From a virus, in the IMG/VR virus record IMGVR_UViG_3300025012_000035, positions 78,797-142,796 of that record: a stretch of DNA of 64,000 bases; one strand, written 5' to 3'. Every line of letters starts with the position of its first letter. Positions within the stretch are counted from its first letter, which is position 1. Shown in pieces: positions 1 through 64,000 of the stretch. The notes under the pieces were generated by a model, which ran no database searches, was not told the DNA's origin, and saw nothing but the letters and a program-made list of their open reading frames with translations. A program made the translations under genes and the position numbers.

Positions 1-1
1 T

Positions 2-124
2 AGAGATATTAATCTGCATATGATTATTAACAGAATAGTAGAAATTAAAGATCGTTTGTGTGCCAATTTAAATTGGATACCAAGACAGTTTAATTATATT
101 GCAGATGCTTTGTCTCGTTGTTAG
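2..124 (+). CDS. RNase H-like protein, C-terminal end (partial)
   Basis: The gene enters from the left edge and ends at TAG 122-124; about 40 residues remain. The last residues read NWIPRQFNYIADALSRC. The WIPR...N..ADALSR pattern is the usual C-terminal signature of RNase H domains, where the Asp before ALSR is a metal ligand. RNase H cleaves RNA in RNA-DNA hybrids, for example primers at phage forks. The family call rests on this tail only. Confidence 0.6.
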   Translation, partial: RDINLHMIINRIVEIKDRLCANLNWIPRQFNYIADALSRC

Positions 125-149
125 TAAAAATAAAAGGAGATTGATTAAA

Positions 150-488
150 TTGCTTATAAACAATATAGAAGACCAACAAATGAAACAAAAACTATTAGAT
201 ATTCATTCAAACTACAAAGATGCCAAATTGTTAATTAATCTAGAAGTAGAAAACGAAGATAGAGATTTATCATTTATAACACCAGAAATGTCTATAAAAG
301 AAATACATGAGATTATGATTAACTTACCAGAATTAGAATATATAACATACCATAAAGTAACAATTATTAAAGTTAGTCCTAATCCTTATTTTAGCAATAT
401 GCATTATGTTGTATTTCCTAATAGTTATTGTGGTAGTTTGAGAAGTGATAAGTTTAGATTTGTAGATAAGGAAGGAGGAAATAAATAA
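150..488 (+). CDS. Hypothetical protein, 112 aa
   Basis: The frame is open further upstream, but the ribosome-binding site AAAAGGAG at 131-138 points to the TTG at 150 as start. Charged N-terminal half, more hydrophobic C-terminal half ending in Gly/Lys. No family recognised. The next gene follows after two bases, so the two are likely cotranscribed. Confidence 0.6.
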   Translation: MLINNIEDQQMKQKLLDIHSNYKDAKLLINLEVENEDRDLSFITPEMSIKEIHEIMINLPELEYITYHKVTIIKVSPNPYFSNMHYVVFPNSYCGSLRSDKFRFVDKEGGNK

Positions 489-490
489 TT

Positions 491-709
491 ATGAGAAATG
501 GATTAAATATAAGTTATAAAATAAAAGATATTAATAAAGAAATTAAGCAATTGCAAAATGAAATATTAGAATGTTTGGAATATCAAAAACAAAGAGGAGA
601 AAGAATAAATAAAAATTGTGATTATATTCAAAATAGAGATATTAGGATATATGGATTAGAGCAACAGAAATTAATATTAAAATGGGTATTAGAGGAGGAT
701 AATAATTAA
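491..709 (+). CDS. Small charged hypothetical protein, 72 aa
   Basis: ATG start after GGAGG at 474-478. The protein is Lys/Glu/Gln rich with heptad-like spacing, suggesting a short coiled coil. Its stop codon shares one base with the next ATG (709), consistent with translational coupling. No family recognised. Confidence 0.6.
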   Translation: MRNGLNISYKIKDINKEIKQLQNEILECLEYQKQRGERINKNCDYIQNRDIRIYGLEQQKLILKWVLEEDNN

Positions 710-1089
710 TGGGACACATGACAACAGTAACATTTCTTAATGATGGATTTGATCAAATTGAGGAACATCCAGAACAGTTTATTGATGCAATTAAATTAGG
801 TATGTATGGAATTGATAAAAATATTAGAAATAATAGTGATACTCGTAGAAAAATTATTACTACTCACAGTATCGGAAATCATAGTGGTTTGATAGATGTT
901 GCTAAATCTCATCATGCAGACGATTTTAGATTATACTTAGTTGGTAGAAATACAATGAGTACATTTGGATATGCGAATGAAATTAATGATATTGGATATA
1001 GAAAACAATTAGTAGAAATGGCAAAGTTTATTATTAAAGATGAAGAAATGAAAATTAAAGAATTAGAGAAAAAGTTAGGAGGAAAATAA
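709..1089 (+). CDS. Hypothetical phage protein, 126 aa
   Basis: ATG start coupled to the preceding stop, with GAGGA just upstream. It begins MGHMTTVTFLNDGFD and ends in a Lys/Glu helix. I have the impression of similar openings in small phage proteins but cannot name a family. Contains several His residues (THSIGNHSG, SHHADD). Confidence 0.65.
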   Translation: MGHMTTVTFLNDGFDQIEEHPEQFIDAIKLGMYGIDKNIRNNSDTRRKIITTHSIGNHSGLIDVAKSHHADDFRLYLVGRNTMSTFGYANEINDIGYRKQLVEMAKFIIKDEEMKIKELEKKLGGK

Positions 1090-1091
1090 TA

Positions 1092-1247
1092 ATGGAAGGA
1101 TTTGAAATTCAACAATATTGTGACGATAATATAATATTTTGTTATTATACGCAATCTAATCAAGTGTGTAATGGTGAGTGTGGATTGAAATGTCAGGTAT
1201 ATAAAAATTGGCTAGAATTGAATAAAAGGTATTTTAAAATATTATAG
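1092..1247 (+). CDS. Small Cys-containing protein, 51 aa
   Basis: ATG at 1092, two bases after the previous stop, with AGGAGG at 1078-1083 as ribosome-binding site. Six or so cysteines (C.....C, CNGECGLKC) suggest metal binding. It is one of many tiny Cys-rich proteins in this window. Function unknown. Confidence 0.5.
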   Translation: MEGFEIQQYCDDNIIFCYYTQSNQVCNGECGLKCQVYKNWLELNKRYFKIL

Positions 1248-1262
1248 AAGGATGATTCTATC

Positions 1263-1397
1263 ATGAATACAGAATATAAACCATATGATTTAGTGGATAT
1301 GTATTGTGCTTTTATTCCTTGTAATCAATGTCCAATTAAAGATAAATGTGATGAAGGGATGAAAGATAAATTAGATAGAGATACGGAGGATAATTAA
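1263..1397 (+). CDS. Small Cys-rich protein, 44 aa
   Basis: ATG at 1263 with GAAGGAT a dozen bases upstream. Motif C...PCNQCPIKDKC carries four closely spaced cysteines, like small zinc or iron-sulfur binding peptides. A companion to the preceding Cys-rich gene. Function unknown. Confidence 0.5.
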   Translation: MNTEYKPYDLVDMYCAFIPCNQCPIKDKCDEGMKDKLDRDTEDN

Positions 1398-1399
1398 TT

Positions 1400-1603
1400 A
1401 TGAAAGAAGCATACATTGTTAATGGATTAGTATGCGAAGTGATACCATATGGTGAAGAAAGTAATATTATTTTTAAAACATACTCTGAATTATATATAGA
1501 TTGCGGTGTTGAAATAGGTGAATACCATAAACAAGGATGTAAAATGGAGGAATGTCCTTTATGTCATAATTCAATTATGTATTGTAAATGTAAATTTGAG
1601 TAA
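1400..1603 (+). CDS. Small zinc-ribbon-like protein, 67 aa
   Basis: ATG at 1400 after GGAGG at 1385-1389. The C-terminus carries CPLCHNSIMYCKCKFE, with preceding Cys residues (GCKMEEC), a likely zinc-binding knuckle. It closes the first cluster; a promoter follows. Confidence 0.55.
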   Translation: MKEAYIVNGLVCEVIPYGEESNIIFKTYSELYIDCGVEIGEYHKQGCKMEECPLCHNSIMYCKCKFE

Positions 1604-1626
1604 AAAATAAATAATAAAAATAAATG

Positions 1627-1655
1627 TTGACATTATGATTACAGAATGGTAATAT
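1627..1655 (+). promoter_or_regulatory. Sigma-70-type promoter
   Basis: TTGACA at 1627-1632, 17-base spacer, TAATAT at 1650-1655, overlapping a TATAAT at 1653. The spacer end ACAGAATGGTAATATAAT is identical to that of the promoter at 27200, suggesting a recurring phage promoter type. It drives the 683-residue gene. Confidence 0.75.
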
Positions 1656-1730
1656 AATTATAGTTAAGAAAAAGTTAGAGATTAAATTAACAAATTAAAA
1701 ATAAAATATAAAAACAAAGGAGATTAAAAC

Positions 1731-3782
1731 ATGTCAGAATTTAAAAAATTTAAAGGTATTTTTCAAAAGAATTTTAAGGAATTAACTAAAGATGCAAGTC
1801 ATTTGTTTGAAGTGGAATTAGACAAAGATGCGTTATGGGAGTTGTATTTATCTAGTTTTCCAAATAACACCAACGATATTTATAGAGTAAGAGGAGAATA
1901 CGATTGCTCATGTTGCAGACAGTTTATTAGAAATATTGGCAATATAGTAGTTATCAAAGATAATCAAGTTAAAACCATTTGGGATTTTGATGCAGAAAGT
2001 ACGACATTCCAACCTGTAGTAAACGCATTAGATACATTTGTTAAATCTCATGTTATTTCAGATGTGTATGTCATAAAGTTTAAGAAAATTGGGACAGATA
2101 AGAATTTTGAACAATTAGCAAATGACGAGGTAATAGAATGGCAACATTTTTACTTAGATTTAGATAAGAAATTTGTTGATGTAACAAACAAGTCAGAAGG
2201 TGAAATTAGAGGAGGATTTAGAAGTACAAGAGATGTATTCAAAGGATCATTAGATAAAATCAAGGAAGATAGTTTACTTACTGTCTTGGAGTTAATTTCA
2301 TCTAACACCCTATATAAAGGAGAAGAATGGAAATTTGCATTAACAGAATTCCTTAAATATAAGAAAGAGTATGATAAACTACAAGAAAAAGATAAAGAAA
2401 ACTATACATGGGAACAATCCGTTAAAGTTGGTGGTGTTATAGGAAGGATTAAAAATCATTCTATCGGAACATTGTTAGTAGATATTAGTGAAGGAATGGA
2501 TTTAGATATCGCAGTTACTCGATATGAAAAGATTGTTTGTCCTACCAATTACAAGAGGCCAAAAGCAATTTTCACACAAAAAATGCTAGAAGAAGCAAAG
2601 AAAACTATTGAAGAATTAGGTTATATGGATTCATTAAGTGGTAGAAGATTTGCTACTTTAGATGATATAAGTGTTAACAATATTCTATTTGTAAATAAGG
2701 ATTCAGCAAAAAGAATATCTGGTGGATTAGATGTATTTGAAGAAATGTCGAAAGGCATTCCTCTTAATCCTAAGAAATTTTCTAAAGTTACAGAAATTAC
2801 AATTGATGATTTTATCACAAATGTATTACCTACAACACAAGAAATAGAAGTATTTTTAGAGAATAAACATTCTGGTAATATGGTATCATTAATTGCTCCT
2901 GAGAATAAAGATGCGAAAACAATGTTTAAATGGGATAATAACTTCTCATGGGCATATTCAGGGAATATCACAGATTCTTCTATGAAGGAAAGAGTAAAAT
3001 CTGCTGGTGGTAATGTTGATGGTGTATTGAGATGTAGTATACAATGGAATATTGATAAATATGATGGAAATGATTTAGATGTACATTGTTATGAGCCTAG
3101 TGGCAATGAAATTTATTATGGAAGTAAAGTAAATAGAAATACTACAGGAGAATTAGATGTTGATATTATTCATCCAAAACTAAATGAACCTGCTGTTGAA
3201 AATATAACTTGGACAGATAAAAGAAAAATGCAAGAAGGTGTTTATAAATTCTTTGTTCATAATTATACTAATAGAGGTGGAAGAGAAGGATTTAGTACAG
3301 AAGTAGAGTTTGATGGACAAATATTTAGTTTTGAATATAATAAAGAGTTAAAACAAGGTGAGAATGTTCAAATTGCAGAAGTTACTTTTAGCAGAGTTAA
3401 TGGATTTAGTATTAAAGAAAAATTACCTTCTAACGTATCTAGTAAAGAAATTTGGGGATTGAAAACTAATCAATTTGTACCAGTTTCAGTTGTAATGTAT
3501 TCTCCCAACTATTGGAATTTGCAAAAAGGTATTGGAAATAGGCATTTTATGTTCATGTTGAAGGACTGTGTGAATTCTGAGACTCCCAACCCATTTTTCA
3601 ATGAATTTTTGAATCAAGAACTCAATCAACATAGGAAAGTATTTGAGGCACTTGCTAGTAAAATGGCAGTTAAAGACAGTGAATTGCAACTTTCAGGTTT
3701 AGGTTTCTCATCAACTAAAAGAAATGAATTAACTGTGAAAGTCAAAGGTGCAACAGAAAGAATGTTAAAAATCAAATTTTAA
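1731..3782 (+). CDS. Large phage protein with DUF2135/YfaP-like domain, 683 aa
   Basis: ATG after AAAGGAG. The N-terminal two thirds has no fold I recognise; a DCSCCRQF cysteine cluster lies near residue 60. Around residues 425-560 is a beta-rich segment with [21 protein letters not shown], ending in a pattern of filling the body with strands up to VQIAEVTF. The W...D.DLD.H...P pattern is typical of DUF2135/YfaP-like domains. Large phages often carry such a long protein next to a small partner like the following gene. Role unknown. It has its own promoter, so it is probably made in quantity. Confidence 0.65.
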
Positions 3783-3815
3783 ATAAAATATAAAATAAAA
3801 GGAGATATTATTATT

Positions 3816-4208
3816 ATGACACAGAATGTAAATATGTTCGAGGTAGCAACTAGGAATCAATTTAGGTTTCCCTATAAAGGTATGATTAGCACAGATGATT
3901 TGTGGCAATTATTACCTAAAGAATTAGATATAATTTTCAAAACTTTGAATTCTCAGTTGAAACAGGTTAAGGAAGAAAGTTTACTTGAAGTTAAATCAGC
4001 AGAAGACCAGATTCTTGATACCAAGATTAAAATTGTTAAGTATATTTTTGGTGTTAAGGTAACAGAAGAGCAATTGAGATTGAATGAGAAACAAAATAAA
4101 GAAAAGAAACAGATGTTGATGGAAATTAAGAAAAATAAACAAAATCAAGAATTGCTAAGTAAATCAGCAGAAGACATTCAAGAAATGATTGATGAATTAG
4201 AAAGATAG
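3816..4208 (+). CDS. Conserved small phage protein paired with the DUF2135 protein, 130 aa
   Basis: ATG after AAAGGAG. It begins with FEVATRNQFRFPYKG and continues as a highly charged helical protein (Lys/Glu/Gln) that is likely coiled coil. To my knowledge this opening recurs in phage proteins next to the large DUF2135-type gene, but no function is established. Same operon as the preceding gene; a hairpin follows. Confidence 0.6.
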   Translation: MTQNVNMFEVATRNQFRFPYKGMISTDDLWQLLPKELDIIFKTLNSQLKQVKEESLLEVKSAEDQILDTKIKIVKYIFGVKVTEEQLRLNEKQNKEKKQMLMEIKKNKQNQELLSKSAEDIQEMIDELER

Positions 4209-4223
4209 CATATAGTTTAAATA

Positions 4224-4252
4224 TAGGGAGTGATTGATTTAATTGCTCCCTA
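4224..4252 (+). other. Intergenic stem-loop
   Basis: TAGGGAG at 4224-4230 pairs with CTCCCTA at 4246-4252, and the stem extends inward through G-U pairs. No T-run follows, so it may be a processing or attenuation hairpin rather than a terminator. Confidence 0.4.
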
Positions 4253-4300
4253 AAAACACATAAAATTTACATAAAATACAAAATAAAAAGGAGAATATAA

Positions 4301-4738
4301 ATGTACAATCAAATCAATGAACAAATTATATCAGCAATGAAAACAAAGGATATAAATAAATTATCTGTATTACGCATCTTAAAATCAGATATTATTACGG
4401 AAGCAAAAGAATTGAGAGTATTAGAAGATAAACTTGAACAGAATGTTATTATTGCTGTGACAGAAAAGACACTTAAAAAGTATAAAGAAGAATTATCATT
4501 TGTAAAAGATGAAGAAAAGATTGCTGAATTGAAAATTGCTATTAAATTGCTTGAATCATATTTACCAGAAAAATTAAGCATTGATGAAGTAAAAAGCATT
4601 ATTAGTAATGTTGTTGAGAGTGTAGGTAATGTTGGTAATAATATTGGTGAAGCAATGAAGGTATTATCGAAGGAGTTAAAAGGCAAAGTAGATATGAAAG
4701 AAGTTAAGAAATTAGTTGATGAATATTTTAAGAAGTAA
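4301..4738 (+). CDS. yqeY: GatB/YqeY-domain protein, 145 aa
   Basis: ATG after AAAAGGAG. The whole length matches the YqeY family: an N-terminal MKTKDINKLSVLRILKSDI helix bundle, LLESYLPEKLS in the middle and GEAMKVLSKELKGKVDMKEVKKLVDEYF at the end. YqeY resembles the tail domain of GatB/GatE, which binds tRNA in transamidosomes; stand-alone YqeY has no proven role. With the peptidyl-tRNA hydrolase and the CCA enzyme it adds to a tRNA-related set in this genome. Confidence 0.9.
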   Translation: MYNQINEQIISAMKTKDINKLSVLRILKSDIITEAKELRVLEDKLEQNVIIAVTEKTLKKYKEELSFVKDEEKIAELKIAIKLLESYLPEKLSIDEVKSIISNVVESVGNVGNNIGEAMKVLSKELKGKVDMKEVKKLVDEYFKK

Positions 4739-4754
4739 ATAATAAAAATAACTC

Positions 4755-4783
4755 TTGCTTTATTGATAGAATAGGAATATAAT
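4755..4783 (+). promoter_or_regulatory. Sigma-70-type promoter
   Basis: TTGCTT at 4755-4760, 17-base spacer, TATAAT at 4778-4783. It is placed to transcribe the gene pieces from 4857 onward. The -35 is less perfect than at the other promoters. Confidence 0.55.
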
Positions 4784-4856
4784 AATGAATAAAGTAAAAT
4801 AAATAATGTTTGAATAGAACAAATCTTTCATCATGATTAAGGAGGACGTTTTTAAA

Positions 4857-5239
4857 ATGAAATTAACATTAGATAAATTTAAACAAAGACATATATTTAT
4901 TAAAGAACAAAAGAAAGATAAGATTCCTGATCAATGTTCAATTGTTATTATTTGAATTTATTTAAGAAAGATAATATCTATTATTATACTTGTGGAGAAG
5001 TATTTAACCCAAATTCACAAAATTTTATATTAAAAACAAATGACAGCGATAGTAAAATTCATATTATTAAAGAAGGATGTAAATTATATGGTGTTTATTT
5101 TTCAGAATATAGTATAAATAATAAAAAATTAATTACGCATAAGAAAAATTTTAAACAAGCATTAAAATTAGCAAAATCACTTCAATTTATTTATAATTGT
5201 GGTTTTGATTGTGCAAAAGATATGTATTCTGAAAATTAA
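4857..5239 (+). pseudogene. Hypothetical gene split by a frameshift
   Basis: ATG at 4857 has an excellent GGAGG, but the frame stops at TGA after 32 codons. A -1 frame overlapping it (ATG 4934) runs on to 5239 for 101 codons and has no ribosome-binding site. Read together they make a protein of about 126 residues with YYYTCGEVF and several Cys. A one-base indel near 4930-4950 is the simplest explanation; an assembly error or programmed frameshift is possible. Confidence 0.5.
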
Positions 5240-5253
5240 GGAGATATAATATA

Positions 5254-5376
5254 ATGGAAAATAAACTCAATCTATTAACTAAAAGATTAAACTATAAAAA
5301 GTTAAGTAAGAAAAAGAAAAGAAAGTATTTGCAACAAATTGATATATTAGAACGGAAGGAGATAGTTATATTATGA
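5254..5376 (+). CDS. Tiny basic protein, 40 aa
   Basis: ATG with AAGGAGA upstream; stop overlaps the next ATG as ATGA (5373). Very Lys/Arg rich (KKLSKKKKRKYLQQ). It could be a nucleic-acid-binding peptide or mainly a coupling ORF. Function unknown. Confidence 0.4.
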   Translation: MENKLNLLTKRLNYKKLSKKKKRKYLQQIDILERKEIVIL

Positions 5377-5579
5377 CACTAGAAAAAATTCTTCAAGCAA
5401 TAGCAAAATATAAGACTTGTTTATATTCTTGTGCTATTGAAGATAATGAATTTGCACAGAAACATATTGATAAAATTAGGAATATGGATAATTTAAATGA
5501 ACAATATGAATATTTAAAAGGTGTTTTTGATGAATTAGAAAGAGAATTTGGGAGTAAGGAGCAAATAGAAAATGATTAG
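5373..5579 (+). CDS. Hypothetical protein, 68 aa
   Basis: ATG overlaps the previous stop; GGAAGGAG upstream. Mostly helical, acidic at the C-terminus. Overlaps the next gene by eight bases, so translation is probably coupled. No family recognised. Confidence 0.55.
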   Translation: MTLEKILQAIAKYKTCLYSCAIEDNEFAQKHIDKIRNMDNLNEQYEYLKGVFDELEREFGSKEQIEND

Positions 5580-5931
5580 TATTGAAAAAGCAAAACAATT
5601 AAAATCTCTCGGATTAATTTGGAATCCTAAATTTGGAGATTGGTATAAAGCAGATTATTGGCCTACACCTATTTTATTTACGATAGATACATTAAGATTA
5701 GATAATAAAGAGATTGAATGTGTGATAGAAAAAGTTAAGGAAAATACTTGGTTGCCTAGTTTAACTCAATTATTAGACGAAATTGAGAAATATCAATATA
5801 TATTCAGTTTAGTTGGTGAAAAGTTAACTTTGTTTAAGAAATTAAATTTAGTTATGCAATTTGAATGTGATAATAGAGAAGATTCAGTTGCAGATGCGTT
5901 GATTTGGATATTAGAATGTAAGCAGGTGTAA
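5572..5931 (+). CDS. Hypothetical phage protein, 119 aa
   Basis: ATG overlaps the preceding gene; AAGGAGC upstream. It opens with SIEKAKQLKSLGLIWNPKFGDWYK, an aromatic-rich pattern I associate with small phage proteins of unknown role, and ends with SVADALIWILECK. No catalytic motif seen. Confidence 0.6.
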   Translation: MISIEKAKQLKSLGLIWNPKFGDWYKADYWPTPILFTIDTLRLDNKEIECVIEKVKENTWLPSLTQLLDEIEKYQYIFSLVGEKLTLFKKLNLVMQFECDNREDSVADALIWILECKQV

Positions 5932-5936
5932 AAATT

Positions 5937-6151
5937 ATGAAGAATAAATTAAATTTTATACTGCAAATTTATTTTTTATTGTTTATTAATTGGTGCAAGT
6001 ATATTTGTAGGTGATATGATAACCGAATCATGGAAGAAATTAGGTATTTGGTCAATATTATATTGGATTATAGGTAGTTGTTTTTTTATTTATAATGATG
6101 ATTGTTGATGCATATGTTAAAAGTAAATTTTTTAAAATAAATAATAAATAA
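5937..6151 (+). pseudogene. Small membrane protein gene broken by two frameshifts
   Basis: ATG at 5937 opens MKNKLNFILQIYFLLF. The hydrophobic reading then continues in another frame (LLIGASIFVGDMITESWKKLGIWSILYWIIGS). After a T-run near 6080 it shifts again to an ending with VDAYVKSKFF and TAA at 6149. Both shifts sit at T-rich tracts, so sequencing or assembly error is as likely as real decay. Confidence 0.45.
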
Positions 6152-6174
6152 TAATATTAATTGGAGGTATAAAT

Positions 6175-6366
6175 ATTAAAGTATATAATTTTGAACAAAT
6201 AAAATATAAAAAGAATTTAAATATTCTATTAGAAGGAGTTAAACAAACTAAACAAATAGGAAATATAATATCAGAATCAATATATTTATTAGCAGATTAT
6301 GTACGTTTAATAGAAAAAGATAAAGAAATATTACAAAAAGTTAAAAATAACAAAATAAAAACATAA
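6175..6366 (+). CDS. Hypothetical protein, 63 aa, apparent ATT start
   Basis: A perfect GGAGG at 6163-6167 is followed seven bases later by ATT, which opens a clean frame to TAA 6364-6366. No ATG, GTG or TTG start in this frame lies near the ribosome-binding site. Predicted mainly helical with Lys-rich ends. It belongs to a set of ATT/ATA-start genes in this window. Confidence 0.5.
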   Translation: MKVYNFEQIKYKKNLNILLEGVKQTKQIGNIISESIYLLADYVRLIEKDKEILQKVKNNKIKT

Positions 6367-6427
6367 CAAAGTTTAATTTTATGATGATATTTAGGAGAAA
6401 AAAGGAGAAGGAGGAGGATAAATAATT

Positions 6428-6781
6428 ATGGGAAATGAATTAATTCAATATTTTATTGTTAACCAAGAATTGAATATGTCACCAGGTAAAATTTCTGCAC
6501 AAGTGGCACATGTTGCGACTATTGTTGTATTTGAAAATTTATATAATTGTCAAAATGCTAACGAACATGTTAAATTTATGGAATGGTATAAAAATAATCA
6601 GAAGAAAATTATACTTAGATGTAAACAGAAAGATTTAGAAAAGTTAATTGCACAAGGATTTTATTATATAAGAGATAATGGATTAACTGAAATTGCTAAA
6701 GGAAGTTTAACATGTGTGAGTTTAGGTATAATGTTAAGAAATGAAGCACAGAAGTATGTTAAGAGATTGCAATTATTATAG
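6428..6781 (+). CDS. Peptidyl-tRNA hydrolase, type 2 (PTH2) family
   Basis: ATG after GGAGGAGG. Full-length PTH2 fold at 117 residues: IQYFIVNQELNMSPGKISAQVAHVA holds the family's conserved Gly-Lys...Gln-Val-Ala-His. It ends with the region around GSLTCVSLGIMLRNEAQKYVKRLQLL. PTH2 releases peptides from peptidyl-tRNA dropped by ribosomes. Bacteria normally use the unrelated PTH1, while PTH2 is the archaeal/eukaryotic type also known from phages. Here it may help recycle tRNA during infection, together with the CCA enzyme and RNA ligase further on. Confidence 0.85.
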   Translation: MGNELIQYFIVNQELNMSPGKISAQVAHVATIVVFENLYNCQNANEHVKFMEWYKNNQKKIILRCKQKDLEKLIAQGFYYIRDNGLTEIAKGSLTCVSLGIMLRNEAQKYVKRLQLL

Positions 6782-6795
6782 AAGGAGGATAAACT

Positions 6796-6990
6796 ATGGA
6801 ATGGAAATGTTTAATTTGTGGTGGTGAAGTACCATACGAACCAGAGTATTGTTGTGACGGAAAAGATTGTGGATGTTATGGTATGCCTATTCATCCACCT
6901 ATATGTGGTGATAAATGTAATGAAGAATGGAATAGAAGATCGAGAGAAGTAGAAATAGAATTTTTAAAGGAGAGAAATAAATTATGTTAG
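6796..6990 (+). CDS. Small Cys-rich zinc-binding protein, 64 aa
   Basis: ATG after GAAGGAGG. Begins WKCLICGGEVPYEPEYCC, then DCGCYG and PPICGDKCNEEWN: about ten cysteines in a treble-clef or ribbon-like arrangement. Its 3' end overlaps the next ATG. Function unknown; probably structural zinc. Confidence 0.6.
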   Translation: MEWKCLICGGEVPYEPEYCCDGKDCGCYGMPIHPPICGDKCNEEWNRRSREVEIEFLKERNKLC

Positions 6991-7151
6991 AGTTTGCCTT
7001 ACAACATGAAATTGTAACAATGATTATAATAATATTTGTATTATGGTTTTTTTATGATATAAATGCAATTTGGGCAAATACATTAAAAGCAAAATATTTA
7101 TCAAAAGAAAATAATAAAAAGATAAAAGTTGTTCGTAAACACAAGATATAA
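6984..7151 (+). CDS. Small single-pass membrane protein, 55 aa
   Basis: ATG at 6984 inside the end of the previous gene; AAAGGAG at 6966-6972. Residues 10-25 (IVTMIIIIFVLWFFY) form one membrane helix, followed by a strongly basic tail (KKIKVVRKHK) likely in the cytoplasm. Function unknown. Confidence 0.5.
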   Translation: MLEFALQHEIVTMIIIIFVLWFFYDINAIWANTLKAKYLSKENNKKIKVVRKHKI

Positions 7152-7183
7152 TTACATATAAATAATTTAAAGGAGAATTGTGT

Positions 7184-7381
7184 ATGAATTATATTGATGA
7201 TATAATTAATGAAATAAAAGAAGAAGAAAAACAAAGAGAAATAAAACGTAAAGAAATCATCGAAAATGGTTGCCCACATACTAATAAAATAAAACGTATT
7301 GCTACTATATCTAAAAAAGAATTTTTAGAATGTGATATATGTTATAAGCAATTTTATTTAAATGGAGATGAAATAAAGTAA
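7184..7381 (+). CDS. Hypothetical Cys-containing protein, 65 aa
   Basis: ATG at 7184 lies eight bases after AAAGGAG; the in-frame TTG at 7178 is less likely. A charged helix (EIKEEEKQREIKRKE) precedes a ribbon-like segment with NGCPHTNK and FLECDICYKQF, resembling small phage zinc proteins. Confidence 0.55.
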   Translation: MNYIDDIINEIKEEEKQREIKRKEIIENGCPHTNKIKRIATISKKEFLECDICYKQFYLNGDEIK

Positions 7382-7405
7382 AATCATTAAATAGGAGAAT
7401 AAAAT

Positions 7406-7720
7406 ATGGATAAATTATTTGTTGAATGTATTAATAAAAGTGAAAATGTAGAAAGTTTCTTAGTATGGAATCTAATAAATTGTATTAAAGATACTAAATA
7501 TATTGAATTTACTATAGGAGAAATATATGAATTAGTATTTTGGGATACAATGTTAAGAGATTATATTATTAGTATGCCTACTATGCAATTAGTATTTATT
7601 AAGTATGGTGATAATGTTGTCAATTTAATGATTGAATATTTAAAACAATCAAAGAAGGATTATAATTTAAGAAATGAAGAAGATAAGGAAGTATTGAAGG
7701 TTATTTTAGATAATTTATAA
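7406..7720 (+). CDS. Hypothetical protein, 104 aa
   Basis: ATG after AGGAG. Acidic, helical, no motifs recognised. The base composition fits the surrounding phage genes. Confidence 0.55.
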   Translation: MDKLFVECINKSENVESFLVWNLINCIKDTKYIEFTIGEIYELVFWDTMLRDYIISMPTMQLVFIKYGDNVVNLMIEYLKQSKKDYNLRNEEDKEVLKVILDNL

Positions 7721-7779
7721 ATTAATTAATATAAAAGTAATTCATTTGGTTAAAATTATAACAAAAGGAGAAAATTATA

Positions 7780-8448
7780 ATGCCATACGACAAAGATGTA
7801 AATATTAAATTAGAAGATGTAAATAATTCAAGAAATATATGTTTTTCAATGCCAATAGATTATTTATGGAAAAGATTATCAGAAGATGATTTACTTGAAA
7901 TTACAATGAATTTAGTAAGTAGTGGATTTTTAACAAAAACACTTAAAAAGTTAATTGATGCACCTGCATTAGATAGTAGTATATTTTCATCAACAGATAA
8001 ATGTATTATTGAATTTAAAGAGGTGTTAATTAATCTAATTGATGAATTGAAAGAAAGTTATATTCAAGATTTAGAAATATCTGAGATGAAAAGATGGTGG
8101 AGTGTGGGAAGATCCATTGAAAGAATTGTAGAAATTATATTCCCTGAAAAGAAAATTAGATACTCATTTAATCCTCAAGAAGATGGATTTTATATTATTG
8201 ATGAAAGTAATAGTGATAAAGTATTAAATATTAATTTAATTGACTTAACATGTAGTATTAATAATGAAAAGGTTAATGGTAAAGATGGAAGTAGTTATTT
8301 TTATAATATTGCTAGAAAATTAGAATTAATTACTAGGGAAAGGGAAAAATATTTAGATAATTGGATTAAGGATAGAGATGAAAATAAAGAATTGAAAAAT
8401 AAAATTAAAGAGTTAGAGGATAGGTTATGTAGGTATGAAAAAATTTAA
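7780..8448 (+). CDS. Hypothetical protein with C-terminal coiled coil, 222 aa
   Basis: ATG after AAAAGGAG. An acidic N-terminal half contains MKRWWSVGRSIERIVEIIF near residue 105. The last 45 residues are heptad-rich (ENKELKNKIKELEDRLCRYEK), predicting a coiled coil and oligomerisation. No family recognised. Followed by a 260-base region carrying repeats. Confidence 0.6.
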   Translation: MPYDKDVNIKLEDVNNSRNICFSMPIDYLWKRLSEDDLLEITMNLVSSGFLTKTLKKLIDAPALDSSIFSSTDKCIIEFKEVLINLIDELKESYIQDLEISEMKRWWSVGRSIERIVEIIFPEKKIRYSFNPQEDGFYIIDESNSDKVLNINLIDLTCSINNEKVNGKDGSSYFYNIARKLELITREREKYLDNWIKDRDENKELKNKIKELEDRLCRYEKI

Positions 8449-8449
8449 T

Positions 8450-8505
8450 TACATATACTACATATAGTATTACAAATAATTAGTGCATACTACATATAGA
8501 TATAA
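8450..8505. repeat. Intergenic ACTACATATAGT element (direct-repeat copy)
   Basis: Two copies of ATACTACATATAG (starting 8455 and 8487) lie in the same orientation. The same unit forms inverted repeats at 36751, 40461 and 49718. Like the 36751 copy it is followed by AAAATCATG and a TTTTATTCAAA motif. Confidence 0.6.
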
Positions 8506-8707
8506 AATCATGATAAAAGACAGATTTTATTCAAACTTTTTTCATAGGTTATAAAAATTATAAAAAAAGTGCTTTAAAAGCCTTATATTATAAGGGTTTG
8601 CAAGTCATAATTTAATAAATATTGATATTTGGCAAAATTACCTTAATTTTATCATATTGTGATCAAATAGGACTTTTATTCAAATTTTATAAAGGAGTAA
8701 TGTTTAT
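8506..8707 (+). other. Non-coding leader with small hairpin
   Basis: No ORF. CCTTAT/ATAAGG near 8581-8594 forms a short stem, followed by TTATAAGGGTTT-like sequence seen in other leaders here. The motif TTTTATTCAAA occurs twice (near 8525 and 8685), the second about ten bases before AAAGGAG of the next gene. Confidence 0.35.
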
Positions 8708-8908
8708 ATGAATATTAATAATATAGTTAAAGATATTAAATATCTAATTTTTAAACTTAATTGTGCAGAAGAAGATCAAAGTTGGAGTTTAGTTATAGAT
8801 GTAAAAGTAGATTTAGAAATGTTGGTTGATAGAATTAATAAAGATAATAATAAAGATAATAATAAAAATATTAAATTAGGATTGAAATATCCAAATAATT
8901 TTTCTTAA
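8708..8908 (+). CDS. Hypothetical protein, 66 aa
   Basis: ATG after AAAGGAG. A helical N-terminal part is followed by an Asn/Lys-rich stretch with a short internal repeat (KDNNKDNNK), then NFS at the end. First gene of the operon leading into the agr-like island. Function unknown. Confidence 0.5.
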   Translation: MNINNIVKDIKYLIFKLNCAEEDQSWSLVIDVKVDLEMLVDRINKDNNKDNNKNIKLGLKYPNNFS

Positions 8909-8918
8909 AGGAGAAATA

Positions 8919-9116
8919 ATGAAAATTAAATATTATTGTGGATTAAGTTTAGATTTAAATCAAGAAAGAGAGTGTGAAGGTCAAGGAGCAATAGAATTAG
9001 ACGAAGATGATACAATAGAATATCAAGAAGGATTTTTTAGTATGAGATGCCCTTCTTGCAATAGAGAAATTTATCAATCAGATGATCATTTTGAAATAAT
9101 TATTGAAGGAGAATAA
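8919..9116 (+). CDS. Small zinc-ribbon-like protein, 65 aa
   Basis: ATG after AAAGGAG. KYYCGLSLDLNQERECEG and FFSMRCPSCNREIYQSDDH give paired cysteines, the second as CPSC. Acidic middle. Probably a structural zinc protein; function unknown. Confidence 0.55.
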   Translation: MKIKYYCGLSLDLNQERECEGQGAIELDEDDTIEYQEGFFSMRCPSCNREIYQSDDHFEIIIEGE

Positions 9117-9122
9117 ACAAAC

Positions 9123-9545
9123 ATGACAACTAAACTACTATTAGAATTTGCATTTGTAATTTTTATATTGCAAGCGATGAAAATTAAATCATATTTTACA
9201 CCATTAGAAATAAGACAGCAAAAATATGATAATGGAAGATTCGAATTAGATAAATTATTAGGAAAAACAATGACAAATAGATTAGTTATAATATGTTCGG
9301 TAGTATTTACTATAATTTACATATCATTTTATCTAGTCGGATTTAAACTATTTATAGGAACAAAATTAATAGTATTCCCAATATTTTTAACCATAACATC
9401 TATATATGGATTAATTGATACTATATTGGACGTTAATAAAGATAAATTGACAGAAAATATAATGAATAGAATATCACAACCAGTAAATACTGCATATTTA
9501 ATTTACTTTGTGTGGTATGTTTTGAAGTATGATTCGGTTATTTAA
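9123..9545 (+). CDS. Multi-pass membrane protein, 140 aa
   Basis: ATG seven bases after the previous stop, AAGGAG upstream. Four hydrophobic segments: residues about 3-20, 55-75, 80-105 and 120-137. Between the first two lies a charged loop (FTPLEIRQQKYDNGRFELD). No family recognised with confidence. It precedes the DUF5317- and Agr-like genes, so it may belong to the same membrane-signalling island. Confidence 0.55.
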   Translation: MTTKLLLEFAFVIFILQAMKIKSYFTPLEIRQQKYDNGRFELDKLLGKTMTNRLVIICSVVFTIIYISFYLVGFKLFIGTKLIVFPIFLTITSIYGLIDTILDVNKDKLTENIMNRISQPVNTAYLIYFVWYVLKYDSVI

Positions 9546-9583
9546 GGAGTATAAAAAGTAAAAATAAAAAGGAGAAAATAAAT

Positions 9584-9802
9584 ATGAACGAATATTCGTA
9601 TTCAGTTACAAATAATAAACAAATTGCACCAGTGTTTGATTGTTGTCCTGTTTGTAGAGAAGAGGATGATGTATTAATTGCATATGAAAGTTGGAATTTA
9701 AATTTTTGGTGTAATATATGTGGATTTAATGGTTCTATTGAATATGTTAAACCTGAAGAATGGGAACCAAATGTTAAAGCAGTTAGTGTTCGTAGTTTTT
9801 AG
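9584..9802 (+). CDS. Zinc-ribbon protein, 72 aa
   Basis: ATG after AAAAGGAG. DCCPVCREEDDVLIAYE... and FWCNICGFNG form a CxxC-CxxC ribbon with about 25 residues between the pairs. Ends in a polar tail. Function unknown. Confidence 0.6.
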   Translation: MNEYSYSVTNNKQIAPVFDCCPVCREEDDVLIAYESWNLNFWCNICGFNGSIEYVKPEEWEPNVKAVSVRSF

Positions 9803-9877
9803 TTTAGTAAATTTATAATACAAATATAAAATATAATATAAATTAAAATATACAGGAAGGAGTTATCACAACTTAAT

Positions 9878-10534
9878 ATGATTGAAACTTGGGGAATGTT
9901 ATTTCTAATTATATTTATTAGAAATAAATTTATACAAAAATTAGAAAGGAATGGAGTGTATTTATGGAAACAATATAATATTAATCTTATCTTTAAGAAT
10001 TGGTCATTCTATCCTCCAATTATTCTTTTAGTTTTATATTTAATTCTTGAAGTAATGATGTTAAATAATATCATATGGTTTTTAGAATATTCTACAATAA
10101 TTAAACAATTAACACTCTTAAGTTTTCTAGGTTTAGTTATTGAATATAATTTATATGATTCATATTTTGAAAAATATAAAGAAAATGGATTAAAAGCATT
10201 TTTAACATCTCCATTTATATTTGCAATGATTAGTTTATGTATAGGATTGATTTTAAATTATATCGCAGTATTCAGCAATAATGGACATATGCCATTATTT
10301 ATCTCGTTTTCATATGCAACAGGATATGCTGACATTCAAGAATTAACAAAAGATACTTTTTATATATTAGGAGACCATACGAGTAAGATGATATTTTTAT
10401 GTGATACAATAGATCTATTTGGATTTTCAAATTTATCAATAGGTGATTTATTCGTAATATTATGTATGACAACAATTCTTTATTGTTCGGTAAAGCAAAC
10501 AAATATAAAAAATAATAATATTAAAAAAACTTAA
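9878..10534 (+). CDS. DUF5317-like integral membrane protein, 218 aa
   Basis: Five or so membrane helices. The diagnostic stretch is in the C-terminal third: NNGHMPLFISF, then DHTSKMIFLCDTIDLF and LSIGDLFVILCMTTILY. This follows the N(G)GkMP ... T.l.fL.D.I ... .sIGD pattern of DUF5317, a family of clostridial membrane proteins of unknown function. The ATG at 9878 is about 15 bases from GGAAGGAG, rather far; no better start is visible. It lies just upstream of the Agr-like genes. Confidence 0.55.
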   Translation: MIETWGMLFLIIFIRNKFIQKLERNGVYLWKQYNINLIFKNWSFYPPIILLVLYLILEVMMLNNIIWFLEYSTIIKQLTLLSFLGLVIEYNLYDSYFEKYKENGLKAFLTSPFIFAMISLCIGLILNYIAVFSNNGHMPLFISFSYATGYADIQELTKDTFYILGDHTSKMIFLCDTIDLFGFSNLSIGDLFVILCMTTILYCSVKQTNIKNNNIKKT

Positions 10535-10553
10535 AGAAATATAAAAATAATTG

Positions 10554-10582
10554 TTGACAACTTCTTTCCACTGTAGTATTAT
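10554..10582 (+). promoter_or_regulatory. Sigma-70-type promoter for the agr-like receptor and peptide
   Basis: TTGACA at 10554-10559, 17-base spacer, TATTAT at 10577-10582 with an overlapping TATAAT at 10580. It lies in the gap before the receptor-like gene at 10627 and would also transcribe the AgrD-like peptide gene. Confidence 0.75.
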
Positions 10583-10626
10583 AATAGTATAAATGATACC
10601 ACATGAACAAGGAGTTGAATTTATTA

Positions 10627-11508
10627 ATGAATAGTATTTGTAGAAGATTGGAAGACATTTTAGTTTCACCTTTTACATGGGGAATTACAAGTTTTTTAAT
10701 ATGGTATTGGTTAGGCTATACAGACGCAATATTAGATACAATATTTACAACTATACCAGAAACGTCTTTAAATGTTATTGCAATATTAATCTTATTAAAG
10801 AAAAGAAAATTAATTGACATGTACTTCTTAAAAGAAAGTATTAATAACGTAATGATACCTACAATCCCAACATCAATAATATGCGACACACTACAATATA
10901 TTTTCCATGTTGATCAATATTTAAATTTTATACTCACTGAATTCATATTATGTGCATTTGTAATTTATCTAATTATAAAAAATAATGTTCGTAAAGAAGA
11001 AATTAACATAGTAAAAATAATAACTTATGTTGTATTAGTGGATTTTACAATGATTTTTCTAATAGATGGATTTTACACACTAATTGTTACTCTAGTATTA
11101 AATAAAACAATGATAGAAATAAATAGCAATATATGGCTGACGATTACACTTTCTCTTATACCACGAATACTACAAATTCTTCTATTAATACTGTATTTAT
11201 ATAAGAATAGCTTCCAAGAAAAAATTAGTTATATTGATATTATTTTTAAAAATAGAGTATTGAGTTTTTCAACAATGATATTTTTTATGACAATTCTTTT
11301 TAGTGGAATTATATTTACAGGATTCTTAGCAGTAACTAATTTATTAAAACAATATGAATTATTAATGCAAATATTAACAATTGTTTTAGTTTTGATATTG
11401 CCAAGTATTTTGGTTTCATCATATATTATCTCAGTTTGCGATTTAATGAATAAGAACATTAGATTGCAAAAAGAGAAAGAAGATTTATATGGTGATGATA
11501 TTATATAA
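10627..11508 (+). CDS. AgrC-like membrane sensor domain without histidine kinase, 293 aa
   Basis: An earlier in-frame ATG exists at 10603, but AAGGAG at 10609-10614 fits the ATG at 10627. Six to eight membrane helices cover nearly the whole protein. The last one is followed by DLMNKNIRLQKEKEDLYGDD and a stop. In AgrC receptors this kind of charged helix leads from the membrane sensor into the histidine-kinase domain; here the gene simply ends. No H-box or ATP-binding motif exists. The AgrD-like peptide gene starts 18 bases later. The AgrC assignment rests on topology, the tail helix and context, so another polytopic family is possible. It might bind peptide without signalling by phosphorylation. 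Confidence 0.5.
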   Translation: MNSICRRLEDILVSPFTWGITSFLIWYWLGYTDAILDTIFTTIPETSLNVIAILILLKKRKLIDMYFLKESINNVMIPTIPTSIICDTLQYIFHVDQYLNFILTEFILCAFVIYLIIKNNVRKEEINIVKIITYVVLVDFTMIFLIDGFYTLIVTLVLNKTMIEINSNIWLTITLSLIPRILQILLLILYLYKNSFQEKISYIDIIFKNRVLSFSTMIFFMTILFSGIIFTGFLAVTNLLKQYELLMQILTIVLVLILPSILVSSYIISVCDLMNKNIRLQKEKEDLYGDDII

Positions 11509-11526
11509 AGGAGGTGGAGTTTTATT

Positions 11527-11637
11527 ATGAAAAAATATGCTTATCTTGCAACTTTGATTATTGGTACAGCTAGTGCATACTCACATTTCATTTGTTCACG
11601 TTTTTTCTTTAATCAACCTAGAACACCAAAGCAGTAG
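11527..11637 (+). CDS. AgrD-like cyclic autoinducer pre-peptide, 36 aa
   Basis: ATG after AAAGGAGG at 11508-11515. An amphipathic or hydrophobic N-terminal helix (MKKYAYLATLIIGTASAYS) precedes one cysteine, then ICSRFFFNQPRTPKQ. A single Cys followed by hydrophobic ring residues and a QP..P tail is the hallmark of clostridial AgrD: Cys forms a thiolactone with the residue four or five positions later and AgrB removes the tail. The predicted ring starts at Cys23. The AgrB gene lies 3.2 kb downstream on the same strand. Confidence 0.7.
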   Translation: MKKYAYLATLIIGTASAYSHFICSRFFFNQPRTPKQ

Positions 11638-11654
11638 TTGTAAAACTACATAGG

Positions 11655-11692
11655 TAAGGTAAGTGGAGATTTGTTTTACTCCACTTACAAAA
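11655..11692 (+). other. Perfect 10-bp stem-loop after the AgrD-like gene
   Basis: GTAAGTGGAG (11659-11668) pairs exactly with CTCCACTTAC (11679-11688) around a ten-base loop. There is no T-run, so it may stabilise the short peptide mRNA or act as a weak terminator. Confidence 0.5.
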
Positions 11693-11771
11693 TTAAAATA
11701 TAATTTTTGTTCTAAGTTATTATGAAGTAACATACATATAAAATATAATAATAAATAAGGAGTTGTTATCA

Positions 11772-12641
11772 ATGTTGTTGTTAAAAAAGAAAGAAATACC
11801 TGTAATTAGTGAAAAATTGTTGAAGGAATTGTCCTATAATACCATGAAAGCGATGGGAGATTTAAATACCACGCAATTTATTAAAGTAATGAGAATGACA
11901 GATCCAACACCAGTATTAAATATATTGAAAAAGAAAATCGTAGAATTGCCAGATAGAAATTTACTTAGAAGAATTGCGGATAATAGTAATGGTGAAGTAA
12001 GTTATAAATTACTATATAATCTGTGTGGTTACAGTGAATCTGATCCAGAAGAAGATCGTAGTTGGATGAATTTTGTTCCAAAGCGTGGTGAAATTTATAA
12101 CGTAGATTTGGGAAAATTTGGAATAGACAGTGAGCAACAGGGTAGACGGCCATTTTTGGTAGTTTCTAACAATAAAGGTAATACTTATAGTGGTATCGTG
12201 GTAGGGTTGCCGATTACAAAAATTAAAAAAGGGATGAAAAAAATACATGTTCCAATTGGTAAAGAATTTGGTTTGGAATTTGACAGTTTTGCATTATGTG
12301 AAAATATAGATTCCATAAGTAAGAGAAGATTTTTTTATAATGGTGGGATTCCATATAAAATTACTAAATTACCTGATTTCAAGATGAAAGAAATCCAAAT
12401 ATCATTAGGATTTGAACTAGGTTTCGAGGAATTATATTTTGATGAAGATAGAATATTCAAACTTATCGAACATATTCGATTGTTACAAGCTATGAATAAT
12501 AAAAAATCACCAAATTTTATTGAAATCATAAATCAAAAAATGAATGAATTAATTGAATATTGTAGTATGCATGGCAAAAATCTAAAAATGGTTATGCAAG
12601 AGTATGACAGAATTAATGGTTATGTAAGTCAGGTAGTTTAA
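11772..12641 (+). CDS. MazF/PemK-type protein with N-terminal extension, 289 aa
   Basis: ATG 11772 is nine bases after AAGGAG. Residues about 100-165 read PKRGEIYNVDLGKFGIDSEQQ, GRRPFLVVSNN and GLPITKIKKG. This is the MazF/PemK fold, with RGEIY...D, the GxRP loop with catalytic Arg, and the following strand. These are sequence-specific mRNA endonucleases. Residues about 60-90 (LLRRIADNSNGEVSYKLLYNLCGY) resemble the segment found at the end of Cro/C1-type repressor domains, so the N-terminus may be a repressor-like or antitoxin-like part. No separate antitoxin gene is seen next to it. At 289 residues it is much longer than the usual 110-120. Confidence 0.75.
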   Translation: MLLLKKKEIPVISEKLLKELSYNTMKAMGDLNTTQFIKVMRMTDPTPVLNILKKKIVELPDRNLLRRIADNSNGEVSYKLLYNLCGYSESDPEEDRSWMNFVPKRGEIYNVDLGKFGIDSEQQGRRPFLVVSNNKGNTYSGIVVGLPITKIKKGMKKIHVPIGKEFGLEFDSFALCENIDSISKRRFFYNGGIPYKITKLPDFKMKEIQISLGFELGFEELYFDEDRIFKLIEHIRLLQAMNNKKSPNFIEIINQKMNELIEYCSMHGKNLKMVMQEYDRINGYVSQVV

Positions 12642-12688
12642 TGTTTAAATTAAATATAAAAATAAAAATAAAAGGAGAAAATAATAAT

Positions 12689-12755
12689 TCATAAAAACAT
12701 TGATAAATATGTTCAAAAATGTTGCAATATACTCATATTAAAAAGAGGTGAGTAT
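12689..12755 (+). pseudogene. Short 5' gene remnant with ribosome-binding site and ATT
   Basis: AAAAGGAG is followed nine bases later by ATT at 12689, which opens a frame (IHKNIDKYVQKCC...) running into the start of the tnpA remnant. It may be the 5' part of a gene cut by the IS607-type insertion. TATACTCA and TGAGTATA around 12728-12757 form an inverted repeat near the junction. Confidence 0.3.
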
Positions 12756-12951
12756 ATGCCGAATTATAAACCACAAAATTTTGCTAAAATGTTAGGTGTA
12801 TCTGTAAAAAACACTTCAAAGATGGGACAGAGAATGTAATTTTAAATCATTTAGAATTCCAAGTAATAGAAGATATTACACAGATGAACATTTAAAAGTA
12901 TTTAATGAAAGGAGAAAGGGAATATACTCAAAGGATTTAAAACAGAATTAA
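12756..12951 (+). pseudogene. IS607-type tnpA remnant (MerR-like DNA-binding part)
   Basis: MPNYKPQNFAKMLGVSVKNT, then after a one-base frameshift TLQRWDREC...FRIPSNRRYYTDEHLKVF. This is the N-terminal helix-turn-helix of IS607-family serine transposases. The frame is shifted near 12812 and the catalytic serine-recombinase domain is missing, so the protein cannot be active. It overlaps the start of tnpB, the usual order in IS607. Confidence 0.75.
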
Positions 12952-14102
12952 GAATAACTGAAAAGCATATTTCTAAAATTCATCAATCTATTGGAATTTG
13001 TCGTTATTTATATAATACTTATTTGGCTAAAAATAAAGAATTATATGAATTATACAAAGAAGGTAAAATAGATAAAAAACAAGCATTTATGAGTGCATAT
13101 GATTTTGATAAGTATATAAATAATGAAGTAAAAATTCTTGATGAATTTAAATGGATTAATAATTGTGGTTCTAAAGCAAGAAAGAAAGCAATTATAAATG
13201 CTGAGATGGCATATAAAAGATTCTTTAAATGGCAATCTAAGTTTCCTAAATTTAAGAAAAAGAAAAATCAAGATGTAAAAATTTACTTTCCTAAAAATAA
13301 TAAAACTGATTGGACTATTGAACGTCACAGAATTAAAATACCAAGTTTAGGGTTTGTTGAATTAAAAGAAAAAGGTTATATTCCTACGAATTCAAAAGTG
13401 GTTAGTGGTACTGTTTCAATGAAAGCAGGAAGATATTATGTTTCTGTATTATGTGATATTGTAGATCGTAATAATTATTCTGATAGTAAAAATGAAGGAA
13501 TTGGTGTTGATTTAGGAATTAAAGATTTAGCGATTGTTAGTAATATTGACAAACCATTTGAAAATATTAATAAAAGTATAGTGATTAGAAAATTAAAAAA
13601 GAAACTTAATAGATTACAAAGAAAAGTATCAAGAAAATATGAAACGAACAAAGATGGTAAGAAGTTTATTAAAACTAATAATATAATTAAATTGGAATCT
13701 CAAATTAGAGTTATTCATCAAAAGATATCTAATATTCGTTTAAACTATATTCATAATATTACTAATACTCTAGTGAAATCCAAGCCAGAGTACATTACTA
13801 TTGAAGATTTAAACGTAAGGGGCATGATGAAGAATAGGCATTTATCAAAATCAATTCAAGAACAATGTTTTTATGAATTTAGAAGACAATTAACTTATAA
13901 ATGTTTATGGAATAATATTGAACTTAGAGTTGTTGATAGATTTTATCCTTCTAGTAAATTATGTTCTGAATGTGGTGGAATTAATAAAAATTTGAAACTT
14001 TCGGATAGAGAATATATTTGTGTTGAATGTGGGGTTGTAATTGATCGTGATAAAAATTCTAGTATTAATTTAAAGAATGCTAAAGAATATAAAATTGCTT
14101 AA
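12924..14102 (+). CDS. tnpB: TnpB RNA-guided nuclease of an IS607-type element, about 392 aa
   Basis: AAGGAG at 12909-12914 sits nine bases before ATA at 12924, which starts ILKGFKTELRIT, the normal TnpB N-terminus. The next usual start codon (TTG 13023) would delete it. The RuvC site looks complete: GVDLGIKDLAIV, ITIEDLNVRGMM, a CSECG...CVECG zinc finger and IDRDKNSSIN. TnpB cuts DNA guided by an RNA from the element's right end and supports transposon retention. The adjacent tnpA is dead, so mobility would need help in trans. Confidence 0.85.
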   Translation: MLKGFKTELRITEKHISKIHQSIGICRYLYNTYLAKNKELYELYKEGKIDKKQAFMSAYDFDKYINNEVKILDEFKWINNCGSKARKKAIINAEMAYKRFFKWQSKFPKFKKKKNQDVKIYFPKNNKTDWTIERHRIKIPSLGFVELKEKGYIPTNSKVVSGTVSMKAGRYYVSVLCDIVDRNNYSDSKNEGIGVDLGIKDLAIVSNIDKPFENINKSIVIRKLKKKLNRLQRKVSRKYETNKDGKKFIKTNNIIKLESQIRVIHQKISNIRLNYIHNITNTLVKSKPEYITIEDLNVRGMMKNRHLSKSIQEQCFYEFRRQLTYKCLWNNIELRVVDRFYPSSKLCSECGGINKNLKLSDREYICVECGVVIDRDKNSSINLKNAKEYKIA

Positions 14103-14240
14103 AGTAAATTATCAAATAAAAAGAAAGGTGAAATGCTACGAAGATATAATATGATAATTTACTATGTAGGGTGGGCTACATCCGAATTTACGCTTGCGGA
14201 GTGTTACATCAAATGTGAGTAGTATTAGTAATAATATAAA
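14103..14240 (+). ncRNA. Putative guide (omega) RNA region of the IS607-type tnpB
   Basis: Right after tnpB the sequence becomes more GC-rich and structured: a GTAGGGTGGGCTAC hairpin near 14166, TCCG...GCTTGCGGA near 14181-14200, and TACATC...ATGTGA. TnpB guide RNAs are transcribed from this position in other elements. Inferred from position and structure only. Confidence 0.4.
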
Positions 14241-14316
14241 AACAGACACAATGAAACAAGAATTATCTAAAATATAGAGAATGAGTACATTTGTCTATAT
14301 TTTTAGTAGCAGATGA

Positions 14317-14808
14317 TTGATTGATATGTTTAGTAAAAAAAACTTACTACAGCTAGAAAAATATCGTGATGAATATGCATTGGAATTTCAACCATTTGAA
14401 TCAACAAATACACTATTATTACAATTTAGTCAATACGAAACATGGATAATCGAATACTATGAAGAAAAACAAAGAAAATTAAATAAATTGTATAATGAAA
14501 AAACAGAAACAGAAAAAACTCTTAAATCTATACCATTGGATGAAAAAAGAGTAAGAAAAAGATTAACATCTAAAATAAATAAAATTAATGAATCAATAAA
14601 AAAATCAAGACCTTATTGTATACTTCATCAAAATAAAAAAAGAGATACTGATAAGTTTCATACACAAAGATGGGTAACGAATTTATATCATGCATTAGAT
14701 TCAATTGTCAATCATAAAGGGATTATGGTGAATCTAAATGGTTCACCAAATACATACAATAAAAATAAAATAAATAATATAGAAAGGAGAAATAATGTTA
14801 ATTGTTAA
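14317..14808 (+). CDS. Hypothetical helical protein, possibly 5'-truncated, 163 aa
   Basis: Starts at TTG 14317 or ATG 14326; neither has a ribosome-binding site, and TGA lies directly upstream in frame. Highly charged helices (YYEEKQRKLNKLYNEKTETEKTL), then RPYCILHQNKK and THTQRW-like basic residues. The missing start and the IS607 element just upstream suggest the original 5' end was lost. The 3' end overlaps agrB. No family recognised. Confidence 0.45.
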   Translation: MIDMFSKKNLLQLEKYRDEYALEFQPFESTNTLLLQFSQYETWIIEYYEEKQRKLNKLYNEKTETEKTLKSIPLDEKRVRKRLTSKINKINESIKKSRPYCILHQNKKRDTDKFHTQRWVTNLYHALDSIVNHKGIMVNLNGSPNTYNKNKINNIERRNNVNC

Positions 14809-15425
14809 TCAAGAAATATATAAACTATTTAAAGACGTTTAGATATATAAAATTAATTTCCTATATTATAGCAAACTGGTTATATAATATAATTCAGGAG
14901 TCAGATGATGAGATAGTTAAAAATATTAAAAAGTATAGAAGATATAAATATTACTTTGGAACAGAAGTAATAATAGGATATATAAATAAAGGAATACCTA
15001 TTATATTAATTGGTTTAGTATTAAATATACTTCCGCAAATGATATTAACAATATTGTCATTTGCGGTACTCAGAAATTTTTCAGGGGGATTGCATCTTGA
15101 TTCATATACAAAGTGTTGTTACTATTCATTTATAATATTTACACTAACATCCCTCTTAGCAAAATACATACCATTCAACGACATATTAAATGTAATAACT
15201 TATATAGCAACATTTATTACAATATTTATATACGCACCAGTAGAACATCCAAATCGTCCACTTACAGAAAAAGAAAAAGTAAAATTTAAATCAATATCCA
15301 TGTTTATTTTAGGTGCATTATTTGTAATTGCTCATTATGTAGACGTTACTATTAGTAATTGTATTATGTACGGCATCCTTCTAGCAGGAATAATTACCCT
15401 ACCAGTTGTAAACAAACTGAAATAA
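14802..15425 (+). CDS. agrB: AgrB-like autoinducer processing protease, 207 aa
   Basis: Five or six membrane helices. The motif NFSGGLHLDSYTKCC supplies His98 and Cys105, spaced seven apart like H77/C84 of Staphylococcus AgrB. The region after residue 16 (LISYIIANWLYNIIQE) is a typical AgrB start. AgrB is a membrane cysteine protease that trims AgrD and forms the thiolactone peptide. TTG 14802 directly follows an in-frame TAA and is 12 bases from AGGAG. An out-of-frame ATG at 14795 with ideal spacing encodes only 15 residues, so a frameshift or a coupling leader is possible. Confidence 0.88.
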   Translation: MLIKKYINYLKTFRYIKLISYIIANWLYNIIQESDDEIVKNIKKYRRYKYYFGTEVIIGYINKGIPIILIGLVLNILPQMILTILSFAVLRNFSGGLHLDSYTKCCYYSFIIFTLTSLLAKYIPFNDILNVITYIATFITIFIYAPVEHPNRPLTEKEKVKFKSISMFILGALFVIAHYVDVTISNCIMYGILLAGIITLPVVNKLK

Positions 15426-15527
15426 TTATTAATAAATGCAGATAATGTCGGTAGGTTAATGTTGAAATTGTTCAGAACTTTGTATAAAATAATATTAAGT
15501 AAATAATGTTAAATAAATATTAAAAAT

Positions 15528-15635
15528 ATTAAGATAAAAAAGAACAGGTTAAAATATTAAATAAATTGCGTAATTAAATCGAGGAAAATTTTATGAAAAA
15601 TATTTAAACAAAACACTTGTTCTTTTTATCTTAAT
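15528..15635. repeat. Long inverted repeat in the control region
   Basis: TATTAAGATAAAAAAGAACA (15528-15547) and its near-exact complement at 15616-15635 (one-base bulge, one mismatch) enclose about 68 bases. Inside is a tiny frame GAGGAAAATTTTATG AAA AAT ATT TAA. The right arm overlaps the -35 of the downstream promoter. It could be an operator pair, an attenuator or a miniature mobile element. Confidence 0.55.
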
Positions 15636-15648
15636 ATGATACTATAAT
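15617..15648 (+). promoter_or_regulatory. Promoter upstream of the LexA-like box
   Basis: TTGTTC at 15617-15622 with TACTAT at 15640 (17-base spacer) or TATAAT at 15643-15648 (20-base spacer). A LexA-like box begins two bases after the TATAAT. It would transcribe the gene at 15751. Confidence 0.5.
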
Positions 15649-15649
15649 A

Positions 15650-15663
15650 CGAACAGATGTTCT
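15650..15663. promoter_or_regulatory. LexA (SOS) box-like operator
   Basis: CGAACAGATGTTCT matches 13 of 14 positions of the Bacillus-type LexA/DinR consensus CGAACRNRYGTTYC. It lies immediately downstream of a -10, where a repressor would block transcription. Suggests DNA-damage induction of the genes from 15751 on. Confidence 0.6.
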
Positions 15664-15718
15664 ATATTTAATTAGTATTAATTAGTAAATAATTAGTAAA
15701 TAATTAGTTAGTATATAA
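15664..15718. repeat. AATTAGTA tandem repeats
   Basis: AATTAGTA-type units repeat five times or so between the LexA-like box and the ribosome-binding site of the next gene (TTAATTAGTATTAATTAGTA and similar). Either slippage-prone low-complexity sequence or a multi-site regulator target. Confidence 0.45.
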
Positions 15719-15750
15719 ATAAAAATTAAAAAACTGAGGAGGAAATTTAG

Positions 15751-16059
15751 ATGAATAGAATTTGTAGTGTTATTATTGATGGTGAAGGTAGATTTGTCCC
15801 TGGTTTGAATACGTTTTTTATTAGTAGTAATGAAGTATCCTATTGTACTTGCACAGGCAGATGTACTGGATTCACAACGTATGGGAATACTGAAATTTTA
15901 GAGAAGGATTTATCTGCCCTGAGGAAAATAAATACTAAGTATAACTTAGGTAAAAACTTTATTATGAAAACGATAAATAAAAATAGTATAAAAAGGGGAA
16001 AACTTTTAATTGAAAATATATCTTTATCTGTGATACATAATAAACTTGTAAATGCATAA
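15751..16059 (+). CDS. Hypothetical protein behind a LexA-like operator, 102 aa
   Basis: ATG after GAGGAGG. Cysteines in SYCTCTGRCTG may bind metal; the C-terminal half is basic (NKNSIKRGK). No family recognised. The damage-responsive operator upstream makes it a candidate for prophage induction, anti-repression or another early switch role. Confidence 0.55.
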   Translation: MNRICSVIIDGEGRFVPGLNTFFISSNEVSYCTCTGRCTGFTTYGNTEILEKDLSALRKINTKYNLGKNFIMKTINKNSIKRGKLLIENISLSVIHNKLVNA

Positions 16060-16138
16060 GATAATGGTATAATAATAGATATAGTATTGAGTCGTATAAT
16101 TTAATTTAAAAAATATAAAAATAATATGATTAAAATCA

Positions 16139-16167
16139 TTGACTCCTGGTTATAATTATAATATAAT
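16139..16167 (+). promoter_or_regulatory. Sigma-70-type promoter with overlapping small palindrome
   Basis: TTGACT at 16139-16144, 17-base spacer, TATAAT at 16162-16167. ATGAT-N4-ATCAT at 16126-16139 touches the -35 and could be an operator. Drives the DGQHR gene. Confidence 0.65.
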
Positions 16168-16201
16168 ATTACATATGAATAACTAAAGGAGTTGATGATT
16201 T

Positions 16202-17527
16202 TTGTTAAAAGAAAAACAGATGCAATTGAAGGATAAGATTAATAAGGTAATTGAGGAATTTGGACATATGAGTGACATTAAAAAAAGCATTGGAAATGAA
16301 TTTTTATCTAGAAATTTACCTATTCATAGACCAATAGCCGTAATTACTACACCTAATTATCTAAATACTCTTTCTGATTCTGACGAAGATATTAGATTTT
16401 TATTTATTTTCTCTGTTGCATTAAACAATGCTTTAAAGGGAAAAGAAATAGATGTTACACTAGATGTTCAAGAGTATTTTACACAATTAGAGTATAGACA
16501 ATGGATAGGTTATAAAGAAGAAGATGAACCAGAAATAGAGTATACTGTTGTCTTTGAGAATGTCCAACAAATTAGCGAGAGAATGTGGCAAACTACTATG
16601 ACTTCTCAAAGATTTGTTGAATTGGACAAAAACAATAGATTAATTTACAATTTTTTAAACCAACGCAGTCCTGTCATTACAGTACATGGAATAAAAATGG
16701 ATATTGATAAAAAAAGTCCAATAGATATAAGTAAAAGAATGTTAGAAGGTAAACAATATCCAGATCCTATAAAATTTAATGTTTTAAGAAATTTTGAAGA
16801 AGAAGAGATAATTTATGATGCTAAAAATAGAAGGTTGACTATTAAAGGGATAATAAACTTATCAGATGGACAACACAGGAAAATTGCCACTATTCTTACG
16901 TTAGAAAAAGAACCTGAATTCATTTATACTTGGCCATTATTAATAACTCATTATACGGAAGATGAGGCAGCAGAATTTATACGTCAAATAAACTTGCAAA
17001 GAAAATTTAAAACAGAGCAAGCAAAAGGAATGGATGCAAATAAGAAAGAAAATGTTATTGTTGATTTTATTATGAATGATAAATTTAGTAGATTCAGCAA
17101 AGTTATAAAATTACAGAAAGATGAAATAATCAAACTTAAAAAAGGTGGACTAGTAACAAAAAACATAATTGCGGATACAATAATGGATAACTATAAATTA
17201 GATGAGGCAATAGATATAAAAGAACTTGGAGTATGGATAATAGATTTTATGGATTATTTAATGAGTTTGTATAAGAATGAATTCATCTTAGATCCTTATT
17301 CTATTCAAGACGTATCTGTAATAAATCATATGAATATATTTTATGGGTATATTGCATTGTCTACTGAATTACAAGGGAATTCTGATTGGAAGCAATTACT
17401 TGAAAATAAAATGAAGTCTATTGATTTTAACAAAGAGAATCCTTTGTGGAAAGAAATTGGAATATTTTCTAGTAAATTAAATAAATCTATTAAAAATAAA
17501 ATATATAAATATTTTAAGGAGGTGTAA
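16202..17527 (+). CDS. DGQHR-domain (DndB-like) protein, 441 aa
   Basis: TTG start ten bases after AAGGAG; TGA lies just upstream in frame. Residues about 223-232 read NLSDGQHRKIAT, the DGQHR signature, followed by AAEFIRQINLQRKFKTEQAK. DGQHR proteins have a ParB/sulfiredoxin-type fold. The best known member is DndB, a DNA-binding regulator of phosphorothioate modification genes; phage members are of unknown role. No other Dnd genes are in the window. Six bases before the next gene, so probably cotranscribed with it. Confidence 0.75.
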   Translation: MLKEKQMQLKDKINKVIEEFGHMSDIKKSIGNEFLSRNLPIHRPIAVITTPNYLNTLSDSDEDIRFLFIFSVALNNALKGKEIDVTLDVQEYFTQLEYRQWIGYKEEDEPEIEYTVVFENVQQISERMWQTTMTSQRFVELDKNNRLIYNFLNQRSPVITVHGIKMDIDKKSPIDISKRMLEGKQYPDPIKFNVLRNFEEEEIIYDAKNRRLTIKGIINLSDGQHRKIATILTLEKEPEFIYTWPLLITHYTEDEAAEFIRQINLQRKFKTEQAKGMDANKKENVIVDFIMNDKFSRFSKVIKLQKDEIIKLKKGGLVTKNIIADTIMDNYKLDEAIDIKELGVWIIDFMDYLMSLYKNEFILDPYSIQDVSVINHMNIFYGYIALSTELQGNSDWKQLLENKMKSIDFNKENPLWKEIGIFSSKLNKSIKNKIYKYFKEV

Positions 17528-17533
17528 TATAAA

Positions 17534-18529
17534 ATGTGCCATTTTGAATTTAAAGTTGATCCAGAACTTAAACATGATTATTTGAATGAGAAAGTTACTG
17601 CAACAGGTGAATCTGATTCATTTATTCTTCGCTCTGTGGATGAATATGAAGTAGCAAAAGGAAAACCAATTTATAATATGCATCGTAATGAATTAAATGG
17701 AATGATTGGTTTACAATTTAATAACCCTTCTGTTGGTGCTGTTACAAAAAATGTTTCTATTATTAGGACATATATTGATTTTTGTATTAATAAAAATGTT
17801 GTCACACACAGAGAAAATAGATTAGCAACATTCACAGTAAAAGATGCTAAGAATCTTGTTAACCAACAAGTATTATTGAAAAAGTTTATTACCAGAGAGC
17901 AATTAAAGGAATATCAAAGAATTCTTTATAATGAGCAAGATAAACTAATCTTAGAATTACCGTATATAGGTGCTAGAGGTAGGACATGTGATGGTTGTAC
18001 TTCCGAAGAGATTATTAACCTTAGAATGAGTGATGTAGAAGAAGAAAATAGTATGATTACCTTAACTCAGAATGATAGAAAAACTAGAGAATTAGAGGTA
18101 GAAACATCTACTATTGAATTAATTAAAGATGCATATAATCAAAAAATTTATGTTGAAAACAATGGGGAAATGAGTAATAATTTAAGGTTATCTAAACCAA
18201 GAGAGATTACTATAAATAGAGTAGAAGATTATGTTTTATGTGTCCCTAGTTTGAAAAAGTTTCAAAAGTTTACTTCTAATTTGATAACTTCTAGAATGAG
18301 TAGGATGCAGAAATACCTTGATAATCCATATTTGACAGTTTCAGGAATTTATATGTCAGGGATGGTTCAATTAGCAATAGATATTTACAAAGAAAAAGGT
18401 GAAGTAGATAAAGATGATTATATAGATATTTGTTTTAGATTTAACTATGGTGGAGATATACCTGAAAAGTATTGGCATATATTGAAAGCACAATTTGAAC
18501 AATACAAAAATCTTTTGGAGATAAAATAA
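17534..18529 (+). CDS. Degenerate tyrosine-recombinase-like protein, 331 aa
   Basis: ATG after AAGGAGG inside the end of the previous gene. The N-terminal half resembles a core-binding domain (NPSVGAVTKNVSIIRTYIDFCI). Residues about 140-185 read LILELPYIGARGRTCDGCTSEEIINLRMSDV, the area of the first catalytic Arg. The later HxxR box is not recognisable, and YGGDIPEKYWHI sits where the nucleophile Tyr would be. It may bind DNA without recombining, or be a divergent integrase. A terminator follows. Confidence 0.5.
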   Translation: MCHFEFKVDPELKHDYLNEKVTATGESDSFILRSVDEYEVAKGKPIYNMHRNELNGMIGLQFNNPSVGAVTKNVSIIRTYIDFCINKNVVTHRENRLATFTVKDAKNLVNQQVLLKKFITREQLKEYQRILYNEQDKLILELPYIGARGRTCDGCTSEEIINLRMSDVEEENSMITLTQNDRKTRELEVETSTIELIKDAYNQKIYVENNGEMSNNLRLSKPREITINRVEDYVLCVPSLKKFQKFTSNLITSRMSRMQKYLDNPYLTVSGIYMSGMVQLAIDIYKEKGEVDKDDYIDICFRFNYGGDIPEKYWHILKAQFEQYKNLLEIK

Positions 18530-18534
18530 TATAG

Positions 18535-18574
18535 AAACACTCATGTCACAATTATGGGTGTTTTTCTTTTTTAT
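18535..18574 (+). terminator. Rho-independent terminator
   Basis: AACACTCAT (18536-18544) pairs with ATGGGTGTT (18554-18562), one G-U, followed by TTTTTCTTTTTT. Ends the DGQHR/recombinase transcript. Confidence 0.85.
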
Positions 18575-18651
18575 TTCGACAGATTGTGAATATAATTATT
18601 AATATTTGCACACACTATATTTAATTTATATATAGAAGGGTGGTGCTATAA

Positions 18652-18891
18652 ATGAAATTTAAGAAAATATTAAAAAGAAAAGTGTATCCAACTTGGGTTA
18701 GTACAACGAGAATAAAAGGATATAAAGTATATGTTTTTTACATGCCTAATATGGGATATTACCATTTTCAAATAGATTTTGATAGTAATATTATATACAT
18801 ATCGTTAAATAATAATGTTAAGTTTGATAATTTTGAAGAGTGTTGCATATCTGCTGAAAAGTGGATTAAAAATATATGTTACTATAAATAA
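18652..18891 (+). CDS. Hypothetical protein, 79 aa
   Basis: ATG after GAAGGGTGG. Basic N-terminus (FKKILKRKVYP) and beta-like aromatic pattern (YKVYVFYMPNMGYYHFQIDF). No family recognised. Flanked by AT-rich non-coding stretches (18575-18651, 18892-19052) in which I see only a weak TCGACA/TAATAT promoter. Confidence 0.5.
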   Translation: MKFKKILKRKVYPTWVSTTRIKGYKVYVFYMPNMGYYHFQIDFDSNIIYISLNNNVKFDNFEECCISAEKWIKNICYYK

Positions 18892-19052
18892 ATACGATAT
18901 AGATGTTATTTTTGTGTCGCAATTTTATAAATAATTTATAATTATTTATAATTAAATAAAAAATAATGTTAATAATTACCACAAATAAATTGTAATTATT
19001 CTTTATCAAACCACATATAAATTATAAATATAAAAATTAAGGAGGAATTAAA

Positions 19053-19331
19053 ATGGTAGGTATTATATTTACACTTAAAATGGGGAAAGATTCTGCATAT
19101 GAATTAGCGAATATATTAAAATCTATTGATAATGAAGTTGTTTATAGTATTAGTAAATGTATTGAGAAAATAGCTGAAAATTGTGAAAGTAATGACGATG
19201 TAAGTGAGTTTAAAATTATGGTCAATAAGACTGGTGAATTTGAGGAAGAAGACACTACTTGTCCTGAGTGTGGTGAAGAAATGGAGAAAATTTATAAATG
19301 TTTTGAGTGCGGGTATTCTTATGATAAATAG
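19053..19331 (+). CDS. Hypothetical protein with C-terminal zinc ribbon, 92 aa
   Basis: ATG after AAGGAGG. The C-terminus has TCPECGEEMEKIYKCFECGYSYDK, a CxxC-x10-CxxC ribbon of the rubredoxin-like kind. The N-terminal 60 residues are helical. A terminator follows directly. Confidence 0.65.
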   Translation: MVGIIFTLKMGKDSAYELANILKSIDNEVVYSISKCIEKIAENCESNDDVSEFKIMVNKTGEFEEEDTTCPECGEEMEKIYKCFECGYSYDK

Positions 19332-19354
19332 ATTTTGCTGAATAGATTTTAATA

Positions 19355-19386
19355 AAATAAAGGGTGAAATTTGCCCTTTATTTTTA
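19355..19386 (+). terminator. Rho-independent terminator
   Basis: AAATAAAGGG (19355-19364) pairs with CCCTTTATTT (19374-19383) around a nine-base loop, with the T-run inside and after the right arm. Confidence 0.85.
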
Positions 19387-19429
19387 TAATTTATATTTAG
19401 ATTTATTTGAAATATTATTCAAAAAACAG

Positions 19430-19459
19430 TTGACAATTATATTTACATTATGTTAGAAT
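19430..19459 (+). promoter_or_regulatory. Sigma-70-type promoter
   Basis: TTGACA at 19430-19435, 18-base spacer, TAGAAT at 19454-19459. Starts the transcript for the small genes from 19495. Confidence 0.7.
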
Positions 19460-19494
19460 AGGGATAGATTAAATACATAAAAGGAGTAGATGAA

Positions 19495-19647
19495 ATGAGT
19501 AGTGTGCATGAACAACCAGAAATGATGACACCACCTGAAGGACAATGTTGGAGAATACCTATTTTGATGAATAATCAGTGCAAAGAAAAATGTAAGTATT
19601 TTATTAATTGTACTCATAAGAAAAAAGGAAACTACAAGAAAAGTTAA
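19495..19647 (+). CDS. Small Cys-containing protein, 50 aa
   Basis: ATG after AAAGGAG. QCWRIPILMNNQCKEKCKYFINCTHKKK holds five cysteines and a basic tail, like a small metal-binding peptide. First gene after a strong promoter. Function unknown. Confidence 0.5.
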   Translation: MSSVHEQPEMMTPPEGQCWRIPILMNNQCKEKCKYFINCTHKKKGNYKKS

Positions 19648-19717
19648 GTAGATAGAATTGTTTCATGTGTGATATAATTAATACTATAAATAATTTAAAT
19701 TTAAGGAGATTGATAAT

Positions 19718-19966
19718 ATGGTTAAAAATTTATCTTCACTTGCAAAAAGAATTCAGAATTTAACCGAGGAAGAAATTAAGAAAGCATTTGATGAGATTAT
19801 GGATTATAATAGAAAATGTACACTTCCTATGGATACGTTAGTAAGAAATATTAGAGATGAATATGCGAAAGAACTTAATAATGACACTTGGGATCTGCCA
19901 TGTTTATTCACTGCCAATGAAATAACTTTTGAGATTGCAAAAAGATATTATGGTATTAAAGAATAG
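19718..19966 (+). CDS. Hypothetical helical protein, 82 aa
   Basis: ATG after AAGGAG. Charged helices (LAKRIQNLTEEEIKKAFDEIMDYN). Ends ten bases before the helix-turn-helix gene. No family recognised. Confidence 0.55.
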   Translation: MVKNLSSLAKRIQNLTEEEIKKAFDEIMDYNRKCTLPMDTLVRNIRDEYAKELNNDTWDLPCLFTANEITFEIAKRYYGIKE

Positions 19967-19975
19967 GATAATATA

Positions 19976-20578
19976 ATGAAACCAGTAAACATAAAATTAA
20001 TCATAGAAGTGTGCAAACATATTGTACAGTATAATCTCTCTTATAGGAAAACAGCAATTATATTCAGAATTGATCCAATGACGATTTGTAATTATACAAA
20101 GGAAATTGAGAATATCGATCCTGAGTTATATGAAAAAGTTAAAATATGTTTAGAAGAAAGAAGGAAAAAATCTATGCCAAATAATTTAAAAGATATTTAT
20201 GAAGAAATATGTAATTATTTTATATGTGGCAACGCATTAAGGCAAACCAGTGTTAAGTTTAATTCTAATATTTGTTCTATTCATTATTTGTTTCATAATC
20301 ATGTTAAAGTTAATGATCCTGAATTATATGTTATGATATTAGAAATGATAGAATTGAATAAACTTAAATCCGTCAGAATACGCAAAGGCAGAATAAGAAA
20401 AATGAATATTGAAGAAATATTAAATCTTTGTCAAAATATTGTTGATGATAAATTAAAGTTAAAAACTGCCAGTAAAAAGTTTGGATTAGATACAAAAACA
20501 ATAAAAGTTTATATTAGCCATATAAAAAATATAGATTCCGAATTGTATGATGAAGTATGTAAACATTTGTGGAAATAA
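19976..20578 (+). CDS. Protein with three tandem SpoIIID-like helix-turn-helix repeats, 200 aa
   Basis: ATG after the previous stop; ribosome-binding site weak (GAATAGGATAA). Three related blocks near residues 8-55, 70-115 and 143-195 share A...F.....I..Y......ID.ELY.EV. Examples are SYRKTAIIFRIDPMTICNYT and KTASKKFGLDTKTIKVYI. The pattern resembles SpoIIID-type DNA-binding domains. A triple array suggests a regulator binding extended or repeated sites. No partner domain. Confidence 0.55.
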   Translation: MKPVNIKLIIEVCKHIVQYNLSYRKTAIIFRIDPMTICNYTKEIENIDPELYEKVKICLEERRKKSMPNNLKDIYEEICNYFICGNALRQTSVKFNSNICSIHYLFHNHVKVNDPELYVMILEMIELNKLKSVRIRKGRIRKMNIEEILNLCQNIVDDKLKLKTASKKFGLDTKTIKVYISHIKNIDSELYDEVCKHLWK

Positions 20579-20731
20579 AATTTAAAATTAAATGATGAAG
20601 AAATCACTTTTGATTGTGCTTATCCATAGAATTTACAAAAAACAAAACCCTTGATTTATAATGGTTTAGAGACATCAATATTTGAATGAAATTTTTATTT
20701 TATAATGATATTTTAGGATGGTGATGAAATT
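20579..20731 (+). other. Non-coding leader with AAACCCTT-type hairpin
   Basis: No complete gene. AAACCCTTGATTTATAATGGTTT lies at 20645-20667 (weakened stem), followed by an AT-rich stretch and AGGATGGTG before the ATG at 20732. One of a dispersed leader family also seen near 8580, 35600, 47782 and 58964. Confidence 0.4.
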
Positions 20732-20982
20732 ATGTGGTTTGTTTGGACTATGAATAATACCATTGGATGTTATAATACATTAAAAGATGCGTTATCATTA
20801 AATAATTTACAAGAGCAAATAAAATAACTAAACAAGGGATAAGAGAATATGTAAGAATAGATTTTGATTATATAAACAAAGAAAAAATTGAATATACTAT
20901 ATTTATTGCAGATGAAAAATTGCTTGAAGAAATAGAACCATTATTATTGAGAGATTTAAAGAAAGAATTAAAAGAAAAATAG
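20732..20982 (+). pseudogene. Hypothetical gene with -1 frameshift, about 83 aa combined
   Basis: ATG at 20732 reads MWFVWTMNNTIGCYNTLKDA... to TAA near 20825. The -1 frame continues KITKQGIREYVRIDFDYINKE to TAG at 20980. The junction GCAAATAAAATAACT allows a Lys-AAA slip just before the stop. Either a one-base deletion or a possible programmed -1 frameshift. Confidence 0.45.
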
Positions 20983-21004
20983 AAAAGGAGTTGAAGTATT
21001 ATTA

Positions 21005-21238
21005 ATGAACATTAAAGAATTTGCAAAGCAGAGAAATTGGAATGATACATTATTAAATAATTTAATTTCAATTTCTGAGAATATGAAAGCAAATGATATT
21101 GCTAGTGTTGAATTAAATTATGGACAGATTAAAACTATTATTAAAGGTATGATTTTAGAAAATATTAATGTTGATTTATGTGAGAGTAACATTTTAGATG
21201 GGATAGAATTAAGAAGGCAAGCAAGAAAAAGAGAATAA
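21005..21238 (+). CDS. Hypothetical protein, 77 aa
   Basis: ATG after AAAAGGAG. Opens NIKEFAKQRNWNDTLLNNLISI, helical, ends with a basic tail (RRQARKRE). No family recognised. Confidence 0.5.
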   Translation: MNIKEFAKQRNWNDTLLNNLISISENMKANDIASVELNYGQIKTIIKGMILENINVDLCESNILDGIELRRQARKRE

Positions 21239-21299
21239 TAGTTAAAAATTACAAAACTTATATTTTGTCATAATATTTTAAAAAAAGGAGAAATTTAAT

Positions 21300-21503
21300 A
21301 TGTCAAAACAAACTGATAGGGATACAAGATTAGTTGGTCTTGCTATTGAACAACAATTAAAAGAAAGAAATGAAATTTTAGAAGTATTAAAGGAATTATA
21401 TTATTGTTCGTCTGATCCTTGGACTAATGAACAAGCAATAAGAAAATTAAATGCTAAATATAGTGCAGAAGAATTGCTTAAGAAATATAAAATGATAGAA
21501 TAA
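21300..21503 (+). CDS. Hypothetical protein, 67 aa
   Basis: ATG after AAAAAGGAG. Helical and charged; ends SAEELLKKYKMIE. No motif recognised. Confidence 0.5.
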   Translation: MSKQTDRDTRLVGLAIEQQLKERNEILEVLKELYYCSSDPWTNEQAIRKLNAKYSAEELLKKYKMIE

Positions 21504-21519
21504 AAAGGAGAAAACACAA

Positions 21520-21840
21520 ATGAAAATAAAATTTAATCAACATAAAGGTAAAAGGATAAAAAGTGGTCATGTAAAATACCACAAAAAGAAAATACCATTT
21601 TACTTATATGCAATATGTGGTGACTTTGATTATTGGTGGTCTAAAGAAGATAATAAATGGGTATTTGTAGATGAAGATGGTTTTGATATGAGTAAACCTT
21701 ATTCAAGTAGTAGTTGTGAAATACGTTCCATTAAATCATTTAGACGTAGATTAAAGCAATGGTTTAAATATATGCCAAAAGAAACGGAGTTTGAATTAGT
21801 GTCAAGTTTTAATAGATGTGATGTATTTGGTGCTATTTAA
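21520..21840 (+). CDS. Basic, aromatic-rich hypothetical protein, 106 aa
   Basis: ATG after AAAAGGAG. N-terminus very basic (HKGKRIKSGHVKYHKKK), centre aromatic (YLYAICGDFDYWWSKEDNKW), then a basic helix (FRRRLKQWF). Possibly nucleic-acid binding; family unknown. Confidence 0.5.
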   Translation: MKIKFNQHKGKRIKSGHVKYHKKKIPFYLYAICGDFDYWWSKEDNKWVFVDEDGFDMSKPYSSSSCEIRSIKSFRRRLKQWFKYMPKETEFELVSSFNRCDVFGAI

Positions 21841-21868
21841 TTATTAAATATAAAGGAGATTGATAAAC

Positions 21869-22177
21869 ATGTTAAAAATCTTTTACTCTAAAAATGGTAT
21901 TGCATATCCTGATTATAAATGTGAACAATTTGTTCAAGACACCTATGATATTATGATTAATAAAAATACTAATGGAATCATAAAAACTAGCACATTTTTA
22001 ATTGTTGAGGCAGCAAGAGTATTAATTTGTGAAGGAAAATTAGATTTTAATTTAGTAGAATTCTATCTTGAAAATGAATTTGTTGACAAAGCAGATAAAG
22101 ATGGTAGATTTAGAAATTGGCCTAAAGGATTTTGTGATTACCATGATGATTTCTTAGATAGATTGTTAAATTTATAA
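21869..22177 (+). CDS. Hypothetical protein, paralogue of the gene at 22510, 102 aa
   Basis: ATG 21869 is about nine bases from AAAGGAG. MLKIFYSKNGIAYPDYKCE at the start and WPKGFCDYHDDFLDRLL at the end match the same positions of the protein at 22510 (MLTMVYSEQGNSYSDF, HPQGFMDWEKKFLREI). The pair is separated by one membrane protein gene, so duplication is likely. Function unknown. Confidence 0.55.
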   Translation: MLKIFYSKNGIAYPDYKCEQFVQDTYDIMINKNTNGIIKTSTFLIVEAARVLICEGKLDFNLVEFYLENEFVDKADKDGRFRNWPKGFCDYHDDFLDRLLNL

Positions 22178-22192
22178 AGGAGAATAATTAAT

Positions 22193-22474
22193 ATGATAGA
22201 TTATGATACTTTAACAATTATATTATTTATACTATTTGTCATTATATATTTAAATAAAAAATTTAATAAATATTCTGGATTATTATTATCATCTAGTATA
22301 GGGGTAGGTTTGGGTCATGGATTATTAAAAGCAGATTTTACTATTATGAGTTATTCTATTGATATTATACTATCAATTATGATGTTAATAATATTTTGTT
22401 TTATGAATAATGATGATACTGTAAATTTGCTTAAACATAGTATGTCTAAAATTAAATTTAGAAAAAATAAATAA
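22193..22474 (+). CDS. Small membrane protein, 93 aa
   Basis: ATG after AAAGGAG. Three hydrophobic segments (about 6-21, 29-47, 55-73) and a basic tail (KIKFRKNK). It could be holin-like in size and topology, but context with paralogous soluble genes gives no lysis signal. Function unknown. Confidence 0.5.
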   Translation: MIDYDTLTIILFILFVIIYLNKKFNKYSGLLLSSSIGVGLGHGLLKADFTIMSYSIDIILSIMMLIIFCFMNNDDTVNLLKHSMSKIKFRKNK

Positions 22475-22509
22475 TTAAGTATAAATTAGATTAAAGGAGA
22501 TTATTTAAT

Positions 22510-22833
22510 ATGTTAACAATGGTCTATTCAGAGCAAGGTAATTCATACTCAGATTTTAATTTACTTGAAAACGCACAATTAATTATAGATGCATATCAAA
22601 AATCAGATAATAATTTAATTATTTTGACATCTACAGAGAACATTATTCTAGCATTGCGTGTTCTAGTGTCAAGAAGTAAACTACATTATAATGAGTTATG
22701 TATTGTATTCAATGAACACACTATAACATTAAATGAGTATTGCGAATTAACAAAACATCCACAAGGATTCATGGATTGGGAGAAAAAGTTTTTAAGGGAA
22801 ATTATAAGTAAAAGGATAGGCAAAGAAGTATAA
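22510..22833 (+). CDS. Hypothetical protein, paralogue of the gene at 21869, 107 aa
   Basis: ATG after AAAGGAG. Shares the ML..YS..G..Y.D opening, a TST...I..A.RVL centre and the P.GF.D....FL closing motif with its neighbour. Function unknown. Confidence 0.55.
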   Translation: MLTMVYSEQGNSYSDFNLLENAQLIIDAYQKSDNNLIILTSTENIILALRVLVSRSKLHYNELCIVFNEHTITLNEYCELTKHPQGFMDWEKKFLREIISKRIGKEV

Positions 22834-22855
22834 ATAAATTATAGGAGGAATACAC

Positions 22856-23035
22856 ATGTTAAAATGGTATCCTGTGAAAGTTTATTTTCCTACTGATAGT
22901 ATATGTCTTGCCTTCACTCACGAAGATGAAATAAAAGGTGAATCTAAAGAAGATGCATTAAGAAATGCTTATATTAATTGGAAAGATGCAGAGAAAATTG
23001 AATTGTTGGATGATAAAAAGAAAGGAGATATTTAA
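22856..23035 (+). CDS. Hypothetical protein, 59 aa
   Basis: ATG after TAGGAGG. KVYFPTDSICLAFTHEDEIKGESKEDALRNAYINW suggests a strand-strand-helix fold. Its 3' end contains the ribosome-binding site of the next gene. No family recognised. Confidence 0.5.
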   Translation: MLKWYPVKVYFPTDSICLAFTHEDEIKGESKEDALRNAYINWKDAEKIELLDDKKKGDI

Positions 23036-23037
23036 AT

Positions 23038-23325
23038 ATGAAATGGAAAGATTTATCAATAACCTCTAAATGTATTCTTGAACAATGTTGGAATGCGTAT
23101 ACAGATAAACCGCAAGAATTTGCAATGATGATAGATGAAAATTTTAAAAGTGTAGACGATATTTATTATTTTTCAGAAGAAGTATATAATGAAATAGTTA
23201 AGTATCATAATGAAAAAGAGCAAGAAGGTATGGTAGTTGCTAATTGGAATTACAAAAGAGAAGGCAACAATGTAACTTTTAAAGGTGAACAAATGTATAA
23301 TTTAGAAACAGGAAAGAAGTATTAG
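23038..23325 (+). CDS. Hypothetical protein, 95 aa
   Basis: ATG after AAAGGAG. Acidic helical part followed by a short beta-like ending (NWNYKREGNNVTFKGEQ). No family recognised. Confidence 0.55.
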   Translation: MKWKDLSITSKCILEQCWNAYTDKPQEFAMMIDENFKSVDDIYYFSEEVYNEIVKYHNEKEQEGMVVANWNYKREGNNVTFKGEQMYNLETGKKY

Positions 23326-23344
23326 TTAAAAAGGAGAATAAAAT

Positions 23345-23524
23345 ATGTATGACAATAAATTAAGACCACATAATAGTAATATAAAATTAACATACACTAT
23401 AAAGGAAGACCCTGAACAAAGCAAGAAAATTGCACACTTTGATAACTATGAAAACTTTGGGGAATGGATATGTAGACAATTTAGCAAGATTAATATAGTA
23501 TATATTACTGATAAGGAGTATTGA
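23345..23524 (+). CDS. Hypothetical protein, 59 aa
   Basis: ATG after AAAAGGAG. Strand-like IKLTYTIKEDPEQSKKIAHFDNYENFGEWI. Stop follows AAGGAG used by the next gene. No family recognised. Confidence 0.5.
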   Translation: MYDNKLRPHNSNIKLTYTIKEDPEQSKKIAHFDNYENFGEWICRQFSKINIVYITDKEY

Positions 23525-23529
23525 TAATT

Positions 23530-23796
23530 ATGAAACAAATGCCATTAACTTTAAAAACTAAATTAAGACGATTGCAAGATGTATGTATAAAAGCTAAAAT
23601 ATTAGAAAGAGAAGTAAATGAAATTATAGAAAGTTATGGAGTAGACCTTGACTGTTTATGTGCGTGTAATACAGATGATATGAGTACGGAGGCATTAACA
23701 CATATATCTTATGGAGAAGGTAATGTAGAAGATAATATTAAATCCATTGAAGAAGTATTTTTGTATTATGTTAATAAAATAAATAAGAAAATATAA
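23530..23796 (+). CDS. Hypothetical protein, 88 aa
   Basis: ATG 23530 lies 12 bases from AAGGAG; in-frame TTG 23521 is less likely. Helical N-terminus (LKTKLRRLQDVCIKAKILEREVNEI), then CLCACNTDDMS. No family recognised. Confidence 0.5.
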   Translation: MKQMPLTLKTKLRRLQDVCIKAKILEREVNEIIESYGVDLDCLCACNTDDMSTEALTHISYGEGNVEDNIKSIEEVFLYYVNKINKKI

Positions 23797-23811
23797 AGGA
23801 GTTTTAATAAT

Positions 23812-24420
23812 ATGGGAATGTTTGATACTTTTTATGGAGAAGTAAAATGTCCTTACTGCAATGAAATACATGAATTTAAAGAACAAACTAAATCCTATGA
23901 TTGCTCAATGAGTAGTTTACTTTTAGGAGATTATATCGACAAAGGTAATTCTAATTATATTTATGATTTCAATTCATATTGTGAAAATACTAATCAGAAA
24001 TTTAGAATTGGTATTGCTATTCGCAGAGGACAAATTGTAAAATATCTTGTAGAAGATGAAATCGAATCTGAAAATATTATGGACTTAGAAAATATTGAAG
24101 ATGGGATAGGCAAGAGATTACGATATGAAAAAGTTTGTAGAGAAGCAAATGGTTATCCTAAAGAAGAATTAAGTTATGAGTTAAATCCTTTAGTTGATGG
24201 TTATAAATTTATTGCGTTTGGTGTTGAATGGGAAGTTATTAAACTTTATAGACAACATGAAACATTTTTATTTAAAGATATAGAATATTTTTATGAAATT
24301 AAATCTAAAGAACATGGATTAAGAATTATGAGATTAACAAAAAGTGTATGGAATAGTATTGAAATTGTTACTTTGGAATTAGCAAATAAATATAGAGAAT
24401 TGTATTTTGATAAGGAATAA
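23812..24420 (+). CDS. Hypothetical zinc-ribbon protein, 202 aa
   Basis: ATG after AAAGGAG. Opens MGMFDTFYGEVKCPYCNEIHEFKEQTKSYDCS; the first CxxC is clear, and a Cys30-40 residues on could complete the site. The C-terminal half is mixed alpha/beta. The MGMFD opening with CPYC is common in small phage proteins of unknown role. Confidence 0.6.
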   Translation: MGMFDTFYGEVKCPYCNEIHEFKEQTKSYDCSMSSLLLGDYIDKGNSNYIYDFNSYCENTNQKFRIGIAIRRGQIVKYLVEDEIESENIMDLENIEDGIGKRLRYEKVCREANGYPKEELSYELNPLVDGYKFIAFGVEWEVIKLYRQHETFLFKDIEYFYEIKSKEHGLRIMRLTKSVWNSIEIVTLELANKYRELYFDKE

Positions 24421-24439
24421 AGGATAAGGAGAATGAATC

Positions 24440-24645
24440 ATGAACGAAAAACAAATTATTGAAAATTAGTCCATGCATTATATGTTGCAACAGAAAGAGC
24501 AGTATCAAATGGTGATAGATTATTAGAATTAGGAAAACAAGACTTTAACAGAGGATAATTTTTAGCATTGGTTAGAAATACTATTAATGATGCAGAAAAT
24601 TTTATTGAGACACCAGAGTATATTGATTTTAAGAAGTTTAGGTAG
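24440..24645 (+). pseudogene. Broken small gene
   Basis: ATG 24440 after AAGGAG reads MNEKQIIEN then TAG. A shifted frame carries LVHALYVATERAVSNGDRLLELGKQDF, meets TAA, then continues LALVRNTINDAENFIETPEY to TAG 24643-24645. At least one frameshift plus a stop or second shift. Decay or sequence error. Confidence 0.5.
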
Positions 24646-24682
24646 ATTATATAATAAAATGATTAAAAGGAGGATAAATAAT

Positions 24683-25150
24683 ATGGATATTACAATAACT
24701 AAAGAAATTAAACCTTGTCCCTTTTGTGGTGGTATTGGAGAAATTCATAATGAAGGTGATTGGGGTTCAATTTGGGTACAATGTAGAGAATGCAATGCTG
24801 AAGGATCTTGGATTGATACTCATGATGGATATAATGAAAATGATGCGATTGATAGATGGAATAATAGAAAATGTCCAGAAACAATTATAAATGAAGAAAT
24901 AGTTTGGCTTTATACGCATTGTAGAGCAATTGGAATGAAGAATCAAAGTGACTCTAAGAAAATTGAACATGATATTGCATTATTTACCATTGAATTAAAA
25001 CAAACACTTGAACAATTATTAGAAGTTATAAAACCAATGACGGAAGATATTGATTTTTATCCTAAATGTTTAAAATCATCAAATAAGAATGATAAAGATT
25101 GCCAATTAAAAATTGCTGTTAATAATGCCAGAAAATTATTAGGCGTATAA
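24683..25150 (+). CDS. Lar-like restriction-alleviation zinc-ribbon protein, 155 aa
   Basis: ATG 24683 follows AAAAGGAGG; the frame is open further upstream but without a signal. Residues 8-60 read KPCPFCGGIGEIHNE, WGSIWVQCRECNAEGSW and NENDAIDRWNNR, the Lar_restr_allev pattern (CPFCGG ... C..C.A.G ... A...WN.R). The name comes from Rac prophage Lar, which relieves type I restriction; most members are untested. The C-terminal 95 residues are helical and unassigned. Confidence 0.7.
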   Translation: MDITITKEIKPCPFCGGIGEIHNEGDWGSIWVQCRECNAEGSWIDTHDGYNENDAIDRWNNRKCPETIINEEIVWLYTHCRAIGMKNQSDSKKIEHDIALFTIELKQTLEQLLEVIKPMTEDIDFYPKCLKSSNKNDKDCQLKIAVNNARKLLGV

Positions 25151-25180
25151 TATAAATAATTATTAAGGAGGAATAATATT

Positions 25181-25360
25181 ATGTATAAAATAGGCAAAAT
25201 TCTATTAGGATGGTATGGTGGACAATACGAAGATTCAGGATTCTTTAAAACTAGAGAAGATGCAGAAAGAGGAGTATTTTGTGATGATAGATTACATGAG
25301 TTATTTTCAGAATATGAAGGAAAGAAAATAAAAATTACTATTGAAATTGTGGAGGAGTAG
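25181..25360 (+). CDS. Hypothetical protein, 59 aa
   Basis: ATG after AAGGAGG. GWYGGQYEDSGFFKTREDAERGVFCDD, then a strand ending KIKITIEIVEE. Its end supplies the ribosome-binding site GGAGGAG of the next gene. No family recognised. Confidence 0.5.
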   Translation: MYKIGKILLGWYGGQYEDSGFFKTREDAERGVFCDDRLHELFSEYEGKKIKITIEIVEE

Positions 25361-25371
25361 GAGTATATATT

Positions 25372-25614
25372 ATGAAATATGAAAAACCAAAATGTGATGA
25401 TTGTAATTCAGAATTAATATATGTTAGTGAAATAACTATGGATAAAGTAAGAAAAATAAATAAAAATGGTCAAATATCTAAAAAAGAAGATTTAAGACCT
25501 TGGGCAGATAATGGTATTGAATTTTTAAGATGTCCTAATTTTGATTGTTATAATTCTTATGAAGTTGATTATGATGATAAAGATAGAATAATAAAAGGTG
25601 AAAGAATATGGTAA
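25372..25614 (+). CDS. Small zinc-binding protein, 80 aa
   Basis: ATG after GGAGGAG. KPKCDDCNSELIYVSEI and FLRCPNFDCYNSYEVDY give a CxxC...CxxxxC arrangement. Function unknown. Confidence 0.55.
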   Translation: MKYEKPKCDDCNSELIYVSEITMDKVRKINKNGQISKKEDLRPWADNGIEFLRCPNFDCYNSYEVDYDDKDRIIKGERIW

Positions 25615-25704
25615 TATATAATTATTTCCAAACCATTATTTTATTCAAATGTTAAAATATAATAATTATGAAAGATTATGAATTTTAAATGGAGGTTGAT
25701 AGGC

Positions 25705-26010
25705 ATGGAAGATATGATTAAACAAACTAAATCTACTAATAAATGTATTTGTCCGTATTGTAATGTAATGTTTTATGTTTACCCACCACCAGCACATGGT
25801 CAGGATAAAATTATAAAATGTTCTTCATGTAAAAAAGAAATTAAAGTTACAGCTACAGTTGAATTTACGTGTCATACTATTAAAGACCAATCAAAATCTA
25901 CAAATCCTGTAGTAAAAGAAAATAAACGCAATGATTATGACTATGGAAGAGAAATGTATTTAGCAGGACATAGGGATGCTTATAGGAATTTTGCAAGAAA
26001 AATATTTTAA
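25705..26010 (+). CDS. Zinc-ribbon protein, 101 aa
   Basis: ATG 25705 follows GGAGG; an in-frame ATG at 25678 lies before that signal. KCICPYCNVMFYVYPPPAHGQDKIIKCSSCKKEIKV (two CxxC knuckles) forms the N-terminal half, a polar region follows with YDYGREMYLAGHRDAYRN at the end. Function unknown. Confidence 0.6.
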   Translation: MEDMIKQTKSTNKCICPYCNVMFYVYPPPAHGQDKIIKCSSCKKEIKVTATVEFTCHTIKDQSKSTNPVVKENKRNDYDYGREMYLAGHRDAYRNFARKIF

Positions 26011-26025
26011 GGAGAAAATTAAGTT

Positions 26026-26295
26026 ATGGAGATAAACGAAACACAGAAAAACCTAATTGCTATATACGGAGATAATGTATTTGAAGAAATACTTAATGAA
26101 ATTAATTATTTAAAGAAATATTCAAACATCACATTTGACCAAAAATATATAAGATTAAGTTTATCTTTTTGTGCTATGAAAGCAGAGCAAATAATTAATG
26201 GTGAAAAGAAAAAATGTAGTTTACGGTCATTAGTGAGTGAAAGTTTTGGAGAGGTTGAAATATATAGAAGTAATATTTGTGGTGGTGAATTGTAA
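26026..26295 (+). CDS. Hypothetical protein, 89 aa
   Basis: ATG after AAGGAG. Helical, acidic N-terminal half (FEEILNEINYLKKYSN), then FCAMKAEQIINGEKKKC. No family recognised. Confidence 0.5.
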   Translation: MEINETQKNLIAIYGDNVFEEILNEINYLKKYSNITFDQKYIRLSLSFCAMKAEQIINGEKKKCSLRSLVSESFGEVEIYRSNICGGEL

Positions 26296-26297
26296 TC

Positions 26298-26525
26298 ATG
26301 AAATACAAAAAAGAAAAGTGTCCTAGTTGTTTTAAACATGATATTATAATGATAACTGAACCAGAAGATATGAATAAACCATGTTTTATATGTAAATCAT
26401 GCAATCATCAATTTACAGTAGGTAAGACAGGTTATGAGTATGCAGAATATGTATTAAATAGACAAGAGAATAAAAAGAAACATGAAAATTTTATATTTAA
26501 AACTTTTGAAGAATATAATAATTAA
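26298..26525 (+). CDS. Zinc-ribbon protein, 75 aa
   Basis: ATG two bases after the previous stop; GGTGG upstream. EKCPSCFKHDIIMI and CFICKSCNHQFTV give a CxxC...CxxC ribbon like those of TFIIS/DnaJ-type knuckles. Basic helix at the end. Confidence 0.6.
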   Translation: MKYKKEKCPSCFKHDIIMITEPEDMNKPCFICKSCNHQFTVGKTGYEYAEYVLNRQENKKKHENFIFKTFEEYNN

Positions 26526-26549
26526 AAAGATAAAGGAGAAAATTAAATC

Positions 26550-26981
26550 ATGGATGAATTTATTTATAGCATATCCGTAAGTGTAGATATGATAGGACAA
26601 AAGATAGGATCTGAAAATATAAAATCACAGTATTTAATGAGAGTAGAAAAATACAAAATTAAGAGTGAAACTAACTTTAATTATGTTTTATATAATAGAA
26701 CGCAAAGAGTTAAGAAATCAGAATATGAAATAATTAAAGAAGGATGGACGAGAAATAGTAGTAGATGTATCGGATTTATAATTTGGACAAAAGATAAAGA
26801 AAAGATTAAAGTATATAAAGAAATGTTGATTCAGAAAATAATTGATACTATTAATATCTATAGAAATGAATTGAATATATTAGAATCGGCAATGAATGAA
26901 GAAATTGAAGTATCTTTTAGAGATAATAGTTTAGATGAATATAAGAGATATGAAGGTAAGATTGCGGAAGATATGTTTTGA
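26550..26981 (+). CDS. Hypothetical protein, 143 aa
   Basis: ATG after AAAGGAG. Beta-like first half with WTRNSSRCIGFIIWTKDKEKIK, helical second half. No family recognised. Confidence 0.55.
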   Translation: MDEFIYSISVSVDMIGQKIGSENIKSQYLMRVEKYKIKSETNFNYVLYNRTQRVKKSEYEIIKEGWTRNSSRCIGFIIWTKDKEKIKVYKEMLIQKIIDTINIYRNELNILESAMNEEIEVSFRDNSLDEYKRYEGKIAEDMF

Positions 26982-27018
26982 TTAATATTAGTAAAGATTT
27001 AGAAAGGAGTAATCAATA

Positions 27019-27210
27019 ATGAAAGAAACTCAAATTAATTGGAAAAGTACGGACGATGAAATTAATAATATGACTATTGAACAAGCAATTGAATTACTAC
27101 AAAAACAAATTATATTAGGAGAATCTAAAGGTGAGTTTAAACCTAGAAAACACATGATTAAAGCATATAAAATAGCAGTAGATTCAATGAAAATTGTGCT
27201 TGACAAATAA
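27019..27210 (+). CDS. Hypothetical protein, 63 aa
   Basis: ATG after AAAGGAG. Helical (TIEQAIELLQKQIILGESKGE). The 3' end contains the -35 of the next promoter. No family recognised. Confidence 0.5.
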   Translation: MKETQINWKSTDDEINNMTIEQAIELLQKQIILGESKGEFKPRKHMIKAYKIAVDSMKIVLDK

Positions 27211-27228
27211 TTAACAGAATGGTAATAT
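27200..27228 (+). promoter_or_regulatory. Sigma-70-type promoter overlapping a gene end
   Basis: TTGACA at 27200-27205, 17-base spacer, TAATAT at 27223-27228. It shares ACAGAATGGTAATATAAT with the promoter at 1627. Confidence 0.75.
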
Positions 27229-27278
27229 AATAATTGTAGTAAGTAGTAAATAATAATTAATAAAAAAGGAGAATCAAA

Positions 27279-27611
27279 ATGAATACTAACAATAACAATG
27301 AATTAAAAATTAGAGCAAGTAATCGTATGAAAGAAGTAATCAGAAAACATATTAATGATCAACCAATTTGTCCAACTATTGCAATTATAAATGGTGAAAG
27401 AATTCAAGGAAAATATTTAGAAAACATTGATTTAATAGTTATGATAAATACAAATATTCATCAATATGGATTATGCAACAGAGATATTTGCAGAGTAGTT
27501 GGTGAAGTAATTGATGGAAATATTGTTGTAAAAAGATTAGAGGATAATCATGTAGGGATAGTTGAGAAAAGACAAGTAGATTTACCAATGTGGTTAGAGT
27601 ATGATTTGTAA
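27279..27611 (+). CDS. Hypothetical protein, 110 aa
   Basis: ATG after AAAAAGGAG, own promoter. Residues 30-110 look like a small beta barrel (TIAIINGERIQGKYLENIDL..., GEVIDGNIVVKRLEDNHVGIVEK). No family recognised. Confidence 0.55.
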   Translation: MNTNNNNELKIRASNRMKEVIRKHINDQPICPTIAIINGERIQGKYLENIDLIVMINTNIHQYGLCNRDICRVVGEVIDGNIVVKRLEDNHVGIVEKRQVDLPMWLEYDL

Positions 27612-27626
27612 AAAATAATTATAATT

Positions 27627-27702
27627 AAAATATATTCTTCAATTGAGTAAAATCAAGAGAAGATAAAGGGTGAGATTTACACCCAATTAGAGCTAATACA
27701 AT
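27627..27702 (+). repeat. Two-hairpin intergenic repeat, copy 1
   Basis: Shares AGAAGATAAAGGGTGAGATT and TACACCCAATTAGAGCTAA with 46532-46606. GGGTG and CACCC form a stem; the second copy has CACCT, still pairing by G-U. TATTCTTC upstream can pair with GAAGATA. A structured leader or terminator-like element before the next gene. Confidence 0.6.
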
Positions 27703-27778
27703 CTAATGAATCAAACTAAATAGTTTGAATAAATTTTGCATTTGGTTATGATATGGAAAATAAAGGGGAAAAATAATT

Positions 27779-28060
27779 ATGTTAAGCAAAGAAAGAATAG
27801 AAGAATTATCAGGTAAAGTAGAACAAGGTAATAATGCAAAAAAATTATTAAGTGAATATGAAGGTTTGATTGAACAAAGAGAACATTTAATTAATATTAG
27901 AAATAAATCTATTAAATGTAGAAAAATAAATATGGAAGTTTCTTATAATCATAGTATTGCATTTAATGTTAATATGAGTGATTATGCAATAAGTCAAATT
28001 AATAAAATTATAGATAATGAAATAGAATTTATTGATTCTAAGTTAAATAATTTTATTTAA
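27779..28060 (+). CDS. Hypothetical protein, 93 aa
   Basis: ATG about ten bases after AAAGGGG. Helical N-terminal half (KERIEELSGKVEQGNNAKKLLSEYEGLIEQREHL), likely coiled coil. No family recognised. Confidence 0.5.
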   Translation: MLSKERIEELSGKVEQGNNAKKLLSEYEGLIEQREHLINIRNKSIKCRKINMEVSYNHSIAFNVNMSDYAISQINKIIDNEIEFIDSKLNNFI

Positions 28061-28084
28061 ATAGAAAAACGAGGAGAAATTAAC

Positions 28085-28341
28085 ATGAAACTAAAAACAG
28101 AATATAATTGCGTATGTGGTAGTAAAGAATTTTTCACAAAACAAAATACTAAAATAAACAATGCATTCAAACAGGACTTTATTGCTCTGGTTGTGGTAGA
28201 TGGATTAAATGGATGAGTAAAGAAGAAGTAAGATTATTTGAGAAATATTTAGAATTTACGAAAACAGAAAAAATAGAAGGTGATATTGAGGAAGATGAGT
28301 TTAGAGAACAATTTGATTTTAATCGTCCTGCACACTCGTGA
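28085..28341 (+). pseudogene. Zinc-ribbon gene, frameshifted and cut by an IS605-type insertion
   Basis: ATG after GAGGAG. Reads YNCVCGSKEFFTKQ, then after a one-base shift TGLYCSGCGRWIKWMSKEEV, a CxC/CxxC ribbon. The acidic tail runs into the left end of the tnpB element. A 3' fragment (ITQVSNKNLLEELARRIRKG) lies beyond the element at 29675. Probably one small phage zinc protein broken twice. Confidence 0.55.
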
Positions 28342-28354
28342 CTTCAGTCGTGAG
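28335..28354 (+). other. Left-end subterminal hairpin of the IS605-type element
   Basis: CTCGTGACT pairs with AGTCGTGAG through two G-U pairs, with a two-base loop. This is the hairpin recognised by HUH transposases in related elements. Confidence 0.65.
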
Positions 28355-28420
28355 TTAAGGATGATATAATAAATATAAATTTAATAATATAAATATAATA
28401 AAGGAAAGGAGTGAAGTTTA

Positions 28421-29569
28421 ATTAAAGGTTTTAAATATCGTATTTACCCAACTAAAACACAACAAGAACAAATAAAAATAATGTTTAATGGAAAAAGATT
28501 TGTTTGGAATCATTTCTTAGCATTAAATAAAAAAAGATTAAAAATTAATGAAAGAATTTTAACATATTATCAAATGTCTTCACTTCTTACTCAATTTAAA
28601 AAAGAACAAGAATGGTTAAAACAATGTGAAAAATCTATATTACAAAATACATTAAAAGATCTATATAATGCATTTCAAGAATATTTTAAGAAAACTAGAG
28701 GTTTTCCAAAATTTAAATCTTACAAAAATAATCATCAATCAATTAAAATAAGTTTTACTAATAACAATATAGAAGTTTTTGAAAAAGAAATACAATATAC
28801 ATTAACAAATAAATATAAGAAACAAAACTGTAAAATTAAACTTCCTAAAATTAAAAAAGTAAAATTAGCTTATTCAAGACAATATGAAGGTAGAATATTA
28901 TCTGCAACAATATTACAATTACCTTCAGGAAAATATTTTGTTAGTTTATGCTGTGCCGATATAGAAAATAATAAATTTCAACAAACAAATAATAAAATAG
29001 GAATTGATTTAGGCATTAAAGAATTTGCGATTTTTAATACTGGGGGAAAGATAGATAATCCAAAATATTATAGAAAATATGAACAAAAACTTAAAAAGAA
29101 ACAAAGAAAATTATCAAGTAAACAAAAAGGTAGTAAAAATAAAAACAAGCAGAGAATTAGAATAGCAAGATTGCATGAAAAAATCTATAATACTAGATTG
29201 GATTTTCTTCATAAATTAACTACTAGACTAGTTAAAGAGAATGATATTATATGTATTGAGAATTTAAAAGTTAGTGAAATGTTACAAGATAAGAAAAATA
29301 AAAATTTACATAAATCAATTTCTGATGCAAGTTTTTATGAATTTAAAAGACAATTACAATATAAAACATTATGTAATGATAAAATATTAAGTATTATAGA
29401 TCAATACTTTCCAAGTAGTAAACTTTGTTCTGATTGCGGTTTTAAATATAATGATTTAACATTAGATATTAGAGAATGGAAATGTAAAAAATGTGGTAGT
29501 ATTCATGATAGAGACATAAACGCTGCAATTAATATTTTAAATGAAGGATTAAGATTATTAGTGAGTTAA
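28421..29569 (+). CDS. tnpB: TnpB RNA-guided nuclease, IS605 type, about 382 aa
   Basis: GGAG at 28408-28411 is followed nine bases later by ATT, which opens IKGFKYRIYPTKTQQEQI, the expected TnpB N-terminus. The first ATG (28481) would remove 20 residues. RuvC residues are intact: GIDLGIKEFAIF, ICIENLKVSEML, a CSDCG...CKKCG zinc finger and HDRDINAAINIL. Likely a functional guided nuclease. Confidence 0.88.
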   Translation: MKGFKYRIYPTKTQQEQIKIMFNGKRFVWNHFLALNKKRLKINERILTYYQMSSLLTQFKKEQEWLKQCEKSILQNTLKDLYNAFQEYFKKTRGFPKFKSYKNNHQSIKISFTNNNIEVFEKEIQYTLTNKYKKQNCKIKLPKIKKVKLAYSRQYEGRILSATILQLPSGKYFVSLCCADIENNKFQQTNNKIGIDLGIKEFAIFNTGGKIDNPKYYRKYEQKLKKKQRKLSSKQKGSKNKNKQRIRIARLHEKIYNTRLDFLHKLTTRLVKENDIICIENLKVSEMLQDKKNKNLHKSISDASFYEFKRQLQYKTLCNDKILSIIDQYFPSSKLCSDCGFKYNDLTLDIREWKCKKCGSIHDRDINAAINILNEGLRLLVS

Positions 29570-29675
29570 ACAAATATTGATGAACTGTAGGAACTACAGG
29601 GATAGCTTCTGGAGAAAGTAGGTTGCGAAATCTATGAAAGAAGAATCCTGCGACTTTAGTCGTGGGAGGTTCAAA
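29570..29675 (+). ncRNA. Putative omega RNA / right end of the IS605-type element
   Basis: The region after tnpB contains CTGTAG...CTACAG, GAGAAAGTAGGTTGCGAAATC, and the end hairpin CGACT/AGTCG at 29651-29662, then GGGAGGTTCAA. TnpB guide RNAs in this family end at this right-end motif, with the guide taken from flanking DNA (here starting ATTACTCAAG). Confidence 0.6.
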
Positions 29676-29746
29676 TTACTCAAGTTAGCAATAAAAATTT
29701 ACTTGAAGAGTTAGCAAGAAGAATTAGAAAAGGTAGTATTAATTGA
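29675..29746 (+). pseudogene. 3' fragment of the gene interrupted by the IS605-type element
   Basis: Open frame from the element boundary, ITQVSNKNLLEELARRIRKGSIN, to TGA 29744-29746. No start or ribosome-binding site. Fits as the C-terminus of the zinc-ribbon gene beginning at 28085. Confidence 0.5.
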
Positions 29747-29755
29747 GGTGAAAAT

Positions 29756-30319
29756 ATGGGATTAAGAAAAATGACAATGGGTAAATTCCATTGGAATGAA
29801 AGATGTAAAATATGTGGTCAATACATCTTAGAAGGTGAGGAAACTTATATAGTATATCCTCCACAAAATGATAATGTATTAACATGGGGAATTGTCCATG
29901 CGAAAGAGTTAGACGATATATCTGAAGGATTATCAGAAGAAGAAAAAATGGATAAATTAAGAGGCATGAAGAAACCTAGATTTAAAGGTTTTACAGAAGA
30001 GCAGAAAAATAATGCTGAATTGTTTAAGGAATTGTGTTTTAAAAGAGGATTTAGAAAACATACATTATCAAAAAGAACTTTGAAATTTAGTAAACGTGGT
30101 ACATCATTTAAGATTACATATGACATGATTACTGAAAATATCAGTTATGATTATAGACATAAAGGATTATTCGATGGATTGTTTATAATGCAAATTATAT
30201 CTGAATTAAAACATGAATTTGAGAAATTGCAAGGGAAAGTTCCATGTAAGATAGTAACTGTAGGAAGTATTATTAATGATGCATTAGAGAAAACAAATGA
30301 ATTGATGGGAATAAAGTAG
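29756..30319 (+). CDS. Hypothetical protein with N-terminal zinc knuckle, 187 aa
   Basis: ATG after GAGGTG. HWNERCKICGQYILEGEETYIVYPP suggests a treble-clef-like start with CxxC. A middle charged region and a C-terminal helix follow (IISELKHEFEKLQGK). No family recognised. The reading frame is intact although the neighbours are broken. Confidence 0.55.
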   Translation: MGLRKMTMGKFHWNERCKICGQYILEGEETYIVYPPQNDNVLTWGIVHAKELDDISEGLSEEEKMDKLRGMKKPRFKGFTEEQKNNAELFKELCFKRGFRKHTLSKRTLKFSKRGTSFKITYDMITENISYDYRHKGLFDGLFIMQIISELKHEFEKLQGKVPCKIVTVGSIINDALEKTNELMGIK

Positions 30320-30327
30320 GTGAAAAT

Positions 30328-30529
30328 ATGAATAAAGAATTACTTTATAAATCCGAAGGTGTAAATGATTGTGTTAAATGGTTAATTAAAGAAATTAAAT
30401 CAAGAACAACAAAATAATTTCTATTATTCTAGTATAGATTATAATGAAAGAATTAATACTATGGTAAGAATTAAAATATCATTAGAAAAGTATGCTAAAA
30501 AGTTAAAATATCAAGCAAATGAAAGTTAA
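30328..30529 (+). pseudogene. Small gene with frameshift
   Basis: ATG after AGGTG reads MNKELLYKSEGVNDCVKWLI...K to TAA 30415-30417. The +1 frame continues QQNNFYYSSIDYNERINTMV... to TAA 30527-30529. One inserted base near 30400 would explain it. Confidence 0.45.
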
Positions 30530-30547
30530 TTTAAAGTAGGTGTTATT

Positions 30548-30712
30548 ATGCAATATAAAGATAAAAAAGGTTGTATATGGAATAAGGTTAAATACGATAT
30601 TGATAAAGAATGGATATGGGTAGTTAAGATTAGAGATGAAAATGGTAATAAGGTTTATAATTGGAAACCTAAAAGAATTAAATTAGAATGGTTAGAATTG
30701 ATAGTAGATTAA
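30548..30712 (+). CDS. Hypothetical protein, 54 aa
   Basis: ATG after AGTAGGTG. Beta-rich and basic with many Trp (WNKVKYDIDKEWIWVVKIRD, NWKPKRIKLEW). No family recognised. Confidence 0.45.
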   Translation: MQYKDKKGCIWNKVKYDIDKEWIWVVKIRDENGNKVYNWKPKRIKLEWLELIVD

Positions 30713-30752
30713 CAGATTAATAATATAATAAATTAAAAGGAGGATAATTAAA

Positions 30753-30965
30753 ATTTTTAGTAAACATAAATATAGCACTAAGTTTAGAAAACATCGTAGA
30801 AGTTTAACAGAAGGTATAAATGCAAGAAGTATAGAATATGAAGAAAAGCAATTGGCAAGTTTATATAGTAGTATGCAGAAACTTAAGAAACATGAAAAGT
30901 TATATAGTTTAAATGTCGATAAAGAGACTTTGAAATTGTGCCGTAGATTAGGAATAAGTATTTAA
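30753..30965 (+). CDS. Basic helical protein, 70 aa, apparent ATT start
   Basis: AAAAGGAGG is followed nine bases later by ATT; no ATG or other usual start lies in the frame near it. IFSKHKYSTKFRKHRRSLTEGI is very basic; the rest is helical. Possibly nucleic-acid binding. Confidence 0.5.
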   Translation: MFSKHKYSTKFRKHRRSLTEGINARSIEYEEKQLASLYSSMQKLKKHEKLYSLNVDKETLKLCRRLGISI

Positions 30966-30987
30966 AAAAGGATGATAAATAATAATA

Positions 30988-31869
30988 ATGAACATAAAAA
31001 ATATTTTCAAAGGCAAGGTGTTAAGAAAAATATATTGTATAAGAAAAAATACATATGCAGATAAAACTACATATACAGAATTTGCAGAATATAAAATATT
31101 ATGTGAATGTAAAAATGAGATTGTTTTTAAAATTGGTGAAAGGTATCATGTTGATAAATTAGATATAACTGTTACAATTGAAGATATAATTAAAGGTGAA
31201 AATGGTGAATATATTTATTACACTGATTATATAAGTATAATCGAAGATGAAAAAAGTAAACTGTCAGAAAAAGAAACAGATAAAATAATAAAAGAATATT
31301 CAGATATAATTAAAAAAGAGGATAAAGAAAGAGAAGAAAGAATTAAACAATTAATGATTAAACCTATCAAAGAAGTAATGACAAATGGATATTATTATAT
31401 TGCTAGAAGATATTTTTCTTATTGTGGTGTACAGAAACCATATTTAACACAGAGTATAATTGAAGCATTTGATTTTGGGTGTCGTCTCGATTGTATGGAA
31501 CGAAAATATTTAAACGATGATATTAGATTTTTGTTAGAAACTTATAATATTGATTTTATAAAAAATAATTTTAAATATGAGAGAATATATGAAAAAGAAT
31601 ATAATAATTTATGTATAGAAGAAGAAAATTATATTAAGAAAAATAAATTGCATAAATTTTATCCGTATTATATAAATAATGATGGAACATATAAAGATTT
31701 GAATAAAAGTAAAGAATTAATACTACATGCAACAAATATTTTAGAAGGACAAGGATTTAGAATTAGTCATGGTCATAAAACAATAAAAATAACAAAAGAT
31801 TCAAGTAAAAATATAAATATGTATGCATTTAATTATTTGATTAGATATTGTGGTTATTTTAAAATATAA
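30988..31869 (+). CDS. Hypothetical protein, 293 aa
   Basis: ATG about 14 bases after AAAGGATG. A beta-rich first third is followed by an acidic Glu/Lys helix (EKETDKIIKEYSDIIKKEDKEREERIKQ). The C-terminal domain contains CGVQKPYLTQSIIEAFDFGCRLDCMERKYL. No catalytic motif or family recognised. Confidence 0.55.
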   Translation: MNIKNIFKGKVLRKIYCIRKNTYADKTTYTEFAEYKILCECKNEIVFKIGERYHVDKLDITVTIEDIIKGENGEYIYYTDYISIIEDEKSKLSEKETDKIIKEYSDIIKKEDKEREERIKQLMIKPIKEVMTNGYYYIARRYFSYCGVQKPYLTQSIIEAFDFGCRLDCMERKYLNDDIRFLLETYNIDFIKNNFKYERIYEKEYNNLCIEEENYIKKNKLHKFYPYYINNDGTYKDLNKSKELILHATNILEGQGFRISHGHKTIKITKDSSKNINMYAFNYLIRYCGYFKI

Positions 31870-31917
31870 TAATATAGAACATCTATTTGATCTGGAAAGC
31901 GAGGTGAAATATAAATT

Positions 31918-32109
31918 ATGAAAAAATTAGTAATCACAAATGGTAAATATTATATTGGTGAAGATAATAATGGTTATTTCAAAACAGAAAGTTTAAATGA
32001 TGCAAAAGATTTTAAATGGTGTTGGTTATTTGCTAGAAAGAAAGATTTTTTAGATGGAATTAATAATCGTTTTAATAATCGTGATAATTTTAGATTTGAA
32101 AATATGTAG
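31918..32109 (+). CDS. Hypothetical protein, 63 aa
   Basis: ATG after GAGGTG. Beta-hairpin-like ITNGKYYIGEDNNGYFKTESLNDAKDFKW, as seen in small phage proteins. Function unknown. Confidence 0.5.
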   Translation: MKKLVITNGKYYIGEDNNGYFKTESLNDAKDFKWCWLFARKKDFLDGINNRFNNRDNFRFENM

Positions 32110-32145
32110 TTATTTTAATTAAATATAAAAGTGAGGTGAAATTTT

Positions 32146-32325
32146 ATGATTAATTGGACAAAATCAGATATGTGTATAGCAATTAGAAGTTTTGCAATGG
32201 GTAATAAAGTACAATGTAGATTTAAAAAATCAACATGGACTTTTGATTTATCTAAAAATAATGGTTGTATTATTTTGAATCAAACAATGATTGATTTTGG
32301 TGAATGGTATGTTGAATTTAAATAA
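32146..32325 (+). CDS. Hypothetical protein, 59 aa
   Basis: ATG after GTGAGGTG. Beta-rich, e.g. KVQCRFKKSTWTFDLSKNNGCIIL. The GTGAGGTGAAA ribosome-binding context is shared by its neighbours. No family recognised. Confidence 0.5.
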   Translation: MINWTKSDMCIAIRSFAMGNKVQCRFKKSTWTFDLSKNNGCIILNQTMIDFGEWYVEFK

Positions 32326-32346
32326 TTAAAAGTGAGGTGAAAATTT

Positions 32347-32493
32347 ATGTTAGAAAAATTCATTAATGATATTAAAGTTGCTCAGAGTGATGAAAATATT
32401 AAAGAAATTCTATGTAATTTTTATGCGGTAATTCAGATGGATTCTAAAGTTAGACAAGAGTTTGATAGATATTTAAATGAAGCGAATAAGTAA
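32347..32493 (+). CDS. Hypothetical helical protein, 48 aa
   Basis: ATG after GTGAGGTG. LEKFINDIKVAQSDENIKEIL... is helical and acidic. No family recognised. Confidence 0.45.
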   Translation: MLEKFINDIKVAQSDENIKEILCNFYAVIQMDSKVRQEFDRYLNEANK

Positions 32494-32546
32494 TTGTATC
32501 AATAGTAAGATTCATTCAAACTTTAGAAAGGAGATAAATTTAAACC

Positions 32547-32840
32547 ATGATGACATTAGAGCAAAAACAAACATTCTATACCACAGATTTCATTAAAGAT
32601 TTACATTGTGATATTTGCAAAAGAGAAATAACGAATGAAAAATTATTTAAATTGGAAACATCATTTGTAGAAGTAACTCACGAAGGTAAGTATCTATCTC
32701 AAGTATTTGATGATGAGAATAATGATAAACAACATATTTGTAAAAACTGTATTCAATTGATTAGAGGTTTATCAGAAGATACAATGGAATATATAAGAGA
32801 TAGATTAGATTGGGATAAAAATGTGATAGAGGATAAATAG
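32547..32840 (+). CDS. Zinc-binding protein, 97 aa
   Basis: ATG after AAAGGAG, preceded by a TTCATTCAAA motif. LHCDICKREI and HICKNCIQLIRG form a CxxC...CxxC pair about 50 residues apart with a beta segment between. Function unknown. Confidence 0.6.
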   Translation: MMTLEQKQTFYTTDFIKDLHCDICKREITNEKLFKLETSFVEVTHEGKYLSQVFDDENNDKQHICKNCIQLIRGLSEDTMEYIRDRLDWDKNVIEDK

Positions 32841-32855
32841 AAAGGGGGCAATAAT

Positions 32856-33092
32856 ATGGATTGTGCATGTAACGCAAATAAAAGAAAACCTATTAATAAA
32901 GAAAAATATAAAATAATAGGTAAAAGCAATTTTAATTATGACAATGTTAGTGATACTTTAATTTGTGATAACTTATCTAAATATTATGGTGAAAAGATTT
33001 TAAAATTCTTACGAGATGATATGGGTGATAATGATACATATTACCCGAAGTTAGTTGACCAAAACTATGTATTATATGAATGGAAACCATAA
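32856..33092 (+). CDS. Hypothetical protein, 78 aa
   Basis: ATG after AAAGGGGG. Opens MDCACNANKRKPINKEKYKI, with a CxC near the start; the rest is acidic. No family recognised. Confidence 0.5.
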   Translation: MDCACNANKRKPINKEKYKIIGKSNFNYDNVSDTLICDNLSKYYGEKILKFLRDDMGDNDTYYPKLVDQNYVLYEWKP

Positions 33093-33118
33093 AATAAAAG
33101 TAAAGGAGAAAATTAATT

Positions 33119-33346
33119 ATGAGTGAAATAGGATTTAGTTATGCAGTATTCCCATCTAATTCATTAGAAGAACAGGCAAATGAACAAGGTTATACATTAG
33201 GAGAAGATGCAGATACTTTTGAGAAAATTAGAAAGGCAATTAATATGTGTATGTTTCATGTTACTACAGAATCTCAAGTTACCGCAATGACAAAGAAATT
33301 GCATAATAAAGTTGTTAAAAAATTAAAACTTATGAATAAGGAATAA
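33119..33346 (+). CDS. Hypothetical protein, 75 aa
   Basis: ATG after AAAGGAG. Opens SEIGFSYAVFPSNSLEEQANEQGYTLGE, then a helical basic C-terminus (KLHNKVVKKLKLM). No family recognised. Confidence 0.55.
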   Translation: MSEIGFSYAVFPSNSLEEQANEQGYTLGEDADTFEKIRKAINMCMFHVTTESQVTAMTKKLHNKVVKKLKLMNKE

Positions 33347-33361
33347 AGGAGAATGATTAAT

Positions 33362-33874
33362 ATGGAAAACTGTTTTATTGTAACTAATCAATCAGAATTG
33401 CATAAGGATTATTATGATTATAGAGAAAATGTAAAAATAGTAGATAATATAGTTAAAGGATTAATGGATAAATATAATATTAATACTAAATATTATTATG
33501 TTGATAAATTTGGTTTTGCTATTGAACCTACAGAAAAAGATGTTGAATTATTTGATAAGATATTAAAAATTCCTATCGAAAATGGTATAAGATTTTTTAA
33601 AAAATCTTCTAAAATACATAAAGAATGGATGGATTTATTAAAAACAAAAAATATTAAAGTATTAAGAAAACCTTTTGTTGGATTTTATTTTAATGGTGTA
33701 CATGGTAAATTTAAAACTAGATTATTTGATGTTGATGGTGTTTTATATTGCTCTATTGAATGTGAGAATGTTGATGATATAGAATGTCCTGAAGGTATGG
33801 AGAGAATTAAAACTAGTGAGTTCTATAAGATTGTTGAAGATAATAGTGATGATAAGAATGATGCGGATAAATAA
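33362..33874 (+). CDS. Hypothetical protein, 170 aa
   Basis: ATG 33362 lies about nine bases from AAAGGAG; ATG 33353 in frame is too close. Mixed alpha/beta with KFGFAIEPTEKDVELFDKIL and an acidic tail (EDNSDDKNDADK). No family recognised. Confidence 0.55.
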   Translation: MENCFIVTNQSELHKDYYDYRENVKIVDNIVKGLMDKYNINTKYYYVDKFGFAIEPTEKDVELFDKILKIPIENGIRFFKKSSKIHKEWMDLLKTKNIKVLRKPFVGFYFNGVHGKFKTRLFDVDGVLYCSIECENVDDIECPEGMERIKTSEFYKIVEDNSDDKNDADK

Positions 33875-33922
33875 TATAAATATCTATAAATTTAAAATAT
33901 AATAAAAAGGAGAAATGTATTT

Positions 33923-34147
33923 ATGTTTAAATTAATTAGTAAGAATAAAAAGTAGAAGCAAATTAAACCTATCAATATTAATGGTGCAGATTTTATGATG
34001 GTTAATGTAAATTTTATAATTATTAAAGAAACGAATTCTTTTATCTTATGTTCACTAGAAAATACTAATTATGGTTTGTACGTTATGAGAAACAAATTTT
34101 ATGAATGTTTTGAATTAATTGAAGATAAAATAAAGGAGAATGATATT
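33923..34147 (+). pseudogene. Small gene with in-frame TAG, running into the next gene
   Basis: ATG 33923 after AAAGGAG reads MFKLISKNKK then TAG at 33953-33955. The same frame stays open through IKPININGADFMMVNVNF and SLENTNYGLYVMRNKFYECFELIEDKIKEND, continuing without a stop into the gene at 34148. An amber mutation, plus loss of the original stop, would explain it. Confidence 0.45.
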
Positions 34148-34753
34148 ATGCCACAATCACAAACTAATAATCAATTGCAGGCACATGAGAATTTACATGC
34201 GAGACTTGGAGATACATTAATCTTATCTAATGGATTAAAGTTAAAAGTATGCAAAGATTTCTATGATGGTGATATTCAGTATTATAAAACTGTGGATATT
34301 TCATGTAACATAAATGTAACAATTGGATATTCAGAAAATGATATTCGGAAATTCTGCATAGGTAAAAAAGTATGGGATTATGATGCAAAATTTCATGAGA
34401 TTATTGATATTGAAAGGAAACAAATTAAGAAGAGAAAAGAAAAAATAGAGCAAGGTAAGGGGAATCCTGATAAGATAATCTTCAAATATAGAATACTACC
34501 ACATCAAATTGTTTGGGAAGTTATAGATGTAAAAACAAAAGAAACTACATATGAAACAGTTGATGCAAACGAACAATCACTTAAATTAATTATTGATAAT
34601 GATAGAACCACTGTAATTTTTGACGATGGTAGTAAGGGTAGTACAAAATGTCTTCCTACAGATGAATATAATATAGAAAAAGGCAAGGATATTGCTTATA
34701 AGTACGCATTAATTGAGGTTTTAAAGAAAGAAATTGAAGAATTGGTCAAATAA
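34148..34753 (+). CDS. Hypothetical protein, 201 aa
   Basis: Frame is open upstream, but AAAGGAG at 34133-34139 marks ATG 34148 as a start. LHARLGDTLILSNGLKLKVCKDFYDGD suggests a beta domain; a basic helix (KQIKKRKEKIEQGKG) links to a second beta part. No family recognised. Confidence 0.55.
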   Translation: MPQSQTNNQLQAHENLHARLGDTLILSNGLKLKVCKDFYDGDIQYYKTVDISCNINVTIGYSENDIRKFCIGKKVWDYDAKFHEIIDIERKQIKKRKEKIEQGKGNPDKIIFKYRILPHQIVWEVIDVKTKETTYETVDANEQSLKLIIDNDRTTVIFDDGSKGSTKCLPTDEYNIEKGKDIAYKYALIEVLKKEIEELVK

Positions 34754-34801
34754 AAATATAAATCTCTCATTTCATTCAAATATGTTAGGAGGTGAAATTT
34801 T

Positions 34802-35029
34802 ATGGAATATATGAATGATTTAAATCTTATTGAATACACTAAAGAGGACTTGATGGAATATGAAAATGATAATGATACATATATTCCGAAAGAATATGTA
34901 ATAGAAAACTTAAATGAAATTAGAAATAGAGTTAATGCAATTAAAGAAATTTTAGAACCAATTAAAGGCATAGAGATGATTGATAATGCTAAAAAATTAT
35001 TAGAATTGTTGTCAAGAGATTTGTATTAA
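34802..35029 (+). CDS. Hypothetical helical protein, 75 aa
   Basis: ATG after TTAGGAGGTG, preceded by TTCATTCAAA. Acidic first half, then helical (LNEIRNRVNAIKEILEPI). No family recognised. Confidence 0.5.
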   Translation: MEYMNDLNLIEYTKEDLMEYENDNDTYIPKEYVIENLNEIRNRVNAIKEILEPIKGIEMIDNAKKLLELLSRDLY

Positions 35030-35073
35030 AATAAAAATATAATATAATACTAAATAATTAGGAGGTAAAATTT

Positions 35074-35265
35074 ATGGTATTCATAGTTATTGCAATATTA
35101 TTGATCAATATCAGTGCTGGAGCATGGTCTGTTATTGAAATATTATCTTGGTTTGATAAATCTATTCCATTATGGGCAAGTGTTTTATCTGGATTATTTG
35201 TAGGAGAATTTAGTATTCCAGTTGCTATTGTAGGTTGGTTTTTAAAGTTGTTTGGAGTATTTTAA
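35074..35265 (+). CDS. Small membrane protein, 63 aa
   Basis: ATG after TAGGAGG. Two hydrophobic helices (residues about 2-22 and 32-60) separated by WFDKSIP; almost no charged residues. Could be holin-like by size and topology, but no lysin is near. Last gene before a promoter. Confidence 0.5.
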   Translation: MVFIVIAILLINISAGAWSVIEILSWFDKSIPLWASVLSGLFVGEFSIPVAIVGWFLKLFGVF

Positions 35266-35273
35266 AATAATTC

Positions 35274-35302
35274 TTGACAGAGTATAAAAATAATTGTATA
35301 CT
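35274..35302 (+). promoter_or_regulatory. Sigma-70-type promoter
   Basis: TTGACA at 35274-35279, 17-base spacer, TATACT at 35297-35302. The -10 lies inside a perfect palindrome (next entry). Confidence 0.75.
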
Positions 35303-35326
35303 TATTGAAGGATTATAAGTATACAA
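35294..35326. promoter_or_regulatory. Perfect 12-bp palindrome over the -10 (operator or 5' hairpin)
   Basis: TTGTATACTTAT (35294-35305) and ATAAGTATACAA (35315-35326) are exact complements with a nine-base centre. Placed over the -10 and start of transcription, it suits a dimeric repressor or a stabilising 5' hairpin. Confidence 0.6.
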
Positions 35327-35361
35327 TTAATAAATTAAATAGAAAGGAGTAAAAATTACAT

Positions 35362-35583
35362 ATGATCGACATGGAACATAAAGAAGAACCAAAAGTTAAA
35401 ATTGATTTTTCCTACACAGATGAATATGGTCAAGAATCAAGATTAACTAAAACTATTTTAAAAGTTGATTCTAATATTCAAACTCAATTAGAATTGTTAG
35501 TAGAAGAGTTTAAATGTTTTATGATGAGTGTTGGATTTTCACCTAAAACTGTTGAATTGATTCAAATTGTAGAGGAAGAATAG
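35362..35583 (+). CDS. Hypothetical protein, 73 aa
   Basis: ATG 35362 (or 35371) after AAAGGAG. VKIDFSYTDEYGQESRLTKTILKVDSNIQTQLELLVEEFKCFM: strand-strand-helix. Under its own promoter. No family recognised. Confidence 0.55.
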   Translation: MIDMEHKEEPKVKIDFSYTDEYGQESRLTKTILKVDSNIQTQLELLVEEFKCFMMSVGFSPKTVELIQIVEEE

Positions 35584-35714
35584 AATATAGCAAATTTATA
35601 AACACTTGATTTACAAGGGTTTATATTACCTAATAATTGAATAAAACCTTTCTTTATCATGATTTTGTAAGGAAAACTATAAAAATAATAATAAATTAAA
35701 AAGGAGATTAGATT
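35584..35714 (+). other. Non-coding leader of the AAACCCTT/TTATCATGATT family
   Basis: AAACACTTG/CAAGGGTTT hairpin at 35600-35622, then AAAACCTTTCTTTATCATGATTTT and AAGGAAAAC. The same two modules, hairpin and TATCATGATT motif, appear in other leaders. No ORF. Confidence 0.4.
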
Positions 35715-35981
35715 ATGAAAAAATCTAAAAATGCAGTTAAAACTATTAAAGGTTATGCAATTTTTAATACAGAAGATGGAGAATATATGGATAATGATTT
35801 TAGTTGTTGCGATGAAAATAAAAATCCGTATGTTTATGATGACATTGAAGATGCACAAGAAGCGATTGAAGAAAATAGTAATAGTCCACAAGATTATGAG
35901 ATTCATAAAATTGAATATGGTATTCAAATTAAAGAAGTATATAAAAGAAAAGTATCTTACGAATTAGCAGAAAATGATTAA
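35715..35981 (+). CDS. Hypothetical acidic protein, 88 aa
   Basis: ATG after AAAAGGAG. Opens basic (KKSKNAVKTIKGYAIFNTEDGEY) then strongly acidic (YDDIEDAQEAIEEN). Pattern of a small strand-helix-strand phage protein. No family recognised. Confidence 0.55.
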   Translation: MKKSKNAVKTIKGYAIFNTEDGEYMDNDFSCCDENKNPYVYDDIEDAQEAIEENSNSPQDYEIHKIEYGIQIKEVYKRKVSYELAEND

Positions 35982-36031
35982 ATTGTTAATATTATAAAAA
36001 TAAATATACATAAGAAAAGGAGATTATAATT

Positions 36032-36250
36032 ATGTCATTCAAATGTCAAGTATGCGGTAAAGCACAAGATGCAGGAAGTAAACCTAATAATGTTGTTATC
36101 GAGACACGTTATGTTACATATCGAAATAAGGATAGTGAAGGTAATGTAAAATTATCCGAAGGTACAGAGATCGTTAAGCAACTTAAAGTTTGTGAGAAAT
36201 GTAAGTTAAGAGTTTATCAAATTGATACTGTTGAAAGCAAAGTAGTATAG
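36032..36250 (+). CDS. Conserved zinc-ribbon protein, 72 aa
   Basis: ATG after AAAAGGAG. FKCQVCGKAQDAGSKPNNVVIETR, YRNKD and KVCEKCKLRV: two CxxC knuckles flanking a beta-hairpin. Small proteins with the CQVCGKAQ..G.KP opening occur in phages and bacteria, without known function. Confidence 0.65.
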   Translation: MSFKCQVCGKAQDAGSKPNNVVIETRYVTYRNKDSEGNVKLSEGTEIVKQLKVCEKCKLRVYQIDTVESKVV

Positions 36251-36260
36251 AAAGAATATA

Positions 36261-36446
36261 ATGATTAAATGTGAAACATGCAAAAATAAAACAGAAATGT
36301 CTGAAGGAGAATTATATTGCATGAGTGAATATGGAATAGGTGAAGTATATGATTGGTGTGATGCATATAATTCTGCATTAGAATATATGAAAAGTATAAG
36401 ATTTGATTTTGATAAGTGTGAAGGATATGAGAGTAATAATATTTAA
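36261..36446 (+). CDS. Small Cys-rich protein, 61 aa
   Basis: ATG ten bases after the previous stop; weak AAAGAA upstream. IKCETCKNKTEMSEGELYCMSEY, YDWCDAYN and DKCEGYE give six cysteines, likely a zinc site. Function unknown. Confidence 0.5.
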   Translation: MIKCETCKNKTEMSEGELYCMSEYGIGEVYDWCDAYNSALEYMKSIRFDFDKCEGYESNNI

Positions 36447-36467
36447 AAGAAAAGGAGATAAGATAAT

Positions 36468-36719
36468 ATGTATAAAATTAAAATAGAAGATAGCAATGAA
36501 CAAAAAATAGAAATACCAGAGATACCATTTATTATAACTCATTGTGAACGCAAAAGTCATTATATTGTTTCTAAAAATAGTGGAGATAAATATTTATTAA
36601 CTGCTATTGATAATGGAATCACATATGATAATGATAATGATTATGTAGAAAAATTTGTTTATGATAGTTTAAATAATGGAACTTGGTTATTAAGAAAATC
36701 TAAAATTGTAATAATATAA
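36468..36719 (+). CDS. Hypothetical protein, 83 aa
   Basis: ATG after AAAAGGAG. Beta-rich (YKIKIEDSNEQKIEIPEIPFIITHCERK). No family recognised. An inverted repeat follows. Confidence 0.5.
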   Translation: MYKIKIEDSNEQKIEIPEIPFIITHCERKSHYIVSKNSGDKYLLTAIDNGITYDNDNDYVEKFVYDSLNNGTWLLRKSKIVII

Positions 36720-36746
36720 TAGGAGATAGTATCTAGATAGTGACAT

Positions 36747-36797
36747 ATATACTAGATATAGTATTAAATATATTTGTAATAACTATATCTAGTATTA
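36747..36797. repeat. Intergenic palindrome of the ACTACATATAGT family, variant copy
   Basis: ACTAGATATAGT (36751-36762) and ACTATATCTAGT (36782-36793) are exact complements. Compared with the other copies (ACTACATATAGT / ACTATATGTAGT) the C-to-G change in one arm is matched by G-to-C in the other. Followed by AAAATCATG and TTTTATTCAAA, as at 8505. Confidence 0.7.
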
Positions 36798-36847
36798 AAA
36801 TCATGTTAAAAGTCAAATTTTATTCAAATATTAGGAAGGAGAAATTT

Positions 36848-37129
36848 ATGATTAAAGTAATTGAAACTAATCTATCTTTAGATAGTTATGATAATATTGT
36901 AGACCATCAATCTAGAGTAATTGAAGTAGAAAGTTGGGAAAAGTTTATTAATGAAATTAAAGAATGTAAATCTATGTATAGAAATTCAATTTTAGGTTGC
37001 TTAGATGGTTGTTCAATACCAAGAAAATCAGAAGTAAAAAATCTAAAATATGATGATTATCATTTATCATGTGATATTTATAATTACGTTGGTGTAAAAT
37101 CAAAGAAATTAGTTTATAAAGGTTTGTAA
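36848..37129 (+). CDS. Hypothetical protein, 93 aa
   Basis: ATG 36848 follows GGAAGGAG; the frame is open upstream only through the repeat. Mixed alpha/beta, GCLDGCSIPRKSEV in the middle. No family recognised. Confidence 0.55.
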   Translation: MIKVIETNLSLDSYDNIVDHQSRVIEVESWEKFINEIKECKSMYRNSILGCLDGCSIPRKSEVKNLKYDDYHLSCDIYNYVGVKSKKLVYKGL

Positions 37130-37142
37130 AAAGGAGATAAAT

Positions 37143-37598
37143 ATGGAAGAAGAACAAAAATTAAATCCCAAAGATTTAAGAGTTTTAGTTGACGATTATA
37201 CTGAATCAGCAAAAACTCTAAGAAGAAAATATGATGAATTAATGAAAGAAATTAAACCTATTTATGAAGATTTACGTCAACAACAAGGTCACATATTTAA
37301 TTTACAAGATGAAGTAAGAAAATATGGTATTGTCGAAGGAAGTTTATCAATTGGATTTTTAAAAGAATGTTTAATGGAAATGAAAAATCTTGATAAGACT
37401 CCAAAATATGATAGTTATATTCCTGATAGTAAAATAAATAAAACTACTGAAAATATGAAAAATAAAAATGGCGAGTTACCACCAGATTATAGTAGTTGGA
37501 TGACACCATCTCAAGTTGCACAAGAATTATTAGATTTAATTGAAAATAAATCATTTAAGATTTCATTTGAGCAATTATATTATAAAATGGATAGGTGA
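37143..37598 (+). CDS. Helical hypothetical protein, 151 aa
   Basis: ATG after AAAAGGAG. Residues 8-60 are a charged helix (YTESAKTLRRKYDELMKEIKPI), probably coiled coil; the C-terminal third has WMTPSQVAQELLDLIENKSF. No family recognised. Confidence 0.55.
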   Translation: MEEEQKLNPKDLRVLVDDYTESAKTLRRKYDELMKEIKPIYEDLRQQQGHIFNLQDEVRKYGIVEGSLSIGFLKECLMEMKNLDKTPKYDSYIPDSKINKTTENMKNKNGELPPDYSSWMTPSQVAQELLDLIENKSFKISFEQLYYKMDR

Positions 37599-37633
37599 AA
37601 TTATTATAATTAAAATTTAAAAGGAGAATAATT

Positions 37634-38020
37634 ATGTACTTTATTGAAAATAAAGAAGAATTAATTGGTAAAACTATTGCTTGTGTTAGTATGAATAGAT
37701 TTGCAGAAAGAATTTTAATTGCAACTACTGATGGTGGTATTCTAACTGTAACACAATACTCAGATGATAATGATTCAGAAATTACCGTTTATAATAAAAC
37801 AAACACTAAATATTATATCCTAAATTGTAAAAAAGTTAGACCTTATCTTTATGATGATTTAATTAAATATAATGTGTTTACTAAAGAAGAATATGATGAA
37901 TTGATTAATGAACATAATAAAAAGTTAAAAGAAGATGAAATAAAATTAGAAGAATATCAGAAAAAAGCAAAGTTAGAGCAATATTTAAAATTAAAACAAG
38001 AATTTGAAGGTCAAGGTTGA
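37634..38020 (+). CDS. Hypothetical protein with beta domain and C-terminal helix, 128 aa
   Basis: ATG after AAAAGGAG. Residues 1-75 beta-like (KTIACVSMNRFAERILIATTDGG), residues 85-125 a long charged helix (YDELINEHNKKLKEDEIKLEEYQKK). No family recognised. Confidence 0.55.
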   Translation: MYFIENKEELIGKTIACVSMNRFAERILIATTDGGILTVTQYSDDNDSEITVYNKTNTKYYILNCKKVRPYLYDDLIKYNVFTKEEYDELINEHNKKLKEDEIKLEEYQKKAKLEQYLKLKQEFEGQG

Positions 38021-38033
38021 GGAGAATATAAAC

Positions 38034-38279
38034 ATGTTATTAAAATACAGAAATAAAATATCAAATTCAATAGTTTTCGCAGGGATATACAGTGAAGGAT
38101 TAGAAGACGGTTTTGATTATAAGTATAGAGATATGTACTATCTAGGAAATAAAATACCATATATTAATACACCAAAAGGTAAAGTATATGTTTATAGAGA
38201 TGATTATATTGTTATTGAAGATGATAAGAAATACACATGTAAATCAAGTAAATTTAAAATGATTTATGAATTAGTATAA
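38034..38279 (+). CDS. Hypothetical protein, 81 aa
   Basis: ATG 38034 follows GAGGAG; an earlier in-frame GTG lacks a signal. Aromatic beta-rich (GFDYKYRDMYYLGNKIPY, KVYVYRDDYIVIED). No family recognised. Confidence 0.5.
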   Translation: MLLKYRNKISNSIVFAGIYSEGLEDGFDYKYRDMYYLGNKIPYINTPKGKVYVYRDDYIVIEDDKKYTCKSSKFKMIYELV

Positions 38280-38291
38280 GAAGGAGAAAAT

Positions 38292-38498
38292 ATGATAGTT
38301 AAAATAGGTGATAAATATTACCATTCAACAGAACAACCAATCTTATTAATACTTAGCAAAGATGAAAAATATCATATTGCTAATATGGCAGAAGATAAAA
38401 AGAAATATTTATCTTTTCCTAGTGATTATAATATAGATAAAGCAAAGGAAATATTAGATAATGTTCCTGAATGGATATTAAGATGTGTTGATTATTAA
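38292..38498 (+). CDS. Hypothetical protein, 68 aa
   Basis: ATG after GAAGGAG. Small mixed fold (IVKIGDKYYHSTEQPILLIL). No family recognised. Confidence 0.5.
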   Translation: MIVKIGDKYYHSTEQPILLILSKDEKYHIANMAEDKKKYLSFPSDYNIDKAKEILDNVPEWILRCVDY

Positions 38499-38552
38499 AT
38501 TAAAGTGTAAGTAAAAATAAAATATAAAATTAAAAATGAAAAGAGAATAAAC

Positions 38553-38726
38553 ATGAAAGTAAATGATAATAGAGAAATTTATGAAGGGTTAATAAGTAAT
38601 CAACAAGTTAATAATTATGGTAATAGTAATGATTATGCAATTTCTATTGACTATGACATAATTGAAAATATATTTTGGAAATATGAAGGAAGAAGAGTTA
38701 GATTGATTATTGAGACTATAGATTAA
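38553..38726 (+). CDS. Hypothetical protein, 57 aa
   Basis: ATG after AAAAGAG, a weaker site than usual. Acidic; ends WKYEGRRVRLIIETID, a pattern resembling small phage proteins with an RVRI strand. No family recognised. Confidence 0.45.
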   Translation: MKVNDNREIYEGLISNQQVNNYGNSNDYAISIDYDIIENIFWKYEGRRVRLIIETID

Positions 38727-38748
38727 TAAAATAAAAGGAGTAATTATT

Positions 38749-39003
38749 ATGGATATGAAATTTGAAGAATTAAATCAAGAAGAAAGAAAAGAATATATCA
38801 ATAAACTTTATGATGATTTAAGAAATTTTATTGATGAAATGGCAGTAAAAACCAACAATGTAAATAAACTTAAATCTAATATGTCATTTGAAGAATATAG
38901 ATTATTTGTAGAAAATATTGCAAAACAATTAGGTAAAAAAGAAGAATTAGATGAAATGGTAGAGTACATTGATATTGTTAATAGTATTAAGGATAGATTG
39001 TAA
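38749..39003 (+). CDS. Helical hypothetical protein, 84 aa
   Basis: ATG after AAAAGGAG. Almost entirely charged helix (FEELNQEERKEYINKLYDDLRNFI). No family recognised. Confidence 0.5.
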   Translation: MDMKFEELNQEERKEYINKLYDDLRNFIDEMAVKTNNVNKLKSNMSFEEYRLFVENIAKQLGKKEELDEMVEYIDIVNSIKDRL

Positions 39004-39027
39004 AAACTGATAAAGGAGAATAAATAT

Positions 39028-39210
39028 ATGAAATTAATTGATAAATTGCTACAACTTAATAATGGAAATCAATTAGATGCAGAATGTGATTGTCCTTATA
39101 ACTATCATAAAGAAGAAATATCAACGGATTCATTTACTCCATATTGTGACGATGATGGTAGTGGATGCGAAAAGTGTCATAATCAAGAGTTAAAATTGGG
39201 TAAGAGTTAG
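39028..39210 (+). CDS. Small Cys-rich protein, 60 aa
   Basis: ATG after AAAGGAG. ECDCPYNYHKEE, FTPYCDDDGSGCEKCHNQ: six Cys and two His, probable zinc binding. Function unknown. Confidence 0.55.
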   Translation: MKLIDKLLQLNNGNQLDAECDCPYNYHKEEISTDSFTPYCDDDGSGCEKCHNQELKLGKS

Positions 39211-39257
39211 AATTGAATAAAAGATAGTTTCTATAAAATATTGAAGGGAAAAATATT

Positions 39258-39404
39258 ATGTGTTTTTTTAAATCATTAAGAAAATGTTCTCATAATTGGA
39301 TTTTAATTAAAAAAGAAGATGGTATGCATTATGATGGAGGGAAATACAAAGTATTAACTTATAAATGCAACAATTGTGGAGAAGAAAAAACAGAAATATG
39401 GTAA
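39258..39404 (+). CDS. Small zinc-knuckle protein, 48 aa
   Basis: ATG after GAAGGG. FKSLRKCSHNWILIKKE and YKCNNCGEEKTEIW: a C..H pair and a CxxC pair, resembling small phage ribbons of the CxHxW...CxxCG kind. Function unknown. Confidence 0.5.
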   Translation: MCFFKSLRKCSHNWILIKKEDGMHYDGGKYKVLTYKCNNCGEEKTEIW

Positions 39405-39446
39405 TAAAATGAATGATTTATCATGATGTTTAGAAAGGAGAAATAA

Positions 39447-39788
39447 ATGAGTAAACCAATTAAGTTAGTAGAAACTTATAGTTTTCATTCTGCAAAAGAC
39501 AAATTAATAACTAGAAGAATACAACATCCTGATATAGATAATTGTAAATTTGAAAAAGACATTGCATTATCAGTATTAACTGTTGTTACAGAAGATTTTA
39601 ATTTAGAAGATAAAATAGATAAAATATTAGATGAAAAAGATAGTTATCAGATACGTCCAAAGGCATTATATAAATCTAAAAGAGGAATATTTTATAAAGA
39701 TGAAATAGGAAGAAGATATTTAAGCAAACAAGAAATTATTTATTTGAAAATTGATAATAAAGAATTAGGGAAGTATTTAGATGTGTGA
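39447..39788 (+). CDS. Hypothetical protein, 113 aa
   Basis: ATG after AAAGGAG. Charged mixed fold (VVTEDFNLEDKIDKILDEKD). Ends inside the next gene's leader. No family recognised. Confidence 0.55.
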   Translation: MSKPIKLVETYSFHSAKDKLITRRIQHPDIDNCKFEKDIALSVLTVVTEDFNLEDKIDKILDEKDSYQIRPKALYKSKRGIFYKDEIGRRYLSKQEIIYLKIDNKELGKYLDV

Positions 39789-39813
39789 AATAATATTAAA
39801 AAGGAGATATATT

Positions 39814-39978
39814 ATGATTAAAAAATCATGTTATACCTGTATAAGTCATAATACAGAAAAAGAAAAGTTTCCTTGTGATAAATGCCATAATCAAAATAAC
39901 TGGAATTATAGATTTGGTGTTCAATCATTGTGTTTGGCAGGAGTAGGATTAATAATTTTTGCTATAATTGTTTTATAG
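39814..39978 (+). CDS. Small Cys-rich membrane protein, 54 aa
   Basis: ATG 39814 follows AAAAGGAG; the earlier in-frame ATG 39781 has none. CYTCISHNTEKEKFPCDKCHN (CxxC...CxxC) is followed by one membrane helix (SLCLAGVGLIIFAIIVL). A membrane-anchored zinc ribbon of unknown role. Confidence 0.55.
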   Translation: MIKKSCYTCISHNTEKEKFPCDKCHNQNNWNYRFGVQSLCLAGVGLIIFAIIVL

Positions 39979-40022
39979 TAAATTAAATAAATAATAAATA
40001 TAAAAGGAGATAATATATACAT

Positions 40023-40190
40023 ATGATTAATAAAGAAAAAATGGTAACTATTACACAAAAAGAATATAACAAATTATTAGAAGATAGTAATTTCTTAGAA
40101 GCACTTAAATGTTCAGGAGTGGATAATTGGTCTGGTTATAGTGAGGCATTTGAATTATTGGAAGAATGGAATAATGAGGACGAAGAATAA
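40023..40190 (+). CDS. Hypothetical protein, 55 aa
   Basis: ATG after AAAGGAG. VTITQKEYNKLLEDSNFLEALKCSGVDNW: this TxxEYxxLLxDxxxLxAL pattern is common in small phage proteins of unknown function. Acidic end. Confidence 0.55.
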   Translation: MINKEKMVTITQKEYNKLLEDSNFLEALKCSGVDNWSGYSEAFELLEEWNNEDEE

Positions 40191-40205
40191 AGGAGAATAG
40201 ATATT

Positions 40206-40424
40206 ATGAAAGTTAAAGTATTATCTGAAGAATTTAATAAATATGGTCAAATAATAGAAGCGAAAAGATTTAAAGAATTAACAAAAAAGGAGTTAGCAGA
40301 ATCAATTGTAGACCCAAATAATTGTATATGGGAAGTTAATGATATTTTTATTCAAGATGATTATGAAAATATTTATTATTGGGATTATGTTACAAAGGAT
40401 GAAATAGAAATAGTAGAAGATTAA
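40206..40424 (+). CDS. Hypothetical protein, 72 aa
   Basis: ATG after AAAGGAG. Mixed acidic fold (KVKVLSEEFNKYGQIIEAKRF...). No family recognised. Followed by an inverted repeat. Confidence 0.5.
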   Translation: MKVKVLSEEFNKYGQIIEAKRFKELTKKELAESIVDPNNCIWEVNDIFIQDDYENIYYWDYVTKDEIEIVED

Positions 40425-40460
40425 AAATAGTGTCTAATATAGACAATTATAAATTTTACA

Positions 40461-40506
40461 TACTACATATAGTGGTTAAAACAAAATTATACTACTATAT
40501 GTAGTA
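40461..40506. repeat. Intergenic palindrome of the ACTACATATAGT family
   Basis: TACTACATATAGTGG (40461-40475) and CTACTATATGTAGTA (40492-40506) form a 15-bp stem with one G-U pair and a 16-base loop. It lies between gene 40206 and the HNH gene. Confidence 0.7.
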
Positions 40507-40533
40507 GAAATATCAAATAAAAAAGGAGTATAT

Positions 40534-41097
40534 ATGAGCAAAAGAAAATTTAATGATTATAAAATAATTGGAGATACAACTATAATATATCTTAAAAGAA
40601 AGAATGGTGAAATATTTGAGTGTCTAATAGATACTAAGAATTTACAAAGACTAATTGATTTAGGGTATTCTTGGCATGCAGTTTGGAGAAAAGATAATCA
40701 ATCTTATTATGCATCGTGTACTATTTATCAAGGTACTGAAAATGGAAAATGTAAATTACCTTATATGCATGATTATTTAATGAATATAGATATTAATAAT
40801 ACTACTAATCATGTTGTAGACCATATTGAACCATTAAATACTTTAGACAATAGAGAATCAAATTTAAGAATCGTAGAAAGGCATAAAAACTCAAAAAACA
40901 GAAAGAGTAAAAATTCAAATAATACATCAGGTTATAGAAATGTATTAAAAGATAATCAAACTGGATTATGGATGGTAAGATTGCAGATTGATAAAAAAGG
41001 TAAGACATTAGGTAAATTTTCTGATGTTCATAAGGCTGGTGAATTTGCCGAAGAAATGAGACAAAAATATTACGGGGAATTTGCAGGGAAATCATAG
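40534..41097 (+). CDS. HNH endonuclease with AP2-type DNA-binding domain, 187 aa
   Basis: ATG after AAAAAGGAG. Residues about 92-122 carry VVDHIEPLNTLDNRESNLRIV...KNSKNRK, an HNH motif of the type found in free-standing homing enzymes. Residues 130-185 (SGYRNVLKDNQTGLWMVRLQIDKKGK...GKFSDVHKAGEFA) match an AP2-like DNA-binding domain. Such enzymes nick or cut DNA and spread themselves in phage genomes. The flanking palindrome may mark its insertion. Confidence 0.85.
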   Translation: MSKRKFNDYKIIGDTTIIYLKRKNGEIFECLIDTKNLQRLIDLGYSWHAVWRKDNQSYYASCTIYQGTENGKCKLPYMHDYLMNIDINNTTNHVVDHIEPLNTLDNRESNLRIVERHKNSKNRKSKNSNNTSGYRNVLKDNQTGLWMVRLQIDKKGKTLGKFSDVHKAGEFAEEMRQKYYGEFAGKS

Positions 41098-41143
41098 AAA
41101 TATCATACATATTTATATATAAAATAAAAGGAGAAAAATAATT

Positions 41144-41500
41144 ATGAGTTATTATGAACATTATAGAGGTACTTTAACTAAAGTAGAAAGATTAGAAAAT
41201 GAATCACTAGAAGATCAATGCAAAAGATTATTAGAAGAAAAAATGTTACAAGAAGTAATTTTACCTGAATATTATGATTCATATGCAGAAATGTTAATTG
41301 ATGAATTTTATAAAGAATATTATACATATAATGGTATTTTATATTCAATGTATAGGGAATCAATTGATTCAGATGGTGATATTTTTAATGCAAATGAAGG
41401 AGAAAACGGAACGATAAATTTTGAAGTTAGATATTATAATGGTGGTTGTGGATTTAATGAAGCAATTGAAGAAGCAATAAAGAATATAAATATAAAATAG
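41144..41500 (+). CDS. Hypothetical acidic protein, 118 aa
   Basis: ATG after AAAAGGAG. Strongly acidic and Tyr-rich; helical first half, beta-like end (GTINFEVRYYNGGCGFNEAIEEAI). No family recognised. Confidence 0.55.
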   Translation: MSYYEHYRGTLTKVERLENESLEDQCKRLLEEKMLQEVILPEYYDSYAEMLIDEFYKEYYTYNGILYSMYRESIDSDGDIFNANEGENGTINFEVRYYNGGCGFNEAIEEAIKNINIK

Positions 41501-41534
41501 ATATAATAATTATAATAAAGGAGAAAATAAAAAC

Positions 41535-42185
41535 ATGGATATTAACTTATTTTCAAAGATAGTTAAAAAATTAGACGAACAAGATTTTGAGTATTTTAAA
41601 TATACATACAATAATAAAATTTATGGTTTTAAAGAAATTGGTGATGATAGTTGGGAAGACGAAGGTAAATATCAATATAAAACTGAACAAGGACAGTTAA
41701 TCGAGATGAATGATAAATATAAAGAAATACGATTATTCCGTTTTGGTGTATCACGTTCTGTTCAAAGAAATGGAAGTTATTTTACTGATTATAATTATGA
41801 CTATGAACCATATGAATTTTATGAATTAAAAGAAGTTTTAATTCCTGAAGTAATCATACCTGCACATATGGAAACTAGATGGGATAAGTTAAGTATTGAT
41901 TTAGATAGTGTGGTAGATGAAGAGGAAGAAGAGAGAATTAGATTAGAGTTAGAAAAGGAAAGGTTAGAGGAAGAAGAAATAGCAGAAAAAGAAAGATTAA
42001 CTAAATTATATCCTATGAATAATACGGATATTATTAAAATGGTTAATAAAAGTTTAAAGAAAAAGAAAATTGAGAAATTTACTTTACAAGAAATGAGAAA
42101 AGAATATTTTGATATTGTAGTTAAGAAGAAATTAGAGAATCAGGATTGGATTGATTATCACAGAAAAATTATTTATGGTGAGTAG
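41535..42185 (+). CDS. Hypothetical acidic protein with charged helix, 216 aa
   Basis: ATG after AAAGGAG. Beta-like N-terminal domain with Tyr-rich segment (YNYDYEPYEFYELKEV), then a long acidic helix at residues 130-155 (EEEEERIRLELEKERLEEEE) and a basic tail. Immediately upstream of the methyltransferase. No family recognised. Confidence 0.55.
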   Translation: MDINLFSKIVKKLDEQDFEYFKYTYNNKIYGFKEIGDDSWEDEGKYQYKTEQGQLIEMNDKYKEIRLFRFGVSRSVQRNGSYFTDYNYDYEPYEFYELKEVLIPEVIIPAHMETRWDKLSIDLDSVVDEEEEERIRLELEKERLEEEEIAEKERLTKLYPMNNTDIIKMVNKSLKKKKIEKFTLQEMRKEYFDIVVKKKLENQDWIDYHRKIIYGE

Positions 42186-42218
42186 TTGATAATTTAAAGT
42201 TATAGAAAGGAATGATTT

Positions 42219-43565
42219 ATTATAGGCAGTACAATTTATTCTGACCAAAAACTAATGTATTTTCCTACACAACAATATGAAACATATAGATTATTAGCAA
42301 TACTAGGTGATTTGCAATTAGATTATATAAAAGAAAGATACATAAGAGAATATTCTGTAATTCCAAAAGAAGAATATAATGAATTATTTATATTATCAGC
42401 AAATCACAATATTCCAATAAGGTTTGTCATTTTTGACAAATGGTTAAAAGAAGAAAGATATGATTTAATTAAGGAATATTTTACTATTAGATTCGGTAGT
42501 GATAGTTATAATAATAGGAAAGAAAATTTTCCTATTACAATTTGCGATCCATTTTGTGGGGAAGGAGAATTTCTAGACGTATTCAAGTCATTCATTCCGA
42601 AAGATAAGTATAGTGGAGATATATTTTTAATTGGTAATGAATTAGAGGGAAATCGTTTCGATGTTATAAAAGATAATGATAATATTGATGAAAAACATAA
42701 TAAATCATTTGAAGAATTGAATTTAGGAAGTTCTATTTGCAGTTTAATTTTATTCAACCCTCCATACGGATCGCAAACAAACGGATTGAGAAATGTTAGA
42801 TTTTATCTTTCTATGGTTTTAGAAAAAAGTATATTATACAATCAACATAATTCAAAAGACTACAAAACAGGTTATATGGTATTTGTTATCCGTAAAGATG
42901 ATTTTATTGATAGTTTAGATATAATATGTCAACATTTTGATGTATTTAAAAATGCAATTTACAAAGTAAATGCAGAAGAATATGCAAAATATAAACAATA
43001 TATTTTCATTGGTAGATTAAAAAATAATCCATTTAATTTAAGCAACGTCACAGATGCAATGGATTATCAAAAACATTACAATGATATAAAAAGAATAATT
43101 GAATCAGAACCAGAGTTTGAGTTAAATATGTACGATACATATAGAATGATGAATTATCCTTATGTATATTATGAAACAGCAAAAGAAAATAATAAATATG
43201 TTCAAGTTTCTGATAATTACATAAGTAAAAATGATAGTGTATGGAAATGGGTTAAGGATATTACTGAATTAAAGAATTTAGGAGAAGAAACATTAACTAT
43301 TCCTAAACCACCAAAACCAGGAGAAATAGCAAATATTTTAGCAAGTGGAATGGTAAATGGAGATATGGATTTAGATGGAAAAGGAAAACATGTTGTTATA
43401 GGTGGAACTAAAAAAGTCGAAAGAAAAGAAGTAAATACCTATAAAGATGAGAATGGAGAAAAGATTACAGAAACTAAAACAATTAGATTAAGTTTACCTT
43501 ATTTGAATATATTATGTTCAGAAAACGGAGAATTGAAGATTAAAGAGTTAGGTGGTTCAGAATAA
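42219..43565 (+). CDS. DUF6094-like N6-adenine DNA methyltransferase, about 448 aa
   Basis: AAAGGA (42206-42211) is followed by in-frame ATT 42219 and ATA 42222, whereas the first ATG (42255) has no ribosome-binding site, so the start is probably non-standard. TICDPFCGEGEFLDVF is the SAM-binding motif I and LILFNPPYGSQ the catalytic NPPY of adenine methyltransferases. RKDDFIDSL and YIFIGRLKNN follow as in DUF6094. It presumably methylates phage DNA, perhaps against restriction. The helicase gene follows directly. Confidence 0.75.
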   Translation: MIGSTIYSDQKLMYFPTQQYETYRLLAILGDLQLDYIKERYIREYSVIPKEEYNELFILSANHNIPIRFVIFDKWLKEERYDLIKEYFTIRFGSDSYNNRKENFPITICDPFCGEGEFLDVFKSFIPKDKYSGDIFLIGNELEGNRFDVIKDNDNIDEKHNKSFEELNLGSSICSLILFNPPYGSQTNGLRNVRFYLSMVLEKSILYNQHNSKDYKTGYMVFVIRKDDFIDSLDIICQHFDVFKNAIYKVNAEEYAKYKQYIFIGRLKNNPFNLSNVTDAMDYQKHYNDIKRIIESEPEFELNMYDTYRMMNYPYVYYETAKENNKYVQVSDNYISKNDSVWKWVKDITELKNLGEETLTIPKPPKPGEIANILASGMVNGDMDLDGKGKHVVIGGTKKVERKEVNTYKDENGEKITETKTIRLSLPYLNILCSENGELKIKELGGSE

Positions 43566-43566
43566 T

Positions 43567-46140
43567 ATGATTCCTTACATACAAACAGATGGCAAAAATA
43601 AAATCAATTGTAATTCTGATTTAATTATTTTAGATGATAGTAATCCAATTTTAATTTCTTTATGTGATATAAATATTAAAAATAAAAAAATATGTGCAGA
43701 TTTAATTGCTCAATCATATAGTAATACAGTATCATTAAGAGACAGAGAAGATATTAATTTTGTTAAAGTCTTATATGGAAGAGAGAATCATTATAGATAT
43801 AAGTCTGATAGAATGGAGAATAATCTTACTCACACTGTTATTTATAATACCAATATAAATCAATATTGTATCAATTGGAATAATGAAGATAAGAGTGAAA
43901 TTATTACAAAATATCTAAGAAATATACATTATTTACCTGTGACAAGTAAGATTGTAAAAATAATTATAGATAAAGATGAAATTGAACAAACAAAATATAA
44001 ATATAGTAATTATGGTTGTGTTAGTGAGTGTACTGTTTATACAAATAATCCGATGTTTACAGAATTAAAAGTATATAAAATTAATGTGACTTGGTTTAAG
44101 GAAAAGTTAAATGAATTAAAATTAGAAGGATATGAAAATGATTTTGATTGGAGTAAAATAGACGATATAGAGAGTTACATTTTCACATTTTTAAAACCGA
44201 TTAAAGAAAAACTAAAGAAAAATATCAAGGTATTATTTAATCCGAATAATATTAATCAAAAAATATTTGAAGGTAAATTAAAACCATTCGATGGGCAAGT
44301 ACCTGTGATTCAAGCAGGATTAGAAGTTTTAAAGAGAGATAGAGTTGTTTATTTAGCTGCACAACCTGGATTTGGTAAGTCATTATGTTCAACAAAAATG
44401 AATCATTGTCATTTATATCAAAATAAAAAGAATTATGTTACTCTTTTAGTAGTTCCGTCTATTACGTTAACTCAATGGAAAGAAGAAATAAAAAATAGTA
44501 TTAAAGATAAAGCAGATATACATATAATTAAGAAAACTACAGATTTTATTAAACTATATAATCAAACTAATTTACATTTTGATAAACCTACTTACATCCT
44601 TGTAGGTAAAGAAACTTTTAAACTTGATTCTAAAAAAGTATCAGGAGTAAACATAAAAACCAGAGAAATTAAACGAAAAAAAGAAGTAGAAAATAGTAGT
44701 TACTATTACATTAGAAAAGAGATAAAAGAAGTCAAAGAGAAGATAGTTATTGCATGTTGTCCTGATTGTGGTGTACCATTAAGAAATGAATTAAGAAAAA
44801 AAGAAGATGTATTCTTTACAGAGAAAGATTTTCAAGGTAATCCTAAGAAAAGTAATTATAAATGTTTTAATTGTGATGCAGTTTTATGGCAAAATACATA
44901 TGATAAAACTAAGAAAAGTAGTTTAATTAGATTTATCAAAACAAAAAATATTCATTTTGATAGTGTAATTTTCGATGAGATTCATAGAAGTAACAATTCT
45001 GAGAGTCTAATCGGTTCAGCGACTAGAACATTATTTAATTTTTGTAATAAAATAATACTTGCGACCGGAACCAGTAATAATGGGTATAGTTCTTCTTTGC
45101 ATAACATATTATTAGGATTATTCTCTAATAAACTTAAAGCAAATAATGTATTAGATATTAAAGATTTTATAAAAGCATACGGAACATTAATGGCAATAAA
45201 TAAGAAAAAAGATGGAGAATATCGTTATTCTGGTAGAAGTGAGATTAAAGATAGTGATTTTATTGAGTGCGAGGGCATAAACCCAATAATTTTTGTTAGA
45301 TATTTAGCAGAAAACTTTATATTTGCAACATTAGATGATTTAGGTAAAGATTTACCTGATTTAAATGAGTATTATATTCCTATTAAGCAAACTGAAGAAA
45401 TGGAAAGAAACGAAGATAAATTATGGAATGATATTACATCAGCAAACGCATTTAATGCAAAAATGTATGAAGTTTCAATTGTAAAACACTATGTAAATAA
45501 TCCTTTTGATTGGAGTAGTATTACAATTGAAGGGAAAGATGTTACAAATATTATTCAACCAACATGTATTAGTGATACTATATTACCTAAAGAAGAAAAA
45601 GTATTAGAAATTGTTAAACAAAATATATATGAAGATAGAAAATGTTGCATATATGTTAATTTCAATAATGGTGGAGAATATATGAATGGAGATACTATTG
45701 ATAAAAGAATTGAAAAATTACTTGTTAAAAATGGAATCAGAGTATTTGTATTAAAGGCATCAGTAAAAACGATTGAAAGAAGAGAATTATTAGAGAAAAA
45801 GAAAGATGATTTTGATGTGTTAATTTGCAATCCTGTGGTTATTCAGGAGGGTGTAAATATTGTTTACATTCCAAGCTATTTAAATTTTATACCTTCATAT
45901 CATGTGAATACAGTTGAACAATCTAATTTAAGAGGTTATAGAGCAGTAAGCACAGTAGAGAATAGAATTTATCATTTGTATTATGAAAATAGTTGTGAGA
46001 ATAAAATTATTAAAAGACATCAAAGAAAAATGGCAGAAAGTAAAGCAATTACAGGGCAATTTAACGTGCATTTAGAGGACGATGATAGTATAAGGACAGC
46101 AAGTAAGTTTGGAAAGAAAATTAATGATGGTGTTGTTTAA
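43567..46140 (+). CDS. Superfamily 2 (SNF2/DEAD-like) helicase with zinc finger, 857 aa
   Basis: ATG 43567 (GTG 43552 also possible) right after the methyltransferase. Motif I AAQPGFGKSLCSTK near residue 270, motif II VIFDEIHRSNNSE near 475, motif III ILATGTS, and a motif VI-like EQSNLRGYRAVST near 785. Between I and II lies CCPDCGVPLRNELRKK...YKCFNCDAVLW, a four-Cys zinc insert. N-terminal 250 residues unassigned. Coupling to an adenine methyltransferase recalls methyltransferase-helicase anti-restriction modules, but replication or repair roles are equally possible. Confidence 0.75.
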   Translation: MIPYIQTDGKNKINCNSDLIILDDSNPILISLCDINIKNKKICADLIAQSYSNTVSLRDREDINFVKVLYGRENHYRYKSDRMENNLTHTVIYNTNINQYCINWNNEDKSEIITKYLRNIHYLPVTSKIVKIIIDKDEIEQTKYKYSNYGCVSECTVYTNNPMFTELKVYKINVTWFKEKLNELKLEGYENDFDWSKIDDIESYIFTFLKPIKEKLKKNIKVLFNPNNINQKIFEGKLKPFDGQVPVIQAGLEVLKRDRVVYLAAQPGFGKSLCSTKMNHCHLYQNKKNYVTLLVVPSITLTQWKEEIKNSIKDKADIHIIKKTTDFIKLYNQTNLHFDKPTYILVGKETFKLDSKKVSGVNIKTREIKRKKEVENSSYYYIRKEIKEVKEKIVIACCPDCGVPLRNELRKKEDVFFTEKDFQGNPKKSNYKCFNCDAVLWQNTYDKTKKSSLIRFIKTKNIHFDSVIFDEIHRSNNSESLIGSATRTLFNFCNKIILATGTSNNGYSSSLHNILLGLFSNKLKANNVLDIKDFIKAYGTLMAINKKKDGEYRYSGRSEIKDSDFIECEGINPIIFVRYLAENFIFATLDDLGKDLPDLNEYYIPIKQTEEMERNEDKLWNDITSANAFNAKMYEVSIVKHYVNNPFDWSSITIEGKDVTNIIQPTCISDTILPKEEKVLEIVKQNIYEDRKCCIYVNFNNGGEYMNGDTIDKRIEKLLVKNGIRVFVLKASVKTIERRELLEKKKDDFDVLICNPVVIQEGVNIVYIPSYLNFIPSYHVNTVEQSNLRGYRAVSTVENRIYHLYYENSCENKIIKRHQRKMAESKAITGQFNVHLEDDDSIRTASKFGKKINDGVV

Positions 46141-46147
46141 GAAACAC

Positions 46148-46176
46148 TTGACATTGTAAATATAATAGTGTAGAAT
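46148..46176 (+). promoter_or_regulatory. Sigma-70-type promoter
   Basis: TTGACA at 46148-46153, 17-base spacer, TAGAAT at 46171-46176. The -10 and following bases belong to an inverted repeat (next entry). Confidence 0.75.
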
Positions 46177-46224
46177 ATCACTAATAGCAATACATAAGTA
46201 ATTAATTAAAGGAGTGATATTCTA
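46171..46224 (+). promoter_or_regulatory. Inverted repeat joining promoter -10 to ribosome-binding site
   Basis: TAGAATATCACT (46171-46182) is the exact complement of AGTGATATTCTA (46213-46224). The right arm starts in the AGGAG and ends with the A of the ATG start. If transcription starts early enough, the mRNA 5' end could pair with and hide the start site. As DNA it could be an operator pair. The same geometry occurs at 49830. Confidence 0.65.
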
Positions 46225-46529
46225 TGCAAAACAAATTAAATAATACATCATTAGAAGAAAGATTATTAGAAATTGCAGAACCTTTATCACGTATGGCAGG
46301 AGATAGATATTTAGATATTGCTAAGAAAAGATATGATGAAGGATTAAATTTTAAACTAAACAATCCTAGTATTAACTATGTAACAATTGCAAGAAATGGT
46401 GTATGGTCTGCATCAGGGAATGATATTAGTGTAATGAGTTATGAGAAAATTAATTATCATACAGGTAGTAATAGTTTTTATGAAGGATTAGTAGATAGTG
46501 GGATTGAGATTAGGGATTTGAGAGTTTAA
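46224..46529 (+). CDS. Hypothetical protein, 101 aa
   Basis: ATG after AAAGGAG, inside the inverted-repeat arm. Helical first half (LEERLLEIAEPLSRMAGDRYLDIAKKRYDEG), beta-like second half. No family recognised. It has an unusual, probably regulated start region. Confidence 0.6.
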   Translation: MQNKLNNTSLEERLLEIAEPLSRMAGDRYLDIAKKRYDEGLNFKLNNPSINYVTIARNGVWSASGNDISVMSYEKINYHTGSNSFYEGLVDSGIEIRDLRV

Positions 46530-46531
46530 TG

Positions 46532-46606
46532 TTAAATATATTCTTCAAATAAATAAAATTATAAGAAGATAAAGGGTGAGATTTACACCTAATTAGAGTT
46601 AAATCT
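46532..46606 (+). repeat. Two-hairpin intergenic repeat, copy 2
   Basis: Shares ATATTCTTCAA, AGAAGATAAAGGGTGAGATT and AATTAGAG with 27627-27702. The GGGTG stem pairs with CACCT, keeping the hairpin by one G-U. The following region to 46687 holds AACCTTTTATCATGATTTT, another shared leader motif, and no gene. Confidence 0.6.
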
Positions 46607-46687
46607 AATAAAATAAATAGAAATATTTATATAAATTGAACCTTTTATCATGATTTTATAAATAGAAGTAAAAAGTTAAAATAGCTC

Positions 46688-46716
46688 TTGACAGAGTATA
46701 AATATAATAGTACAAT
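46688..46716 (+). promoter_or_regulatory. Sigma-70-type promoter
   Basis: TTGACA at 46688-46693, 17-base spacer, TACAAT at 46711-46716. Drives the secreted-protein gene. Its spacer resembles that of 35274 (GAGTATAAA). Confidence 0.75.
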
Positions 46717-46777
46717 GTAAATGTCAATAGTTATTAAATAAAAAACAAAATTAAAAAAGAAAAGGAGAAAAAGAAAA

Positions 46778-47380
46778 GTGAAAAAGAAAATTTTATCGTT
46801 AATGGTGATTGTAACAGTAATTCTATCTATCCCATGTTTTGCTTTTGCAAAAAGTTTCAGTGGAGGATCAAGAAGTAGTAGTAGTTTTAAATCAAGTCCA
46901 TCTATAAGCACAACTAAAACTATTACACCTTCAACTTCTACAAAATTTAGTGGTGGAAGTTATTCTAGTAATACTAATAAAACAAATACTACTAATACTA
47001 CTAAATCTACTCCTACAACAAAAACATCTACAGGATTTACTACTGGAAAAACAAAAGTATCACCATCTATTCAAGAAAAATATGGTTCTGGTTATTCATC
47101 TTATAATGGAAGAAAATATTATGGAAATTCAAGATATTATCCTACTTCAAATTATAGTGGTTTTAATCATGTAAGTAGTTTTTGGCCTGGATTTATGGTT
47201 GGTACAATGTTAGGTACAATGTTTCATCCTTGGGGTGGTGCTTATGCAGTACCTGCTGGTGGAGTAGTAGTTCAACCATTTTCAATATTAGGGACATTGT
47301 TTGATTTATTTTTGTTAGTGTTGATTGGATATATTATTTATAGAATTTATAAAAAGAGAAAAGAAAAGGAGAAGAAATAA
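46778..47380 (+). CDS. Secreted or membrane-anchored Ser/Thr-rich protein, 200 aa
   Basis: GTG start after AAAAGGAG. A signal peptide MKKKILSLMVIVTVIL...CFAFA with probable cleavage before Lys25. Residues 27-95 are low-complexity Ser/Thr/Lys/Gly (TNKTNTTNTTKSTPTTKTST), residues 96-130 Tyr/Gly/Ser-rich. A hydrophobic region with FHPWGG and one membrane helix (residues about 168-188) precedes a basic tail, so the mature protein would face outside, anchored at its C-terminus. An unusual protein for a phage; surface change or superinfection exclusion are possible roles. Confidence 0.65.
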   Translation: MKKKILSLMVIVTVILSIPCFAFAKSFSGGSRSSSSFKSSPSISTTKTITPSTSTKFSGGSYSSNTNKTNTTNTTKSTPTTKTSTGFTTGKTKVSPSIQEKYGSGYSSYNGRKYYGNSRYYPTSNYSGFNHVSSFWPGFMVGTMLGTMFHPWGGAYAVPAGGVVVQPFSILGTLFDLFLLVLIGYIIYRIYKKRKEKEKK

Positions 47381-47381
47381 T

Positions 47382-47693
47382 ATGAAAATAACATTAAATC
47401 ATCAAGATATTATAAATGCATTATGTATTTCAACAGCAATTGAATATAGTGATTTTCACAATCATTATCATCATTTAGATAATGTATATGTTGAAGAAAT
47501 TAATCATGATGAAATTAAAGGATTTTCAGCAAATGTAATTATTCATAATAGGAATAGATATTTAAAGCAACAAGATATGATTAATTACATAGGTATTTAT
47601 TTATCTAATTATTATAAATTTAAGATTAAAGATTTATTGATTGAAATAAAAATTGATAATAATAACCTTATTGCGGAAATTGAAGTTGAATAA
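47382..47693 (+). CDS. Hypothetical protein, 103 aa
   Basis: ATG 47382 after AAAAGGAGAAG at the end of the preceding gene. ITLNHQDIINALCISTAIEYSDFHNHYHHLDNVYVEEI: His-rich, with a start like small phage proteins of a helix plus strands. Ends in beta strands. No family recognised. Confidence 0.55.
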   Translation: MKITLNHQDIINALCISTAIEYSDFHNHYHHLDNVYVEEINHDEIKGFSANVIIHNRNRYLKQQDMINYIGIYLSNYYKFKIKDLLIEIKIDNNNLIAEIEVE

Positions 47694-47868
47694 AAAAATA
47701 TATATAATAATATCTAAGTATGTCTAACTATTTATTTTGAAATTGGAAATACAATTGATTTTATCAAAATCGTCATTTTACAAACCCTTGATTTATAAGG
47801 GTTTTCAGCACCTAAAAACATGATAAAACCTGTATTTGGTCATGAAATTTTAAAGGAGGTAATAATAT
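47694..47868 (+). other. Non-coding leader with AAACCCTT hairpin and CATGA hairpin
   Basis: AAACCCTT/AAGGGTTT at 47782-47804 is a perfect 8-bp hairpin. CATGATAAAACC...GGTCATG (about 47819-47843) forms a second stem, and AAAGGAGG follows. The clearest copy of the dispersed leader family. Confidence 0.5.
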
Positions 47869-48150
47869 ATTTTTACTAAATATGAAAGAAACAATGGAAA
47901 TCATACGGAAGTTATATGTTCTTATTGTAGAAAATTATTAATTGATTTAGAAGAACATTGGTCATTTGGATTAGATCAACATCCGAAGATTAAAGATATG
48001 ATAGAAAAAGATTTATTAATTTGTGATTGTGAATATGCTAAATATGATTTGAAGTTAAGAAAAAATATTAATAAATATGAAAAAGAGATAGAAAAATGCA
48101 GAGAAAAATTAAATGATTTATGGCATATGGTAAATCCATTTCCATTTTAA
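47869..48150 (+). CDS. Zinc-knuckle protein, 93 aa, apparent ATT start
   Basis: AAAGGAGG is followed nine bases later by ATT (47869) opening IFTKYERNNGNHTEVICSYCRKLL. The first in-frame ATG is about 43 codons in and has no signal. CSYC and CDCEY give a possible zinc site; the C-terminal half is a charged helix. Confidence 0.5.
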   Translation: MFTKYERNNGNHTEVICSYCRKLLIDLEEHWSFGLDQHPKIKDMIEKDLLICDCEYAKYDLKLRKNINKYEKEIEKCREKLNDLWHMVNPFPF

Positions 48151-48182
48151 AAAGATAAAATAAGAAAGGAGAAGTTAATCTA

Positions 48183-49280
48183 TTGAACACAACAATATTT
48201 ATACCCAAAACTATCAAGGTAGGTTATCAAGAACGCAATGATACATATACAAAAAAGTTAGCATACGTTATCTATTATGATCAAAAAGGTAAATTAAGGA
48301 AAGAAAATAGTTGGGAATCATGGAGAGATAGCAAGATAGAACCACAAGAATTTTCAAATGAACCAACTTCAGGATTTGTTTTAAATAAGAAAGTAGGAGA
48401 TTATGCAAGTAGATGGAGTCATAGACAAGCATACTGTAGAGTGTATGATTCAAGAGGTGATTTTGAATTTGAAATAACAATTGAAAATTTACTTTATATC
48501 TTAGAAAATGCAACGTCAACGAAAGGAAAAGGGTTAGAAGGAGAATTCATTTACGGATGGAGTGGCAAGGATTTAATATTAATTCCTTGTGAATCACCAG
48601 ATTATAAAGAAATAACTCAATATAACGATATAATTCATGAGAAAAACTATGTAAAGGTTAAAGACTTGACATTAGGTGGTATATATAAAACAAAAACAAA
48701 TGAAGAATATATTTATATGGGTAGATTTGATTATTATGATGACATCTACGAGAATATTCCATATGAATCAAATAGTTACTATGGTAAAACTACAAGATAT
48801 AATAGTGTAAAGAAAAATATAAACAAAGGTAAACATCATTATTTTGTTAAAAAGTATGAAGATGATAAATATTTTAGTTTATTAGCACTAAAAAGTTTAG
48901 GAGAAAGATTTATTTCAATTATATCTTCAGAATGTGTTGATAACTATGCAGAATTATTTGATAAACTTGAATGTAATCCACATTATTCACCTATTGATGA
49001 AAGTAAGGATGAGTATATTGCGTATACATTTGAAGAGTTTGTTGAAAAATTAAAAAATAAAATGTGGTATTTTTATTTTTATGATTCACAGAAAAATTAT
49101 TTATTAGTAGATTATGCATATAAAAAATCAAAAGAGGATGAACAAAAATACCTATTACAAAATAGGAATACTTATGAAAGATCTCAAGAACTAAGTTTTG
49201 AAGAAATATTCAATCAAACACAACCAATGTATAAAAACACATATTTAACAAATGGAAAACTATATTCGGAGGGAAAATAA
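48183..49280 (+). CDS. Conserved large-phage protein of unknown function, 365 aa
   Basis: TTG start after AAAGGAG. It begins IFIPKTIKVGYQERNDTYTKKLAYVIYYDQKGKLRKENSW and continues SGFVLNKKVGDYASRWSHRQAYCRVYD. I recognise this pattern from uncharacterised proteins of other large phages but know no function. Beta-rich N-terminal domain; helical C-terminus. Confidence 0.65.
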   Translation: MNTTIFIPKTIKVGYQERNDTYTKKLAYVIYYDQKGKLRKENSWESWRDSKIEPQEFSNEPTSGFVLNKKVGDYASRWSHRQAYCRVYDSRGDFEFEITIENLLYILENATSTKGKGLEGEFIYGWSGKDLILIPCESPDYKEITQYNDIIHEKNYVKVKDLTLGGIYKTKTNEEYIYMGRFDYYDDIYENIPYESNSYYGKTTRYNSVKKNINKGKHHYFVKKYEDDKYFSLLALKSLGERFISIISSECVDNYAELFDKLECNPHYSPIDESKDEYIAYTFEEFVEKLKNKMWYFYFYDSQKNYLLVDYAYKKSKEDEQKYLLQNRNTYERSQELSFEEIFNQTQPMYKNTYLTNGKLYSEGK

Positions 49281-49281
49281 T

Positions 49282-49698
49282 ATGAGTGAAAAACAAATGA
49301 CAAATGATGATAAGATTATGTTGTTGAAATCTCAGATTGCAGATAAAAAGAAAGGATTAAAAGGTAAGAAAAAGTTTTCACCTTTAACAAATTGTAATAT
49401 TGAATTAGATGGAACAAGATATAATATACATGTTTCACAGAAAGAATTATTAACTCATTTATTAGTTAAATTAAATTCATATTTATTATCTGCTGTTGAT
49501 TTAGGATTAGATGAAGAATATGTTATTTCTGGTTATGTAATTGATCGATGGATTACGGATATTAAGTTGAAATTAGAGATTTTGAAATATGAAGAAGAGG
49601 ATAGGAAATTGAAGATGTTGGAAAATAACCTTCATGTGCTTTTATCTTCAGAAAGACAGGTTTCATTAGCAATTGCTGAAATTGAATCAATGATTTAG
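49282..49698 (+). CDS. Hypothetical protein, 138 aa
   Basis: ATG 49282 follows GGAGGG, two bases after the previous stop. A basic stretch (KKKGLKGKKKF), then beta and helical segments (LLVKLNSYLLSAVDLGLDE). No family recognised. Likely cotranscribed with the preceding gene. Confidence 0.55.
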   Translation: MSEKQMTNDDKIMLLKSQIADKKKGLKGKKKFSPLTNCNIELDGTRYNIHVSQKELLTHLLVKLNSYLLSAVDLGLDEEYVISGYVIDRWITDIKLKLEILKYEEEDRKLKMLENNLHVLLSSERQVSLAIAEIESMI

Positions 49699-49717
49699 TA
49701 GGTTTAATGTTTTTACA

Positions 49718-49764
49718 ATACTACATATGGTATAGATATATATTATAAATACTATATGTAGTAT
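49718..49764. repeat. Intergenic palindrome of the ACTACATATAGT family
   Basis: ATACTACATATGGTAT (49718-49733) and ATACTATATGTAGTAT (49749-49764) form a 16-bp stem with one G-U pair and a 15-base loop. Confidence 0.7.
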
Positions 49765-49806
49765 AAAAATCAAAACCAAACATAAATTTTGTTTCGATAT
49801 TTTTTC

Positions 49807-49835
49807 TTGACAAATAGTAAATATAATTGTATACT
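49807..49835 (+). promoter_or_regulatory. Sigma-70-type promoter
   Basis: TTGACA at 49807-49812, 17-base spacer, TATACT at 49830-49835. Drives the HNH gene and perhaps the RNA-repair block. Confidence 0.75.
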
Positions 49836-49887
49836 AATACTAGTTAATACATTAAAAAATTAATAAATATTAAGGAGTGTTAGTATA
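49830..49887 (+). promoter_or_regulatory. Inverted repeat joining promoter -10 to ribosome-binding site, copy 2
   Basis: TATACTAATACT (49830-49841) pairs with AGTGTTAGTATA (49876-49887) with one G-U. As at 46171, the left arm starts with the -10 and the right arm runs from the AGGAG to the A of ATG. The arm sequences differ from those at 46171 but pairing is kept. Confidence 0.65.
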
Positions 49888-50627
49888 TGATTTTAAAATT
49901 TAAAGGAATGAGTCAACAATGGATGAATATTGAGCAAGTAATTCCTGGTGTTAAGCAAACATTAAAAACAATTATTCAGAAATTTTTAAAACATAGATTA
50001 GGTGGAAGTGTTTATAAAGAATCTAAGAATGTATATTGTTTAAAATCTAAAGAAATACCTGTAATTGTAATACATATTAAGAAAAATAATGACGGTAATA
50101 AATATCTGCAATTAAATTTTATTAATAATAATCCATGTATAAATAATAATATTCAATCAATTGACATTAATAATATTGAAGATTTTAGTAATGTCATTAA
50201 TCAATGGTCGGAAGATTTTATTAGAAATCCGTTACCAAAGAAAGCACGTAAAGGATATGTTAGAAAAGAAATTTACTCTATTGAAGAAATATTAAGTAAA
50301 ACTATTCTTGATAATACAGATAATAAATGTGTTTTAGTTAATTTTAATGGTGATATGATTAGTATGGTAAGTGATAGATATAGAACATTTATTACTAGCG
50401 GAATTAAATGTGTATATTGTGGATTAGAAGCAAAATATTTTGCAAAAGAAAAGAATCCTACATCTTCTAGATTTCATTTTAATCTATATGGGATTGATAA
50501 TGACAATAAAGAAATAATGCTAACTAAGGATCACATCATACCTAAAAGTAAAGGTGGTAAAAATGAATTAACTAATTATCAAACTATGTGTAGTAAATGT
50601 AATAGTAAAAAAGGAGATAGTTTGTAA
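49887..50627 (+). CDS. HNH endonuclease domain protein, 246 aa
   Basis: ATG after AAGGAG. The N-terminal 165 residues are unassigned (basic, with PLPKKARKGYVRKEIY). Residues 173-246 contain KCVYCGLEAKYF, LTKDHIIPKSKGGKNELTNYQTMCSKCNSKKG: a classical HNH with DH, IIPKS.GG, N and two CxxC pairs. It could be a homing enzyme or a packaging/defence nuclease. First gene of the block with RNA ligase and CCA enzyme. Confidence 0.8.
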   Translation: MILKFKGMSQQWMNIEQVIPGVKQTLKTIIQKFLKHRLGGSVYKESKNVYCLKSKEIPVIVIHIKKNNDGNKYLQLNFINNNPCINNNIQSIDINNIEDFSNVINQWSEDFIRNPLPKKARKGYVRKEIYSIEEILSKTILDNTDNKCVLVNFNGDMISMVSDRYRTFITSGIKCVYCGLEAKYFAKEKNPTSSRFHFNLYGIDNDNKEIMLTKDHIIPKSKGGKNELTNYQTMCSKCNSKKGDSL

Positions 50628-50677
50628 GATTAATTTTACAAAATAAAAATATAAATATGAAGGGAGAAATATTATAA

Positions 50678-51991
50678 GTGAGTTATAATGCATATATAGT
50701 TAAAATTAAAGAAATTAGACCACACTCAAATGCAGATAGACTTCAAGTAGTAACTGTATTTGGGAATGATGTTATTGTAGGATTGGATGCAAAAATAAAT
50801 GATTTAGCAATTTATTTTCCTACAGATGGTCGTCTTAATACAGAATATTGCAGACAGAATAGACTTTTAAGAGAGAAAGATGAACAAGGTAATAATGTTG
50901 GTGGTTATATGGACGAATCTAAATGCCATGTCACTACCATTAAACTAAGAAAAGAGAAGTCCGATGGGTTGCTAATGCCATTAAAAAGTTTAGAAAAATT
51001 TACTGATATTAATACTTTAAAAGAAGGAGATGTAATTACTACTCTTAATGGGATATTAATATGCGAAAAATATATTCCTGAAGGTAAGAAGAATAAAGTA
51101 GAAGGATTGCAAAAAGAGAAAAGAAAGAAGAAAACTGATACTATTTCTTATCCATTCTTTGAAGAACACAGAGATACATCACAACTTGCTTATAATACTG
51201 CACAATTTAAAGAAGGTGATTTATGCTATGTTACTTTGAAGATGCATGGATCGAGTGGTCGTAGTTCTTATACTATTAAAGAAAAGAAAAAATTATTACC
51301 TTATTGGTTGCATAGGATATTAAAATTTGTAAAAATAGAATTACCTATTAAAAAGACATGGGATTATATTTCTGGTACAAGAAGAGTAGTATTAAAAAAT
51401 TATGATAATGGATTCTATGGTAATGATAATTTTAGAAAAGAGTGGCATGATTTCTTTGTTGGTAAATTGCAAAAAGGGATTACTGTTTATTATGAAATAG
51501 TAGGATATGTAAATGAAAACCAACTTATTATGCCAGAATGTAATAATAAGAAAACAAAAGATAAAGAATTCATTAAACAATATGGTGAAACTACAAGATT
51601 TACATACGGATGCGGAGTAGGACAAAATGATATTTATGTTTACAGAATGACTAAAACAGATGAAGATGGTAATATTATTGAAATTCCTTGGGAAATTGTA
51701 AAAATATATTGTGAAAAAATGGGAGTAAAACATGTACCTGAATTCGGCAAATATTTATTTACTAATGTTGATGATTTAATGACAATAGTAAATAATTGTG
51801 TTGAAGGTAGTGATCCAATAGGTAAAACACACATTAAAGAAGGTGTGGTTGTAAGGGTAGATAATAAAGAAAAATTTACTGCATATAAACACAAATCGTT
51901 TTCATTTAAACTGCTTGAAGGGATTATTAAGGCAGATGATATACTTGATATGGAAGAAGAAAATTCTATTGTTGAAGAAGAAGTAGTATAA
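50678..51991 (+). CDS. ATP-dependent RNA ligase, DRB0094/Rnl5-like, 437 aa
   Basis: GTG start after GAAGGGAG. The N-terminal 110 residues resemble the OB-type domain of DRB0094-type ligases (VKIKEIRPHSNADRLQVVTVFGNDVIVG, SDGLLMPL). The nucleotidyl-transferase motif I is YVTLKMHGSSGR with Lys188 as the adenylated residue. KEGVVVR (motif IV) and FSFKLLEG (motif V) are near residues 390-415. It would seal RNA nicks. Beside it are a nucleotidyltransferase and a CCA-adding enzyme, suggesting tRNA repair. Confidence 0.8.
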   Translation: MSYNAYIVKIKEIRPHSNADRLQVVTVFGNDVIVGLDAKINDLAIYFPTDGRLNTEYCRQNRLLREKDEQGNNVGGYMDESKCHVTTIKLRKEKSDGLLMPLKSLEKFTDINTLKEGDVITTLNGILICEKYIPEGKKNKVEGLQKEKRKKKTDTISYPFFEEHRDTSQLAYNTAQFKEGDLCYVTLKMHGSSGRSSYTIKEKKKLLPYWLHRILKFVKIELPIKKTWDYISGTRRVVLKNYDNGFYGNDNFRKEWHDFFVGKLQKGITVYYEIVGYVNENQLIMPECNNKKTKDKEFIKQYGETTRFTYGCGVGQNDIYVYRMTKTDEDGNIIEIPWEIVKIYCEKMGVKHVPEFGKYLFTNVDDLMTIVNNCVEGSDPIGKTHIKEGVVVRVDNKEKFTAYKHKSFSFKLLEGIIKADDILDMEEENSIVEEEVV

Positions 51992-52016
51992 AATTTAAGA
52001 AAGAAGGAATTAAATT

Positions 52017-53018
52017 ATGGATGTAATAAAATGGATTGATAATAGAACTATTTTAAAAGTCTATAGAGGAAGTCATTCATATGGAACAAATCATGAAAAC
52101 AGTGATATAGATTTTGGAGGGATTTGTATTCCTCCAAAAGAATATATTATTGGATTTGAAAATTTTGAACAATATGAATGTAAAGATTATATTAATTATC
52201 ATAATTATAAAGTAGAAAATAATAAAGCAGAAGCAACAATTTTTAGTTTGCATAAATTTATTAATCTTGCTTCAAATTGTAATCCAAATATTGTAGAACA
52301 TTTATTTGTTGATGAAAAACATATTATTCATTGTGATGAATTTGGTGAAATACTTTTAAATAATCGTAATTTATTTTTAACCAAACGTGCAAAACATACA
52401 TTTGGTGGATATGCTTACAGTCAATTGAAGAGATTAACTAATAAATTACCTGTTAACGAATTAAAACAAAGAATTAAAAATCTTAATGAACATAAAAGAC
52501 AATATAATATTTATTTAACAAAATTAAATTATAAATTGGAAATTGTAAAGAAAAATATTGATGAAATTACAGACAATGATGCAGAAAAAATCATTGAAAT
52601 AACTAATGAAATTAATGATTATGAGAATAGAATTGTTAATATTGATCAAGAAATTAGTAAAGTTGAAGAAGAAATGGGGAAGGGACAACATAAACATATA
52701 GGTTCACATAAAGATTTAATAGAACAATATGGTTATGATGTGAAACATGGATTGCATTTAATTAGATTATTATTAATGGGTTTGGAAATTTTAAATACAG
52801 GATATTTAACAGTTTTAAGACCAGAAAAAGATTATTTATTAGCAATTAGAAATGGTGAATATACTTTAGAACAAGTAAAATCACACGCAGAAAAATTATT
52901 TATTCAATTAGACGAAACATATGATAAATCTAAATTACCACATTCACCAGATAGAAAAAAGATTAATGATTTATTATGTGATATGGTATTACAAAGTTTT
53001 AGTAAGTTTAAAGATTGA
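52017..53018 (+). CDS. Pol-beta superfamily nucleotidyltransferase, 333 aa
   Basis: ATG after GAAGGA. KVYRGSHSYGTNHENSDIDFGGI near residues 17-38 is the GS...(S)DxD core of pol-beta type nucleotidyltransferases. The middle is a long charged helix (residues 150-215), and HGLHLIRLLLMGLEIL follows. Phage proteins with GS.SYGT...SD.D are uncharacterised nucleotidyltransferases, perhaps acting on RNA ends. Next to RNA ligase and the CCA enzyme. Confidence 0.75.
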   Translation: MDVIKWIDNRTILKVYRGSHSYGTNHENSDIDFGGICIPPKEYIIGFENFEQYECKDYINYHNYKVENNKAEATIFSLHKFINLASNCNPNIVEHLFVDEKHIIHCDEFGEILLNNRNLFLTKRAKHTFGGYAYSQLKRLTNKLPVNELKQRIKNLNEHKRQYNIYLTKLNYKLEIVKKNIDEITDNDAEKIIEITNEINDYENRIVNIDQEISKVEEEMGKGQHKHIGSHKDLIEQYGYDVKHGLHLIRLLLMGLEILNTGYLTVLRPEKDYLLAIRNGEYTLEQVKSHAEKLFIQLDETYDKSKLPHSPDRKKINDLLCDMVLQSFSKFKD

Positions 53019-53027
53019 GGTGATAAT

Positions 53028-54386
53028 ATGGAAATACCAAGAGCAGTAGAATATATACTTAGTCATTTAGAATATAATGGTTTTCAAGGATACCTAATTG
53101 GAGGCAGTACAAGAGATATTTTTAGTTATAAATGTCCGAAAGATTATGATATTTGTACTGATGCAATACCTGAACAAGTAAAATCATTATTTGTTAAATC
53201 ATATGATACTGGAATTAAACATGGCACTGTTACTATTATATTGAAAGATGAAAATTATGAAGAAGTAAGTTATGAAATAACATCTATGAGAAGGGAGGGT
53301 GTATATAAAGATAATAGGAGTCCTGAAGAAGTATTTTACACAGATAAATTAGAAGAAGATGTTGCACGTAGAGATTTTACAATGAATTCTATTGCCATTG
53401 ATGTAAACAGAAATGTATATGATTATTTTAGTGGATTGAAAGATATTGAAAATAAAATTATTCGTTGTGTAGGCAATCCTAATGATCGTTTTAATGAAGA
53501 TTCTTTGAGGATGATGAGAGCGATTAGGTTATCTACACAACATAATTTCACTATTGAAGAAAATACTTTTAAATCTATTATTAAAAACGCATATCTTATT
53601 CAAATGATTTCTAAAGAAAGAATTAGAGATGAATTATGTAAAATATTAATGAGTAATATTCCTTCTTATGGAATTAGATTATTACAAGAAACTAGTTTAT
53701 TACAATATATTATACCTGAATTATGTAAATGCGTAGGATTTGAGCAACATAATTATAATCACGATAAAGATGTATTTGAGCATATTCTATCTGTAGTAGA
53801 CAATACTCCAAAAGTATTAAATATAAGACTATCTGCATTACTACATGATATTGCTAAACCTATGTGTTTTACTTTAGATGAAAATAATATTGGTCATTTC
53901 TACTACCATCATATAGAAGGAGAAAAATTAACAGAAGAAATATTAACTAGATTAAAATTTGATAATAAAACTATCAATGATGTAAAAATATTAGTTAGAG
54001 AACATATGTTTAGTTTTAATGAAAAAAATAAAATAAAAACATCTGTTATTAAAAAATTCATAAACAGAGTAGGAATTGATAATTTAGAAAATTTGTTTTG
54101 TTTACGGATTGCAGATATTAAAGGATCTAAGAATAAAGATCAAAGTAAAATAGATAATGTTGCATTTTTAGTAGGAGAATGTCATAGAATTATTGCAGAA
54201 AAACAACCATTAACAGTTAAAGATTTAAAAATCAATGGATATGATTTAATGGAATTAGGTATTGAGCAAGGGTTTATGATAGGGAAAATATTAAATGAAT
54301 TATTAGAAAAAGTATTAGAGAATTTTGAATTAAATAATAAAGATGTGCTATTAGAAATTGTTAAAAATAAATATATGGCTAAATAA
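53028..54386 (+). CDS. cca: CCA-adding tRNA nucleotidyltransferase with HD domain, 452 aa
   Basis: ATG after GAGGTG. GYLIGGSTRDIFSYKCPKDYDICTDA gives the GG..RD and the DxD metal site. Then RRDFTMNSIAID, FSGLKDIENKIIRCVGNPNDRFNEDSLRMMRAIRL (the class II head and neck motifs), and an HD domain (LSALLHDIAKP, REHM). It rebuilds the 3' CCA end of tRNA without a template. Full length for the family. Phage-encoded copies can restore tRNAs damaged by host nucleases. Confidence 0.93.
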   Translation: MEIPRAVEYILSHLEYNGFQGYLIGGSTRDIFSYKCPKDYDICTDAIPEQVKSLFVKSYDTGIKHGTVTIILKDENYEEVSYEITSMRREGVYKDNRSPEEVFYTDKLEEDVARRDFTMNSIAIDVNRNVYDYFSGLKDIENKIIRCVGNPNDRFNEDSLRMMRAIRLSTQHNFTIEENTFKSIIKNAYLIQMISKERIRDELCKILMSNIPSYGIRLLQETSLLQYIIPELCKCVGFEQHNYNHDKDVFEHILSVVDNTPKVLNIRLSALLHDIAKPMCFTLDENNIGHFYYHHIEGEKLTEEILTRLKFDNKTINDVKILVREHMFSFNEKNKIKTSVIKKFINRVGIDNLENLFCLRIADIKGSKNKDQSKIDNVAFLVGECHRIIAEKQPLTVKDLKINGYDLMELGIEQGFMIGKILNELLEKVLENFELNNKDVLLEIVKNKYMAK

Positions 54387-54623
54387 ATATAAATTTAAAA
54401 TTTGAATAAAATAATCGTTTCATCACAATATGGGTAAAATCATGGAAAACAGCAATATTATTGATTTTACCCATATAGATGTTATAAACGTACTATTTAT
54501 AAGGGTTTATGAGTAGTTTTATAGGGATTTATTTATGCAATGGAAAAAGTTTGAATGAAAGATCCAATTGGTGTCGAAATTTAATTTAAAATACTAATAT
54601 AAATAAAAAGGAGAAGAAATAAT
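54387..54623 (+). other. Non-coding region with 15-bp perfect hairpin
   Basis: ATATGGGTAAAATCA (54428-54442) pairs exactly with TGATTTTACCCATAT (54462-54476) around a 19-base loop. Downstream are TTTATAAGGGTTT and TTTGAATGAAAG, elements of the dispersed leaders. No T-run follows the stem and no ORF is seen. Confidence 0.5.
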
Positions 54624-55106
54624 ATGGGTTTATTTTTAAAATCTTATGATGAACGCAATTATATTTTAGGAAGAAAGTATAATGTAGAATATAAACTTGG
54701 TAATGGTAAAATATGCACATTTTCAAACATATTAGAGAATGTCGATGGAAAGTATTTTTGGTTTTGTAGTGAAAAAGATGGATTATGTGTAATTTTACAA
54801 GACAGAATATGCACTATGGTTTGTACGGATAATGATAAAACATTAGAAAGAATAGATAATACATATAAAAATAATCTAAAACAGATTGAAGAAGTATTAT
54901 TGGATATTGGAATTAGTATAAGAAAAAATAAAGACGAATTGAAATCATTGCTAGAAATACTTGAAGAAATATCTGAAAAATGGGATGAGTTATCTACGAA
55001 AGAAAATAAATATCTTAACAAATGGATTTGTATAAGTATTGCAGGTATAAAAGATGAGAATTATTTAAGAGTATTAATTGATAAAATGAGAAAGGAGAAT
55101 AATTAA
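54624..55106 (+). CDS. Hypothetical protein, 160 aa
   Basis: ATG after AAAAGGAG. N-terminal beta domain (KYNVEYKLGNGKICTFSNILENVDGKYFWFCSEKDGLCVIL), then a charged helix (ISIRKNKDELKSLLEILEEISEKW). No family recognised. Confidence 0.55.
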   Translation: MGLFLKSYDERNYILGRKYNVEYKLGNGKICTFSNILENVDGKYFWFCSEKDGLCVILQDRICTMVCTDNDKTLERIDNTYKNNLKQIEEVLLDIGISIRKNKDELKSLLEILEEISEKWDELSTKENKYLNKWICISIAGIKDENYLRVLIDKMRKENN

Positions 55107-55107
55107 T

Positions 55108-55329
55108 ATGAACAATGAAGAAATCAGGAAAGAATATTTTCAATGGTTGAAAGACAAAGGTAAGACAGAACAGAAGTTAGTAGATGTATTTGTAAATGAT
55201 AATGGAGAAATTAAAAAAGAAAAACAAATGACATGTGTTACGAAAAATTTACCTGAAGATTGGAAAGAAATTTGTGAAAATACTGGTAGAGAATATAAAG
55301 GAGAAATAAAACTGTTGGCAATTTATTAA
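55108..55329 (+). CDS. Hypothetical protein, 73 aa
   Basis: ATG directly after the previous stop; GAAAGGAG upstream. Charged helical start (IRKEYFQWLKDKGKTEQK), beta-like end. No family recognised. Confidence 0.5.
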   Translation: MNNEEIRKEYFQWLKDKGKTEQKLVDVFVNDNGEIKKEKQMTCVTKNLPEDWKEICENTGREYKGEIKLLAIY

Positions 55330-55338
55330 ATTTACATC

Positions 55339-55367
55339 TTGACAGATAAGAAAAATAATAGTATAAT
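55339..55367 (+). promoter_or_regulatory. Sigma-70-type promoter
   Basis: TTGACA at 55339-55344, 17-base spacer, perfect TATAAT at 55362-55367. Confidence 0.8.
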
Positions 55368-55428
55368 GAAGATGAAGAAAAGGATGTGAAATACTAAATA
55401 AATTATAAATAAAGGAGAATACAATATA

Positions 55429-55752
55429 ATGAAATATTTAGTAGGCAATATTGAAGAATTAACTAGATTAGAAGAATATGTAAAATTACTACCTGAAGAA
55501 TTTACAAAAGAATTTGATATCATTAAAAGTCATCCTTGCAGTTCCGATATTATTTATATGACAGTTGATGAATATTTTAATTCTGAAATTACATTAATTA
55601 CTTTAGAAAATACTAATATTAATTTTATATATAGTGAAGAAGGAAAATTAACAGAGGTATTGATTAATGGAGAATATAAAAATAAAATGTTGTATTTAAA
55701 ATACAAAGGAATGAAATCGTCTATAAAAAATATTAAATTTAAACAGTTTTAA
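55429..55752 (+). CDS. Hypothetical protein, 107 aa
   Basis: ATG after AAAGGAG. Acidic helical start (VGNIEELTRLEEYVKLLPEEF), then strands (TLENTNINFIYSEEGKLTEVLING). No family recognised. Confidence 0.55.
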   Translation: MKYLVGNIEELTRLEEYVKLLPEEFTKEFDIIKSHPCSSDIIYMTVDEYFNSEITLITLENTNINFIYSEEGKLTEVLINGEYKNKMLYLKYKGMKSSIKNIKFKQF

Positions 55753-55777
55753 ATAAATAAAATGGAAGGAGATAACT

Positions 55778-56098
55778 ATGGAAATTAACAATATAGAAGA
55801 ATTAATGGAATTAAGTAATACTAATTGGAATAATCCCAATACTCAAAGAAAATTTATCTTATCTACAGATGAACAAGTAGATTTTCTTATTAGGAATTAC
55901 AGAGATAATTTTGCATTTAAATTTGATTTTAAAGATAATACGTTTACAGTTATGAAATATAATGATAAAGGAACGATTCATATTAGAAATAATAATAAAT
56001 ATAACTTCAAAAATAAATCTGATAGTCCTCCTGTAAGTAGTGTATGGGATGTTAAAAGTAGTAATATTGAGGATATAATTAATTATGCGTTGAGATAA
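55778..56098 (+). CDS. Hypothetical protein, 106 aa
   Basis: ATG after GGAAGGAG. Asn-rich mixed fold (NTNWNNPNTQRKFILSTDEQ). No family recognised. Confidence 0.55.
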   Translation: MEINNIEELMELSNTNWNNPNTQRKFILSTDEQVDFLIRNYRDNFAFKFDFKDNTFTVMKYNDKGTIHIRNNNKYNFKNKSDSPPVSSVWDVKSSNIEDIINYALR

Positions 56099-56132
56099 AT
56101 TTAAATTAAAATAAAAGGAGAATATAATACAT

Positions 56133-56426
56133 ATGATTACTAATTTGCCATGTGGGTGTCCTACTATCCCTATTGATAAATTCATTAATGTCAAAGAAAG
56201 ATTATTAGCAGGAGAAACAATCATAATTGATTACCCTCAAATTGAAGATTCAGAAATAACTTTCTTTCAATTGAAAGATGGCAGTGTATTTTCTTTAGTT
56301 GTGTTTTCAGATGATACTCAAGGAACTGCTAATTTTTCTATGAAAAGAACAATTGAAATTTGCAAAGAATTTTGGGATGATGGATATGATTTTTGTAGTG
56401 GAGATCATATGAGTTTTTGTTGTTAG
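56133..56426 (+). CDS. Hypothetical Cys-containing protein, 97 aa
   Basis: ATG after AAAAGGAG. LPCGCPTIP at the start and FCSGDHMSFCC at the end place paired cysteines at both termini. Beta-rich centre. No family recognised. Confidence 0.5.
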   Translation: MITNLPCGCPTIPIDKFINVKERLLAGETIIIDYPQIEDSEITFFQLKDGSVFSLVVFSDDTQGTANFSMKRTIEICKEFWDDGYDFCSGDHMSFCC

Positions 56427-56467
56427 TGAAGATAAGAAAGATAAAAGCAAAGAAGGAGAGAAGTAAT

Positions 56468-56707
56468 ATGAATAAAGAAGATTTTAAATATTTAGTTATT
56501 GATGCATTATCTTATTTTGATGAAGAAGAACACGAAAGAAAAGATAGTATAAAAACAATTGATTTTACTGATGATTCAGTTATTGTTATTGCCAAAAATG
56601 ATAAAAGTTATTTATTAAATATCGTTGAATTGGATAATATATTAGAAAGTATTAAAAATATTAAAAAATTAGATAGTGAAATAGAAAGATGGAGGGAAGA
56701 AGAATAA
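56468..56707 (+). CDS. Hypothetical protein, 79 aa
   Basis: ATG 56468 after GAAGGAGAG; the frame is open upstream without a signal. Acidic with a strand-rich middle (KTIDFTDDSVIVIAKNDKSYLLNI). No family recognised. Confidence 0.5.
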   Translation: MNKEDFKYLVIDALSYFDEEEHERKDSIKTIDFTDDSVIVIAKNDKSYLLNIVELDNILESIKNIKKLDSEIERWREEE

Positions 56708-56727
56708 ATTTAATTTGAAATTGGTAG

Positions 56728-56756
56728 TTGACAGATAGTAAATATAATGTTATACT
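56728..56756 (+). promoter_or_regulatory. Sigma-70-type promoter of the DNA ligase gene
   Basis: TTGACA at 56728-56733, 17-base spacer, TATACT at 56751-56756. Confidence 0.75.
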
Positions 56757-56794
56757 TAGGTAAGATTAAAAATTGAAAAAGGAGGTATGATTTT

Positions 56795-58768
56795 TTGGAT
56801 AAAGTAAAAAGAATTCAAGAGTTAACCACATTGCTAAATAAAGCATGTGATGCATACTATAACTTGAATGATCCTATTATGGAGAATCGTAAATACAATA
56901 GTCTATTTGATGAATTAAAATTATTAGAAGAATCAACAAATGTAATCTTATCTAATTCTCCAACGCAAAGAGCAGGATATAAGGTAGTATCAAATCTACC
57001 AAAAGTACAACATGATATTCCTCTATTATCACTTGACAAGATCAAAGAAGTACCTAAATTGGTAAAATGGTTAGGTGATAAGCAAGGCGTATTGATGTTA
57101 AAAATTGATGGTGGAACAGGTAAAGTAACTTATCAAAAGGAATTTAAGCAATTAGTAACTAGAGGTGATTCAGAAACTAATATCGGAGAAGATATTTCTC
57201 ATAATGTAAATAGTATTAAAAATATCCCATTAACAATTGATGATGAAAAAGAGATTCAAATTGTTGGTGAGAATTATATGAAATACTCTTCATTCAATGA
57301 AATAAACTCTAAAATTGCAAAACAAGTAGATAAGTATGCTAATCCAAGGAATCTTGCTAATGGCTCAGTTGGTTTGCTTGACTCTAAAGTATGCAAGGAT
57401 AGAAATATTGAATTCTGTGCTTTTAATATTCTCAAAGGCAATAAATTTGAAATTAAAGTAGAACAATTAGAATGGTTAAAATCACAAGGATTTGATGTTG
57501 TTAAATATTGGATTGTTAATAAAGATAATCTTGAAGAAACAATTAATCAAATTATAGAAGATATTCCTACTTTTGATTATCCGATAGATGGCCTAGTATT
57601 AACTTTCAATGATATTAAACATGCAGGATCATTAGGCAGAAATAATCATCATTATAATGGAAGTGTAAGTTTTAAGTTTGAGGATAGTTGGTATAAAACC
57701 GTATACCTTTATACTGAATGGAATACAAGTAGATTCGGTAAAATTGTTGGAACAGGAATTTTTGAAACTGTGAAAATTGAAGGCACTGATGTTAATAGAG
57801 CAACACTTCATAATTTAGATAGATTTTGGAAATTAAAATTAGGTAAATTTGATGTAATTGAAACTTCAAAAAGAAATAAAGTTATCCCTGCAATTGAGAA
57901 TAATATTACAAGAAGTGGAACAGAAGAAATTCCAAACGAATGTCCAACTTGTAAAGGTAAAGTGGAAGTTAGAAAAGTAGTAAATACTCATGATTTATTC
58001 TGTCTTAATCCTGATTGCGATGCAAAACTATTAAAAAAATTAAAACACTTTGTTAATAAACAGTGTTTTAATATTGCTGATATTGGCGAAGCATCCTTAG
58101 AAGTATTTATTGATAAGGGATTTTTAACTTGTTATATGGATATTTTTAAATTAGAAAGATATAAGAAAGATATTATATCACTCAATGGTTTTGCTTTGAA
58201 ATCGTATAACAAGATGATTAAAGCAATTGATGATTCTAAGAGTATTAAAATGTGTTCACTAATTACATCTTTAGGAATTAAAAATGTAGGGTTTGGAAAG
58301 GCTAAGATATTAGAAAAACATTTTAATAGTGATATTAATGCTTTTTTAGATGCAACAAAATCTTATTCAGGTTATAAATTTATGACTATTAAAGATTTTG
58401 GTGAAACTACAGCAATGAGTATTTATTTATATTTTCAAGATGAAGATAATATGAAACAGTTTATGGAATTGTTGAATGTTGTGAGTGTTAAGAAGGAGGA
58501 AGTTAAAGTGGAATCAAGTCTTAAATCATTAGAAGGGATTACATTTGTAGTAACTGGCTCAGTAGAAACTTTTAAGAATCGTAAAGATTTAGAAGAATTG
58601 ATTACTTCATTATCAGGTAAGTTGAGTAGTGGAGTTTCAAGTAAGACAAATTACCTTATCAGCAACGACATCACATCTACTTCTGGTAAGAATAAAAAAG
58701 CAAATGAATTAGGTGTGAAAATAATCAGTGAATCAATGTTCAATGAGATGATTGGTCGAGTTGTTTAA
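56795..58768 (+). CDS. ligA: NAD-dependent DNA ligase, 657 aa
   Basis: TTG start after AAAAGGAGG. Domains in order: Ia (DAYYNLNDPIMENRKYNSLFDELKLLE). Adenylation domain with catalytic Lys103 in LKIDGG and NLANGSVGLLDS. OB domain. Four-Cys zinc finger (CPTCKGKVEV...LFCLNPDCDAK). Helix-hairpin-helix region (GIKNVGFGKAKILEKHF). C-terminal BRCT (LEGITFVVTGSVETFKNRKDLEEL). Nearly the usual 670 residues. It seals nicks during phage replication and repair. The NAD+ in Ia marks the bacterial type; motif I reads KIDGG rather than the common KIDGLA. Confidence 0.95.
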   Translation: MDKVKRIQELTTLLNKACDAYYNLNDPIMENRKYNSLFDELKLLEESTNVILSNSPTQRAGYKVVSNLPKVQHDIPLLSLDKIKEVPKLVKWLGDKQGVLMLKIDGGTGKVTYQKEFKQLVTRGDSETNIGEDISHNVNSIKNIPLTIDDEKEIQIVGENYMKYSSFNEINSKIAKQVDKYANPRNLANGSVGLLDSKVCKDRNIEFCAFNILKGNKFEIKVEQLEWLKSQGFDVVKYWIVNKDNLEETINQIIEDIPTFDYPIDGLVLTFNDIKHAGSLGRNNHHYNGSVSFKFEDSWYKTVYLYTEWNTSRFGKIVGTGIFETVKIEGTDVNRATLHNLDRFWKLKLGKFDVIETSKRNKVIPAIENNITRSGTEEIPNECPTCKGKVEVRKVVNTHDLFCLNPDCDAKLLKKLKHFVNKQCFNIADIGEASLEVFIDKGFLTCYMDIFKLERYKKDIISLNGFALKSYNKMIKAIDDSKSIKMCSLITSLGIKNVGFGKAKILEKHFNSDINAFLDATKSYSGYKFMTIKDFGETTAMSIYLYFQDEDNMKQFMELLNVVSVKKEEVKVESSLKSLEGITFVVTGSVETFKNRKDLEELITSLSGKLSSGVSSKTNYLISNDITSTSGKNKKANELGVKIISESMFNEMIGRVV

Positions 58769-58838
58769 TCAATGTTAATTTAAGTTTTCCATTCAAGAGA
58801 AAGTTTATATAAAAACCAAAAAATAAATAAACTTTCTC

Positions 58839-58867
58839 TTGACAATTATACAGATTGCGAATATAAT
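58839..58867 (+). promoter_or_regulatory. Sigma-70-type promoter of the replication operon
   Basis: TTGACA at 58839-58844, 17-base spacer, TATAAT at 58862-58867. AAACTTTCTCTTGACA upstream partly mirrors GAGAAAGTTT at 58797-58806, giving an inverted repeat over the -35. Confidence 0.8.
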
Positions 58868-59128
58868 AATGAATGCAGGAAGGATTTAAGAAAAATTCAT
58901 CAAAAACCGAAAAAGTAAGAAAATATTACTAAGAAAGGGTGATTTACAAAATATACCAATTTACAAACCCCTATAAATTAATGGTTTAGAGGGTGTTAAT
59001 TTTCCAAAAATCAGCATAAATGGAATATTTGGTCACGATTTGTAAAAGTTAGGTTTTTAAGATTTTAAAGTGTAAAATAAGATAAAATTAAACTAAATTC
59101 AAAAATGAAAAGGAGAAATGATTTATTT
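58868..59128 (+). other. Long untranslated leader of the replication operon
   Basis: About 260 bases without a gene. It holds AAACCCC/TAATGGTTT at 58964-58986 and TATTTGGTCACGATTTGTAAAAG (near 59024), the same modules as the leader at 47782. Possibly a structured regulatory leader. Confidence 0.45.
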
Positions 59129-59416
59129 ATGGTCAATGTTGAAAAAGTTCCGTACAAATCAATTGAAGTAGAAATTAATACAGGAGAATTGCAAACCATT
59201 TCTACAGGAAACAAAATTAGATTTATTTCAGAAGACAACGGAGAATTAAAAGTAGGAAATGTAACTGGATTCAAAGGTACAAAACCAGAGAAAGTTGAAA
59301 TTGAATTTATTCCTGATGGTGGAAAACATAATGAAAGATGGAATGTAGTTGAAATGCAAGAAGGAAGTCTGAGATTATATGTTGAAGATGATGATGAGAA
59401 AGAGGATGAAGAGTAG
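59129..59416 (+). CDS. Hypothetical acidic protein, 95 aa
   Basis: ATG 59129 lies 13 bases from AAAAGGAG; in-frame ATG 59105 lies before it. Beta-rich (SIEVEINTGELQTISTGNKIRFISEDNGELKVG), with an acidic tail (VEDDDEKEDEE) as in DNA-mimic or SSB-type proteins. First gene of the replication operon. Confidence 0.6.
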   Translation: MVNVEKVPYKSIEVEINTGELQTISTGNKIRFISEDNGELKVGNVTGFKGTKPEKVEIEFIPDGGKHNERWNVVEMQEGSLRLYVEDDDEKEDEE

Positions 59417-59509
59417 GATTTAATTAGTCGATTGATAGTTTAGTTATTAAATAAGTATACAGAATGAAAAAATAAAAATATAAAATTAAAAGGAGATTAG
59501 ATTATACAT

Positions 59510-60727
59510 ATGGCAAAAGAAACTAAAGAAAAAACACCTCTAAAAAAAGGTACTGCTTCATTTCAATTAATTGGTGAAGCGAAAGTTAATGATTATACTT
59601 TTAAAATTGATGAAGAATCAAGTTCTGGTTGGGTTTATAATGTTATGAATCTTGGTGTAGACTGTGGTAATGGAAATGTAGTTTATGCCGACATGATGGG
59701 TGGATATAGTAACAAAGGTGATTCTGTTGTTTATGTTCATGGTAAGAAAACAGAAGATGGTAAAGACAAAGATGATTATGAAAATAAATTTACTATTGAT
59801 TGGGAAGATAGACTTGACGAAAATATTACTGAACAAGTTGGAAATCAATGTTTTATCACAGTAGGATTAGAAAAAGATGCAAAAGAAAAAACTTTTTCTA
59901 AGAAATTCTTATCTTCATATGATGCTATTGAATACATAAAAGAACATCTTACTGATGGAATGGTTGTTAATGTAAAAGGTAATTTAAAATACTCAATTTA
60001 TCAAGATAGTATTCAAGTTAAAAAGGAAATTACTTCTGTATATCTATCAAAAGCAGATGATGTATCTAAATATTCTGCAACATTTCAACAAACAATTCTT
60101 GTTGACAAAGATAGTATTGGTAAATATGATAAGGAATCTGGTTCATTCCCAATCACTACATATGTTGTTGATTATGTTGGCAAATACGGTCAAGATAAGA
60201 TTGAAATTAAACAAAATGTAGTATTCACTAAAGTATTTCAATTTGAAGTTGCAGAAAAAGATTTAGAAAAAGGTGCAAAATTACTTGTAAAAATGTTTAA
60301 AGCAAAAAAAGATAATGTTAATGAAATCACAGTAGAAGGTATTATTGTTGAAGGTCAAGCAAAAGTTAATATTACTTTAGACGATGTACCAGAAGATATT
60401 AGAGAATTAATTGAATTGGGTGCTTATACAAAAGAAGAAGCATTAGCAAAATGTGCTGTTGGAAATACTAGAGAAAAGAAAATGTTAATCAAAAAACCTG
60501 TTATTAAACTTGTTGGAGAAGGTGACGATAAGAAACCTGTAATTCAAAGAACAGATGAAAAATATAAATTTGAAGATTTAGTATTCTTAAATCAATTACT
60601 TAGCGAAAAAGAAGGTAAGAGTAAAGACGATAAGAATACTGATACAAATGATAGTGACACAGAAGAAGAAAATTCTAGCGATTACAGTTTAGATGATTTA
60701 GATAAATTGCTTGCAGAAGATGATTAG
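59510..60727 (+). CDS. Putative phage single-stranded DNA-binding protein, 405 aa
   Basis: ATG 59510 after AAAAGGAG. Residues 15-190 look like one or two OB folds (GTASFQLIGEAKVNDYTFKI..., NQCFITVGLE, GMVVNVKGNLKYSIYQDSIQVKKEITSVYL). A further beta part runs to about 300. The last 35 residues are acidic with a hydrophobic tip (EEENSSDYSLDDLDKLLAEDD), typical of SSB C-termini that recruit partners. Directly upstream of RecA-like and DnaB-like genes. Assignment is by fold pattern and context. Confidence 0.6.
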   Translation: MAKETKEKTPLKKGTASFQLIGEAKVNDYTFKIDEESSSGWVYNVMNLGVDCGNGNVVYADMMGGYSNKGDSVVYVHGKKTEDGKDKDDYENKFTIDWEDRLDENITEQVGNQCFITVGLEKDAKEKTFSKKFLSSYDAIEYIKEHLTDGMVVNVKGNLKYSIYQDSIQVKKEITSVYLSKADDVSKYSATFQQTILVDKDSIGKYDKESGSFPITTYVVDYVGKYGQDKIEIKQNVVFTKVFQFEVAEKDLEKGAKLLVKMFKAKKDNVNEITVEGIIVEGQAKVNITLDDVPEDIRELIELGAYTKEEALAKCAVGNTREKKMLIKKPVIKLVGEGDDKKPVIQRTDEKYKFEDLVFLNQLLSEKEGKSKDDKNTDTNDSDTEEENSSDYSLDDLDKLLAEDD

Positions 60728-60752
60728 GATATTTATTGATTAAAATTATTGG

Positions 60753-60787
60753 TTTATAGAAGGAGAAATTAAATCTCCTTCTATAAA
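60753..60787 (+). other. 14-bp perfect hairpin containing a ribosome-binding-site sequence
   Basis: TTTATAGAAGGAGA (60753-60766) and TCTCCTTCTATAAA (60774-60787) pair fully around a seven-base loop. The left arm contains AAGGAGA and the right arm its complement, just before the true AAAAGGAGG at 60791. No T-run, so not a standard terminator. Confidence 0.55.
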
Positions 60788-60807
60788 GATAAAAGGAGGA
60801 AATAATT

Positions 60808-61332
60808 ATTGGCATTAAAGCAATTGATTTAACTAATCAGAAATTTGGTAGATTAACCGTAATTAAAAGAGCAAAAGAAAATATATGTAATAAACCTGCT
60901 TGGATATGCGAATGTGAATGTGGTAATAAAATTACGACTAGAGGTTATTTACTTAGAAGTGGTCAAACACTATCATGTGGATGCTATAGAAATGAAATGA
61001 TTTCAAAAGCAAATTCTAAACATAATATGAGTCAAACACCATTTTATCATATATGGAAAAGTATGACACAAAGATGTAATAATCCAAATCATCAATTTTA
61101 TAATTATTATGGTGGTCGTGGAATTAAAGTTTGTGATGAATGGTTGGAATTTAAAAATTTTATGAATGATATGTATGAAAGTTATCAATTGCATAAAGAA
61201 GAATATAAAGAAGATACAGAAATTGATAGAATAGATTGTAATCAAGGTTATAATAAAAATAATTGTAAATGGGTAACAAGAATTGAAAATATGAATAATA
61301 CAAGGAGAAATAAAAAATATGATAAACAATAG
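60808..61332 (+). CDS. HNH-associated phage protein (homing-enzyme-like), 174 aa, apparent ATT start
   Basis: GGAGG (60795-60799) is eight bases before ATT 60808, which opens IGIKAIDLTNQKFGRLTVIKRA. Homologues start MGxKxxDLTGQKFGRLTV, so ATT stands where ATG is expected. Then WICECECGNK...LRSGQTLSCGC, YHIWKSMTQRCNNPNHQFYNYYGGRGIKVCDEW and IDRIDCNQGYNKNNCKWVT. This is a widespread phage family often annotated as HNH or AP2-associated. Its 3' end overlaps the RecA-like gene. Confidence 0.75.
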   Translation: MGIKAIDLTNQKFGRLTVIKRAKENICNKPAWICECECGNKITTRGYLLRSGQTLSCGCYRNEMISKANSKHNMSQTPFYHIWKSMTQRCNNPNHQFYNYYGGRGIKVCDEWLEFKNFMNDMYESYQLHKEEYKEDTEIDRIDCNQGYNKNNCKWVTRIENMNNTRRNKKYDKQ

Positions 61333-62473
61333 AAAGTTTGGAAAAAAGAATATAATAAAAGTAGATCCTTTGGCGTATAATATTTGCTTGTTAGGAGAAC
61401 CTAAAATTGGAAAATCTACTGTTATTAAAGAAATGCTTGAAAGACTTATTGGTGAAGATGGGTATATATTTTTAGAAATGGCTGGAGAAGCTGGAGCGGA
61501 TGCAATTAGTGGTATTGTTTATGAAGATGTTGACGATTGGGAAGAATTAGAAGATATTATTGAAGATATTGAATATAATAAAAATACAGAATATGCAAAT
61601 TTAAAAGCTATTGTTGCTGATACATATGATGGTTGGATTAAATTAGCAGAAAAAGAAGCAATCCGTTTATGGAATAAAGATCATTCAGATAAAAAAGCAG
61701 ATTCAATAGATTCTGCATGGAATGGTTTTCAAAAAGGTCAAGCAAAAGCGTTTGAATTAATGTTTGATATTGTAGTAAGATTAAGAAAAATTGGAGTTTC
61801 AATGATTATTATTGGTCATGTTAAGAATAGAGAACTTACTGATATTGCAACAGGTACTACATATCAAACATTAACATCTGATGTTGAAAAAATATATTTC
61901 AATCTTTTAAAGAAAAAGATGCATTTTATTGGACTTGCATATTATGATAGAACGATTATAACAGAAAAAACAGGAAAGAAAAATATTGTTACTAAAAAAG
62001 ATGAAACTAGAAATAAATTAACAGAAGAAAGTAGAAAAATTAAATTCAGAGATGATAATATGGCTTTAGATAGTGGTAGTAGATTTGCAGATATAGTAGA
62101 AGAAATTCCACTTGATGCAGATTCTTTAATTAATGCATTGCAAGATGCTATTAAAGCAGAACATAATAAACAATCTGATGCAAAATCAATAGAAGAAACA
62201 AGGACAATTCAAGAAGAAGCAAAAAAAGAAGTTATAGAAGAAAATGCAACAAAGAAAAAAGAAGAGATTGATGAAAAGAAAGAATTAGAAACAAAAAAAA
62301 TATTATTAGAAAAATTTAAAACAACAATGAATATTTTAAAAACTGACAATGATAAGGTTAAAAAAGTTTCTAATAAATTAAAAGAATTAGAATTGTTACC
62401 TAAAGAATTAGAAACTTCTAATATAGAAAAACTTAAAGAATTAGTAGAATTCATGGAAGTTATTGCTTCTTAA
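61319..62473 (+). CDS. RecA/Sak4-like ATPase, 384 aa
   Basis: ATG inside the end of the preceding gene, AAGGAG upstream. Walker A at CLLGEPKIGKSTVIKEML (residues 22-39), Walker B-like KAIVADTYDGW and VSMIIIGHV at about 160. The ATP-binding core is followed by a long Lys/Glu helix with coiled coil (EEAKKEVIEENATKKKEEIDEKKELETKK). Phage proteins of this kind (Sak4/AAA_24-like) promote strand annealing or exchange with a phage SSB, which is here just upstream. Confidence 0.75.
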   Translation: MINNRKFGKKNIIKVDPLAYNICLLGEPKIGKSTVIKEMLERLIGEDGYIFLEMAGEAGADAISGIVYEDVDDWEELEDIIEDIEYNKNTEYANLKAIVADTYDGWIKLAEKEAIRLWNKDHSDKKADSIDSAWNGFQKGQAKAFELMFDIVVRLRKIGVSMIIIGHVKNRELTDIATGTTYQTLTSDVEKIYFNLLKKKMHFIGLAYYDRTIITEKTGKKNIVTKKDETRNKLTEESRKIKFRDDNMALDSGSRFADIVEEIPLDADSLINALQDAIKAEHNKQSDAKSIEETRTIQEEAKKEVIEENATKKKEEIDEKKELETKKILLEKFKTTMNILKTDNDKVKKVSNKLKELELLPKELETSNIEKLKELVEFMEVIAS

Positions 62474-62486
62474 AAGAATTGAAATT

Positions 62487-62516
62487 AGAGGTGGGTTTAA
62501 TATACCACCTCTTTAA
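62487..62516 (+). terminator. Weak terminator-like hairpin
   Basis: AGAGGTGG (62487-62494) pairs with CCACCTCT (62505-62512), followed by only TTAAATTAT. Could reduce rather than stop transcription into the helicase genes. Confidence 0.4.
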
Positions 62517-62538
62517 ATTATAATTATAGGTGATGAAT

Positions 62539-62991
62539 ATGGCAAAAATGACAGAGCAAGAAAAAAAGGATTGGAATGAATTATATCAATATATAAAAAT
62601 AGAAATATTTGAATATGATAAATCTCAAAAACTACCTTCATATATGGTGTTAAGGTTAAAAGGTTTAAAAGAAGGTAAGTTTATGGCAAATAAGAAAACT
62701 ACATCTATGGCTAATTATGAGTATCAGCATATTTTATATACTTTTAAAATTAATAAAATGAAAATAAAGCAAATAGTTAGGTCACAAGATTTCAAGAATG
62801 AACAACATAGATTTAATACTATAATGATTATAATTGAAAAAGAAATTAATGATGTTGTAAATAGATTGAAACAAGTAGTTAAATCAGAAGAAAAAGTTGA
62901 GAATATGAAATTTGAAAATATGACACATGAAGGAGCAGGATATATAAATAAAAGTAAAAAACTTAATAATGAATTAGAAGAATTATGGTAA
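62539..62991 (+). CDS. Hypothetical protein in the replication operon, 150 aa
   Basis: ATG 62539 after AGGTG; ATG 62530/62536 nearby are alternatives. MTEQEKKDWNELYQYIKIEIFEYDKSQKLPSYMVLRLKGL..., helical and basic. Position between the RecA-like and DnaB-like genes, with its stop touching the next ATG, suggests a replication accessory role. No family recognised. Confidence 0.6.
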   Translation: MAKMTEQEKKDWNELYQYIKIEIFEYDKSQKLPSYMVLRLKGLKEGKFMANKKTTSMANYEYQHILYTFKINKMKIKQIVRSQDFKNEQHRFNTIMIIIEKEINDVVNRLKQVVKSEEKVENMKFENMTHEGAGYINKSKKLNNELEELW

Positions 62992-64000
62992 ATGGATGGT
63001 GCGTTGATGGCAGAAAAAAATAAAAAAGAATTAAGTCCTTTAGAGATTGAATTAATAAAATCAAGTAAGAAGGTACAAGAATATAAACTTGCTTGTGAAG
63101 CTAATATCGTAAGTATCCTTTACAAAAATCCAGATTTATACTTTACATATGATAATCTAAATATAAAAAGTTTTACAGATAATGTATGGAGAGTTTATTT
63201 TGCTATAGGTTATGATATTATTGTAAAAGAAAATAAAAAAACATTAGATGATATTACTATTGGTTTATATTTAGAGAAACATTTAAAACTAAAACAAAAA
63301 TATGAAGAATATGGTGGTTATAACACCATTGATAAATCAAAAGAATATATTAATATTGATAATATAAATGGATATGTTAATGAATTGCATAAATGGAATG
63401 CTGTATTGCAATTGTTAGCAAGAAGATTCCCAGTTTATGATAAGATTAAAGAGTTTGTGGATATGTCAGCAGAACAAATATATGATATATATGAAGCAAT
63501 GCTTAATCATATATTTGTTAATGTTGAAGGGGAAATTAAAAGTTATAATATTGCTGATAATATTGATGAATTAATTGAAGAGTTAGATAAAGGTTTGGCA
63601 GTAGGTTTACCATATAATAATCTACCAATGATTACTAAAGAAACAGGAGGAATGTTATGTGGTAATATTACTTTAATAGGTGGACTTTCTAATGTTGGGA
63701 AAACTACATTTGCAAGAAACTCTATAATACAAAGCATTATAGATAATAATGAAAGAATTGTTATAATGCTTAATGAAGATGGATTGAAAAAATGGCAACG
63801 TGAATTTATTGTTTTTGTAGCAAATAATATTTTAAAACAAGATTTACAAAAATACATAGTTAGAGATGGAAAGTATTCTTCGGAGATTAAAGAAATATTA
63901 TATAAAAGTATAGAATGGATAAAAAAACAAAAAGAAGATAAAAGAATTACTATTATACCATTCCCAAAATGGTCAACGACAAAAGCAATTCAAATTATGA
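62992..64000 (+). CDS. DnaB-type replicative helicase (partial)
   Basis: ATG 62992 directly after the previous stop, or ATG 63007 with GGATGGTG upstream. The N-terminal region (SSKKVQEYKLACEANIVSILYKNPDLYF) is the DnaB helical domain; GNITLIGGLSNVGKTTFARN near residue 225 is Walker A of the RecA-type motor. It continues beyond the window. It unwinds DNA ahead of the fork, loaded with the SSB-like protein encoded upstream. Confidence 0.82.
   Translation, partial: MDGALMAEKNKKELSPLEIELIKSSKKVQEYKLACEANIVSILYKNPDLYFTYDNLNIKSFTDNVWRVYFAIGYDIIVKENKKTLDDITIGLYLEKHLKLKQKYEEYGGYNTIDKSKEYINIDNINGYVNELHKWNAVLQLLARRFPVYDKIKEFVDMSAEQIYDIYEAMLNHIFVNVEGEIKSYNIADNIDELIEELDKGLAVGLPYNNLPMITKETGGMLCGNITLIGGLSNVGKTTFARNSIIQSIIDNNERIVIMLNEDGLKKWQREFIVFVANNILKQDLQKYIVRDGKYSSEIKEILYKSIEWIKKQKEDKRITIIPFPKWSTTKAIQIM

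What the first reader, a model, noticed from the sequence alone, without database searches (positions are those of the whole stretch)
9878..15425. agr-type peptide signalling cassette in a phage-like genome
Within 5.6 kb on one strand lie a DUF5317-like membrane protein, an AgrC-like sensor without a kinase, an AgrD-like peptide with a single Cys and a QP..P tail, and AgrB with His98/Cys105. The island also includes a MazF-type RNase. Agr genes are known from a few clostridial phages, but a set with a kinase-less receptor and a toxin-like partner looks new. It could let a phage produce or eavesdrop on host quorum signals.
Basis: partly seen in the sequence, partly recalled or inferred. Interest (0 to 1): 0.88.

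Follow-up and report, generated by a model that had tools for sequence, protein, structure and literature searches.

The report
Agr peptide signalling in phage lysogeny module
A family of large viruses of clostridia-like bacteria carries its own bacterial-style chemical messaging kit, with an altered receptor and an RNA-cutting-type protein, right beside the genes that decide between dormancy and killing, in the place where related Bacillus viruses carry the arbitrium messaging system.

Summary
The window is 64 kb of a 142.8 kb virus record. AgrB, DUF5317 and MazF/PemK pass profile searches. The kinase-less receptor matches the sensor half of true AgrC proteins (hhalign 93%). AgrD has the expected layout, but the ring residue is most likely Ser24, not Cys23: Ser occupies that column in 13 of 14 phages, Cys in one. 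A TnpB insertion interrupts the set here.

The same set (receptor, AgrD, MazF fusion, AgrB) occurs in 14 of 16 viral contigs that carry the neighbouring YopQ-MrpR pair. MrpR is homologous to the SPbeta master repressor; in phi3T the arbitrium genes precede yopQ-yopR. AimR, GHKL kinases and convincing LytTR regulators were not found in the records tested. Two phages identical in YopQ and MrpR carry diverged versions of the whole cassette, so it is exchanged as a unit. A LexA-like box lies upstream of the next gene.

Best reading: a lysis-lysogeny communication module that works like arbitrium but uses a secreted cyclic peptide and a kinase-less membrane receptor, probably acting through the MazF fusion. 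The lysogeny link is inferred from position; receptor-to-MazF coupling is hypothesis. Kinase-less phage agr has a published precedent (2014).

The parts
9878..10534 (+). DUF5317 membrane protein, first gene of the cassette
   Evidence: PF17248 E=1.4e-11; found in 12 of the 14 cassettes, cut off by the contig end in L005 and not found in L045
10554..10582 (+). promoter-like TTGACA-17-TATTAT before the receptor gene
   Evidence: sequence inspection; similar site in L009 and L026
10603..11508 (+). AgrC-type sensor without kinase domain (receptor), 301 aa
   Evidence: profile of 20 relatives finds true AgrC in agr operons; hhalign Prob 93.4, E 2.5e-7 to the AgrC sensor, 0.1% for the AgrB control
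11527..11637 (+). AgrD-type propeptide; predicted ring Ser24-Phe28 (SRFFF), tail NQPRTPKQ
   Evidence: 14-sequence alignment: Ser in 13, Cys in 1 at the ring column
11646..11688 (+). ACTACATAG box and 10-bp hairpin after agrD; no U-run
   Evidence: hairpin in 14/14 cassettes, z -2.6 to -6.9 in the first 75 nt
11772..12641 (+). MazF/PemK domain protein with about 95-residue helical N-domain and C-terminal extension, 289 aa
   Evidence: PF02452 E=2.4e-19; AlphaFold model matches MazF structures; Arg126 invariant in 14/14, position 149 Thr or Ser
12690..14300 (+). insertion: IS607-type remnant (broken TnpA about 12756-12840, TnpB 13023-14102, RAGATH-18 RNA 14193-14262); absent from the other cassettes
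   Evidence: NF040570 E=3.8e-76; RF03064 E=7e-13; gene spacing; boundaries approximate
14317..14808 (+). P5, small basic protein (pI 9.6), unknown
   Evidence: homologues in L005, L006, L009, L026, L040 and weakly L047
14802..15425 (+). AgrB peptidase, His98 and Cys105
   Evidence: PF04647 E=7.7e-38; GG-x-H-x6-C in 14/14
15643..15663 (+). -10 element (TATAAT) followed by LexA-like box CGAACAGATGTTCT
   Evidence: only GAACN4GTTC in 142.8 kb of the record; 9 of 16 loci at the same place, 0.007 expected
15751..16059 (+). P7, about 100 aa, unknown; gene behind the LexA-like box
   Evidence: homologues in all 16 viral YopQ loci surveyed
16139..16167 (+). consensus promoter TTGACT-17-TATAAT of yopQ-mrpR
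   Evidence: sequence inspection; same or near-same in L005, L006, L009, L026
16202..17527 (+). YopQ homologue
   Evidence: phrog_5732 E=8.8e-55; BLASTP 26% to phi3T_96, E=4e-24
17534..18529 (+). MrpR (YopR) homologue, SPbeta-type master repressor
   Evidence: PF22822 E=5.7e-10 and PF22823 E=6.2e-6; BLASTP 25% to phi3T_97, E=8e-21

Best explanation
The cassette is a phage-to-phage communication module for the lysis-lysogeny decision. It works like arbitrium but is built from agr parts. AgrB cuts and cyclises AgrD to a five-membered, mostly serine-lactone ring peptide that is exported. The peptide binds the phage's own AgrC-type receptor in the membrane. The receptor has no kinase, so the signal probably passes by protein contact through its short cytoplasmic end, most likely to the MazF fusion (or, in one subgroup, to P5), which then acts on phage or host RNA. 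The result tips the neighbouring YopQ-MrpR repressor module towards lysogeny when many infected or lysogenic cells are present. A LexA-like site before P7 would bring in the host DNA-damage response. Shown: genes, homology, conserved order, position beside YopQ-MrpR, exchange of the cassette as a unit. Inferred: peptide production, ring chemistry, effect on lysogeny, direction of the effect. Hypothesis: receptor-to-MazF coupling.
For: Same cassette in 14 phages directly upstream of P7-YopQ-MrpR. YopQ and MrpR are homologues of the phi3T pair, and in phi3T aimR-aimP-aimX lie upstream of them in the same orientation. MrpR is the SPbeta master repressor (PMC10516654). AimR not found in the six records tested. 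L044 and L045: flanks 97.5-99.4% identical in DNA, YopQ and MrpR 100%, but receptor 44, AgrD 60, MazF fusion 59, AgrB 65%, so the signal genes and the MazF fusion are replaced together. The receptor is usually the least conserved protein in closely related pairs, as expected for signal specificity. AgrC homology of the receptor. No GHKL kinase and no LytTR match above cut-off. In phi3T, arbitrium acts through MazF (PMC10769878); here MazF-type genes lie close to YopQ-MrpR in all 16 viral loci, also in the two without agr.
Against: No expression, peptide or phage data. Nothing in the sequence shows contact between receptor and MazF fusion; the MazF N-domain resembled an XRE helix-turn-helix by eye, but profile comparisons did not support it. 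The record shares few genes with phi3T beyond YopQ/MrpR, no terminase was found in it, and hosts are unknown. The swap unit could also fit an immunity or defence module. No YopP homologue was seen between AgrB and YopQ.
Confidence: 0.62

Rival explanations
1. Interference with host agr: the phage peptide blocks or mimics host signals and the kinase-less receptor is a sink or decoy, protecting the lysogen or altering host behaviour.
For: Kinase-less receptor, no response regulator; agr is common in Bacillota (own knowledge), and two chromosomal AgrD found here also have Ser at the ring position.
Against: Does not explain the fixed place beside YopQ-MrpR in 14 phages, nor the exchange of the MazF fusion together with receptor and peptide.
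Confidence: 0.15
2. Defence or addiction module: the MazF fusion is a toxin held in check by the receptor or P5, and the peptide makes immunity population-dependent or causes superinfection exclusion between phages of different peptide types.
For: MazF domain with invariant Arg; extra stand-alone MazF genes upstream in many loci; swap between near-identical phages would also suit an immunity locus.
Against: No antitoxin identified; the Thr of the MazF site is Ser in 5 of 14, so activity is uncertain; the defence library was not searched.
Confidence: 0.15
3. Passenger genes: an agr operon captured from a host with no role in phage biology.
For: Phage agr genes in phiCDHM1 were explained as captured from the host (PMC3901668).
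Against: Conserved order and position in 14 phages with receptors only about 22-39% identical to the window's, plus a conserved hairpin and promoters.
Confidence: 0.04

Closest known systems
Arbitrium (AimR-AimP-AimX) with the sro operon of SPbeta/phi3T
   Same: Peptide gene and receptor gene upstream of yopQ-yopR (MrpR); link to MazF
   Different: AimR is a cytoplasmic regulator that binds its peptide inside the cell; here a membrane AgrC-type receptor and an AgrB-made cyclic peptide are predicted; MazF is phage-encoded; AimR not found; AimX and YopP not seen
agr system (agrBDCA), e.g. chromosomal agrC-agrB-agrD in L059/L060
   Same: AgrB peptidase, AgrD layout with QP..P tail, homologous sensor domain
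   Different: No HATPase/DHp kinase part, no AgrA; MazF fusion, DUF5317 and hairpin added
phiCDHM1 agr3 locus (C. difficile phage, PMC3901668)
   Same: agrB and agrD in a phage, no AgrA
   Different: Its AgrC is 453 aa with a HATPase domain and no identified receptor domain, the reverse of this case; no MazF fusion mentioned in the passages read
Brevibacillus (formerly Paenibacillus) phages Davies, Emery, Abouo
   Same: [quoted passage not shown] in Davies beside integrase and regulators
   Different: In the 27.8 kb of Davies examined: no match to this receptor family or MazF fusion, and no MrpR annotated; AgrB only distantly related (E 5.5e-11)

Membership tests
agr quorum-sensing system | AgrB membrane peptidase with catalytic His and Cys | tested here: met
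   PF04647 E=7.7e-38; GG-x-H-x6-C in 14/14
agr quorum-sensing system | AgrD with hydrophobic N-part, ring of five starting at Cys or Ser, P-x-x-P tail | tested here: met
   Alignment of 14; ring chemistry itself not tested
agr quorum-sensing system | AgrC receptor histidine kinase | tested here: not met
   Sensor homologous to AgrC, kinase part missing; no PF14501 in six records
agr quorum-sensing system | AgrA response regulator (LytTR) | tested here: not met
   No PF04397 in this record; one sub-threshold hit in a relative
arbitrium | AimR receptor | tested here: not met
   NF038310 not found in six records; the search rings in control genomes including B. subtilis
arbitrium | peptide and receptor genes upstream of the MrpR lysogeny module | tested here: met
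arbitrium | peptide concentration shifts lysis-lysogeny | not testable with these tools
   needs experiment
SPbeta-like phages | YopQ and MrpR | tested here: met
SPbeta-like phages | broad gene sharing, including the phi3T gene 49 product (terminase by own knowledge) | tested here: inconclusive
   Few shared genes with phi3T; homologue of the gene 49 product in three of six records, not in this one
MazF/PemK toxins | PemK/MazF fold and catalytic Arg/Thr | tested here: met
   PF02452, PDB matches, Arg 14/14, Thr 9/14 and Ser 5/14; activity not tested
LexA/DinR regulon | CGAACN4GTTC-type box at a promoter | tested here: met
   binding not tested

The most novel reading that the evidence does not exclude
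A distinct class of phage communication: clostridial relatives of SPbeta use an agr-made serine-lactone peptide, sensed by a kinase-less membrane receptor that signals by direct contact to a phage-encoded MazF fusion, to control the MrpR lysogeny switch, with exchangeable peptide types and a separate DNA-damage input.
Probability: 0.4. Interest if true: 0.93.

Novelty: new variant of a known kind. Interest (0 to 1): 0.85.

Why it matters
It would show that the slot occupied by arbitrium is a general socket for peptide communication and that a membrane-sensed, cyclic-peptide system can replace it. It also offers a testable case of agr signalling without a kinase, and ties MazF to lysogeny inside the phage genome, which bears on why phi3T arbitrium acts through MazF. 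No paper in the library searched holds arbitrium, agr quorum sensing, phage and AgrB together. A 2025 review says in passing that Clostridium and SPbeta-like phages carry agr homologues, but the two references it gives appear, as listed, to be a Borrelia phage paper and a Listeria AgrA inhibitor paper.

Tried and rejected
Cys23 as ring residue: rejected by the 14-peptide alignment. XRE helix-turn-helix in the MazF N-domain: seen by eye and as five helices in AlphaFold, but Pfam, PDB and hhalign gave no support; left open. Hairpin after agrD as intrinsic terminator: no U-run, so not claimed. MrpR operator search through the inverted repeat AAGATAAAAAGAACA: not enriched. AlphaFold of the receptor: pLDDT 60, not used. 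AgrB as single query in viral contigs, phages, plasmids: no hit. Host genome: only one MAG contig with YopQ-MrpR, without agr next to it (L008).

Full report
What the window is. The window is positions 78797-142796 of a 142,796-base IMG/VR virus record. Its genes include a tyrosine integrase, helicases, DNA and RNA ligases, ParB-like and FtsK-like proteins. A homologue of the phi3T gene 49 product (the SPbeta terminase YonF by my own knowledge) was not found in it, but is present in three of the six records tested. Two related records carry a large serine recombinase.

Check of the observation. AgrB, DUF5317 and MazF are confirmed by Pfam. The MazF domain is residues 104-211 of a 289-residue protein, and the AlphaFold model matches solved MazF structures. 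The receptor has no Pfam match alone. A profile of 18 phage receptors and two chromosomal ones retrieved, among 398 genomes, two proteins of 446 aa that sit next to AgrB and an AgrD-like peptide; Pfam, run on one of them, finds SPOB_a and HATPase domains. hhalign gives 93.4% and E=2.5e-7 over the sensor part; the control against AgrB gives 0.1%. So 'AgrC-type sensor without kinase' is supported. Such receptors also occur twice in tandem before an AgrD-like peptide in one chromosome (L019/L023).

The peptide. Fourteen AgrD peptides align with a five-residue ring segment before the proline-containing tail: SRFFF, SAAWL, SFMWL, SAWTF, SFMGL, SHTLF, SMVVW, SWLGA, SMFFS, SWLFT, SWFWL, SYFIS, CRFWF, SAFLW. 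Ser is at the ring position in 13 and Cys in one. A lactone is therefore predicted; this is inference.

The conserved neighbourhood. Downstream lie P7, YopQ and MrpR. YopQ and MrpR match phi3T genes 96 and 97, which follow aimR-aimP-aimX in phi3T. Scans with MrpR, MazF, AgrB and YopQ alignments and an HMM survey show receptor, AgrD, MazF fusion and AgrB upstream of P7-YopQ-MrpR in 14 distinct phage contigs, the window included (L006 and L007 counted once; in L041 and L050 AgrB lies before DUF5317; the L046 contig ends before MrpR is complete). Two contigs with YopQ-MrpR lack agr (L036, L047) but have a MazF gene there. In L047 a 199-residue protein with weak TPR similarity (E=7e-4) lies in the corresponding place. 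One further contig (L082) is cut too close to tell. In four contigs a second receptor gene follows the MazF fusion. The TnpB insertion was seen only in the window. NF038310 (AimR) finds nothing in six of these records.

Exchange as a unit. L044 and L045 are 97.5-99.4% identical in DNA on both sides, with YopQ and MrpR 100% identical in protein. Between these flanks lies a block in which receptor, AgrD, MazF fusion and AgrB are only 44, 60, 59 and 65% identical. Peptide, receptor, processing enzyme and MazF fusion were replaced together. This is the strongest sign that they work together.

Control sites. A hairpin follows agrD in all 14 (z from -2.6 to -6.9; the 75-nt stretches after mazF are mostly near zero), without a U-run. 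The MazF fusion, the receptor and yopQ have promoter-like sites of their own in the five loci inspected. GAACN4GTTC occurs once in the whole 142.8 kb record, at the P7 promoter, and at the same place in nine of 16 loci against 0.007 expected; five more have near matches. In phi3T the only two such sites lie before yolD, a LexA target in B. subtilis by my own knowledge.

Mechanism. Shown: gene content, homology, order, exchange. Inferred from established agr and SPbeta biology: AgrB makes a ring peptide, the receptor senses it, MrpR keeps lysogeny (PMC10516654). In phi3T the arbitrium system acts by controlling MazF (PMC10769878); MazF-type genes near MrpR in all 16 viral loci make the same link plausible here, with the phage supplying the MazF. 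How a receptor without a kinase signals is not shown; contact of its short, often acidic end with the basic MazF fusion or the basic P5 is a hypothesis.

Known and new. Phage agr is known: phiCDHM1, and Brevibacillus phages with kinase-less membrane proteins (PMC3901668). Davies has its cassette beside the integrase, but the stretch examined has no match to this receptor family or MazF fusion. Not found in the library searched: agr as a conserved neighbour of MrpR, the MazF fusion, the Ser ring in phages, or cassette exchange. Most subscription papers and preprints are not in that library. I rate it a new variant of a known kind because the parts and the likely role resemble known ones; the signalling route may prove to be new.

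Noticed in passing
window 12690-14300: IS607-type TnpB with a RAGATH-18 guide RNA behind it and a broken TnpA remnant, inserted between the MazF fusion and P5; RAGATH-18-derived RNAs are known IS607 TnpB guides (PMC11061315).
   Followed up: partly
L047 7606-8310: In an agr-less relative a 199-residue TPR-like protein follows the MazF gene, with a 22-residue ORF (MFSEEKRLGPPTPQKPRPPKGR) behind a good ribosome site: possibly another receptor-peptide pair in the same slot.
   Followed up: partly
L023 8351-10438 (chromosome G312): Two tandem kinase-less AgrC-type receptors followed by an AgrD-like peptide, no AgrB seen in the 14 kb read.
   Followed up: partly
L026 4712-5134, L049 3629-4078 and others: Stand-alone MazF genes about 1-3 kb upstream of the cassette in many relatives; absent from the window's record.
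   Followed up: no
window 19976-20578: Protein with a match to phage 'sporulation stage III protein D' (phrog_11726, E=1e-16).
   Followed up: no
L059 and L060: Chromosomal agrC-agrB-agrD operons whose AgrD also shows Ser at the ring position (SWLLS, SWFLS before YQP).
   Followed up: no
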